Shown piece after piece: positions 1 to 50,950 of a stretch of DNA of 50,950 nt. Each line of letters opens with the position of its first letter. The first letter of the stretch is position 1. Origin of the DNA: Protoeuglena noctilucae (taxonomy: Eukaryota > Chlorophyta > Pedinophyceae > Marsupiomonadales > Marsupiomonadaceae); the NCBI GenBank assembly GCA_958009085.1, contig OY253692.1, forward strand, positions 50,001 to 100,950, written 5' to 3'. A program made the position numbers and the translations under genes. A model generated the notes under the pieces. It saw only the letters and a program-made list of their open reading frames with translations. It was not told the origin of the DNA and did no database searches.

Positions 1-68
1 TAACGTCTTACCTTCAGGTTAGATAAGTAATGAAATACAAAAAATTAAACACTTATTTGTTTATGCAC

Positions 69-123
69 GGCGTTCTTTTAGAACTTCTTAACCTTTACTA
101 AAGGTTGAGGTTCGAGTAACGCC
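69..123. repeat. Nested hairpin in the 16S-23S spacer
   Basis: GGCGTT (69-74) pairs with AACGCC (118-123). Inside it a second stem AACCTTT (90-96) pairs with AAAGGTT (100-106) around a 3-base loop. It lies upstream of trnI. It is either a processing stem or one of the many small inverted repeats of this genome. The 16S gene itself is not in the window. Confidence 0.5.
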
Positions 124-166
124 AGCATTTTCTTTTAAGTGTAACTTTGGGTAAAAGAACTTAGTT

Positions 167-215
<49 letters not shown>

Positions 216-240
216 GCTGGTTCAAATCCAGCATAGCCCA
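167..240 (+). tRNA. trnI-GAU: tRNA-Ile(GAU)
   Basis: A complete 74-base cloverleaf. Acceptor GGGCTAT pairs with ATAGCCC, discriminator A, anticodon loop CTGATAA (anticodon GAT). It lies in the rRNA operon spacer as in cyanobacteria. It is uninterrupted, whereas the land-plant copy carries a group II intron. Confidence 0.98.
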
Positions 241-322
241 ATTGAGCAATTTTTCTTACCTAAGTGCCTCTTTATCCGTCCTTACCTTTATGAATCCTTC
301 ATAAATAAAAGATATAAAGGCT

Positions 323-395
323 GGGGATATAGCTCAGTTGGTAGAGCGCTGCCTTTGCAAGGCAGATGTCAGCGGTTCGAGTCCGCTTATCTCCA
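323..395 (+). tRNA. trnA-UGC: tRNA-Ala(UGC)
   Basis: A complete 73-base cloverleaf. Acceptor GGGGATA pairs with TATCTCC, discriminator A, anticodon loop TTTGCAA (anticodon TGC). There is no intron. The bases after the discriminator happen to be CCA (396-398), so the 3' CCA may be genome-encoded or coincidental. It is the second tRNA of the 16S-23S spacer, 55 bases before the 23S gene. Confidence 0.98.
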
Positions 396-454
396 CCACC
401 TTGAGTTCTCTTCATTGCCTTCGGCACGAGAAGAGAAAAACTTGATTTTTTTGT

Positions 455-3457
<3,003 letters not shown>

Positions 3458-3471
3458 AATTTTAATTTTTG

Positions 3472-3541
3472 TTCCCCTTTTATATTTCTCTGTTTAGAGA
3501 AATATAAAATTCCATAGAATTGTTCTATGGAATAAGGGGAA
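3472..3541. repeat. Double hairpin in the 23S-5S spacer
   Basis: Two hairpins stand side by side: TATATTTCTCT with AGAGAAATATA (3481-3506), and ATTCCATAGAA (3509-3519) with TTCTATGGAAT (3523-3533). An outer stem TTCCCCTT (from about 3472) with AAGGGGAA (3534-3541) encloses both. The shape suggests an rRNA processing element just before 5S. This is inferred from pairing only. Confidence 0.55.
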
Positions 3542-3664
3542 TGTTCTGGTGTTCAAGCCTTTATGGAACCACGCTAATCCATCTCGAACTTAGCTGTGAA
3601 ACGTAAGGGGGGCAACGATACTACGTGGGGGACTGCGTGGAAAACCAGCCTAATGCCAGGACAT
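3541..3664 (+). rRNA. rrf: 5S ribosomal RNA
   Basis: About 122 bases. Helix I is formed by ATGTTCTGG (3541-3549) and CCAGGACAT (3656-3664), with one G-T pair. Internal segments typical of 5S rRNA are present (ATCTCGAAC near 3581, then CGTGGGGGACTGCGTGG). It follows 23S by about 85 bases, as expected for a plastid rRNA operon. The ends may be off by 1-2 bases. Confidence 0.93.
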
Positions 3665-3759
3665 TTTATGCTTCCCGATATCTTTCTTGCATATCTGGGT
3701 AGCCTCAGTTTCGTTCCAAGTAATGATCCACGACGAAAGCCAAGACAATATAGATATGA

Positions 3760-4202
3760 AAAAGCCTCCTTGAACTCGAAGAGGTTATGGAGATTTTTGA
3801 TTTTGCATCTGCGGAAATCGCTTATCCTCAAATCACTTTGAAATTTTCCGAACGTATATTCAGGAAAGTATCTACTATTTTACAATATCTTGATGTCGCG
3901 CAAAAAAATTTGCTTTTTGCTGGAATCCAAAACAAATCCATAGCTTAGAAAACCTTTTTGGTGCTTATCACAAAACTTCGATCCAACCTTTGGAAAATGC
4001 ATATACATTTCAACGTTTGGAAGAAAGTTATTTTAATGATTCTATTTTACAATCCCAAGGGGAAAAAAAGATTGGTTTCTGCAAAATTTTCCTTCAGGCT
4101 ATTATCAAAACCTTCCACGGTAACGTGGAATTTTTTTTGCTTCATAATTTGGCTTTTTTAAAACAGAATGGTATTCCTGTATTCTCCCACTCAAATCCCT
4201 AA
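3760..4202 (+). pseudogene. Possible decayed reading frame, unknown function
   Basis: Two adjoining open stretches read like protein. Frame one runs 3760-3948, with an ATG at 3787 starting MEIFDFASAEIAYPQITLKF. Frame two overlaps it and runs 3942-4202, including LENLFGAYHKTSIQPLENAY. Together they give a plausible 145-residue sequence interrupted by one frameshift near 3942-3948. I do not recognise the family. The upstream part (about 3670-3760) may continue in a third frame. Composition looks protein-like (mixed hydrophobic and charged residues, no poly-Lys or poly-Phe runs), but chance open frames of this size occur. No start context or ribosome binding site supports expression. Confidence 0.25.
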
Positions 4203-4362
4203 AAGTTTAAATTTGGAATTTATCTTTTCAGTTTTAATCACTTCTAGAGATCGGTCAGTGATTTTGATAGCTACATTTCTTCCCAGGTCTTGGGAAACTG
4301 CGTTTGCCTTCGCCACCAACCAGTCTTGCTTTTCTTTGGTGGAAGACGATAAGATATAAACT

Positions 4363-4392
4363 CATGTACTCGAAGAATTCTTCGAGTACATG
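4363..4392. repeat. Perfect 30-base palindrome
   Basis: CATGTACTCGAAGAA (4363-4377) is followed directly by its exact reverse complement (4378-4392). It shares the core TGTACTCGAA with the hairpin behind psbC at 23799-23830, which suggests a related dispersed element. It lies in the psbA downstream region. Confidence 0.8.
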
Positions 4393-4513
4393 CATTCTTT
4401 AAACAAGGTTCTAGTTTGGTAGCTAAAGCTAAAGAAAGTTTCTTTCGATTTAGCTGAACGAAGTTCAAATAAAAATAGGCTTAAAGTTACAGAATTTGTA
4501 CCTCGCTTCTTCC

Positions 4514-4548
4514 ACCAATCCTCTTCCTCTACGAGGACAAGGATTGGT
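4514..4548 (-). terminator. psbA 3' hairpin
   Basis: ACCAATCC (4514-4521) pairs with GGATTGGT (4541-4548), with an inner stem CCTC/GAGG (4526-4529/4533-4536). It lies about 70 bases beyond the psbA stop. A smaller stem GAAGGAA/TTCCTTC at 4583-4598 lies closer. Either could define the mRNA 3' end; plastid hairpins usually stabilise the mRNA rather than terminate transcription. Confidence 0.5.
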
Positions 4549-4617
4549 TAGTAAGCAAGCCCTCAAAACCCTTTCGATTTCTGAAGGAAAATTCCTTCAA
4601 ATTCTCGAGTCAAGACA

Positions 4618-6347
<1,730 letters not shown>

Positions 6348-6434
6348 CGGAGAGAGAGGGATTCGAACCCTCGGTAGTAATGTTACTACGACAAATTAGC
6401 AATCTGCTCCCTTAAGCCTCTCGGGCATCTCTCC
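6348..6434 (-). tRNA. trnS-GCU: tRNA-Ser(GCU)
   Basis: An 87-base class II tRNA with a long variable arm. Acceptor GGAGAGA pairs with TCTCTCC, discriminator G, anticodon GCT. It reads AGC/AGU codons. It lies between psbA and atpA on the same strand. Confidence 0.97.
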
Positions 6435-6797
6435 GTTGCGAAGCCTGAAATATTTTTTAAATAAATCTCTCTTAATTTTTTTTAGTTATCATTTAAAGGT
6501 CTTACCGGAAGTAAGGATATAGTTAAACTTCCACCAAAATCTTGGTCCAAAAGGAACACTCTTTCTCGTAGCTAACTACGAGAACAAACTCGAAGAGGAA
6601 TAAAGTTTACGAATAAACAAAAACTTGCTACCAATCGAAACGATTGGTATAGAGTTAGTTTTACCCCAGCTGAAGGCTTCCGGTATTTACCATTTTAAAA
6701 GAAAAATAACTTTAATAGCTTAGTTTTCGTTTTATCGATCCTTAGCTGAGCTAAGGATCGGTTATTCCTTGGTTGAAAAGCATTTTCTTGTAGTTTT
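6435..6797. other. Spacer between trnS-GCU and atpA
   Basis: About 360 bases with no gene. It contains hairpins TCTCGTAG/CTACGAGA (6564-6583), TACCAATCG/CGATTGGTA (6629-6649) and the atpA 3' hairpin at 6736-6760. A diverged reverse copy of the dispersed repeat may lie near 6667-6690. Confidence 0.6.
6736..6760 (-). terminator. atpA 3' hairpin
   Basis: CGATCCTTAGC (6736-6746) pairs with GCTAAGGATCG (6750-6760) around a TGA loop, about 40 bases beyond the atpA stop. It probably marks the 3' end of the long rpo-rps2-atp transcript. Confidence 0.7.
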
Positions 6798-8321
6798 TTA
6801 AGAAACGGCTACAGCTTTAAATTCTTCTTTATATTCTAAAATAGCTTTCTTTAACATTTCTTGTGCCTCAGGTGTAAAAGTCTTCGTATCACGAATGATT
6901 TGACCATATTGTGCACAATTTGTCGATAAATATTTACGGAAACCAACTAAAAAGGCACGAACTTCATTAACCGCAATAGAATCTAAAAATCCGTTTGTAC
7001 CAGCATAGATACAAGCAACTTGATCTTCTAGAGATAATGGCGCAGCTTGCGCTTGCTTTAATAGTTCACGTAAACGTTGACCTCTTGCTAATTGATTTTG
7101 TGTAGCTTGATCTAAATCAGAAGCAAACTGTGAAAAAGCTTCTAACTCCGCGAATTGAGCTAGTTCTAGTTTTAATTTACCAGCTACTTGTTTCATAGCT
7201 TTTGGCTGCGCAGCAGAACCTACACGAGAAACAGAAATACCAACATTAATTGCTGGACGAATTCCAGAGTTAAATAGATCTGCCGATAAGAAGATTTGGC
7301 CATCCGTAATGGAAATTACGTTAGTTGGAATATATGCAGATACATCTCCTTCCTGTGTTTCCACTACTGGTAATGCTGTCATACTTCCAGCCCCTAAAGC
7401 ATCACTAAGTTTTGCAGCTCGTTCTAATAGACGAGAGTGTAAATAAAAAACATCACCTGGATACGCTTCACGACCTGGTGGTCGGCGCAGTAATAAAGAC
7501 ATTTCACGATAAGCTTGTGCTTGTTTTGTTAAATCATCATAAATTACTAATGTATGGCGACCATTATACATAAAAAATTCAGCTAAAGCTGCACCAGTAT
7601 ATGGAGCTAAATATTGTAAAGTTGCTGGACTATCTGCTGTAGCAGAAACAATTATTGTGTAGTCCATAGCACCTCGTTCCGTTAAGGTATTAACTACCTG
7701 AGCAACCGACGAAGCTTTTTGACCAATAGCTACATATACACAAACAACATCTTTACCTTTTTGATTAATAATGGTATCAACTGCAATTGCCGTTTTTCCT
7801 GTTTGTCTGTCACCGATAATTAATTCACGTTGTCCACGGCCAATTGGAATCATCGCATCAATAGCAACAAGACCAGTTTGTAGTGGTTCATGAACAGATT
7901 TACGGGAAATAATACCTGGAGCATTCGATTCAATAAGACGTGTTTCTTTTGTTGAAATTTCGCCTTTTCCATCAATAGGTACAGCTAAAGCATTTACAAC
8001 ACGACCTAGGTATTTCTCGCCAACAGGAATTTGGGCGATTTTACCAGTTGCACGAACAGAACTACCTTCTTGAACTTTACGCCCTTCACCCATTAGTACA
8101 GCACCAACATTTTTAGATTCTAAATTTAGAGCAATACCAATTGTTCCGTCTTCAAATTCAAGAAGTTCACCAGCCATTACTTTTTCAAGTCCATAAATAC
8201 GAGCAATACCATCTCCAACTTGGAAAACCGTTCCTACATTTACAACTTTAACTTCTTGATTATATTGTTCGATTTGCTGGCGAATAATACTACTAATTTC
8301 ATCAGGTCTAATCTTAACCAT
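6798..8321 (-). CDS. atpA: ATP synthase CF1 subunit alpha
   Basis: The alpha subunit of the stromal CF1 head, which holds the non-catalytic nucleotide sites at the alpha/beta interfaces. The 507 residues are a normal length. The Walker A motif GDRQTGKT is at residues 170-177, and the arginine-finger segment [10 protein letters not shown] is present in the C-terminal third. It is the last gene of the minus-strand atp cluster (atpI-atpH-atpF-atpA). It starts 5 bases after the atpF stop, which suggests translational coupling. A strong hairpin follows it at 6736-6760. Confidence 0.99.
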
Positions 8322-8326
8322 TGTCC

Positions 8327-8881
8327 CTAAGCCTTATAGTTTCTTAATAATACAATATGAAAATTAGTAATAGAGCGATGAAAAGAAGAATCTACACGTT
8401 TTTGTTTCATTAAACGATCTTCAACAAGAGTTAAAGCAAGAGAAATTACTTGTTTTGACAACTTCTGTAAAGTTGTTTTTTGTTGTAATTGAATAATCTC
8501 TTGTTTCGTTTGTTCTAATCGTTTTAGATCTTCTTCTGTTTGAAAAAGAATTTGATTTTTTTCTTTTTCAGCAGAAACCACACTCTGTTTACGAATTTCC
8601 TCTGATTTATTCTTTGCATTTGCTAAAGCTTTTTTTGCTTCTTCCAATTGCATTTGTGCTTCTTTTGCTTTTTCTTCTGCTTCTCGCATCGTACTTAAAA
8701 TTGCTTGTTTACGATTAGCCAAAAGAGAACGCAAAGCATCCCCACCAAAAGTAAATAAAACACCTAGAACAACTATTAAATTTATAATATTAGTGTCTAA
8801 GATATTTGTATTGATGGCAAACCCTTCAGAATGACCCAGAGGAAAATGATCAAAAAAGATCTTATCCATAAAAGTCTCCAT
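8327..8881 (-). CDS. atpF: ATP synthase CF0 subunit b (CFo-I)
   Basis: The peripheral-stalk b subunit, linking the membrane sector to CF1. The 184 residues show one N-terminal membrane segment (about residues 30-50, [17 protein letters not shown]), then a long charged alpha-helical stalk rich in Glu, Lys and Gln (roughly 60-140), as the family requires. There is no intron, whereas the land-plant gene has a group II intron. The ATG used begins METFMDKIF; the second Met (residue 5) is an alternative start. It lies between atpH and atpA. Confidence 0.96.
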
Positions 8882-9183
8882 TTTTTTTCGTTTTTGTAAA
8901 ATAAAAGTTTATTTTACTATTAAATCAAGTTTTCTTTTTTAAACAGTTTTTTAAAATTCGAAAAAACGTTCGAACAAAAATTGACGAATAAAAAAGAAAC
9001 TTGCATTTCATTAGGTGTTCCATTGTTTGCTTTTTTTCTTTTTAGTTATAAAAGATAACAAAAGAAAACAATGGAATAAAAATAACACTAAAGGAGGGTT
9101 TTACTTATTTATAGAGTTATATATAGATGTTCAAATATAGCCTCTAGTTTTTTTTAAAAAAAGTAGGGTTGCAATACGTTTTG
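8882..9183. other. Spacer between atpF and atpH
   Basis: About 300 AT-rich bases with no gene or tRNA that I can see. Short inverted repeats occur around 9020-9075 (AACAATGGAA and relatives). It is transcribed, if at all, as part of the atp operon. Confidence 0.5.
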
Positions 9184-9738
<555 letters not shown>

Positions 9739-10479
9739 TTAATGATGATCTTCGACAGCTTCACCTATATAAGCTCCAGCTAAAGTAGCGAAAACAAGAG
9801 CTTGAATACCACTCGTGAAAACACCTAATAGCATAATAGGAATAGGTACAACTAATGGTACTAAAGATATTAATACAGCTACTACTAACTCTTCAGCTAC
9901 AATATTACCAAATAATCGAAAACTTAAAGATAAAGGTTTTGTAAAATCTTCTAAAACATTAATTGGTAATAAAAATACTGCTGGAGATACATAGCGTTTA
10001 AAATAACCTAATCCTTTTTTTGAAATTCCAGCATAAAAATAAGAGATTGATGTTAATAAAGCTAAAGCTACTGTAGTATTAATATCATTCGTTGGCGCAG
10101 CCAATTCTCCATTTGGTATTTCAATAAAGCGCCATGGGAATAAAGCTCCTGACCAATTAGAAACTAAAATAAACAAAAAGATTGTCCCAATAAAAGGTAC
10201 CCATTTTAAAAAATCATGTTCACCAATTTGCGTTTTGGCCAAATCTCTAATAAATTCAGTAATATATTCTGTAAAATTTTGCAAACCTTCTGGGATTACT
10301 TTAAGATCACGATTTCCCAAAAGCGAAACTGCAAAAAGAATAAATAAAACAACCCAAGAAGTTATTAGTACTTGACCATGAACTTGATACTCACCAATTG
10401 ACCAATAGTAATGTTCACCAATGGTAACTTCAGCAATATCGAAAATATTATTAGTTAAAAACATAAAAGTTTTATGCAT
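9739..10479 (-). CDS. atpI: ATP synthase CF0 subunit a (CFo-IV)
   Basis: Subunit a, which forms the proton half-channels beside the c-ring. The 246 residues are the family size, with several hydrophobic helices. The C-terminal helix contains [14 protein letters not shown], holding the essential Arg, and [18 protein letters not shown]. The ATG chosen gives [10 protein letters not shown]; the Met at residue 6 is an alternative. A hairpin (10495-10513) stands only about 15 bases before the start and could affect initiation. It lies 559 bases downstream of rps2. Confidence 0.98.
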
Positions 10480-11038
10480 TTTATTAAATTATTAACCTAT
10501 ACGAAGTATAGGTGAACCAATCCTCCGGAAAGATAACAATTTAAATACGATTAAGTTAATCGAATTGTATTTGTATAACCTGGCGAATCAGTGGAAGCTG
10601 AACTCACTTAACCTAAGTTTTCTTCAGTTAATCGGAAAAGTTTGTTTGAAACATTAACAGTTTCTCCATCAATGTAAAAAAGAAGGTAAAAACATTGTTA
10701 AAGTCAATTAACAAATGTTTCAAGAATATGAAATTCATCATACTTTCAATAACTAACTGGTTTTCGAAAACCAATACAAAGTATTGTTGAAATCCGAACT
10801 TAGTTCATACAAAATCTGTTTTGTATAGGTAAATCTTCCCAAAATCTTGATTACGGAAAAAGGAGCTACGATTTTTTCTTTAAATATCTTAAAACAAATT
10901 TGTTTAATAAAAAAATTTAAGGGATGTTTTAAGAACGTTTTTAAAAAAGTTTATCGAAATAAAACTTCGAGCTCTAAATCAATTCTAGCGAAGCTTAGAA
11001 CATTTATGCAAGTAAAAAAAAACTAAAAAAACTACTTA
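10480..11038. other. Spacer between rps2 and atpI
   Basis: About 560 bases with no gene. Stems seen are ACCTATAC/GTATAGGT (10495-10513), the 16-base palindrome TGGTTTTCGAAAACCA (10758-10773) and the adjoining CAATAC/GTATTG (10772-10786). No tRNA or RNase P RNA core was recognised. Confidence 0.55.
10495..10513 (-). promoter_or_regulatory. Hairpin in the atpI 5' leader
   Basis: ACCTATAC pairs with GTATAGGT around a GAA loop. On the minus strand it ends 15 bases before the atpI ATG, where it could shield or position the ribosome binding region, or form a protein-defined RNA 5' end. The function is inferred from position only. Confidence 0.4.
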
Positions 11039-11740
11039 TTAGTTTTCTTTCATATTTATTTTCATTTTTTCCCTACCAATTTGGATAGCAGTACAAATTT
11101 CATTTAATATTAATTTAATAGAGGAAACTGAGTCATCATTAGCTGGGATAAAAAGGTCCGCTAAACTTGGATCACAATCCGTATCTAAAATAGTTATACT
11201 CCGCAATCCTAATTTTTTACACTCCAATACTGCATTTATTTCTTCATTTTGACCGATAATTATAACAATATCTGGTAATTTTTGCATTTCTTTAAGGCCA
11301 CCCAAATATTTTTCTAATTTTTCCTTTTGTTTTCTTTTTATAGCAGCTTCTTTTTTTGGTAAACGATTTAGTTTACCACTTAACTCGTCAGCATCATACT
11401 GTTTCAATTTTTCAATCGAAGTCTTGATAGTCTTCCAATTTGTTAACATTCCCCCTAACCAGCGATGATTAACAAAAAACGCACCACAATCGTTTGCTTT
11501 TTCAGCAATTAATTCTTCTACTTGATTTTTCGTACCTACAAAAAGAAAGTTTTTACCAAGATAAGATTGTTCTTTTAGAAAAACACAAACATCATCAAGA
11601 TATTTATAAGTTTGTATTAAATCAATAATATGTACCCCATTGCGTTCCCCATAAATAAATGGTGCCATTCGTGGATTCCATTTTCGTGATTGATGGCCAT
11701 AATGCATTCCTGCTTTAACCATGTCTGTTAGTGTAATCAT
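11039..11740 (-). CDS. rps2: 30S ribosomal protein S2
   Basis: Small-subunit protein uS2 of the plastid ribosome. The 233 residues show family motifs from the start: [20 protein letters not shown] (residues 8-27), then [17 protein letters not shown], and the C-terminal [12 protein letters not shown] and IPANDD segments. It sits between rpoC2 and atpI, the conserved place of rps2 in plastid and cyanobacterial-like operons. It is 250 bases downstream of rpoC2, from which it is separated by a strong hairpin (11898-11941). Confidence 0.98.
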
Positions 11741-11897
11741 AGTATCTTTAAGTAATAATTAATTTATTAGTCCAAAAATCTGTCCTGTTAATTCCGATAA
11801 TAATAGGCCTTTTATTAACTAAAAAAAAACCTAAAAAATTAGCTACTTTGCTAACCCAGAGCAACTATTTGTGTAGTAAAAGAACAACTTCGTATAG

Positions 11898-11941
11898 CTA
11901 ATCTCTATTTTTTTTCTATTTGAAAAAAAAATAGAGATTAG
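11898..11941 (-). terminator. rpoC2 3' hairpin
   Basis: An 18-base perfect stem joins CTAATCTCTATTTTTTTT (11898-11915) to its reverse complement (11924-11941) with an 8-base loop. It lies 50 bases beyond the rpoC2 stop and ends in a U-rich arm on the minus strand. It could separate rpo from rps2-atp messages by termination or processing. Confidence 0.65.
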
Positions 11942-11990
11942 TTGACGAAACTAATTTCTATAAGTTTCCTTAATTGTACTTGATTTTATT

Positions 11991-14900
11991 CTATTCGTCT
12001 TTATTAAAAAAATAAAAAAAATCTCTAAAACCTGTTCCTACTGGAATTAAGTGACCAAGAATGACATTTTCTTTTAATCCTTTTAAGAAATCGGTTTTTT
12101 TCTCGATTGCAGCTTTCGCTAAAATCCGTGTCGTTTCTTGAAAACTGGCTGCCGAAATAAAACTTTTTGTTTCTAACGAAGCTTTTGTTATTCCTAGTAA
12201 AACCGGTTCATACCTTGCAGGAGAACTTTCGGTTCCTGCATTAATTAGTTCAATTGTTTCAAGATTTATCAATTCACCCGGTAATAAACCAGTTTGGGCT
12301 CCATCAATAATTCGAACTTTAGAAGTCATCTGCCGAATAATAATCTCTAAATGCTTATCTGCAATGCTAACTCCCTGAGTTTGATAGACTTGTTGAACAC
12401 TATCAACTAAAAATTGTTGAGTTGTTTGAATACTTAAACGAACCGCTTTTTCAAAAGACATTTTTCTAATAAAGTTTTGATACAATTTTTCTAATTTTAT
12501 AGGAACACTATTTACAATAGGTTCACCAAATTTAGAAGAACGCGCTTCAAAAAATTCTTCAATTTTAGGAATACCTTGAACGATATCCCCACTTTGTAAT
12601 CGTTTATAAAAAAGTGTTACTAATAAATTTTCTTTTTTTACTAGATTATTATGAAATACATGAAAAATAGATCTTGAAGAAAATAAACACGGTTGTCCTT
12701 TTCTTAAAACCAGTAAAAGTTTCCCGTTGTTTTCTCTAATAGAAAGGATTTGACCAGATACAGAAAAAGTATAGTTTTTCAAAATTTTTTGTTCTGTTCT
12801 AAAAAAATTAGTTAGTAAAGTAAAAATAGCTTTTTGGTCCAAACCTTCCCCTATTAAATTAATAGAATTAACATTAAAACAGGCAAAATCTGATCGAGCC
12901 AGTACTAATTTAGAAGAAGTATTTTTTCGTTCTATATTTTTTTCAAAAAAAGGAAAAGAATTCTGTGAAACATCAAAAACTTCACCTTCTGTAATTCCCA
13001 AATGTTGTCGTTTCGCAAAAATTTGATTTTTTGTTAACTGTTTCAAATGGTCTAGTTTAAAAATAACTTGTTGTTTTTTTTTGCAGATTATTTTTTGTAA
13101 AGTCTTATGTAATGGGTAGATATAAACTAATCGAAAATGTAATGAAAGAAAACCAGATGTCTTCCAATAAGATCCTAGCAAGGTTTCTTGATCCCTTTTT
13201 TGCAGTAAAGCCTCGGGAATTTGTTTTATAAAAAAGGTGCAAGAACTCCCTATTGAATTGGCTTTCTTATTTAGTATTAAACTTGAAAAAATAGAATTAT
13301 AAATAAAAATTTGTTCTTTTTGTACAGTGGTTTGAATTCGAGCACACTGTGGATTTGTTATTAATTCATGAAAAATAGTTTTATAATTTTTAGTAAAATA
13401 CAAATGTTCTTTAGTTCTTAAGAGATTATTTAAATTTTTTTGTGGACAAAAAAAAGTTTTTTGATGGTTTAGGTTTTCAATTACTCGACCCTCAATTTTT
13501 TTAAAATTTCGATTTGAAGAAGTAAAAAAATGTCTTTTAATAATATAAATTGTATTTTTTTCTAAAAAGTTAAATTTTGGAACTTCGTTTCCAATAGAAG
13601 AATTTTGTTTTTGTAAAGTTTTTAACCAAAGAGTATTTTTTTGAGAAATAGAATAATTATCTAAATGTAAAGATATTTTTGAAAAAATATTTTTTATTTT
13701 AGACTCATTTATTTTTAAATCCTTATCTGATCTTTGTTCAACTTCAGCCGAAATTTGATTCTCATTAAGCTGATAATTTTTCCAAAATTCAATGAAACTT
13801 AAGTTTCGTTTTACCTGATGTAAACTAGTAAAATTTGATTCCCAAAAAATATCATCAAGAATTAATTGACCTTTTTTATATATAGTATTTTTTTTATCTT
13901 TTTTCGAATAAAATTTTATCTGTTCATTTTTTGACAAATAAGGCCAAGAAGGAATAAGACTAAAAAGAAAACTATTTTTTTTTGTTTTTTCTATTTCACT
14001 ATTAGACTCTTTTTCACTAAGAGTAAAAAGAGAATTTTCTAATTTCCAATTTGCGGAAGTGGAAATATCCTCTTTACTCTGATTAGATAATCTTTGTTTT
14101 TGTGGATTAAAGAAAGAATATACTTTTAAAAAACCTTCAACAAAATTTGAATTTAAATCTAAACAACCTTGACGGTTTTGAATTACAAAAATTTTATTAT
14201 TCGAATTTAACCATTGATTAATTACAAGGAAAGGTAGAGTTGATATGTTTTTTTTCCTACTAAAATTTAAAAAAATAGGCAATCTTTCTAAATCCGAATT
14301 ATTGGAAAAAAGAAAAATGTTTTTTCTACAAAAATTTGAATCTAATAAATTTATATTTGAAATAAAAATCTCTTTGTATGAAGAAACAAATGAAATATTT
14401 TTACGATATATAGCGTTTTGATGGTTATTCGAAAAGATACTAAAAAAAGGAAAAATTTTTGAATTTTTCTTAAAAAAACTTGTTTGAAATTTGATATGGT
14501 AAATATACAAAAAACTCGCAGAATTGAACAATTCTTTTTCTAAATAAAAAGTTAAGAAAGATTTTTTTAAATCACCGAAAAACTTATACGAATTTTTTGT
14601 CCAATATATATCTACAAGATCAAAACTTAAATTTGTTGTGATTAAACCCGATTTTAAATCTTTTTCATTTTGAAAAGACGAGAAATCTTTAGGTATTTTT
14701 TTTAAAAAAGATTTCTTCTTAGAAAGATAAAAATTTATCGGTAAATAGATATAACCGGTTTTGCTACTAACTAAAAAATGTTCTGTCAATGGAGCAGATT
14801 TAAAAAGAAAATCATTAGATTTTGGATAAAATCTTTCTTGAGTTATCGAATCTTGAATATTACCTGCCAAAATCCATAAAGAACCATATTCTCTTGCGAT

Positions 14901-16415
14901 TTTTAAAATATCCGAATTTTTAGATTCACGAATACTAAAAGCCACGTCTTCAAAAAAAACTTGACCTTCGATGGGTGCATTGATCGATTCTTTTACTTGT
15001 ATTTTTTGATCGGTTTGAGTTGATATATAAGCATATTCACTTATTATTTGATTTTTTTTTACAAAATCAAAATTTTTGAAATAAAGAATAGAAAATTCTG
15101 GAAGATCAAACTCTTTAAAAATTTTACATTTTGATAAAAACTCCAAATTTTTTTCTTTATAGATTTTTCGAAAAATTTCTTTATTCTCATTTTCTTGATT
15201 CAGACTTTTTTCGTCAAAAGGTAAAATGTTTTGACTTGATTCGGAAATAGAAATAATTTTACATTTTCCTGAAGTTTTTATTAAAAAAGCAATGTTACCG
15301 TGGGTTGTTCGTATTAGTTCTCCTAAAAATTTTTCTTGATAAAAAAGAATTCCATCAAACGGAGCAATTACCTGTTCAAAAGCATCCCCAGAAAAAACAC
15401 CACCAGTATGGAATGTTCGCATGGTTAATTGTGTTCCTGGCTCACCAATAGATTGAGCAGCAATAATCCCTACCGCTTCACCTAAAGAAACCATTTGATT
15501 GTGAGCTAAACTCCAACCATAACATAATTGACAAATAGCATCTCGTGCATTACAAGTTAAGGGCGATCGAACATAGACAAAATCTCTAATGGATTCTATT
15601 TTTGTTGCTAATACACTATCAATTAATTGATTTTTTTTACCGATTTGTGGAATATCTTCGCCTAACACCCTTCCAAGAACACGATCTTTTAACGATAATA
15701 AAGTTTTTCGACCTTCTTTCATAGAACTAATTTTTAAATTTCGATCAGTTCCACAATCCAGAGAAGATATCATAATATGTTGAGCTACATCAACTAAACG
15801 TCTCGTTAAATAGCCAGAATTAGCTGTTCGCAGAGCTGTATCCACAATGCCTTTTCTTGCTCCATAACAAGAAATAACATATTCCGTCAAGGTTAAACCT
15901 TCTCTAAAATTACTCGAGATTGGATAATTTATGATTTGACCTTGAGGGTCAGACATTAAACCTCGCATTCCAACCAGTTGACGCACTTGTGATAAATTTC
16001 CCCGTGCACCAGAAAAAGCCATCATATAAACAGGATTTAACGTGTTTGTTTTTCGAAATTTATTAACTACTTCGTTTTTTAATTTTTCACTGGTAAAATT
16101 CCAAGTATCAATAATATGTTGAAAACGCTCGATATTTGTTAAATCGCCTTGATTAAATTTTTTTAATTTTTTTTGAATCTTTAGCTCGGAGTCTTTTAGA
16201 ATATCAATTTTTGTATCAGGTATTAGTAAATCATCTATACTTAAAGAAATTCCAGCTTTTGTGGCGTTATGAAAACCAATTTGTTTTAGACTTTCTAATA
16301 AATTTATGGTTTCCGTTTCTCCAAATTCTTTTAAAAACCAATTTATTAAATTTTTTAATCGATTTTTATCAAAAGACCGATTAAAAAAATGAGTTACATT
16401 TTTTTGTTTTATCAT
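11991..16415 (-). CDS. rpoC2: Plastid RNA polymerase subunit beta''
   Basis: The C-terminal part of the split beta' subunit of the plastid-encoded RNA polymerase. The 1474 residues start MIKQKNVTHFFNRSFDKNRL. The conserved N-terminal block (about residues 1-370) contains MAFSGARGNLSQVRQLVGMRGLM and the bridge-helix region ARKGIVDTALRTANSGYLTRRL, with a zinc-binding Cys cluster in CNARDAICQLCYGW. The conserved C-terminal block (from about residue 1230) contains SGDIVQGIPKIEEFFEAR and the TGLLPGE segment. Between them is a long low-complexity Asn, Lys, Phe and Ser-rich insert typical of plastid beta''. It is downstream of rpoC1, separated by 246 bases, and upstream of rps2. Confidence 0.98.
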   Translation of the reverse strand: MIKQKNVTHFFNRSFDKNRLKNLINWFLKEFGETETINLLESLKQIGFHNATKAGISLSIDDLLIPDTKIDILKDSELKIQKKLKKFNQGDLTNIERFQHIIDTWNFTSEKLKNEVVNKFRKTNTLNPVYMMAFSGARGNLSQVRQLVGMRGLMSDPQGQIINYPISSNFREGLTLTEYVISCYGARKGIVDTALRTANSGYLTRRLVDVAQHIMISSLDCGTDRNLKISSMKEGRKTLLSLKDRVLGRVLGEDIPQIGKKNQLIDSVLATKIESIRDFVYVRSPLTCNARDAICQLCYGWSLAHNQMVSLGEAVGIIAAQSIGEPGTQLTMRTFHTGGVFSGDAFEQVIAPFDGILFYQEKFLGELIRTTHGNIAFLIKTSGKCKIISISESSQNILPFDEKSLNQENENKEIFRKIYKEKNLEFLSKCKIFKEFDLPEFSILYFKNFDFVKKNQIISEYAYISTQTDQKIQVKESINAPIEGQVFFEDVAFSIRESKNSDILKIAREYGSLWILAGNIQDSITQERFYPKSNDFLFKSAPLTEHFLVSSKTGYIYLPINFYLSKKKSFLKKIPKDFSSFQNEKDLKSGLITTNLSFDLVDIYWTKNSYKFFGDLKKSFLTFYLEKELFNSASFLYIYHIKFQTSFFKKNSKIFPFFSIFSNNHQNAIYRKNISFVSSYKEIFISNINLLDSNFCRKNIFLFSNNSDLERLPIFLNFSRKKNISTLPFLVINQWLNSNNKIFVIQNRQGCLDLNSNFVEGFLKVYSFFNPQKQRLSNQSKEDISTSANWKLENSLFTLSEKESNSEIEKTKKNSFLFSLIPSWPYLSKNEQIKFYSKKDKKNTIYKKGQLILDDIFWESNFTSLHQVKRNLSFIEFWKNYQLNENQISAEVEQRSDKDLKINESKIKNIFSKISLHLDNYSISQKNTLWLKTLQKQNSSIGNEVPKFNFLEKNTIYIIKRHFFTSSNRNFKKIEGRVIENLNHQKTFFCPQKNLNNLLRTKEHLYFTKNYKTIFHELITNPQCARIQTTVQKEQIFIYNSIFSSLILNKKANSIGSSCTFFIKQIPEALLQKRDQETLLGSYWKTSGFLSLHFRLVYIYPLHKTLQKIICKKKQQVIFKLDHLKQLTKNQIFAKRQHLGITEGEVFDVSQNSFPFFEKNIERKNTSSKLVLARSDFACFNVNSINLIGEGLDQKAIFTLLTNFFRTEQKILKNYTFSVSGQILSIRENNGKLLLVLRKGQPCLFSSRSIFHVFHNNLVKKENLLVTLFYKRLQSGDIVQGIPKIEEFFEARSSKFGEPIVNSVPIKLEKLYQNFIRKMSFEKAVRLSIQTTQQFLVDSVQQVYQTQGVSIADKHLEIIIRQMTSKVRIIDGAQTGLLPGELINLETIELINAGTESSPARYEPVLLGITKASLETKSFISAASFQETTRILAKAAIEKKTDFLKGLKENVILGHLIPVGTGFRDFFYFFNKDE

Positions 16416-16661
16416 TGTTATGAAATAGATTTTTTTGTTATCGGAACTGAGTTTTCGTTAACCCCGAAAAAGGTTAAAAATTGAAATTTTTGTATAGAAA
16501 AAGTATGTTCAACTTTTATAAATTAAAATTAAGTTATTCACGAAAAATGATAAAAAATTAAAATCTTTTTTGATAAATTAAAAGGAAAAAAGATATCAAC
16601 TTAGCCAAGACTGAACTCATAAAAAGAGTTAGTAAAATCACCACTAAAAAAGTTTTTACAT

Positions 16662-18773
16662 TTATGATTTATTAAGTTTTTGTAGTTGATGATTAAAAAA
16701 AACTCGACCGGGTGTAGTCCGAATATAACAACCAACAAATGCACCAGTATCAGCAAAAATTTCAAAACGGTCTAAATAAATATTTATGATTTGACCTGTT
16801 TCAGTTATTTGAATTTCAATAATATGTTCATTATTATCCATTTCAATATTTTGATTTACCCGAACCCAAATATTTTCATGTGAATGTAATTCTTTTTTTA
16901 AATACAAATGAATAACTTCCGCAAAATTAGCAAAAAAACAATTAAAACCACTTTTTTTTATAAATTTTGTTTCGGGAGGAACAGTAGTTAAATAATAACA
17001 GCCTAAAACCATATCTTGACTAGGCAATAAAATAGGTTGTCCCGTTGCCGGAGAAAGTAAATTATTTCTAGACCACATTAAATTCCATGCTTCTGCTCTA
17101 GATTCATAAGATAAAGGAACATGAACAGCCATTTGATCTCCATCAAAATCAGCATTAAAAGCTGGACAAACCAATGGATGTAAATGAATAGCTTTACCTT
17201 TTACTAGTTTTGGTTGAAAGGCTTGAATCCCTAATCGATGTAAAGTTGGTGCTCGATTTAATAATACTGGGTGATCGCGAAAAACATGAATTAAACATCT
17301 AAGGACTTTTTTATCTTGTTTATAAATTAAATGTTTTGCTCCTAAAATTGTTCTAACTACATTATTAGAAATCAATGCATGTATTAAAAACGGTTGAAAT
17401 AATTCAATAGCCATTTCTAAGGGTAAACCGCATTCATGCAATTGTAAATGTGGACCTACTACAATCACAGATCTTCCAGAATAATCAACCCTTTTACCTA
17501 ATAAGTTCTGTCGAAAACGACCTTTTTTGCCTTTTAATAAATCGGAAAGCGATTTTAATGGACGTTCATTAGAAGCTGTAATCGGCTCAGAACCACCTTT
17601 CCCGTTTTCGATTAAGGAATCCACTGATTCTTGTAATAATCGTTGAGCATATTTTAATTTATCGGACTGAGTAATCAAGTTCTGTGCCTTTTGATGTTTT
17701 TTCATTCGATTATTTCTAAAAATAACTTTTTGATAAAGTTTGTTTAAATCTGAAACAGCAAGTTGATCATTTTCCAATTGCACAATAGGGCGTAAGTCGG
17801 GAGGTAAAACTGGTAAAATAGTCAATATCATCCATTCAGGATTTGTTTTCGTACGTCGAAATAATCGAATTAATTTTAACCGTTTTAACATTCGAGTCCG
17901 TTTTAAAATTAAATAATGCAATCTTTTTTCTTCAAAAGCTAAAAAATCTATTCGGCTTTCTATATCCTCAATTTCTTCTTGAATTTCAAAAATTTCATAG
18001 CAAAGTTGTCTTTCTACTCCTAATAAATCCAAAATTTTTAATAAATTTAAAATGGCTTCTGCCCCAGTTAACGATTGATTTGAAGCAAAATTTTTTAGTT
18101 GGAGATTTGGTAAAAAAGAATAAGATAAAATTGGTTTATCATTTGTTTTATAATTAGCAGTAGAAAAATAACGATATAAACCTTCCTCTTCCTGTGATTC
18201 CCAAACAAATTTTTTTGAAATCCCCGATAAGGATAAGACATTTTTTTTTTTTAAATCATCCGAAATAATTTCTGAAAATTTTTTTAATTCTTGTTTTTTA
18301 CTGAATAAACTAGATTGTTTCAAGGACGAATGATCGGTATAACTACTATTTTCGGTACAATAAATAATAGCTTCTAATTTTTTACGGGATAAATCAAGTA
18401 AAACCGATAAATAACTAGTCGTACCTTTTAAATACCAAATATGCGCAACAGGTGAGGCCAACTGAATATAGCCTAAACGATAACGTCTTACTCGAGATGA
18501 AACGAAATCAACTTCACAATCATTACAAAATTTTTGATTAATCAAACTGCGTTTTTTTCCACAAGCACATTCAAAATCTTTTATCGGGCCAAAAATTTTT
18601 TCACAAAATAAACCTCCCGCTTCGGGACGTAATGTTTTATAATTTACAGTTTGTGGATTTGTTACTTGACCAATGAGTCTGCCGGTTGGGAGTTTCCTTT
18701 CCGCCCATCTACGAATTTGATAAGGAGATGCCAACCCTATTTGAATAGATTCTATTCTTTTATATTTATCCAT
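16662..18773 (-). CDS. rpoC1: Plastid RNA polymerase subunit beta'
   Basis: The N-terminal part of beta' of the plastid-encoded polymerase, holding the catalytic magnesium site NADFDGDQM (about residues 540-548). The N-terminal zinc finger is complete (C69, C71, C83, C86). The switch/lid segment RFRQNLLGKRVDYSGRSVIV and the rudder-adjacent RAPTLHRLGIQAF are present. The 703 residues include a plastid-type insert at about residues 140-230. There is no intron, unlike land-plant rpoC1. It is 157 bases downstream of rpoB, and rpoC2 follows. Confidence 0.99.
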   Translation of the reverse strand: MDKYKRIESIQIGLASPYQIRRWAERKLPTGRLIGQVTNPQTVNYKTLRPEAGGLFCEKIFGPIKDFECACGKKRSLINQKFCNDCEVDFVSSRVRRYRLGYIQLASPVAHIWYLKGTTSYLSVLLDLSRKKLEAIIYCTENSSYTDHSSLKQSSLFSKKQELKKFSEIISDDLKKKNVLSLSGISKKFVWESQEEEGLYRYFSTANYKTNDKPILSYSFLPNLQLKNFASNQSLTGAEAILNLLKILDLLGVERQLCYEIFEIQEEIEDIESRIDFLAFEEKRLHYLILKRTRMLKRLKLIRLFRRTKTNPEWMILTILPVLPPDLRPIVQLENDQLAVSDLNKLYQKVIFRNNRMKKHQKAQNLITQSDKLKYAQRLLQESVDSLIENGKGGSEPITASNERPLKSLSDLLKGKKGRFRQNLLGKRVDYSGRSVIVVGPHLQLHECGLPLEMAIELFQPFLIHALISNNVVRTILGAKHLIYKQDKKVLRCLIHVFRDHPVLLNRAPTLHRLGIQAFQPKLVKGKAIHLHPLVCPAFNADFDGDQMAVHVPLSYESRAEAWNLMWSRNNLLSPATGQPILLPSQDMVLGCYYLTTVPPETKFIKKSGFNCFFANFAEVIHLYLKKELHSHENIWVRVNQNIEMDNNEHIIEIQITETGQIINIYLDRFEIFADTGAFVGCYIRTTPGRVFFNHQLQKLNKS

Positions 18774-18847
18774 AATTATCTGATTTTCTGATTTGATATA
18801 GTTTTAGTTTTTAATTATTTTTTTTGCAAAAAAAAATAATTTTGCTC

Positions 18848-18862
18848 CCCCCGAAAAGGGGG
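18848..18862 (-). repeat. G+C hairpin between rpoB and rpoC1
   Basis: CCCCC (18848-18852) pairs with GGGGG (18858-18862) around a GAAAA loop. A pure G/C stem is unusual in such AT-rich DNA. It lies about 70 bases beyond the rpoB stop. Confidence 0.45.
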
Positions 18863-18930
18863 AAACAATTAGGTAAATTTAGAAAACATATTCTTTTCAC
18901 ATTGTTTTGAAAAATCTAAAAGAAAAAAAT

Positions 18931-21900
18931 TTATGGTAATCTTAAAATATCTATTTGTTTTCTAATACCTTTTTCAGTTAAAGCAAAAACTCCAATATCT
19001 AAGCATAAAGATTGTAATTCACGTACTAAGACTTTAAAGGATTCAGGTGTCCCTAAAATTAGACGAGTATTGCCAAGAATAGAATCCATAACTTGATGAC
19101 GTCCTTTCATATCATCAGATTTTACAGTTAGAAGTTCTTGTAGAGTATATGCAGCGCCAAATCCTTCTAGAGCCCAAACTTCCATTTCTCCTAAACGTTG
19201 ACCTCCGTGTTTTGAACGACCACGTAGTGGCTGTTGTGTTACTAAAGAATATGGACCAGTTGAACGGGCATGTATTTTCTCATCTACTTGATGTACTAAT
19301 TTTAAGATATATGAATAACCGACTGTTATTTGTTGATCAAAAGAATCACCAGTACGACCATCAAAAAGTTTCATTTTTCCTGGAGAAATCGGGTCAAATA
19401 ACCATTTTTGAAAGGTTATTTTTGATGTTTCATAAAGTTTTGAATAAACAATACTTCGAGAAGCCTGTGCTCCTATACTTTCATCAAAAGGTGTTATTTT
19501 ATAATTTTCATTTAAAAAATACCCAGCTAACCCTAGTAAACATTCGTAAACTTGTCCAACATTCATTCGTGAGGGAACTCCAAGTGGATTTAATACAATG
19601 TCTAAAGGTTTTCCATTTGGTAAATAGGGCATATCCGCACTTAGTAAAATTCTAGAAATAATACCTTTATTACCATGTCGACCAGCAATTTTATCTCCAA
19701 CTTGAATTCGTCTTTTTTCTACTAATAACAGTTGAACACGTTTTATTTTTACGGAGTCTAATAATAGATTTTTTGAATTGTTAATTATTTTTTTTTCATT
19801 TTTTTGTTTCAATACGATATTCGATTCTGTAACCTTGCTATCTGAAACTAATAATTCTTTGAAATTAATAGATTTTCTTTTTTCTGGTGTATTAATGATT
19901 TTCTTATTTTTTTCACCATGGCCTTGGCTCTCGCGAGCTAATACAGATACTCGATTTTCACCCTGTGTAAAAGAGTTAAAATCCAAATTGTTTTGTTTTT
20001 TTAGAGCATGAAAATTCTTTTTTATTCTTATAAATTCATTATTCAGTTTTTCTTTTTCAGGTAGAAAAGAAATGGGCTCTTTTCCAGTCAAAACTTTTTC
20101 CTCATTTGTTTGAACTAATAAAGGTTTTTTTCTTTTCGAAATAAGTAAATTACCATCATTAGTTTGCCTTGCAAAACTGCTAGATTTTTCTTCAAAAACT
20201 TTTTCAAAACATTTTCCTTCGTGGTCAAAAATTCGAACCGTTACAATACGACCCGACACTCCTTTTGGAATTCGTAAAGAACTATCTTTGATATTTCTAA
20301 CATCTTTACCAACAATATCATAAAGTAAACGTTCATGAGGTGATAATGGTTTACGATTAATTGGTGTAATTTTCCCTACAAGAATATCCCCTTCAGTGAC
20401 CCAGGAACCTAATTTGACAATTCCTTGGTTATCTAATAAAGTCTTGCTTTTAATAGAAATTTCCGGAATATCTTTTGTTATTTTCTCAGAACCAAAACGA
20501 GTATCTTTCACTTCAATTTCATATTTTTCCACATGTAAAGAAGTAAATACATCTTCCTGAACTAATCTTTCACTAATAACAATAGCATCTTCAAAATTAT
20601 AGCCTTCCCAAGGTAAATAACCTAACAATAAATTTTTACCTAACGCTAACTCACCACCAAAACTTGCAGCTCCATCGGCTAAAACATCGCCGGTTTCCAC
20701 CCATTGACCTTCTAATACAAGTGGTTTTTCTTTTACGCAGGTATCCTGGTTAGTTCTTGCCAAGTTTTGTAACTTATACGTTATAATCTTCAGCTTATAA
20801 TTATCTCCCAAATTAAAGCCATGAAGATAATTAGGAGTATTCATCGTAGTTACAGATTGATTTTGATTAAAATTTTGAGCAAATTCTTTTAGATTGTCGT
20901 TTTCTTTTGCACAAAAAGAATTGTTAAAGACCTTTTTCGTCGTAGAATTCAAATTAAATCCAAAAAGCAAGTTTTGATTTTTAAGTACTGAATACCGTAT
21001 TTGACTAGAAAATAAATATTTTATAAATTTACGTTTATTTTTTTTTTCACACTTAGTAATATTAACGTAAATTTCTTTTTTTTTTAAAGATTTTCTTTTT
21101 TTTTCAGGTGAACGGTTAGTTCCTGTGCTAACTAATAGAGAAAAAATTAAAGTATTCTTAGTCCAAAAATAATTGAATTTTTTTATATTTTGATTATTCT
21201 TTTTTGCAATTAATTTTTTCGAACTGTTGAAGTAATCCAATTTTTTACCTCTAGAAATTATAGGTTTCAGCGAAATTTGGTTTTGATTATTTAAATCTTC
21301 TTTGGTTTCGGTACTTATTCGTAATGGCTTCTGAAATTTTGATCCAACCAAACTTAAAACTTTAATTTTTTCAGAACTAACAAATAAAACATAACCACTA
21401 TGCTTCGCATTTATGGTATGACCTGAATCTGAAACTACTCTTCCTTCGTAACCAGTTCCTACAAAAGGTCTTTCAGTTTTCATTAAAGGTACTGCTTGTC
21501 GCTGCATATTGGAGCCCATAAGTGCTCTATTCGCATCATCATGTTCTAAAAACGGAATTAGAGATGTTGCGACTGAAATCATTTGTAACGATGACAAAGA
21601 AAAAAAGTTTATTTTATTCGAGTTAAAATTTACAAAATTTTTATTAAATCTTACAGGGATAGAATTACGAGGTAAAAAGTTTAAAAAGTCTTTATCAATA
21701 TCTGCGGGAGCAGTAAAAAAAATTTCTTCTTGATCTGCGGTCATATAATAAATTTTTTCTTGAATTTGACCTTTATAAACTTTAACAAAAGGTGTTTCTA
21801 TAAAACCATTTGAATTAATATTGGCATAAGATGTCGGGGAATTAACTAAACCAGCATTTTGACCTTCAGGTGTTTCGATTGGACAAATTCTTCCATAATG

Positions 21901-23193
21901 AGTAGGATGAATACTACGAATAACCATTCCAGCAGTTTCTCGACTAACACCGGAAGGTCCTAAAGATGTAAAACGTCGTTTGTGGGTAATTTCTGCTAAT
22001 GGATTTGTTTGGTCCAAAAATTGAGATAATTGGCTAGATCCAAAAAATTCACGTAATGCGGAATTCATTGGCTTTGTTGTAATCAAATAAGATAAAGAAG
22101 AATAAATATTTGGTCTTTTTAACCGATCAATTATGATTTTTTCAAAACGTGTTAAACCTATAGAAAATTGATTTTGAATTAATTCTGATGAGGAACGAAC
22201 TCTGCGATTTTTTAAATCATCTATATCATCTAGTAGTTTATTTCCTTCAAAAACTTTTGCAAGAAAATCAATTATTTTAAAAATGTCTTCTGCAGTTACA
22301 ACTCTTGTATCTAAAGAAATAGACAAATTAAATTTTTGATTTAAGTTTCTTCTTCCTAAAATTCCAAGATCATAAGTTTTTGGATTTTGGAATTTACGAA
22401 AAATAAATTTACGACCCATTTCAGGAGTTATATCCAAAAGATCCCGTTTTGAATGTGTAATCCCATATAAAGAAATTAATGCTAAATTTTCTAAAGAATC
22501 AAATTTGTTTTTGAAAAAAACTTTTTTATTTGAATTTCCTTCCAACTCATGAAATTTTGTTAGCTCATATCCTTTCATAATGGCATCATGAAAAAAATCC
22601 TTTTTTTCCAATCGCTGAGTAATATTAGAAATATTCATACCCATGGCTTGAAGTAATAAAAAAATAGGTATTTTTGGCGTTCTTTTCATTCTTAAATAAG
22701 GAATTTTTTCGTTGTCAATCTCAAACCTCAACCAAGTACCTTTTTGGGAAATTAAATCTGCATAGACAGTTTTATCACCTTTTCGATCGAGAGATTGGAC
22801 AAAATAAATTCCAGGACTTCGAATCATTTGATTAATGATTACTCTAGGAGATCCGTTTAGAACGAAATGCCCACGTTTGTTCATTAGTGGTAGAGTTCCT
22901 AGTAATATCCATTGAAAATGAGAGATTCCTGTTTTTTTATTTATTAATTGAGCAGGAAGATATAATTTTCCCGAATAACTGATGCCAGTTGTAATAGCTA
23001 ATTTTTCATCAACTTCAGCAGGTGTTATTTTATAATATTCAGGATACAATACTAAGGTTAAATTTGTTTCTTTCGTAAAAATTTGAGATTTAGACTTTAT
23101 TTCATTAATTAATCCATATTTTAAAAAGTTTTGAAAATTCGAACGTTGAATTTCAATAAAATCCGGAACAAAAAAATTTTTTATTTTTTTCAT
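18931..23193 (-). CDS. rpoB: Plastid RNA polymerase subunit beta
   Basis: The beta subunit of the plastid-encoded polymerase, here 1420 residues against about 1070 in land plants. Conserved blocks include RRFTSLGPSGVSRETAGM with GRICPIETPEGQNAGLVNS (centre), GENLLLGYLPWEGYNFEDAI-like text, KIAGRHGNKGIIS (about residue 1165) and the C-terminal SKHGGQRLGEMEVWALEGFGAA. The extra length comes mainly from two lineage-type inserts at about residues 605-810 and 995-1145, rich in Lys, Asn and Phe. It is one continuous frame, whereas rpoB is split in some chlorophyte algae. It is first gene of the rpo-rps2-atp cluster. Confidence 0.98.
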   Translation of the reverse strand: MKKIKNFFVPDFIEIQRSNFQNFLKYGLINEIKSKSQIFTKETNLTLVLYPEYYKITPAEVDEKLAITTGISYSGKLYLPAQLINKKTGISHFQWILLGTLPLMNKRGHFVLNGSPRVIINQMIRSPGIYFVQSLDRKGDKTVYADLISQKGTWLRFEIDNEKIPYLRMKRTPKIPIFLLLQAMGMNISNITQRLEKKDFFHDAIMKGYELTKFHELEGNSNKKVFFKNKFDSLENLALISLYGITHSKRDLLDITPEMGRKFIFRKFQNPKTYDLGILGRRNLNQKFNLSISLDTRVVTAEDIFKIIDFLAKVFEGNKLLDDIDDLKNRRVRSSSELIQNQFSIGLTRFEKIIIDRLKRPNIYSSLSYLITTKPMNSALREFFGSSQLSQFLDQTNPLAEITHKRRFTSLGPSGVSRETAGMVIRSIHPTHYGRICPIETPEGQNAGLVNSPTSYANINSNGFIETPFVKVYKGQIQEKIYYMTADQEEIFFTAPADIDKDFLNFLPRNSIPVRFNKNFVNFNSNKINFFSLSSLQMISVATSLIPFLEHDDANRALMGSNMQRQAVPLMKTERPFVGTGYEGRVVSDSGHTINAKHSGYVLFVSSEKIKVLSLVGSKFQKPLRISTETKEDLNNQNQISLKPIISRGKKLDYFNSSKKLIAKKNNQNIKKFNYFWTKNTLIFSLLVSTGTNRSPEKKRKSLKKKEIYVNITKCEKKNKRKFIKYLFSSQIRYSVLKNQNLLFGFNLNSTTKKVFNNSFCAKENDNLKEFAQNFNQNQSVTTMNTPNYLHGFNLGDNYKLKIITYKLQNLARTNQDTCVKEKPLVLEGQWVETGDVLADGAASFGGELALGKNLLLGYLPWEGYNFEDAIVISERLVQEDVFTSLHVEKYEIEVKDTRFGSEKITKDIPEISIKSKTLLDNQGIVKLGSWVTEGDILVGKITPINRKPLSPHERLLYDIVGKDVRNIKDSSLRIPKGVSGRIVTVRIFDHEGKCFEKVFEEKSSSFARQTNDGNLLISKRKKPLLVQTNEEKVLTGKEPISFLPEKEKLNNEFIRIKKNFHALKKQNNLDFNSFTQGENRVSVLARESQGHGEKNKKIINTPEKRKSINFKELLVSDSKVTESNIVLKQKNEKKIINNSKNLLLDSVKIKRVQLLLVEKRRIQVGDKIAGRHGNKGIISRILLSADMPYLPNGKPLDIVLNPLGVPSRMNVGQVYECLLGLAGYFLNENYKITPFDESIGAQASRSIVYSKLYETSKITFQKWLFDPISPGKMKLFDGRTGDSFDQQITVGYSYILKLVHQVDEKIHARSTGPYSLVTQQPLRGRSKHGGQRLGEMEVWALEGFGAAYTLQELLTVKSDDMKGRHQVMDSILGNTRLILGTPESFKVLVRELQSLCLDIGVFALTEKGIRKQIDILRLP

Positions 23194-23333
23194 TTTATCA
23201 ATAGAATGTGAATATATTTGTATATTTTTATCATGAAAACCAGACTAAACTGTATAATTTTTTGACTCTCAAAACGAGATTACGAGAACAAAATTAGATT
23301 TCAAATAAAATATAGTAAGGAATTAGAGTCGGG

Positions 23334-23357
23334 CTTAGACCGAAAGCTACGCTCGAC
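23334..23357 (+). repeat. Dispersed hairpin repeat, copy upstream of rpoB
   Basis: It reads CTTAGACCGAAAGCTACG followed by CTCGAC, a member of the ACCGARAGCT family. It is located in the 280-base rpoB/trnC divergent spacer. Confidence 0.5.
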
Positions 23358-23433
23358 ATTTAGTTTTATTTAAGCTTTTCTTTTTTTTTCTACCCCTATT
23401 AATTTTTTTTCCCAAAAAGCTAGATTGCATGTC

Positions 23434-23462
23434 TTGGAAAAAAAAATATTTTTTGTTATAAT
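23434..23462 (+). promoter_or_regulatory. trnC promoter
   Basis: TTGGAA (23434-23439), a 17-base spacer and a consensus TATAAT (23457-23462), 11 bases before the tRNA 5' end. This is a sigma70-type promoter for the plastid-encoded polymerase. Confidence 0.75.
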
Positions 23463-23473
23463 AACAATTTACT

Positions 23474-23544
23474 GGTGGTATAGCCAAATGGTAAGGCCGT
23501 GGATTGCAAATCCTCTATTCCCAGTTCAAATCTGGGTACCACCT
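23474..23544 (+). tRNA. trnC-GCA: tRNA-Cys(GCA)
   Basis: A 71-base cloverleaf. Acceptor GGTGGTA pairs with TACCACC, discriminator T, anticodon loop TTGCAAA (GCA). It is transcribed divergently from rpoB. Confidence 0.97.
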
Positions 23545-23885
23545 AAAAAACTTTTTAATACTGAAACAGAGCATATTATCATTAAAGTAGTGTAATGATT
23601 CACTTAAAAATGTCTCAAAAAAATAATTTGTATGCTGCATCTTTCCAGACCTGACATTTTCAAAGAATTTCTTGAACATTCTAAGTGAATCTAAACAGAG
23701 GTTATCATGTATATATGAAAAAATCAATTCCGTAAAAACTTTTTTTAGTCAATGAACTAGGAAAAGATAATATATAGATTTTTTAATAATGTTTCTTGAC
23801 TTGTACTCGAAAAAGTTTTCGAGTACAAGTTTTTGCTTCCTAAATGGAAAGTTTTACCAAAACTTCCTTTGCTAGAATTGTAGAA
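23545..23885. other. Spacer between trnC and psbC
   Basis: About 340 bases. The only clear structure is the psbC 3' hairpin at 23799-23830. A short open frame on the minus strand across 23515-23727 runs into the tRNA and has no family resemblance, so I do not call it a gene. Confidence 0.6.
23799..23830 (-). terminator. psbC 3' hairpin
   Basis: A 15-base perfect stem, ACTTGTACTCGAAAA (23799-23813) with its reverse complement (23816-23830), and a 2-base loop. It lies 56 bases beyond the psbC stop. Its core matches the palindrome at 4363-4392. Confidence 0.75.
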
Positions 23886-26764
<2,879 letters not shown>

Positions 26765-26878
26765 CTAAATATTTAATTGATCTCCACGACGATATTGCAA
26801 ATATGCAGTTACAAAAAGTCCTCCGATAGTTACCGGAACTAACCCTAAAACAATACCGGATAATAAAGGTTCTACCAT
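26765..26878 (-). CDS. petG: Cytochrome b6f subunit V (PetG)
   Basis: A 37-residue single-helix subunit of the thylakoid cytochrome b6f complex, needed for its assembly. The protein runs [17 protein letters not shown], then [20 protein letters not shown], closely matching the family in length and in the C-terminal basic QYRRGDQL. It is 18 bases downstream of petL, with which it is probably co-transcribed. Confidence 0.97.
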
Positions 26879-26896
26879 AATTGATTTTTATATTTT

Positions 26897-26992
26897 TTAA
26901 ATAAGTTTTGCTTTTAGAAGGCCGAAATAAAGTACAACAGTAAAGCCAAGAGCTCCAATAAGAAGTCCGATATAACTTACGATAGTTAACAT
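26897..26992 (-). CDS. petL: Cytochrome b6f subunit VI (PetL)
   Basis: A 31-residue single-helix subunit peripheral to cytochrome b6f. The protein begins MLTIVSYIGLLIGALGF and ends YFGLLKAKLI, matching the family start MLT-SY and length. It precedes petG, an order common in plastids, and lies about 255 bases downstream of petA on the same strand. Confidence 0.93.
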   Translation of the reverse strand: MLTIVSYIGLLIGALGFTVVLYFGLLKAKLI

Positions 26993-27247
26993 GTATAAGA
27001 TTCCTTTTAAAAAATTCTTTTAGTTTTTCAAGATTTTGTTACTTTAATCCAGGTAAAGTTTTACCAAAAAGTGTTTTTCAGTTCTCATAGACCCAAAATT
27101 CTAGCAGAAAATATATAACAAATCTAGATTATCTTTTTGCGATAAACTATCTTTTTTTATATTTCTAAGCGATTTATACATCTTTCGTTAGAATTTTGTG
27201 TTCTGGCTAGAGTCTCATTGATAAAACAATACGAAATTTCATTTCGA

Positions 27248-28174
27248 TTAAAAGTTCATTTCTGCTAGTTGCACTTTTTCATATTGTTTTTTCTTTAATA
27301 CAAGCATTACTTGTGTTAATAAACTAAATACAAAGAATGCTAGCATACCTTGGATTCTTGCTGGATTTTGTAAAACGATTTCCGTTTCAATTTGACCAAA
27401 ACCACCAACATTTGGGTTTGTTGTTAAAGGATCATCGGCTTTAATTTCTTGTCCAGTTTTTACAACAAGACTTGGTCCAGCAGGAATTTTTTCAGTAACT
27501 GTATCCCCCAAACTTGTTTTAATAAGAATTTCATATCCACCTTTTTCTAAAGATGTAATTTCACTAATTTGTCCAGTTACAGAAGATGTGTATATTGTAT
27601 TATTACTCTTTGTACCGTCAGGATAGATTTGTCCACGACCTCTGTTACCTCCTAAATAAATAGGATATTTAATATAATGTACATCTTTATTTTTTGCTGG
27701 ATCTGGTGAAAGAATAGGGAATGTTAATTCAGTATATTTTTTAGCTGGAAGTGGACCGATAACTAAAATGTTTTTTCGATTTTCATTATAAGGTTGAAAA
27801 TAAAGTTTACCAACTTTTTTTTTCATTTCTTCTGGAATTCGATCGGGTGGAGCTAATTCAAACCCTTCAGGTAAAATTAATACTGCCCCAACATTTAGTC
27901 CACCTTTTTTACCATTTGCTAAAACTTGTGTAATTTGTTGATCAACTGGAATTTTGACAACAGCTTCAAAAACAGTATCAGGTAATACAGCTTGTGGTAC
28001 TTCAATTTCAACAGGCTTTTGTGCTAAATGACAGTTTGCACATACAATTCGTCCATTAGGTTCACGAGGATTTTCATAATTTTGTTGTGCAAAAATCGGA
28101 TACGCTGATACAGAAGTTGTTTTAATAGACAAAAAAACAATTAATAAAAAAATTTTTTTTAATAATTTTTTCAT
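27248..28174 (-). CDS. petA: Cytochrome f
   Basis: The c-type cytochrome of the b6f complex, passing electrons to plastocyanin or cytochrome c6 in the lumen. The 308 residues have an N-terminal signal peptide (about 1-24, ending VSA) before the mature start YPIFA. Y25 is the axial haem ligand through its N-terminal amine. The haem motif CANCH is at residues 45-49. One C-terminal membrane anchor ([15 protein letters not shown]) is followed by a short stromal tail. It lies upstream of petL-petG on the same strand. A strong hairpin (28247-28277) sits in its 5' leader. Confidence 0.99.
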
Positions 28175-28716
28175 AAATTTTATTTAGAATTTAATATAAT
28201 TTTCTTCCTAAAAATTTTAAAAAAATTTTTTTATTCTTTTTTTGTATCTTTGGTCGAAAACAATTTTCGACCAAAGACTTTTTATAAATAGTTTTTTTAA
28301 AAAACTTTTGTTGCGTACAATTTTTTGGAAAGATTAGGATTATAATTTTTTATCAAAAGGCAAACTAAGTTAATTAATGTAGAAAAACTTTGTTCTCTAT
28401 CTAAATAAAATTCTAATTCTACTAATATTTTTGAATAGTCACAAAAAGAATGTTTGGGTTAAAATAAAAATTATAGTTTTTTGAAAATATTATATAAACG
28501 TATTACTCGTCAACAAAGTTTAGAATCCTCTAGACTTGATGTGAGTTAGCCTAACTTATTTTCATTATTAACCAAATTTTTTCTTTATTTCAAAGACATT
28601 TTGGTTTTACGAATCTTTCATATTAGTTCTTTGAACCTGACCCCTAAAAAAACGACTAATTTCGCACTCATTTTTTGGGATGTTCTGTAAAAATTGTTTA
28701 GAAAACTTTAAAAAAG
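28175..28716. other. Spacer between psaI and petA
   Basis: About 540 AT-rich bases with no gene. Apart from the petA leader hairpin (28247-28277) I see no clear promoter or RNA. Confidence 0.5.
28247..28277 (-). promoter_or_regulatory. petA 5' leader hairpin
   Basis: TCTTTGGTCGAAAA (28247-28260) pairs perfectly with TTTTCGACCAAAGA (28264-28277) around a CAA loop, 73 bases upstream of the petA ATG. Because petA lies downstream on the minus strand, it would sit in the 5' untranslated leader or define an RNA 5' end. Confidence 0.5.
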
Positions 28717-28827
28717 TTAAGCTATAGTATCTTTTTCAATATAGATGAACAAAGATGCCATTGCAATTGCAGGAAAAACTAGGCCTACAAGTGGAACTAA
28801 AATAGATGGTAAATAGGATGCTGCCAT
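28717..28827 (-). CDS. psaI: Photosystem I subunit VIII (PsaI)
   Basis: A 36-residue single-helix PSI subunit near PsaL. The protein begins [20 protein letters not shown] and ends [16 protein letters not shown]. The segment [16 protein letters not shown] is diagnostic of the family. It stands alone between chlI and petA, all on the minus strand. Confidence 0.97.
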
Positions 28828-29123
28828 AAAAAACAAATTTAATTAATTTTTTTTTTGGTTATATCTTTAATAATACCAGAAAAATTTAGTTTCAAAATTA
28901 ATTTCTGATAAAAAGATTATTTTTCTTCTACTGAAAAACAAGTTTGACAATACCTCTTCTTCTTGAATTAAACCTCTCAAACTCCATCATCGATATTTAT
29001 GAAAACCGATATTTTATGGAAAGCGTTTTTAAGAATTCAACTTTTTGAAAGCTTTCGGTAAAAGAAAACCAATTTTTCGAATAAATTCGAACACTTATTT
29101 AAAGAAAAAGGTATTGTTTGGTG
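28828..29123. repeat. chlI-psaI spacer with a reverse copy of the dispersed repeat
   Basis: Read on the minus strand, 29031-29063 contains TACCGAAAGCTTTCAAAAAG followed by TTGAATTC, matching the ACCGARAGCT family in the opposite orientation. The rest of the spacer shows no gene. Confidence 0.4.
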
Positions 29124-30185
29124 TTAATTTTCAATTTCAAATACTTTGTTAAAAATGTCACGAACTTTATCACCAGAATCAATAGTTTCTAAAGGATCTT
29201 TACGTAAACGATGACGTAAACATAAAGAAATAACTCTAAAAATATCGTTTATGGAAACTTCGGTACGACCTTCAAATGCGGCTAATGCTTTTGCAGCACG
29301 ATTAGTTACTAAATCACCGCGTAAACCATCCACATTTAATTCAGAACAAATTTGAGAAATTTTTACTCGAAAATTGTAGTCAATTTTAACTTCTTTTAAA
29401 AGATTACGTGCATCTGATAATTTTTTTGTTAATTGATTTTGAGATTCTTTATAAGATTCACGAAAAACCGTTGGATTTTCATCAAAACTGGCACGCTGCT
29501 CTACTATTTGAACTCTTAACTCAGGGTCTTTCACTGTTCCGATTTGCGCATGCATTCCAAAACGATCTAACAATTGTGGTCTTAATTCTCCTTCTTCAGG
29601 ATTACCGGAACCTACTAGAATAAATCTAGCCGGATGACTTATTGAAATACCTTCTCTTTCTACTGTATTCCAACCCGAAGCCGCAGAATCTAATAGAACA
29701 TCTACTAAATGATCATCTAATAAATTTACTTCATCAACATATAAAATGCCACGATTTGCTTTTGCAAGTAAACCTGGTTCAAAAGCTTTTACACCCTCGC
29801 TTAAAGCTTTTTCAATATCGATTGTACCACAAACACGATCTTCTGTAGCCCCTAAAGGTAAATCTACCATGTTAATTTTTTTTTTTATAATTGAAAAAGT
29901 TTCTTTTTTCAAAATTTTTTGACGAACCTCATCACTCATCATTTCTGGGTCATTAGGATCCGAATTAAAAGGATCATTTTCTACTATATCTATTTCTGGT
30001 AAAAGATCAACTAAAGCACGAACTGTCGTTGATTTACCAGTTCCTCGATCCCCCATTACCATTACGCCTCCAATTTTTGGGTCAATAACATTTAGCAATA
30101 GTGCTAATTTCATTTCTTCTTGACCAACAATTGCTGTAAAAGGAAAAACAGGTCTAGCTTCTTTAGATATTTCTTTTGTTGTCAT
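29124..30185 (-). CDS. chlI: Magnesium chelatase ATPase subunit I
   Basis: The AAA+ motor subunit of Mg-chelatase, which inserts Mg2+ into protoporphyrin IX, the first committed step to chlorophyll, in the stroma. The 353 residues are a normal length. Walker A GDRGTGKS is at residues 45-52, Walker [12 protein letters not shown] is central, and sensor text ([21 protein letters not shown]) follows. It has been lost from land-plant plastids but is retained in many algal plastids. It stands between psaI and the trnT-trnV pair. Confidence 0.98.
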
Positions 30186-30283
30186 AATATGTCTCTTTTG
30201 TAAAAATAAAATTTTTTTAGTTTGTTAGTTTTTCTTATAGGTCGAAACTTTCTCTAAAATGAATAGAATTCAAAGTTCAGTGT

Positions 30284-30313
30284 TTAAACCGAGAGCTACA
30301 GCTGAGGTTCAAC
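30284..30313 (+). repeat. Dispersed hairpin repeat, copy upstream of chlI
   Basis: It reads TTAAACCGAGAGCTACAGCT then GAGGTTCAAC, a member of the ACCGARAGCT family. It is located in the chlI/trnV spacer. Confidence 0.5.
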
Positions 30314-30445
30314 TTTCAACAATACACTCAAAGAAATATTTGCACATTACAAAAATTATAACACAAATTAATAATTTTTGGTGAAAAATAAGCAAAAATA
30401 TGATTATTTAAATATTAAATTCTTCCATTAGTTCAGAGTTATTAT

Positions 30446-30518
30446 TAGACCTGACCGGACTCGAACCGATGACTCGCTGCTTGTAAGGCAGCTACTCTAC
30501 CAACTGAGTTACAGATCT
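30446..30518 (-). tRNA. trnV-UAC: tRNA-Val(UAC)
   Basis: A 73-base cloverleaf. Acceptor AGATCTG pairs with CAGGTCT (one T-G pair), discriminator A, anticodon loop CTTACAA (TAC). No intron, although the land-plant gene has a group II intron. It follows trnT on the same strand by 30 bases and is probably co-transcribed. Confidence 0.96.
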
Positions 30519-30548
30519 TTTTTTGACTATTAGTAATAAATTACTAAA

Positions 30549-30621
30549 AGCCTAATATCGGAGTCGAACCGATAACCTTCGGTTTACAAGACCGATGCTC
30601 TGCCAATTGAGCTAATCAGGC
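30549..30621 (-). tRNA. trnT-UGU: tRNA-Thr(UGU)
   Basis: A 73-base cloverleaf. Acceptor GCCTGAT pairs with ATTAGGC (one G-T pair), discriminator T, anticodon loop CTTGTAA (TGT). Confidence 0.96.
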
Positions 30622-30630
30622 TTGTATTCA

Positions 30631-30658
30631 ATTCTATCTTTTTTTTTTTTTTAAACAA
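30631..30658 (-). promoter_or_regulatory. Candidate trnT-trnV promoter
   Basis: On the minus strand, TTGTTT (30658-30653), a 16-base spacer and TAGAAT (30636-30631), ending 10 bases before trnT. The A/T-rich surroundings raise the chance of a random match. Confidence 0.4.
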
Positions 30659-30711
30659 TATTTAAAAAATAATTTTTTTACGAAAAAAAAGGACGAAAAA
30701 AATTTCTTTGT

Positions 30712-30717
30712 TATAAT
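30712..30717 (+). promoter_or_regulatory. Candidate psbI -10 box
   Basis: A consensus TATAAT 39 bases upstream of the psbI ATG, with only a poor -35 (AGGACG, 16-base spacer). Confidence 0.3.
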
Positions 30718-30756
30718 AATAAGTATTAGTAGCTTATAAAAAAAAATTGTATTTAT

Positions 30757-30873
30757 ATGTTAACACTAAAAATTTTTGTTTACACAGTTGTAACGTTCTT
30801 TATTTCTTTATTTATTTTTGGCTTTTTATCTAATGATCCTGGTCGTAATCCAGGCAGCGGAACTATGGATTAA
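30757..30873 (+). CDS. psbI: Photosystem II subunit I
   Basis: A 38-residue single-helix PSII reaction-centre subunit next to D1 and CP43. The protein begins [18 protein letters not shown] and ends [27 protein letters not shown] is diagnostic. It is slightly longer than the usual 36 residues. It is a lone plus-strand gene among minus-strand neighbours. Confidence 0.98.
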
Positions 30874-31013
30874 AAGGAATTTGCGGGAAGGAATTATTTT
30901 ATTACTTAAATCCCCAAGAAATCAATTTTCTTAAAAGACGCATTGTAATAATTTTATTCCAAAAAAAAATTTTTATTGCAATAAGTAATCCATAAACTTT
31001 TAAATAGTTTTTT

Positions 31014-31043
31014 TTACACCGAAAGCTGTAAAACAGCTCGACT
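31014..31043 (+). repeat. Dispersed hairpin repeat, copy downstream of psbI
   Basis: It reads TTACACCGAAAGCTGTAAAA then CAGCTCGACT, with the stem AGCTGT/ACAGCT. It is a member of the ACCGARAGCT family. Confidence 0.5.
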
Positions 31044-31076
31044 ATTAAAGGAAAAAGTTAAATCAAACACATTTTT

Positions 31077-31107
31077 ATTTCCATTGTTGTTCAACAACAA
31101 TGGAAAT
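31077..31107. terminator. Hairpin between psbI and trnR-CCG
   Basis: ATTTCCATTGTTG (31077-31089) pairs with CAACAATGGAAAT (31095-31107), a 13-base stem with a 5-base loop. It lies 10 bases from the trnR-CCG 3' end and about 200 bases after psbI, so it may serve both converging transcripts. Confidence 0.5.
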
Positions 31108-31117
31108 CATTCAAAAA

Positions 31118-31191
31118 TGAGCTAAAAGGGAATTGAACCCTTGGCTCCACGTTTCGGAAACGTATACTCTTTTCCACTGAGTTATTAGCTC
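31118..31191 (-). tRNA. trnR-CCG: tRNA-Arg(CCG)
   Basis: A 74-base cloverleaf. Acceptor GAGCTAA pairs with TTAGCTC, discriminator A, anticodon loop TTCCGAA (CCG). It reads CGG, a rare codon in such AT-rich genomes. This tRNA is present only patchily in plastids. Confidence 0.94.
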
Positions 31192-31472
31192 TTCTCAGTT
31201 TTTTCACAAACTAGTTTTATATAATTATTTAGACTAAGCTTTTTACATTATGTAACTTAAATACTTAAATATTTTTTTTTAGTAGAAAAACTTAAAAGTA
31301 ATCACGTTTTATTAAATCTTAATAATTGAGTTAATAGAGCTTTTAAAAAATTGTTTAATATTTTTACAATTATGTAAAAAAGTTACTTACTAACAGTAAA
31401 TACAAGCAAAACTCCGTTATGAAAAACGGAAGTGTTGCGTCGATTTTGTTGTAAAAAAACAAATATACATTT

Positions 31473-31988
31473 TTAATTACTTTGCGAATTTCTACCTGTC
31501 ATTTTTAACCAATTTTGAGCTTCAATATAATTTGTAGGAGCAAGTCTAATAGCTTCATTCCAGTAATCCGCTGCTTTATCAAAAAGAATCTTTGCAATTT
31601 CCATTTGATTATTTTCGATAGCTTGTTCACCTCTATAATGATAAATAACAGCTATATTATTTAAAGCTTGTGGTAATGACGGATTTCTTTCCAAAGCTTG
31701 ATAATAATATTCTAATGCACGACCATGTTCACCATTACTTGTATGTATCAAACCTATATTATATAAGATATAACTACGATCATAAGCATCAAGCTCTAAT
31801 CGAAGTGCTTCGTAATAATTTTGCAAAGCTTCGGCATATTCACCTTCGGATTGTGCCGACATTCCATCTCGATAATAACTAAAAGCTTGTTTTTCTCGTT
31901 TTGTAGTCGGTAATACATTTAATAAAATATCAGCTACAACGGTAAAAGTTTTATCAATAAAATTATCATTTCTTTGCGATCTAGGCAT
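31473..31988 (-). CDS. ycf3: Photosystem I assembly factor Ycf3
   Basis: A thylakoid-associated assembly chaperone for the PSI reaction centre, with three tetratricopeptide repeats. I start at [15 protein letters not shown], the conserved family N-terminus, giving 171 residues. An in-frame Met 26 codons upstream exists, but it would lie inside the trnI-CAU gene (32062-32134), so it is rejected. TPR helices are visible: [56 protein letters not shown]. There are no introns, unlike land-plant ycf3. Confidence 0.98.
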
Positions 31989-32061
31989 TTTTTGTATCCT
32001 TTCTTTTCTTTTAAAAAATATTCTGCAAAAAAGAGTAAAAAAATATTGGCTTTTATTATTT

Positions 32062-32134
32062 TGCATTCAGCAGGAATTGAACCCGCGTAATACCAATTAT
32101 GAGTTGGGTGCCTAAACCACTCGGCCATGAATGC
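32062..32134 (-). tRNA. trnI-CAU: tRNA-Ile(CAU), lysidine type
   Basis: A 73-base cloverleaf. Acceptor GCATTCA pairs with TGAATGC, discriminator A, anticodon loop CTCATAA (CAT). The body strongly resembles known plastid trnI-CAU (ATGGCCGAGTGGTTTAGGC, CCCAACTCATAATTGG) rather than methionine tRNAs. C34 would be converted to lysidine by TilS, encoded at 48430-49560, so that it reads AUA as Ile. Confidence 0.93.
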
Positions 32135-32372
32135 AATTTTTGTAAAAGTCTAAGCCTTTTGCTTTTTTAAAATTATATTTTTGCTTCTATTTTGTAAAGA
32201 TAAAAACTTTAATATTTTAATACAATTGTAACAAAAAAATTAAAAACTAGCTATCATTTTTCTTTTAAACTTTTTTATTAAAAGCTTTAACCAGAAAATG
32301 TAACGATTATAATTACACATTAAATGGATGCTTTTTTATACCTAACATTTATAGGTCTTTAAAAAAGCGAAT

Positions 32373-32634
32373 TGGAACTGGTGGGAATTGAACCCACGTC
32401 CAGAATTCAATAATTTCTTTTTTTTTTTTCACAATTATTTAGCTGTTATAAACCTAACAGCAGGAATTGAAAAAAGCCAACTAACTTGTACTTAATTAAA
32501 TGGAAAAGACTACAACATTAAACAGCAACAGCTGTTTGTCGAGAAAACTTTAAAATATTATTACCATTTTTTTGTTTTTTCTGATTGATTAAAAGAAATT
32601 ATGACACAGATTCTGTCGATACCAAATCAGTCCC
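32373..32634 (-). ncRNA. ssrA: tmRNA (trans-translation RNA)
   Basis: A one-piece tmRNA of about 262 bases. The tRNA-like ends pair: 5' GGGACTG (32634-32628) with 3' CAGTTCC (32380-32374), discriminator A. The 5' part reads GGGACTGATTTGGTATCGAC, the tmRNA 5' signature. The 3' part reads GGACGTGGGTTCAATTCCCA, a T arm ending in CCAGTTCC. The internal frame from a GGT resume codon (32565) encodes GNNILKFSRQTAVAV and stops at TAA (32520-32518). This tag has the hydrophobic Ala-Val end expected of SsrA tags. The CCA is not encoded. Known role: with SmpB, rescue of ribosomes stalled on broken mRNA and tagging of the product for proteolysis. It lies between trnI-CAU and rbcL. The middle pseudoknots were not modelled. 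Confidence 0.9.
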
Positions 32635-32732
32635 ATTTTTCTAAATTGTTTATGAATTCATATTAGCAAAAATCGTTCTATGTAGCGATAAATGCAAAAA
32701 CCTTTTTGTTCATAAAAGAACAGAAAATCATA

Positions 32733-32793
32733 TTTTAGATTGCAAAAAATTCTTGTAATGTTAGCCACTACAAGAATTTTTTGAAATCTAAAA
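32733..32793 (-). terminator. rbcL 3' hairpin
   Basis: A stem of about 25 base pairs with one mismatch joins 32733-32757 to 32769-32793; the core CAAAAAATTCTTGTA pairs with TACAAGAATTTTTTG. It starts 58 bases beyond the rbcL stop and about 100 bases before the ssrA 5' end. Confidence 0.75.
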
Positions 32794-32851
32794 CTTTTTT
32801 TAGAGTAATGTAAAATTCTTATACAAAAAATTTTACTAAAACTTTTAAAAA

Positions 32852-34279
32852 TTATAATTTGTCAACAGTATCAAATTCAAATTTAATTTCTTTCCAAACT
32901 TCACAAGCTGCTGCAAGTTCAGGACTCCATTGACAAGCTGCACGGATTACATCCCCACCTTCACGTGCTAAATCGCGACCTTCGTTACGAGCTTGTGTAC
33001 AAGCTTCTAACGCTACACGGTTAGCTGCTGCACCAGGAGCATTACCCCAAGGGTGACCTAAAGTACCACCACCAAATTGTAAACAAGAATCGTCACCGAA
33101 AATTTCTACTAATGCTGGCATATGCCATACGTGAATACCACCAGAAGCTACTGGCATTACACCTGGAAGAGATGCCCAATCTTGTGTAAAGTAAATACCA
33201 CGGTTACGGTCTTTTTCTACATAAGCATCACGCATTAAGTCTACGAAACCTAAAGTAATTTCACGTTCACCCTCTAGTTTACCTACAACTGTACCAGAGT
33301 GTAAATGGTCACCACCAGATAAACGTAAAGCTTTTGCTAATACACGGAAGTGCATACCATGATTACGTTGACGGTCAATTACTGCGTGCATCGCACGGTG
33401 GATGTGTAAAAGTAAACCATGATCACGACAGTATTTAGCTAGTGAAGTATTTGCTGTAAAACCACCTGTTAAGTAGTCATGCATAATAATAGGTACACCT
33501 AAATCACGAGCACATTCTGCACGTTTTAACATTTCTTCACAAGTACTTGCTGTTGCATTTAAATAGTGACCTTTTACTTCACCAGTTTCTGCTTGAGATT
33601 TGTAAATTGCTTCAGCTACGAATAAGAAACGATCGCGCCAGCGCATAAATGGTTGTGAGTTTACGTTTTCATCATCTTTTGTGAAGTCTAAACCACCACG
33701 TAAACATTCATATACTGCACGACCATAGTTTTTAGCAGATAAACCTAATTTTGGTTTGATCGTACAACCTAAAAGGGCACGACCGTATTTATTAAGTTTA
33801 TCACGTTCTACTTGGATACCGTGTGGAGCACCTTGGAATGTCTTACAGTAAGCAGCAGAAATACGAAGATCTTCTAAACGAAGAGCACGAAGAGCTTTGA
33901 AACCAAATACGTTACCTACGATCGAAGTAAATAAGTTAGTAACGGAACCTTCTTCAAATAAATCTAACGGGTAAGCTACGTATGCAATATATTGATCATC
34001 TTCACCAGGTACTGGTTCGATATCGTAACAACGACCTTTATAACGATCTAAAGATGTTAAACCGTCTGTCCACACTGTAGTCCACGTACCTGTAGAAGAT
34101 TCTGCAGCTACTGCAGCGCCTGCTTCTTCAGGTGGTACACCAGGTTGAGGTGTCATACGGAATGCAGCTAAAATGTCTGTATCAGATGGTTGGTAATCTG
34201 GTGTGTAATATGTAAGACGGTAGTCTTTTACACCAGCTTTAAATCCTGCACTTGATCTCGTTTCTGTTTGAGGAGCCAT
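32852..34279 (-). CDS. rbcL: Rubisco large subunit (form IB)
   Basis: The catalytic subunit fixing CO2 to ribulose-1,5-bisphosphate in the stroma or pyrenoid. It has 475 residues. Active-site residues are at standard positions: E60, N123, K175, K177, K201 (the carbamylated lysine), D203, E204, H294, H327 and K334. The N-terminus [20 protein letters not shown] is the green-lineage form. There is no intron. AGGA lies shortly before the ATG. It is transcribed divergently from atpB, the ancestral green arrangement. Confidence 0.99.
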
Positions 34280-34404
34280 ATATTTTTTCCTGTTAATGAT
34301 CTCAAATCATCTAATCTACTCGAATAAATTGTTTTTTTTTAATCTTTCTTTTTTAAGAATATCATTCTAAAAAATTAATTAAAAATAAAAACTATATACA
34401 TTTT

Positions 34405-34410
34405 ATTATA
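34405..34410 (-). promoter_or_regulatory. Candidate rbcL -10 box
   Basis: TATAAT on the minus strand, preceded by TTTG. Some algal rbcL promoters work with a -10 box alone, and no -35 match is seen 16-19 bases upstream. Confidence 0.35.
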
Positions 34411-34570
34411 CAAAAAAACAAATCTAAAAAAAACTATTTCTAGTTTTTTTCTAATTATTATTTGTTCTTGCATTTTTCTTTTTTTTTGGTTAACTTATGC
34501 TATAAGCACAATTTAAATTTATTGAAAAAAAACATTTAGTTATCAAAAAAACACATTATCGTTTTTAGTA

Positions 34571-34598
34571 AACTGAAAGCTGTTTTTCAGCTGAACTT
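34571..34598 (+). repeat. Dispersed hairpin repeat, copy between rbcL and atpB
   Basis: It reads AACTGAAAGCTGTTTTTCAG then CTGAACTT, a variant of the ACCGARAGCT family with a good stem AAGCTG/CAGCTG-like. Confidence 0.45.
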
Positions 34599-34940
34599 TT
34601 TTAAAAATGAAGTTTATATTAGAGCAAAAACGTTTTGGTCTAAAAATCTATTTCATTAAAAAAAGTGATGGTCTCGAAGGGCGAAATGCGATCTTGTCCT
34701 GTAGAAAATAAAAACTGTAGTGACAGAAAAAACGAGTCCAAAAAACTAAAAAAAATTAAAAACAAACTAGTGCTCTTAGCCTTTAGACGTGTGAATTTTT
34801 TTTTTAATATCATGTAAAAGAAAGAAAGTTTCATTAAAGTTTTAGCTAAGTAAAAGTAAAATAAACACAATTTTCTTTTTTTTTAGTTGAAAAAAAATCA
34901 TGAGATTTTTTAAACTTCTTCTTTCTAAAAAATGAAATAA

Positions 34941-36413
<1,473 letters not shown>

Positions 36414-36436
36414 AATTAGGTTTGTTATTGTTTTGG

Positions 36437-36483
36437 TTTTCTATACATTTCTTACATTGAAAATGTAAGAAATGTATAGAAAA
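36437..36483 (+). terminator. atpB 3' hairpin
   Basis: A perfect 22-base stem (36437-36458 with 36462-36483) and a GAA loop, 24 bases after the atpB stop and 95 bases before atpE. It is the longest perfect stem in the window. It may separate stable atpB and atpE messages. Confidence 0.75.
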
Positions 36484-36577
36484 AAACATTTAAATGTAAA
36501 TAAAACAATATCATAGGTACTTTTTACTTAGTCTCAAACAAAGTAAATTGAAAAAAAATTTAATTTTTAAAAAATTT

Positions 36578-36988
36578 ATGACTTTAAAAGTTTGTATCAT
36601 GACTCCAGATCAAATTTTCTGGAATAAAGAAGCAGAAGAAATTATTTTACCAACAAATACAGGTCAAATGGGAGTTTTAACCAATCATGCTCCCTTAATT
36701 ACGGCTCTAGATATTGGTGTTATGTCGATTCGTACAAAAACCGAATGGCTACCTGTAGCACTTATGGGTGGTTTTGCTTTAGTTAAACAAAATCAAGTAA
36801 CCGTTCTAGTAAATGAAGCTGAATCTATAAACGATATTGATATGGAAACCATAGAAGAAGCTTATAACAATGCCAAACTAGTACTAGAGGCAGCAAATAC
36901 TGAAAAAGAAAAAGTAGAAGCTAACTCTGTTTTTAAAAGAGCAAAAGCTCGATATCAAATGGTAAAGCAAGAAGGTTTACCTAAATAA
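36578..36988 (+). CDS. atpE: ATP synthase CF1 subunit epsilon
   Basis: The epsilon subunit, which couples the gamma shaft to the c-ring and inhibits ATP hydrolysis in the dark. The ATG at 36578 gives MTLKVCIMTPDQIFWNKEAE, 136 residues, the family length. An earlier in-frame TTG at 36548 is rejected because it adds an unconserved MKKNLIFKKF leader. The beta-sandwich motif PTNTGQMGVLTNHAPL and a C-terminal two-helix domain are present. A hairpin follows at 36996-37023. Confidence 0.98.
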   Translation: MTLKVCIMTPDQIFWNKEAEEIILPTNTGQMGVLTNHAPLITALDIGVMSIRTKTEWLPVALMGGFALVKQNQVTVLVNEAESINDIDMETIEEAYNNAKLVLEAANTEKEKVEANSVFKRAKARYQMVKQEGLPK

Positions 36989-37332
36989 AACTCGAGCCTA
37001 TATTGTGGTTTCACAATATAGGCAAAAAGAAATGGTAATAGATTGACAATTGAAAATATTGACAATTTGCTTTTTACAACTTGAAATTTTACAAAATTCA
37101 GTTATTATCAAATAAAACATAATTTTTTTAGATGTATTCATTGTTTTTTAATGATTACATTATATATATATATAATTTTAGTTTTAAACAAAAATATTTA
37201 TTCATAAAAAAAAGATTATTTTTTTAGCTAAATCCTTTTTTTATTAATTAAAGTCTAGCTTTGTTAAAATCTTCTTTTAAAGAATAAATTAAAAAATAAT
37301 TTCAAACTTAATAAATTATTAAAAGGATTGTT
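36989..37332. other. Spacer between atpE and rps4
   Basis: About 340 AT-rich bases. It holds the atpE 3' hairpin, two direct copies of ATTGACAATT (37042-37051 and 37058-37067) that resemble -35 boxes but lack properly placed -10 partners, and a TA-repeat near 37161. Confidence 0.5.
36996..37023 (+). terminator. atpE 3' hairpin
   Basis: GCCTATATTGTG (36996-37007) pairs with CACAATATAGGC (37012-37023), a perfect 12-base stem 8 bases after the atpE stop. Confidence 0.75.
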
Positions 37333-37941
37333 ATGACAAAATATCGTGGACCTCGTTTGCGAATTGTTCGACGTTTAGGTGAACTACCGGGTTTAACATC
37401 AAAATTAACTAACCGAAAAACACCTCCAGGCCAACATGGTTCGAGCCTAAAAAAACCATCACAATATGGAATTCGTCTTCAGGAAAAACAAAAATTACGT
37501 TATCATTACGGTGTTAAAGAATCCCAGTTAATGAAATATGTGAAACAGGCGAAAAAGATTCGTGGATCAACTGGTGAAGTTCTTTTACAGCTTTTAGAAA
37601 TGCGTCTGGATAATATTATCTTCCGTTTAGGTTTAACACCTACAATTAACGCAGCTAGACAATTAGTTAGTCATGGTCATGTGTTAGTAAATAATGAAAA
37701 AGTAAATATTCCAAGTTTTCAGTGTAAACCAAAAGATACTATATCAATTCGAAATAAAAAAGAATCACAGGATTTAATTCAAAAAAATCTAGAAAACAAA
37801 AGTGAAAGAACAATACCACCTCATTTAAGCTTAAATCAACAAAATAAAGTAGCTATTATTAATAGCTATGTTCAAAGAGACTGGGTAGGTTTACAACTTA
37901 ATGAATTATTAGTTGTAGAATTTTATTCACGAAAATTATAA
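37333..37941 (+). CDS. rps4: 30S ribosomal protein S4
   Basis: Protein uS4, an early 16S rRNA-binding assembly protein. The 202 residues match the plastid family: [20 protein letters not shown] at the start, the S4 RNA-binding domain [20 protein letters not shown] (about residues 95-114), [10 protein letters not shown], and the conserved C-terminal [13 protein letters not shown] purine-rich AAGGA lies about 7 bases before the ATG. A hairpin (37948-37978) follows. Confidence 0.99.
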
Positions 37942-37947
37942 ATTTTG

Positions 37948-37978
37948 TTTCGTGATCGCTTCAAATTCGATCACGAAA
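37948..37978 (+). terminator. rps4 3' hairpin
   Basis: TTTCGTGATCG (37948-37958) pairs with CGATCACGAAA (37968-37978), 7 bases after the rps4 stop. Confidence 0.75.
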
Positions 37979-38064
37979 AACTTCAAATTTGCATTAATAT
38001 TACCTCATAACTAATCCAATTAAGACTTGTTTTTTAATTGATTTTTTAAAATAATTTCTAAAAA

Positions 38065-38149
38065 CGGAAAGGAAGGGATTCGAACCCTTGGTAGCATTCA
38101 CTACATAAACTTTCCAGGTTTATACCTTAAACCACTCGGACACCTTTCC
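38065..38149 (-). tRNA. trnS-GGA: tRNA-Ser(GGA)
   Basis: An 85-base class II tRNA. Acceptor GGAAAGG pairs with CCTTTCC, discriminator G, anticodon loop CTGGAAA (GGA). It is downstream of trnL-UAA on the same strand. Confidence 0.96.
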
Positions 38150-38234
38150 TTTTTTTCTTTCTTCTAAAAAAGAAAACTCTACGATTTTACGGTGGATAAT
38201 AACAGATTTGTTTTTTTGTTTCAATTACTTTTTT

Positions 38235-38319
38235 TGGGGATAGAGGGACTTGAACCCTCACAGTACAAAGTACCGACGGATTTTAAGTCCGTCGCGTCTA
38301 CCAATTCCGCCATATCCTC
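38235..38319 (-). tRNA. trnL-UAA: tRNA-Leu(UAA), intron-less
   Basis: An 85-base class II tRNA with anticodon loop CTTAAAA (TAA). The 5' acceptor strand is GAGGATA and the 3' strand TATCCCC, so position 2 (A) faces C71, an unpaired A-C; the other six pairs are normal. Discriminator A. The group I intron that many plastids carry in this gene is absent. Confidence 0.95.
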
Positions 38320-38336
38320 GATATTGTAATAATTTC

Positions 38337-38364
38337 ATTATAACAGAAAAAAAAAATAATCCAA
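38337..38364 (-). promoter_or_regulatory. trnL-UAA promoter
   Basis: On the minus strand, TTGGAT (38364-38359), a 16-base spacer and a consensus TATAAT (38342-38337), 17 bases upstream of the tRNA. It lies back to back with the trnY promoter, the two -35 boxes only 2 bases apart. Confidence 0.65.
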
Positions 38365-38366
38365 TA

Positions 38367-38395
38367 TTGTTAAAAAAAAAAAACTATGTTAAAAT
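38367..38395 (+). promoter_or_regulatory. trnY promoter
   Basis: TTGTTA (38367-38372), a 17-base spacer and TAAAAT (38390-38395), 12 bases before trnY. It diverges from the trnL promoter. Confidence 0.55.
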
Positions 38396-38407
38396 CATAT
38401 TCGTGAA

Positions 38408-38489
38408 GGGTCGATGCTCGAGTGGTTAATGAGGTTGGTTTGTAAAACCAATGGTTACGCCTACACTGGTTCGAATCCAGTTCGACCCA
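38408..38489 (+). tRNA. trnY-GUA: tRNA-Tyr(GUA)
   Basis: An 82-base class II-type plastid tRNA. Acceptor GGGTCGA pairs with TCGACCC, discriminator A, anticodon loop TTGTAAA (GTA). Confidence 0.96.
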
Positions 38490-38568
38490 AAAAAATGAAT
38501 TTTTTTTTCGAATTGTAGGTTTCTACAAGTCGAAAACCATTTTTCATTAAATTTTAATCTTTTAAAAA

Positions 38569-38640
38569 GAGTCTATCGTCTAATGGATAGGACAGAAACC
38601 TTCTAAGTTTTAAATGTAGGTTCGACTCCTACTAGACTCA
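38569..38640 (+). tRNA. trnR-UCU: tRNA-Arg(UCU)
   Basis: A 72-base cloverleaf. Acceptor GAGTCTA pairs with TAGACTC, discriminator A, anticodon loop CTTCTAA (TCT). It is 79 bases after trnY and probably co-transcribed with it. Confidence 0.96.
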
Positions 38641-38738
38641 AAAAAACCAATTTTTTAAAAAAAGAACTATGCCTACAAATCCTTTTTAATGCTATTATAT
38701 TAACTTAATAAGTAAAAAATACTAATATTATTTTTATT

Positions 38739-39974
38739 ATGTCAATATTAGCTTGGATTGAAGATCAAAGAAAAATAAAATTATTAAAAGCTCCAAAATA
38801 TACTGAATCCTCAAATGATAGTGGACAAGGTCTTTGGACCCGTTGCGATAATTGTGGAGTTATTTTGTATATAAAGCATTTAAAAGAAAATCAAAGAGTT
38901 TGTTTCGGTTGTGGATATCATTTACAAATGAGTAGTTATGAACGAATTGATTCATTAATCGATAATGGTTCTTGGCGACCTTTAGATGAAATGCTATCGC
39001 CGGGCGACCCCTTAGAATTTAAAGATCAAAAACTTTATACCGAGCGATTAAAAGATGCACAACAACGAACAGGATTACAAGATGGTGTTCAAACCGGAAC
39101 AGGATTAATCGATGGAATTCCTGTAGCTCTCGGAGTGATGGATTTTAATTTTATGGGTGGTAGCATGGGATCTGTAGTTGGTGAGAAAATAACTCGTCTT
39201 ATCGAATATGCTACACAAGAAGGTTTAGTTCTGATTTTAATATGTGCTTCGGGTGGAGCGAGAATGCAAGAGGGCATTTTTAGTTTAATGCAAATGGCAA
39301 AAATTTCTGCTGCCTTACATACACATCAAACTGTAGCTAAACTTTTATATATTTCAGTACTTACATCACCTACAACTGGAGGAGTTACGGCTAGTTTTGC
39401 TATGTTGGGGGATTTAATTTTTGCCGAACCAAAAGCTTTAATAGGATTTGCCGGACGACGTGTTATTGAACAAACATTACGTGAACAATTACCAGAGGAC
39501 TTTCAAACATCAGAGTACTTGTTACATCATGGTTTAGTAGATTTAATAGTACCTCGTTCATATATAAAACAAGCTTTAGCTGAAACTATAACGTTTCATA
39601 AAAATACAACTTATCCAAAATTTGGTAAAATTCCACATGGGGTTCAGTTTAGTAACAATTTAGTCTATCAAGAACATATTAATCGAAACTATAATCGTTT
39701 TGTTAAAAATGAGTCGGGAGAACGAATAAATAAGAATCTTTCTTATGATAAATTTGTAGAATCTTTTAAAGAAATTTTAAAGCTAACAAAAACTCAAAAA
39801 GATATTTCATCGATTATTACAGAAAATTCATCTTTTATATCAAATGGAATTGATGGCAAAATTTTGCTTTGGAAAGCTAGTTATAGTAATAATTCTGACA
39901 AGTCCTTAAATAAAAGTAATCAAAGTTTGAACTTTGATATTATTTCTGATTTTCATATCATAAGTGATGAATAA
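38739..39974 (+). CDS. accD: Acetyl-CoA carboxylase carboxyltransferase beta subunit
   Basis: The beta subunit of plastid acetyl-CoA carboxylase, making malonyl-CoA for fatty acid synthesis in the stroma. The 411 residues carry an N-terminal zinc finger (C36, C39, C55, C58) and a carboxyltransferase core with the conserved text [45 protein letters not shown] and [18 protein letters not shown] poorly conserved Ser, Asn and Lys-rich tail of about 90 residues extends past the core. A hairpin follows the stop by 1 base (39976-40005). Confidence 0.98.
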
Positions 39975-39975
39975 A

Positions 39976-40005
39976 GTTTTTCTTCTCTTTTTTGAGAAGA
40001 AAAAC
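39976..40005 (+). terminator. accD 3' hairpin
   Basis: GTTTTTCTTCTC (39976-39987) pairs with GAGAAGAAAAAC (39994-40005), a perfect 12-base stem with a T6 loop, immediately after the accD stop. Confidence 0.7.
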
Positions 40006-40154
40006 TAACACTATTGTCTATCATAACTTTCTTCTCGGAACGAGACCAAAATCTAAATATTTGCCATAAAAATTTAAAAACTCTATATAGTGTCAAATTT
40101 TTAACTTTAAAAAGATAATAAAAAGATATTCATGTTTAGTAAAACAATTTCATT

Positions 40155-41216
40155 ATGAGTATATTAATTGAAAATATATCTAAAAAATACAACAATTCCT
40201 TAGTTTTAAACTATGTTAATATTGAAATTGCTTCTGGAAGTCTTGTAGCTTTAGTAGGACCTTCGGGCTCTGGCAAATCCACTTTATTACGAATTATCGC
40301 CGGATTTGAAAAAGCGGATTCAGGCAATATTTGGTTATTTGGTAGACAAGCAAATACAATTCCTATTCAAGATAGAGAAGTAGGTTTCGTTTTTCAAAAC
40401 TATGCTTTGTTTAATCATATGAATGTATGGCAAAATATTGAATACGGCTTATTCTTGCGTGATATACCATATCAAAATCGGCAGAAACGAGTTCGTGAAT
40501 TAATAAAATTAGTACAACTTGAACGTTTACAAGACAGATATCCAAAACAATTATCAGGAGGTCAAAAGCAAAGAGTGGCATTAGCTCGAGCATTAGCTAT
40601 TGAACCTAAACTTCTTCTATTAGACGAGCCTTTTGGTGCATTAGATGAAAAAGTAAAAAAAGAACTTTGTTTTTGGTTAAAAAAATTACATGAAAAAGTG
40701 CCAGTAACCACGATTTTTGTGACACATGATCAACAAGAAGCCTTAGAAATTGCAACCAACATTGTTCTTTTTAATAAAGGGAAAGTTGAACAAATGGGGT
40801 CCCCTCAAGAAATCTATGATAATCCGGTAAATCAATTTACGCTAGATTTTTTTGGGGCCAGTAATAATATTCCTCAAAAATCGTCGACAAATTTAGTAAA
40901 AAATAATTTTTTACGTCCCCATCAATTCAAAATTGCATTATATGAACAAGGTTCGGATTCATTTCGAAAGAGCTTCGAAGCACTAACAATTGCAATCAAA
41001 ATAGAAAAAATAATTTACGGGGAACCAACTATTCGTATTATTGGTAAAATGTTAACAAAACAATTTTTTACCGCAAAAATAAAAGATTTTTCTTTGATTG
41101 AAAAAAATCAAATTTTTTTACAAATGAGTCGAAAGGATTTCTATAATAACAATTTTTCAAAAAATAAGGATATTATTTTTATAGAACCAAAATTTTTAAC
41201 TGAACCCTTTTTTTAG
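40155..41216 (+). CDS. cysA: Sulfate ABC transporter ATP-binding protein
   Basis: The ATPase of the chloroplast-envelope sulfate permease, which works with the CysT/CysW channel subunits and supplies sulfate for cysteine synthesis. The 353 residues show Walker A GPSGSGKST (residues 35-43), Q-loop FVFQNYALF, signature LSGGQKQRVALARAL, Walker B LLLLDEPFGALDE and H-loop FVTHDQQEA. The C-terminal 110 residues match a degenerate TOBE-like region. Assignment to sulfate rests on plastid precedent (cysA and cysT are the transporter genes known from green plastids); the channel gene is not in this window. It lies 180 bases after accD. Confidence 0.93.
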   Translation: MSILIENISKKYNNSLVLNYVNIEIASGSLVALVGPSGSGKSTLLRIIAGFEKADSGNIWLFGRQANTIPIQDREVGFVFQNYALFNHMNVWQNIEYGLFLRDIPYQNRQKRVRELIKLVQLERLQDRYPKQLSGGQKQRVALARALAIEPKLLLLDEPFGALDEKVKKELCFWLKKLHEKVPVTTIFVTHDQQEALEIATNIVLFNKGKVEQMGSPQEIYDNPVNQFTLDFFGASNNIPQKSSTNLVKNNFLRPHQFKIALYEQGSDSFRKSFEALTIAIKIEKIIYGEPTIRIIGKMLTKQFFTAKIKDFSLIEKNQIFLQMSRKDFYNNNFSKNKDIIFIEPKFLTEPFF

Positions 41217-41568
41217 TCGGTTAAACCGATTTTTGCCCAACTTGTTTACGTGAGAATCTTTTCTTGATTAAGAAATATAAAAAAGTTGCGTTTGCTTAAC
41301 ATCGAAGAAATTTTTATGAAAGAAGTGCTTCATTCAGTTTATTTATTCTTGCTAATACATGAATTTTAACGGTTTTTCTAAAAGAAATAGTAAGTAAAAA
41401 GAATACAAAATTAAAAGATATAGTTTTATAACTTCATAAATACTTTTTTTACTTTTTTTTAGAAAAAAAAGCTGCGTCATTTACCATTATTTCTATTGGT
41501 ATAAACTTTTGTTTTTTAGATATTATCTTTCGGTTCAGGTTATGCTATTTATACATTATAAATAGCTC
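41217..41568. other. Spacer between cysA and trnG
   Basis: About 350 bases. No gene is seen except the promoter elements for trnG at the right end. A 17-codon open frame starting at an ATG near 41316 is too short and unconserved to call. Confidence 0.5.
41534..41562 (+). promoter_or_regulatory. Candidate trnG promoter
   Basis: TTCAGG (41534-41539), a 17-base spacer and TATAAA (41557-41562), 6 bases before the tRNA. Spacing is ideal but the -35 is weak. Confidence 0.4.
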
Positions 41569-41639
41569 GCGGGTATTGCATAAAGGTAGTGTCTTTGCCT
41601 TCCAAGCAAAAGGTACGGGTTCGATTCCCGTTACCCGCT
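41569..41639 (+). tRNA. trnG-UCC: tRNA-Gly(UCC)
   Basis: A 71-base cloverleaf. Acceptor GCGGGTA pairs with TACCCGC, discriminator T, anticodon loop CTTCCAA (TCC). There is no intron, although the land-plant gene has a group II intron. Confidence 0.96.
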
Positions 41640-41836
41640 TTTTAAGATTTTATTTCAGCCAAAAAACTAAAAACCAAGTTAGTTTACAATCTTAAATTCT
41701 CCGAATTTATTATTATACTAAAGCGTATATATCAACTCTTCCTTCTATTTACTAAAATCTTACGAAACTAAACAACATTTACAATGATGTGGAGAAACTT
41801 TTTTAAACATAGTTTTTCTAAAAAAATTAAAATATG

Positions 41837-41909
41837 GGTGATCGACGGGGTTCGAACCCGCGAATAACGGAGCCACAATCCATTGCCTTACCACTTGGCG
41901 ACGACCACC
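41837..41909 (-). tRNA. trnH-GUG: tRNA-His(GUG)
   Basis: 73 bases including the encoded extra 5' G (G-1, at 41909) that faces the discriminator C, the identity element for histidine. Acceptor GTGGTCG pairs with CGATCAC (one G-T), anticodon loop TTGTGGC (GTG). Confidence 0.95.
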
Positions 41910-42255
41910 AGATTTACATAAGTCTAGCAAAAGATTTCTTTTTGTATAGACAAAAAGAAATTAAAAATGAAGAATTCGATTCTTTTTGTTAACAAAAAGA
42001 ATCGAATTTTCTGAAATAAATTGAGTTTTTGATTAGGATCAAGAATCTAGTTTCTTTAAAGATATAAGAAAGAAATTTAATCTTAAGAAAACCTCGGTTC
42101 AACTTTAAGTTTGTTAGTGAGGTAAAGTACCCACCCTCCCAAGATTTGTTTGGATTAAATAAAACAATATTATTGCACTTTAAAGAAAATTTCATTGAAT
42201 TTGAAGGTAGTTTTCAGTCTAACCTTTTCTTTCAACATTTTGTTTTTATATTCTT
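41910..42255. other. Spacer between trnH and psbJ
   Basis: About 350 bases with a 36-base palindrome (41973-42008). A short minus-strand open frame at 41989-42195 includes half of the palindrome and has no family resemblance, so it is not called. Confidence 0.55.
41973..42008. repeat. Perfect 36-base palindrome
   Basis: AATTCGATTCTTTTTGTT (41973-41990) is followed without a loop by its reverse complement (41991-42008). It lies about 250 bases beyond psbJ and 64 bases upstream of trnH, so it could end the psbEFLJ transcript. Confidence 0.8.
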
Positions 42256-42384
42256 TTATAACGAAGACCCTAATCCAACGTATGAACCATAGAAAAATAC
42301 ACCTAAAAGTGTGATAGCTAGCATACCTACTACAGTTCCTACAAGCCAAAGAGGAATACGACCAGTTGTTCCAGTGTTAGACAT
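42256..42384 (-). CDS. psbJ: Photosystem II subunit J
   Basis: A 42-residue single-helix PSII subunit near cytochrome b559, affecting electron flow at QA/QB. The protein begins [20 protein letters not shown] and ends [20 protein letters not shown] and FYGSY-GLGSSL are diagnostic. It is the last gene of psbE-psbF-psbL-psbJ. It is separated from psbL by 165 bases including a hairpin (42507-42535) and the 14-base palindrome CTCCATGCATGGAG (42481-42494). Confidence 0.98.
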
Positions 42385-42506
42385 AGAAGGGATTTTTTTA
42401 TTCTTTATTTTTTAGAAATGCTATTTTATTGGAAAATAAGTTTTCCACAGCCGCGGTCTTTCCTAAATAACATTTAGTAACTCCATGCATGGAGAAGCGG
42501 ACCTTT

Positions 42507-42535
42507 AAGCTATAGTAGTTATTCTACTATAGCTT
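42507..42535 (-). terminator. Hairpin between psbL and psbJ
   Basis: AAGCTATAGTAG (42507-42518) pairs with CTACTATAGCTT (42524-42535), 14 bases after the psbL stop. It may mark a processed 3' end within the operon. Confidence 0.6.
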
Positions 42536-42549
42536 TTATTATTTTTTTT

Positions 42550-42666
42550 TTAATTAAAAATATAACTTGAAAAAAGAACTGCTAAAACAAAGATTAAAAG
42601 TAAACCCCAGTACAAACTTGTACGGTTAAGTTCTACTGTTTGTTTATTAGGATTTGGTTTTACCAT
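42550..42666 (-). CDS. psbL: Photosystem II subunit L
   Basis: A 38-residue single-helix PSII subunit at the dimer interface. The protein begins [20 protein letters not shown] and ends [47 protein letters not shown] is almost invariant in the family. The start is a genomic ATG, whereas some plants create it by RNA editing. It is 25 bases after psbF. Confidence 0.99.
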
Positions 42667-42691
42667 ACTTAATTTTGAAATTTAGTTAAGT

Positions 42692-42817
42692 TTAACGTTG
42701 AATAAACTGCATAGCAGTGATAGACCCTAAGAAGAAAATCGTCGGAATAGCTAAAGCATGAACAGCTAACCAGCGAAACGTAAAAATAGGGTATGTATAT
42801 GTTTTTTTTGTAGCCAT
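42692..42817 (-). CDS. psbF: Cytochrome b559 subunit beta
   Basis: A 41-residue subunit that pairs with PsbE to bind the b559 haem; the axial ligand is H20 in [12 protein letters not shown]. The protein begins [16 protein letters not shown] and ends [10 protein letters not shown], the conserved family end. It starts 7 bases after the psbE stop, so the pair is translationally close. Confidence 0.99.
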
Positions 42818-42824
42818 AAATTTA

Positions 42825-43073
42825 TTATTGTGCAGATAATTGTTTCACTTGTTCTAACGCATTGAAACGATCCGTGATTAATGGATTTTCTTGACGTTCT
42901 TGTGTAAAGTACTCATTTGGTCGAGGACTGCCAAAAACATCATAAGCTAATCCAGTACTTACAAAAAGCCATCCTGCAATAAATAAGGATGGTACAGTAA
43001 TGCTATGTATTACCCAGTAACGGATACTTGTTAAAATATCAGAAAACGGTCTTTCACCTGTAATTCCAGACAT
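42825..43073 (-). CDS. psbE: Cytochrome b559 subunit alpha
   Basis: An 82-residue subunit with one membrane helix, essential for PSII assembly. The haem ligand is H23 in [21 protein letters not shown] typical lumenal tail ([20 protein letters not shown]) follows. It is first gene of the psbEFLJ operon. A GGAGC-like purine stretch lies just before the ATG. Its likely promoter is at 43198-43226. Confidence 0.99.
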
Positions 43074-43154
43074 GATTGGCTCCTTTTAGTACTTTTTTTT
43101 ATAAATATGTTTTATTTTTAAGTTTTTTCAAAAAAAAAACTTAATTAGATTGTA

Positions 43155-43180
43155 AAGATCACAAAAAATCTTGTGATCTT
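43155..43180 (-). promoter_or_regulatory. psbE 5' leader hairpin
   Basis: AAGATCACAA (43155-43164) pairs with TTGTGATCTT (43171-43180) around a 6-base loop. If the promoter at 43198-43226 is right, this sits about 10 bases from the mRNA 5' end, where such stems protect plastid mRNAs from 5' decay. Confidence 0.5.
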
Positions 43181-43197
43181 AATGGTCAATTTTCTGT

Positions 43198-43226
43198 AGT
43201 ATATCGCTAGGATTTTCAAGAATCAA
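43198..43226 (-). promoter_or_regulatory. psbE operon promoter
   Basis: On the minus strand, TTGATT (43226-43221), a 17-base spacer and TATACT (43203-43198), about 125 bases upstream of psbE. The box quality and spacing fit the plastid-encoded polymerase. Confidence 0.6.
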
Positions 43227-43577
43227 GCTTTAGTATAAATAAATTTCTTTTTTTTTTTAGTTTGTATTTCTTTCAATTAAAATTTTGTTTTTTTGCTCCA
43301 ACCGAAACATAGAAATTTATTTAAAGACTATATACGAAAAAAATTTAAATAATAGAAAATTCAAATAGTTTTTAGAAATTCATTTTTCTTTTGAAGTTTT
43401 ATGATAATATAAAGATAAACGAATACTTTATTTTAAAAATATTGTAAAAATTTTCTTTTCTTTGTTTTACATACTTAGTTTTTGACAAACTAAAGGTAAA
43501 CCATAGTTCTGACTTTTTTTACAAAGTTTTTTAAAAATCGATTTTTTCTAGCAAATTTTTAATTATATAAAACTTTT

Positions 43578-43766
43578 ATGCTTTTCATTTTTCAACTAAC
43601 TTTATTCGCACTAATAGTAGTATCTTTTCTTCTAGTTGTAGGAGTACCTGTAGTTTTCGCATCACCAAATGCGTGGGCTGAAAACAAAGGAACAGTTTTT
43701 TCAGGCTTAGGTATTTGGTTCTTGTTAGTTTTTGCCGTTGGTATTTTAAATTCTTTTGTGGTATAG
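43578..43766 (+). CDS. psbZ: Photosystem II subunit Z (Ycf9)
   Basis: A 62-residue protein with two transmembrane helices joined by [10 protein letters not shown]. It stabilises PSII-LHCII supercomplexes. The length and the sequence [20 protein letters not shown] match the family. It is on the plus strand, divergent from psbE, and followed by a hairpin at 43771-43806. Confidence 0.98.
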
Positions 43767-44094
43767 TATTTTTTTCCATACAGTTATAGTAAATTGTATG
43801 GGAAAATTTTTAGAAAAATGTAGAAACAAAAAAAGTTAACATTTGATTTCTGTTTCTAAGCCTATCGTTGATTTCATTTTATCGTGGTAAAATATATATA
43901 GATATTTTTTTCATTTTTTATTTTTCATACAACTATAGATTCGAACGATTCCCTATTTTAAATTATTATACAATTGAGAATAAACAGAAAAATTAGTGAT
44001 TCACCTTAAAACAATAACCGTATAAGAAAATATATGAAATCCGAGAAATAAGAAATTCAAACCTATACAATATTATTTACCTTAAAAAATTTTT
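43767..44094. other. psbZ 3' region and ftsH upstream spacer
   Basis: About 330 bases. The psbZ 3' hairpin pairs TTTTTCCATACA (43771-43782) with TGTATGGGAAAA (43795-43806), including one T-G pair. No gene or confident ftsH promoter was seen. Confidence 0.5.
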
Positions 44095-47000
44095 ATGAGT
44101 ACTTTAAAAAAAAAAAATCAAAATTTACAAAAAAAGACGCAGATATATCAATTGAAAGATATTCGACAGTCTTTTAAAACTAAAATATATTCAAGTTTTC
44201 AACAGTTTTTTGATTGGAAGTCTGTGGTTGCATTAATTCCAATTATTTTTAGTTTTTATCCTTATTCTTCAAAACAAAGCTTTAAAAATTATATTGGAAC
44301 CAATTTAACTAGTTTTACAGATAATAAAAATATAAAATTCCCTATAGAAATATACAAATATAAAAAATTATTTTTTTATGATTCGTTAGTTCAAAAAAAT
44401 CTAAAAAATGAGATAAATACAGAAAAAAATAAATATCAGTTTGATATGTTGTTAGATGTTTTACTATTTAACAAAACTTTTGTATTTGATAATTCCACAT
44501 TGCCTTTAAAAATAGGCTCCTTTTTAAACAATACAAAAGAAAAAGATCAAACTAATAAAACGATATTCCAACTTCGAACTTTAAAACAGTTAAATTTTTC
44601 ACAAAAAAAAACCAATAGAACAATTTTACAAAAAAAATTAAGTATTGCCAATCTACAAAATTTAGATAGTTTTTCTTTATATTATTTCTTAAAAAAACAA
44701 AATATTAAACTCAAATACACTCTTCAAAGTATTGAAGATAAAGAAAAAAGTTTGATTTTAAATTCAGGAAATTTTTATTGGAATCTCTTTTTTCAAAATA
44801 GTTTTATGAAAAGTTTCGATTCAACCATTGCTTTCCCTTCGGGAGCAAAAAAAAATAAAGACGAAACGTTTCCTTTACTGAAACAATCAATACAAGACTT
44901 TTTTTTTACCTCAAAACCAAAAATCATAGAAAAAACTATTTTAACGAAAACTCCAAAAGTTGAAATAAAATCGTCCAGTAAAAACTTGAACTATGTTTTA
45001 AAGTTAAACGAAGAAAATAATGATATCATTTTTCAAAATCCAAAACTTTTATCAAAAATCATTTATTTAATAATTTCTGAAAATGAATTACAAGATAGTA
45101 GTTTTGATTTTTTTGGTGGAACGATAAAAAAACGAAAAAAATTTATCTCATTGCCTCCTTTTTTAAATGTTAATGAGAATGTTTATATCCAAGATCTAAA
45201 ATATACTTATTCACCAAATACAAAAATTTCTAAAGATTGGGAATTTTTAAAAGCTTCCTCAAAAGAAGAAAATTCAAAAAATTCAACAATTATTCGTGAA
45301 TTGAAAAACCGATTTGGAGATCAATTATTTTATAGTACTAGACAGTATTCAAAACCGACTACAAAAACTATTGTAGAAATTTCAGTCGATAGTAATTCTA
45401 TAAAGGAATTCAATACTAAATTTTTTACTAATTATGATCCAAAATTAACGATAAGTATCGATATTCCATTTTATTGGGATTGTTTTACAAATGACAATAC
45501 GAAAAAAAATATTATTAATTTTTTAGACATAAATAAAAAATTCATTACAAATGAAAAAGAAAAGATTTTTTTTCTAACAAATCAAAATTTACTCCCATTT
45601 TCAAATCAAGAACTCATTAATGATTTTTATCAATATTATCCAAATCTTTTCAAATCCTCAGATACAAGTAACATTATTGTAAAAAATAAAGAATATTTAC
45701 GTGAACTTTTTTTTATTTCTTTTACACAAATTAGCATTTGTTTTTATTTGTTTTACTTATTACGTAAAGTGTACAAATCGTATCAATACGAACTAGGTTT
45801 TTATTTATTGGAGTTTGCATCACGTTTAAATTTATATGATGAAGATATAAAAAGTATCATTAATGAAGTTTATGAAAATGGAAATATTAGAATTTTTAGG
45901 AAATTTAATGTTTCATTTTTAGCTCTCGGAGGTATGATAGAGTTACTTCCTAAATTTAGTGAAACTGTTTGGTTTTTAAAAAATCAATGTCGTCCTTCGA
46001 AAAATGGGGCATTAATTCCAAAAGCAATTTTGCTAGTAGGTCCTCCAGGGACAGGTAAAACTTTATTAGTCAAAACTATTGGCGCGGAAGCAAAAGTACC
46101 TGTTTTAATTCAATCCGGAAATACTATTTTAGAAGACTCGGAGGGGATCAGTAAGCTACAAGAAGCGTTTCAAAAAGCTCGCGAAATGGCTCCTTGTGTT
46201 TTATTTATTGATGAAATGGATACCATTGGATCAAAACGAATCGAACTAGAGTTAACTAATATTCAAGAACAGTCGGTAGTAAAAAACCAACTAAAACTCA
46301 AATTTGAGGATTTAGAAACTACGGTCTTAAAAAATAAAAAAAATGAAAATGTTTTTTCAAACCCGATAAATTCAGGACAACAAGTAAATGCCTTAACTCA
46401 ATTATTAGTAGAATTAGACGGAATTGAAAAAAGGCAAGGATTTGTAGTTTTTGGAGCAACTAATCGACGTGAAACATTGGATCCGGCTTTAATACGTCCC
46501 GGTCGTTTTAATGAGGTCATAGAAATAGGATTACCTGATTTAAAAAAACGAATAGAAATTTTAAAAATTTATACAAAAAAATTAGGATTTGTAGAAAAAA
46601 TCGATTGGAATACTTATGGGAAATTAACTTTAAATTATAGCGCGGCAGATTTAGCTACTATTGTCAATCGTTCCGCAATACAGTCTATATTGAATAATCA
46701 AAAACATTCAAACGTCTCTCTCTATAAAGCTTTAAAGAACCAAAAATCTGATGATTTATCTTTTTCTATTAATAAATTAAATAAAACTTTAAATAAAAAA
46801 AATTCGCTATCTGACCAATTTTTCCACCTTAATCCATGGGTACTTCAAATGACTTATTATGAAATTGGTCATTCTTTATTTAAACAAAAGTTAATTGATT
46901 TTTTAAATTCACAAAATAAAACTAATTTTAACCAATTAACCCCTGAAAACGTTAATCTTTCGTTAGAGAAAAGATTAGATCAACGATCAGAAACTAGTTT

Positions 47001-48090
47001 TGCTAATGTTTTTTTTTATTTTCTAGATGATCTTACAAAAACTACAAATAAAATAGATTTATATCGATCTTTAAAATATTCAAATCAAGAAAATATAATT
47101 AATGAAATAAAAAATAACATCGAAACTTTTAAACCTAATTCAGCTGATTTATTCTTTTCCATTATAATTTTGTTGGCGGGGAAAGCTAGTGAATTTTTAT
47201 TTTTATATTCAATTTCTAAAGAGGATAGTAATCTTTCCCTAAAAAAAGATCCTACTTCTCTTCAAAAGGATTACCCAAATACGTTTGGAAATATACAGGG
47301 AAAATTTGCTTTCGAGTCCCAACCAATTTCTTCTTTAGAAGAAGCTACTGAATCGTCGTCTCAAACTATGGAATCTGAAAATCCACTAACATCTTCTATG
47401 GAAACTGTTGATGAACTATCTGTTCAAAAGACTAAAGAATTTTCTAAAGAAAATCTTGAAAATAGTACTCAAGAAATACCAAAAATTGATCAGGATAAAA
47501 ACGATTTTTGTTTTGATGTAAGAATACAACAGATCTTACAAAACTCGAAGAGAGTTACAACTATCGGTGATTTAGACCTTTATAAAGCGAATCTTCTCGG
47601 CGATATTTATGTAAAAATTTTAAAACTAAATAACATTGATATTTGGGAGGACAATTCTGCTTTTTCTTCGAAAACTCAAACAAAAAATCTTAATCTTAAT
47701 TCTTCTTTTGAAATGAAGAAAGAGCAACTTTTAAACTTTGAAAACAAACAAATATGGAATACAAAAAGTTTATGGCTAAATGTTTTAGGAAATTCTTTTC
47801 AAAACCTTGAAAACAAAAAATGGTCACGTCTACATCTCTCAAATCCAGAAAATACTATTTTTAATGAAGAAATTATATTTTCTGACCTTTTTAAAACATT
47901 ACAACAAAATTCAAAAGTTAAGATTGAAAACCAAATAGAATTAAAAAGTTTACTAAAAAATTCTACTGATGTAAGTTTACAAAATATTTTATATTTAGCT
48001 TTTTCGTATACATTTTTATTTTTGGAAGATTCTCGAAATGAACTTGATTTTGAAGTTTATAATTTTCTAAAAAAAGAAAAATTTCTTTAA
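44095..48090 (+). CDS. ftsH: FtsH-like AAA+ protein with altered zinc site
   Basis: A 1331-residue FtsH-family protein, about twice the bacterial size. The first 560 residues are a poorly conserved Lys, Asn and Phe-rich region with membrane segments near residues 43-56 and 545-562. The AAA+ module is well preserved: Walker A GPPGTGKT (649-656), Walker B LFIDEMD with E707, and GRF in the second region of homology, split by a short insert after the Walker B region. The following M41 peptidase domain is degenerate: HExxH reads YEIGH (922-926), so the first zinc-binding His is lost, and a helix like GGKAAE reads LAGKASEF. Further long inserts fill the C-terminus. It is probably an ATP-driven membrane unfoldase or translocation motor, not a protease. 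tilS follows. Confidence 0.9.
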   Translation: MSTLKKKNQNLQKKTQIYQLKDIRQSFKTKIYSSFQQFFDWKSVVALIPIIFSFYPYSSKQSFKNYIGTNLTSFTDNKNIKFPIEIYKYKKLFFYDSLVQKNLKNEINTEKNKYQFDMLLDVLLFNKTFVFDNSTLPLKIGSFLNNTKEKDQTNKTIFQLRTLKQLNFSQKKTNRTILQKKLSIANLQNLDSFSLYYFLKKQNIKLKYTLQSIEDKEKSLILNSGNFYWNLFFQNSFMKSFDSTIAFPSGAKKNKDETFPLLKQSIQDFFFTSKPKIIEKTILTKTPKVEIKSSSKNLNYVLKLNEENNDIIFQNPKLLSKIIYLIISENELQDSSFDFFGGTIKKRKKFISLPPFLNVNENVYIQDLKYTYSPNTKISKDWEFLKASSKEENSKNSTIIRELKNRFGDQLFYSTRQYSKPTTKTIVEISVDSNSIKEFNTKFFTNYDPKLTISIDIPFYWDCFTNDNTKKNIINFLDINKKFITNEKEKIFFLTNQNLLPFSNQELINDFYQYYPNLFKSSDTSNIIVKNKEYLRELFFISFTQISICFYLFYLLRKVYKSYQYELGFYLLEFASRLNLYDEDIKSIINEVYENGNIRIFRKFNVSFLALGGMIELLPKFSETVWFLKNQCRPSKNGALIPKAILLVGPPGTGKTLLVKTIGAEAKVPVLIQSGNTILEDSEGISKLQEAFQKAREMAPCVLFIDEMDTIGSKRIELELTNIQEQSVVKNQLKLKFEDLETTVLKNKKNENVFSNPINSGQQVNALTQLLVELDGIEKRQGFVVFGATNRRETLDPALIRPGRFNEVIEIGLPDLKKRIEILKIYTKKLGFVEKIDWNTYGKLTLNYSAADLATIVNRSAIQSILNNQKHSNVSLYKALKNQKSDDLSFSINKLNKTLNKKNSLSDQFFHLNPWVLQMTYYEIGHSLFKQKLIDFLNSQNKTNFNQLTPENVNLSLEKRLDQRSETSFANVFFYFLDDLTKTTNKIDLYRSLKYSNQENIINEIKNNIETFKPNSADLFFSIIILLAGKASEFLFLYSISKEDSNLSLKKDPTSLQKDYPNTFGNIQGKFAFESQPISSLEEATESSSQTMESENPLTSSMETVDELSVQKTKEFSKENLENSTQEIPKIDQDKNDFCFDVRIQQILQNSKRVTTIGDLDLYKANLLGDIYVKILKLNNIDIWEDNSAFSSKTQTKNLNLNSSFEMKKEQLLNFENKQIWNTKSLWLNVLGNSFQNLENKKWSRLHLSNPENTIFNEEIIFSDLFKTLQQNSKVKIENQIELKSLLKNSTDVSLQNILYLAFSYTFLFLEDSRNELDFEVYNFLKKEKFL

Positions 48091-48429
48091 ATGCCGAAAA
48101 AGGTTTCAGATTCGTTTTTTTTTCACCACTAAAAATTATATTTAAATAAATTTGTACTAAACTTTCGAACAAACAAAAATTGTAAATCGAGAATTTAGTA
48201 TCGAAAACTTTACGAATTCTTTCTCTTTCTTTTTGCTTGAAAAACGTTTTTAGTAAGAGTCTGTTCGTATTATTAGTTTGCTTGTCCTAAATCCCCAAAG
48301 GATTTAGGAACAAAAGAGTAAAGTATTTTATTTATTCTGTTTTTTACTTATGTCATTCACCCGCTAAAGATCTACGATGATTTTCGAATCTTTGTAATTC
48401 TTTATATTAAAAAATTTTCGAAACAAAAA
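48091..48429. other. Spacer between ftsH and tilS
   Basis: About 340 AT-rich bases with a hairpin TCCTAAATCC/GGATTTAGGA (48285-48309). No gene seen. Confidence 0.5.
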
Positions 48430-49560
48430 ATGAAAAAACAAAAAGAAAACGAAAAACTACTTCAAGGATTTTCTAGTGGGCAAGACTCATTCTTTTACTT
48501 GTTTTTTTTATTACATTATATAAAACAATATAATTTTTGTTATGTTGCAAGTTATAAAAGTCATGATACTCAAACCAACATTTTTTATACCGAATTTCAT
48601 TGTTTCAAAATTTTTTCTTTAATCTCTTTGCCTTTTTTGAATAGTTTGTTTTTTCTTTATTTTTCTAAAAAAAAAGAAAATAAAAAATCCTATTCAGAGT
48701 TAAAATTAAAAGAATTTCGGTATGATTTATGGCTTAGAGAATTAACCTATTATCAGTACAACAGCTTATGTATAAATCATACACAGAATGATTTTTTTGA
48801 ATCAAAATTAGTAGATTTTTTTAAAAAATCAGTTTTTTATAATTTATCAATGCCTACATATTTACATTTTAATGACTTGTATAGTATATGGCCAAAAAAA
48901 ACTTTTTATAAAACAAAAAAGATCAAATTAAATTTATCGAAATTTTTTTTTTCTAAAATAAAAAAGTCGACAACAAACAGTTTCCAATCTAGATTAATTG
49001 AAAAAGATCTCATCAGAACTTCATTTAAGAAAAATGTTTTTAGGGGAAATTTTGTACAAATTATTTTGTGGAAAAATAAAATTTCTTTTTCACAGCCAAT
49101 TTTAGATCCATCAAAAGTAATTAAAAAGTCTATAGTTTCAAAGAAAAGACTTCAAACAACAAATTCTGTTTTATTAAATTCGAGTTCTAGACCTTCAATT
49201 AGGGGAAAAAGCATTTTTACAATTTCTAGACCATTAAAAAACTTATCTCGTTTTCAGATTGTTTTTGTAAATAAAGTTCTTAGACTTCCAAATCAAAATG
49301 ATCACACTAATTTTCTTATTTCTTATTTACATAATTGTTGTCGACATGAAATAATTCCAATTCTAAAAAATCGGTTGGGCTCAAATCTTGAAAAAACTTT
49401 TTCACATTATAATAATACAGAACAAACAATTCTTTGTTTTGAAGAAAATTTGTTAGACAATCTTTATTTCTTTAGCCAAATAAGCGCAATGAGCTTTATT
49501 GTTTTTTTTAATCCAAAAATGAAATCGAATAAAGAAAAAATTCTTTTTTTTTTTAAATAA
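48430..49560 (+). CDS. tilS: tRNA(Ile)-lysidine synthase
   Basis: An N-type ATP-pyrophosphatase that attaches lysine to C34 of tRNA-Ile(CAU), changing its reading from AUG to AUA. The 376 residues are divergent, but the hallmarks are in order: a PP-loop reading SSGQDS (residues 15-20; usual SGGxDS), then RYDLWLRELTYYQYNSLCIN, HTQNDFFESKLVDFF (matching HxxxDxxET-like text), and the conserved end RPLKNLSRFQI, LPNQNDHTNFL and RHEIIPILKNRLG. The second residue of the PP-loop is Ser rather than Gly. Its substrate gene trnI-CAU is at 32062-32134. It lies after ftsH on the same strand. Confidence 0.9.
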   Translation: MKKQKENEKLLQGFSSGQDSFFYLFFLLHYIKQYNFCYVASYKSHDTQTNIFYTEFHCFKIFSLISLPFLNSLFFLYFSKKKENKKSYSELKLKEFRYDLWLRELTYYQYNSLCINHTQNDFFESKLVDFFKKSVFYNLSMPTYLHFNDLYSIWPKKTFYKTKKIKLNLSKFFFSKIKKSTTNSFQSRLIEKDLIRTSFKKNVFRGNFVQIILWKNKISFSQPILDPSKVIKKSIVSKKRLQTTNSVLLNSSSRPSIRGKSIFTISRPLKNLSRFQIVFVNKVLRLPNQNDHTNFLISYLHNCCRHEIIPILKNRLGSNLEKTFSHYNNTEQTILCFEENLLDNLYFFSQISAMSFIVFFNPKMKSNKEKILFFFK

Positions 49561-49847
49561 TTATTTTCATTTAAATTTTTCAAAAAAAGAATTCATTTTT
49601 TTATGTAAAAAAATAAACTTTAAAACTTTTATTGTTTTAAGATCAAAAAACCCACAAATATTACTTTCAAACAACTTTTTAATTCTTTTTTTTCAAAAAT
49701 AAAACTTTATTTTTTTATTTTTGTTCTATCAGCGTCTGCAAAAGTTCTTAATCTATTTAAAATCGAAATAACGAAAAACTTTCTAATTGAAATTAGAGTG
49801 AAAGAAGGTAATCTCTTAAAGTATTTTCTAAAAAACTTTACAAACTT

Positions 49848-49919
49848 TGGGCTACCTGGGATTTGAACCCAGAACTAATCAGTTAAAAGCCGAGTACTCT
49901 ACCATTGAGTTAGTAACCC
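49848..49919 (-). tRNA. trnK-UUU: tRNA-Lys(UUU)
   Basis: A 72-base cloverleaf. Acceptor GGGTTAC pairs with GTAGCCC (one T-G), discriminator A, anticodon loop CTTTTAA (TTT). There is no intron and hence no matK, unlike land plants and charophytes. Confidence 0.96.
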
Positions 49920-49941
49920 TTTTTCTAAGCTTACTTAACAG

Positions 49942-49970
49942 AGTATACTGATTTTATTAGTAATGAGCAA
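49942..49970 (-). promoter_or_regulatory. trnK promoter
   Basis: On the minus strand, TTGCTC (49970-49965), a 17-base spacer and TATACT (49947-49942), 22 bases upstream of the tRNA 5' end. Confidence 0.6.
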
Positions 49971-50074
49971 TGCATAACGTTTTTGTTTATGAAATACATG
50001 TAATTTAAAAAGTCAATTTAAGACTTGTATATGACTAAAAACAAAAATTTTAATATACGAAAATAGTAGAATAT

Positions 50075-50105
50075 TTGTTCTCTCCTTTTTGTATTGTGTT
50101 ATAAT
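50075..50105 (+). promoter_or_regulatory. Candidate psbK-psb30-psaM promoter
   Basis: TTGTTC (50075-50080), a 19-base spacer and TATAAT (50100-50105), about 160 bases before psbK. The spacing is at the long end. Confidence 0.4.
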
Positions 50106-50265
50106 TATGTTATAACCTACTTAAAGTAATAAAAACATTTCAAAGCTCTTTTTTCATAATTTTCTGATAGTAGAATCAAAAATGACTACTAGTTTTTTTT
50201 AGGAGAAAAAAGGTTTTGAAATTTTTTTTACTGAAAAATAACTATAACTCACAGGAAAATTCTTT

Positions 50266-50400
50266 ATGATTTCTATTCTTTTAGCAAAATTACCGGAAGC
50301 ATACGCTCCTTTTGACCCGCTTGTTGATGTTCTTCCAGTTATTCCAGTTCTTTTCTTATTACTTGCGTTTGTTTGGCAAGCTTCTGTTAGTTTTCGTTAA
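50266..50400 (+). CDS. psbK: Photosystem II subunit K
   Basis: A 44-residue precursor; the mature 37-residue protein starts [11 protein letters not shown] after N-terminal trimming. One membrane helix, [20 protein letters not shown]. The conserved end WQASVSFR is present. AGGA lies 13 bases before the ATG. It is the first of three small plus-strand genes (psbK, psb30, psaM). Confidence 0.98.
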
Positions 50401-50527
50401 TAATTATCAAAAACTTTCGAGTTCAAGATTGCTTTAAAATTTCTTTGACTTTTTTGGTTTATTCATACACTGTATGAATAAAAAGGAATTTATCATAAAA
50501 AAAAAAACGTTTCTTTTTATTAAAACT

Positions 50528-50629
50528 ATGAATTTTGAAATATTTTTTCAGTTATTTTCTATTCTATTAATTTCAGTAGCTGGACCTTTAGTTATTGTTC
50601 TTCTTTTTAGTCGTGGTGGTAATTTGTAA
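50528..50629 (+). CDS. psb30: Photosystem II subunit 30 (Ycf12)
   Basis: A 33-residue single-helix PSII core subunit. The protein begins MNFEIFFQLFSILLISV and ends AGPLVIVLLFSRGGNL. AGPLVIVLL followed by RGGNL is diagnostic. It is retained in algae, lost from flowering plants. It is downstream of psbK by 127 bases. Confidence 0.98.
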   Translation: MNFEIFFQLFSILLISVAGPLVIVLLFSRGGNL

Positions 50630-50701
50630 AAAAAAAAAATAAATTACAATATTTAGATTTGATTTAAAAAATTTTTACAAAAGAAAAAAGGAAAAAACAA
50701 T

Positions 50702-50797
50702 ATGTCAATCACAGATAGTCAAGTTTTTCTGGCTTTATTTATCGCCTTAATTACAGGTGTTCTAGCTGTTCGTTTAGGAACAGAATTATATCGTTAA
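50702..50797 (+). CDS. psaM: Photosystem I subunit XII (PsaM)
   Basis: A 31-residue single-helix PSI subunit. The protein begins [20 protein letters not shown] and ends [25 protein letters not shown] with VRLG-ELYR matches the family. A purine run AAAAAAGG lies before the ATG. A long hairpin follows (50804-50879). Confidence 0.98.
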
Positions 50798-50803
50798 TTT
50801 TTT

Positions 50804-50879
50804 TTACTTAATCTCTTAATAAAAAAGCTTTTTAACACTAAAAATATCGACTAAATTTTCTTATTAAGAGATTAAGTAA
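50804..50879 (+). terminator. psaM 3' long hairpin
   Basis: A 19-base perfect stem (50804-50822 with 50861-50879) encloses 38 bases that include a small AAAAAGCTTTTT palindrome (50822-50833). It lies 6 bases after the psaM stop. Confidence 0.65.
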
Positions 50880-50890
50880 TTTTTTGCTAC

Positions 50891-50918
50891 TTGTGTATAT
50901 AAATTTTTTTTGTATAAT
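50891..50918 (+). promoter_or_regulatory. Candidate promoter at the window end
   Basis: TTGTGT (50891-50896), a 16-base spacer and TATAAT (50913-50918). It probably drives a gene that begins beyond the window; an ATG at 50922 follows too closely to be its start codon with any certainty. Confidence 0.4.
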
Positions 50919-50950
50919 AAAATGAGTAATTATGGAATTATAATTTTTTC

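Follow-up and report, generated by a model that had tools for sequence, protein, structure and literature searches.

A one-piece tmRNA gene with a glycine resume codon in the plastid genome of Protoeuglena noctilucae, and a nuclear gene for its partner SmpB

The pedinophyte Protoeuglena noctilucae, a green alga living as an endosymbiont within Noctiluca, carries in its plastid genome a real green plastid tmRNA gene (ssrA), and its nuclear contigs carry a gene for the partner protein SmpB. As a family, tmRNAs release stalled ribosomes and mark the incomplete proteins for degradation. NCBI places the alga in the Marsupiomonadaceae, Pedinophyceae. The assembly comprises 26 contigs and 26.3 Mb, of which C25 is the mitochondrial contig (45,034 bp) and C26 the plastid contig; the window analysed here is a 50,950-nt stretch of the latter (C26:50001-100950), and unprefixed coordinates refer to it. 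The first-pass annotation had proposed a plastid tmRNA at 32373..32634, and those coordinates proved exact. The gene and its parts are as follows.

32373..32634, minus strand: plastid tmRNA gene (ssrA), one-piece, 262 nt (RF00023 52.6 bits, gathering score 47; fold z -3.92)
32628..32634, minus strand: 5' strand of the acceptor stem, GGGACTG, pairing with 32374-32380, third pair G-U
32616..32627, minus strand: D-arm-like unpaired 5' region ATTTGGTATCGA (high-posterior alignment to the model's AucuGGaUUCGA)
32591..32615, minus strand: 5' side of the long helix P2 (MFE structure and pair list)
32521..32565, minus strand: tag frame GNNILKFSRQTAVAV, opening with the resume codon GGT (32565-32563; translation, covariance alignment)
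32518..32520, minus strand: TAA stop of the tag frame (translation)
32442..32461, minus strand: hairpin of 7 bp, GCTGTTA/TAACAGC, within the pseudoknot region (MFE structure)
32401..32421, minus strand: 3' side of P2 (MFE structure and pair list)
32381..32397, minus strand: T arm, GTGGG TTCAATT CCCAC (covariance alignment, MFE structure)
32374..32380, minus strand: 3' strand of the acceptor stem, CAGTTCC (MFE pair list), followed by the discriminator base, A, at 32373

The covariance-model search that the first-pass annotation had proposed as a check (Infernal, Rfam 15) returned RF00023 at 32372-32634 on the minus strand, spanning model positions 1-374, with a score that exceeds gathering by 5.6 bits and E values of 6.2e-18 on the whole window and 7.9e-20 on a 651-base stretch around the gene. 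The alignment has a mean posterior of 0.58, with low values chiefly mid-gene; given this and the small margin over the gathering score, the middle of ssrA is less certain than its ends. The predicted folding energy of the 262-nt strand is -62.3 kcal/mol, a value equalled by none of 200 dinucleotide shuffles. A tag-like motif, which was written after the tag had been seen, has a single occurrence in the window's six frames and none in 200 mononucleotide shuffles. A chance origin of the match is excluded. Across the 26.3-Mb genome RF00023 has four matches, and the plastid ssrA alone stands above the cut-off; the other three coincide with tRNA genes called by ARAGORN, two for tRNA-Ala and one for tRNA-His. 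Searches in other collections yielded no further examples: a blastn search of a plasmid collection found no match, a tag-pattern scan of viral contigs for further plastid tmRNAs gave 0 matches, and an rbcL pattern, with which we sought plastid contigs in the same viral set, matched two stretches, neither encoding a relative.

The paired tRNA-like ends and the T arm noted at first pass are both seen in the MFE structure. Reading the minus strand, the 5' end G1 lies at 32634 and the discriminator A73 at 32373, and the 3' CCA tail is absent from the encoded sequence. The acceptor stem GGGACUG/CAGUUCC comprises seven predicted pairs, the T stem five, and neither contains a mismatch; together with the D-arm-like 5' region, which lacks a full D stem, they make up the tRNA-like domain. 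The third acceptor pair is G-U, that is, G3-U70, which is the alanine identity signal of tRNAs. P2 is predicted to have 20 pairs in two segments (6 + 14). A stem search over the 26 nt that precede the resume codon found no stem of at least three pairs with at least one G-C pair, and on this ground the first pseudoknot (PK1) seems to have been lost; in the predicted fold, a weak helix includes the initial G of that codon. Behind the tag there are candidate pseudoknots, and the hairpin at 32442..32461 may belong to a pseudoknot in reduced form. Reductions of this sort have precedents in PMC1168896, according to which pk3 is missing from cyanobacteria and organelles, a partial chloroplast tmRNA of Pavlova lutheri is without helix 4, and the pseudoknot region of chloroplast tmRNAs is uncertain. 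That a PK1-less green plastid tmRNA would still tag proteins, via a glycine resume codon, is a proposition we regard as rather doubtful; if it were true, selection of the resume codon in plastids would depend on the A-rich leader and SmpB and not on PK1.

The tag frame occupies nt 70-114 of ssrA, and its resume codon GGU is aligned over the GCA of the RF00023 model. Translation and alignment thus bear out the 15-residue tag ending in AVAV, opened by a glycine codon, that had been read from the DNA at first pass. Cyanobacterial tmRNA tags (e.g. ANNIVRFSRQTAPVAA) have the core NNI..FSRQTA in common with the Protoeuglena tag, which differs from them in its first residue (Gly for Ala), in a Leu where our scan pattern fixed Val, and in its AVAV end. 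That pattern, applied to GTDB contigs, fixed NNIV, F and R and left S, Q and T free; it gave at least 118 matches, and among the matches listed the 114 that are tag-like all begin with Ala, four others (L035, L051, L076 and L133) having been set aside for over-long or broken frames. With these four included, the first residue is Ala in 115 and Gly in 3 of the 118 matches listed, FSRQTA stands at the corresponding place in 20 of them, and the nearest GTDB tag among them has 9 of 15 residues in common with ours. The recurrence of FSRQTA and the counts of Ala starts indicate that the plastid tag keeps a cyanobacterial core with Gly placed in front. The plastid tmRNA tag of Mesostigma viride, which we take to be ANNILPFNRKTAVAV with an Ala resume codon, shares NNIL.F.R.TAVAV with the Protoeuglena tag and differs in that resume codon. 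Glycine in this position is not new, since 30 sequences with Gly as resume residue are already given in PMC1168896. The letters of the tag had no occurrence in the texts of the papers searched.

A nuclear-encoded SmpB had been predicted from the presence of ssrA, and one is present in the same assembly. A genome search with the Pfam SmpB family located it on contig C2 in two pieces (638298-638501 and 638807-638917), and from these we read a four-exon gene by eye, with GT-AG introns and a predicted start codon.

C2:637923-638198: SmpB, first exon
C2:638304-638492: SmpB, second exon
C2:638612-638694: SmpB, third exon
C2:638812-638929: SmpB, fourth exon

The spliced reading is 221 aa long and matches PF01668 at 174.8 bits over positions 1-142 (142 of 143). 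It also matches 15 distinct SmpB sequences in the PDB (best E 3.6e-41), and in a protein search 7605 of 8000 scored candidates matched it at E <= 0.001. When aligned with five of the sequences so matched, 38 columns are invariant across the six, including D199, K200 and R201 of the tail; this C-terminal tail, DKRETIKRREQER, is basic and aligns with those of other SmpBs. The 73-residue N-terminal extension contains 10 Arg and 16 Ala and neither Asp nor Glu, and by composition only it appears transit-like, as would be expected of a plastid-targeted partner, but the 67.4% G+C of the locus by itself favours Arg and Ala. A tmRNA gene in the organelle with an SmpB gene in the nucleus is the general pattern described in PMC4131195, which lists nine algal plastid-targeted SmpBs. 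As no other tmRNA in the assembly scores above the cut-off, the plastid ssrA is the only visible partner for the SmpB on C2.

We are highly confident that the plastid has retained a standard one-piece tmRNA that would work with imported nuclear SmpB, a GGT-resumed tag and AVAV-directed proteolysis. Established here are the ssrA gene, its predicted structure, the tag frame, the rbcL neighbourhood, the nuclear SmpB gene and the plastid ClpP gene; for expression, charging, import, tagging and choice of protease we infer from the known family what would be expected. The transcript would be trimmed to 262 nt, CCA would be added post-transcriptionally, and alanyl-tRNA synthetase would charge the molecule via G3-U70. 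Imported SmpB, substituting for the missing anticodon part of the tmRNA, would deliver it to plastid ribosomes that have stalled on stop-less mRNAs and whose A site is empty. Translation would then move to the GGT resume codon and append Ala-GNNILKFSRQTAVAV before the TAA, giving a tagged product that ends ...NNILKFSRQTAVAV after the added Ala. The small hydrophobic AVAV end would direct this product to one of the proteases of the plastid; the best candidate is Clp, which has its ClpP1 subunit encoded in the plastid genome. From gene content alone, trans-translation presumably operates in the Protoeuglena plastid.

A clpP gene is present at C26:26952-27485 in the plastid genome, and nuclear contigs carry additional ClpP exons. 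The zinc-finger family of ClpX has 0 matches in the genome, and the ClpX model has 11, the best of 119.3 bits on C3 and none above the cut-off of 370.75, in a scoring that proceeds exon by exon and can hardly reach a cut-off set for whole proteins. The weaker ClpX-model matches elsewhere include a plastid ftsH-like frame of 1331 aa (44095-48090, plus strand), whose best AAA match lies at residues 645-742. Considered as a tag protease, this frame was dropped: it has AAA matches but no peptidase family at E 0.001.

Could the locus instead be a decaying remnant, with tmRNA-like ends that are no longer produced or used? Its low RF00023 score, its short length (262 nt) and the apparent loss of PK1 all lean in that direction. 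On the other hand, the acceptor and T stems are without mismatch, the open tag frame retains NNI, F and SRQTA, and the nuclear SmpB is present with both core and tail. In pedinophytes the two genes are reported to occur together, as would be expected (PMC12574857). We consider decay very improbable. Still less probable, in our estimation, is that the RNA serves as a tRNA-like ribosome-release molecule, charged with its tag frame left untranslated, by analogy with the Mallomonadaceae, whose plastid tmRNAs are apparently CDS-less (PMC11915505, in part). Sequence cannot reveal how a frame is used, and the resume codon begins inside the predicted weak helix; against such a role, the frame sits at the position of the model's own and encodes a peptide that matches cyanobacterial tags. 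We hold it refuted that the likeness arose by chance or that an ordinary tRNA was miscalled as tmRNA: tRNAs are the commonest false positives in tmRNA searches (PMC11915505) and account for the model's other three genome matches, but ARAGORN calls no tRNA at ssrA, the match (E 6e-18) covers the whole RF00023 model, and both tag and SmpB agree with a tmRNA.

The retained tmRNA favoured here is one that ARAGORN, also put forward as a check at first pass, missed in its genomic context, and altered options gave a wrong tag. Run on the window it called 15 tRNAs and no tmRNA, and on 32200-32850 it called nothing, neither tmRNA nor tRNA. Among five option sets applied to this 651-base stretch, four produced no call; the one with a lowered threshold reported a permuted tmRNA over ssrA, with a wrong tag, plus a tRNA-Lys elsewhere. 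Given the isolated 262 nt, three of five option sets reported a tmRNA at 1-262, again with a wrong tag, which we take for an artefact of the piece being read as a circle; the ARAGORN tag VKKKKEIIEFW... was rejected as artefactual. A reduced plastid tmRNA of this kind can thus escape ARAGORN alone while Infernal detects it.

The gene itself is an already recorded one of a known kind. One ssrA is entered for plastome OY253692.1 in Table 1 of PMC12574857, and we take it to be the gene analysed here: plastome and gene number are the same, and the tag and coordinates are absent from the text of that paper as available. The suggestion that ssrA is easily missed in annotation does not hold for this gene, which that table shows was not overlooked. 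According to the same source, Pedinomonadales and Marsupiomonadaceae possess ssrA together with a nuclear SmpB; for two members, Marsupiomonas sp. NIES-1824 and Marsupiomonadaceae sp. Cadiz, a shortage of data left SmpB unconfirmed, and Protoeuglena is not one of the two. Resultomonadaceae plastomes are without ssrA, and in two of that family, Oistococcus and Akinorimonas, no SmpB was found in nuclear data (PMC12574857, in part). Gene and partner were therefore known, through the table entry and the reported co-occurrence. We contribute the tag, a gene model for SmpB with its exon layout, and the observation that ARAGORN fails to find the gene. The genes for trans-translation persist, with ssrA in the plastid and its partner SmpB in the pedinophyte nucleus, and a direct test of trans-translation needs the tag as well as the exon layout of SmpB.

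Next to ssrA lies rbcL, as in relatives; the neighbouring features are as follows.

32852..34279, minus strand: rbcL, directly upstream of ssrA (Pfam PF00016, PF02788)
32729..32797, minus strand: strong inverted repeat between the rbcL stop and ssrA (sub-cut-off microRNA hairpin models, both strands)
32061..32135, minus strand: tRNA-Met (CAT), next gene downstream of ssrA (ARAGORN, RF00005)

As of 2015, ssrA was known from six chlorophytes (three pedinophyceans, Nephroselmis olivacea, N. astigmatica and Picocystis salinarum), and all six genes adjoin rbcL on the same strand and have 5' and 3' ends and a tag region conserved among themselves (PMC4524492, in part). With rbcL just upstream on the minus strand, the arrangement in Protoeuglena is the same. 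The inverted repeat lies about 55 nt beyond the rbcL stop codon and is probably the stem-loop of the rbcL 3' UTR; the microRNA-family matches there lie far under their cut-offs, all reflect this one hairpin and were rejected.

At the level of whole organelle genomes, the published lengths (plastome 100,950 bp, mitogenome 45,034 bp; PMC12574857) agree with C26 and C25. The published repeat sizes (IR 11,467, SSC 6,059), taken with the mirrored match of C26:28674-32500, place the inverted-repeat ends at 27691/56683 and 39157/45217 on C26. In a comparison that covered the ends and this mirrored match, part of one copy reading N, the two copies agree up to those ends and diverge beyond, bar one shared base at the outer end. 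Three minor observations were also made. Rfam RF04354, 'Plastid-ycf2 5UTR', scores 82.2 bits at 32061-32134 on the plus strand, antisense to tRNA-Met (CAT), which scores 59.8 bits as a tRNA; the family itself may be an antisense reading of a trnM gene. A 51-nt nuclear stretch (C18:373681-373731) matches the plastid tRNA-Ile region at 86% and may represent a short segment of plastid DNA moved to the nucleus, or a different tRNA. Finally, Rfam IsrR, the antisense RNA of isiA, scores 191.9 bits at 24671-24857 on the plus strand, opposite the psbC reading frame (23886-25271, minus strand; PSII family); the match probably stems from isiA/psbC homology, yet with so high a score an antisense RNA to psbC might be encoded there.
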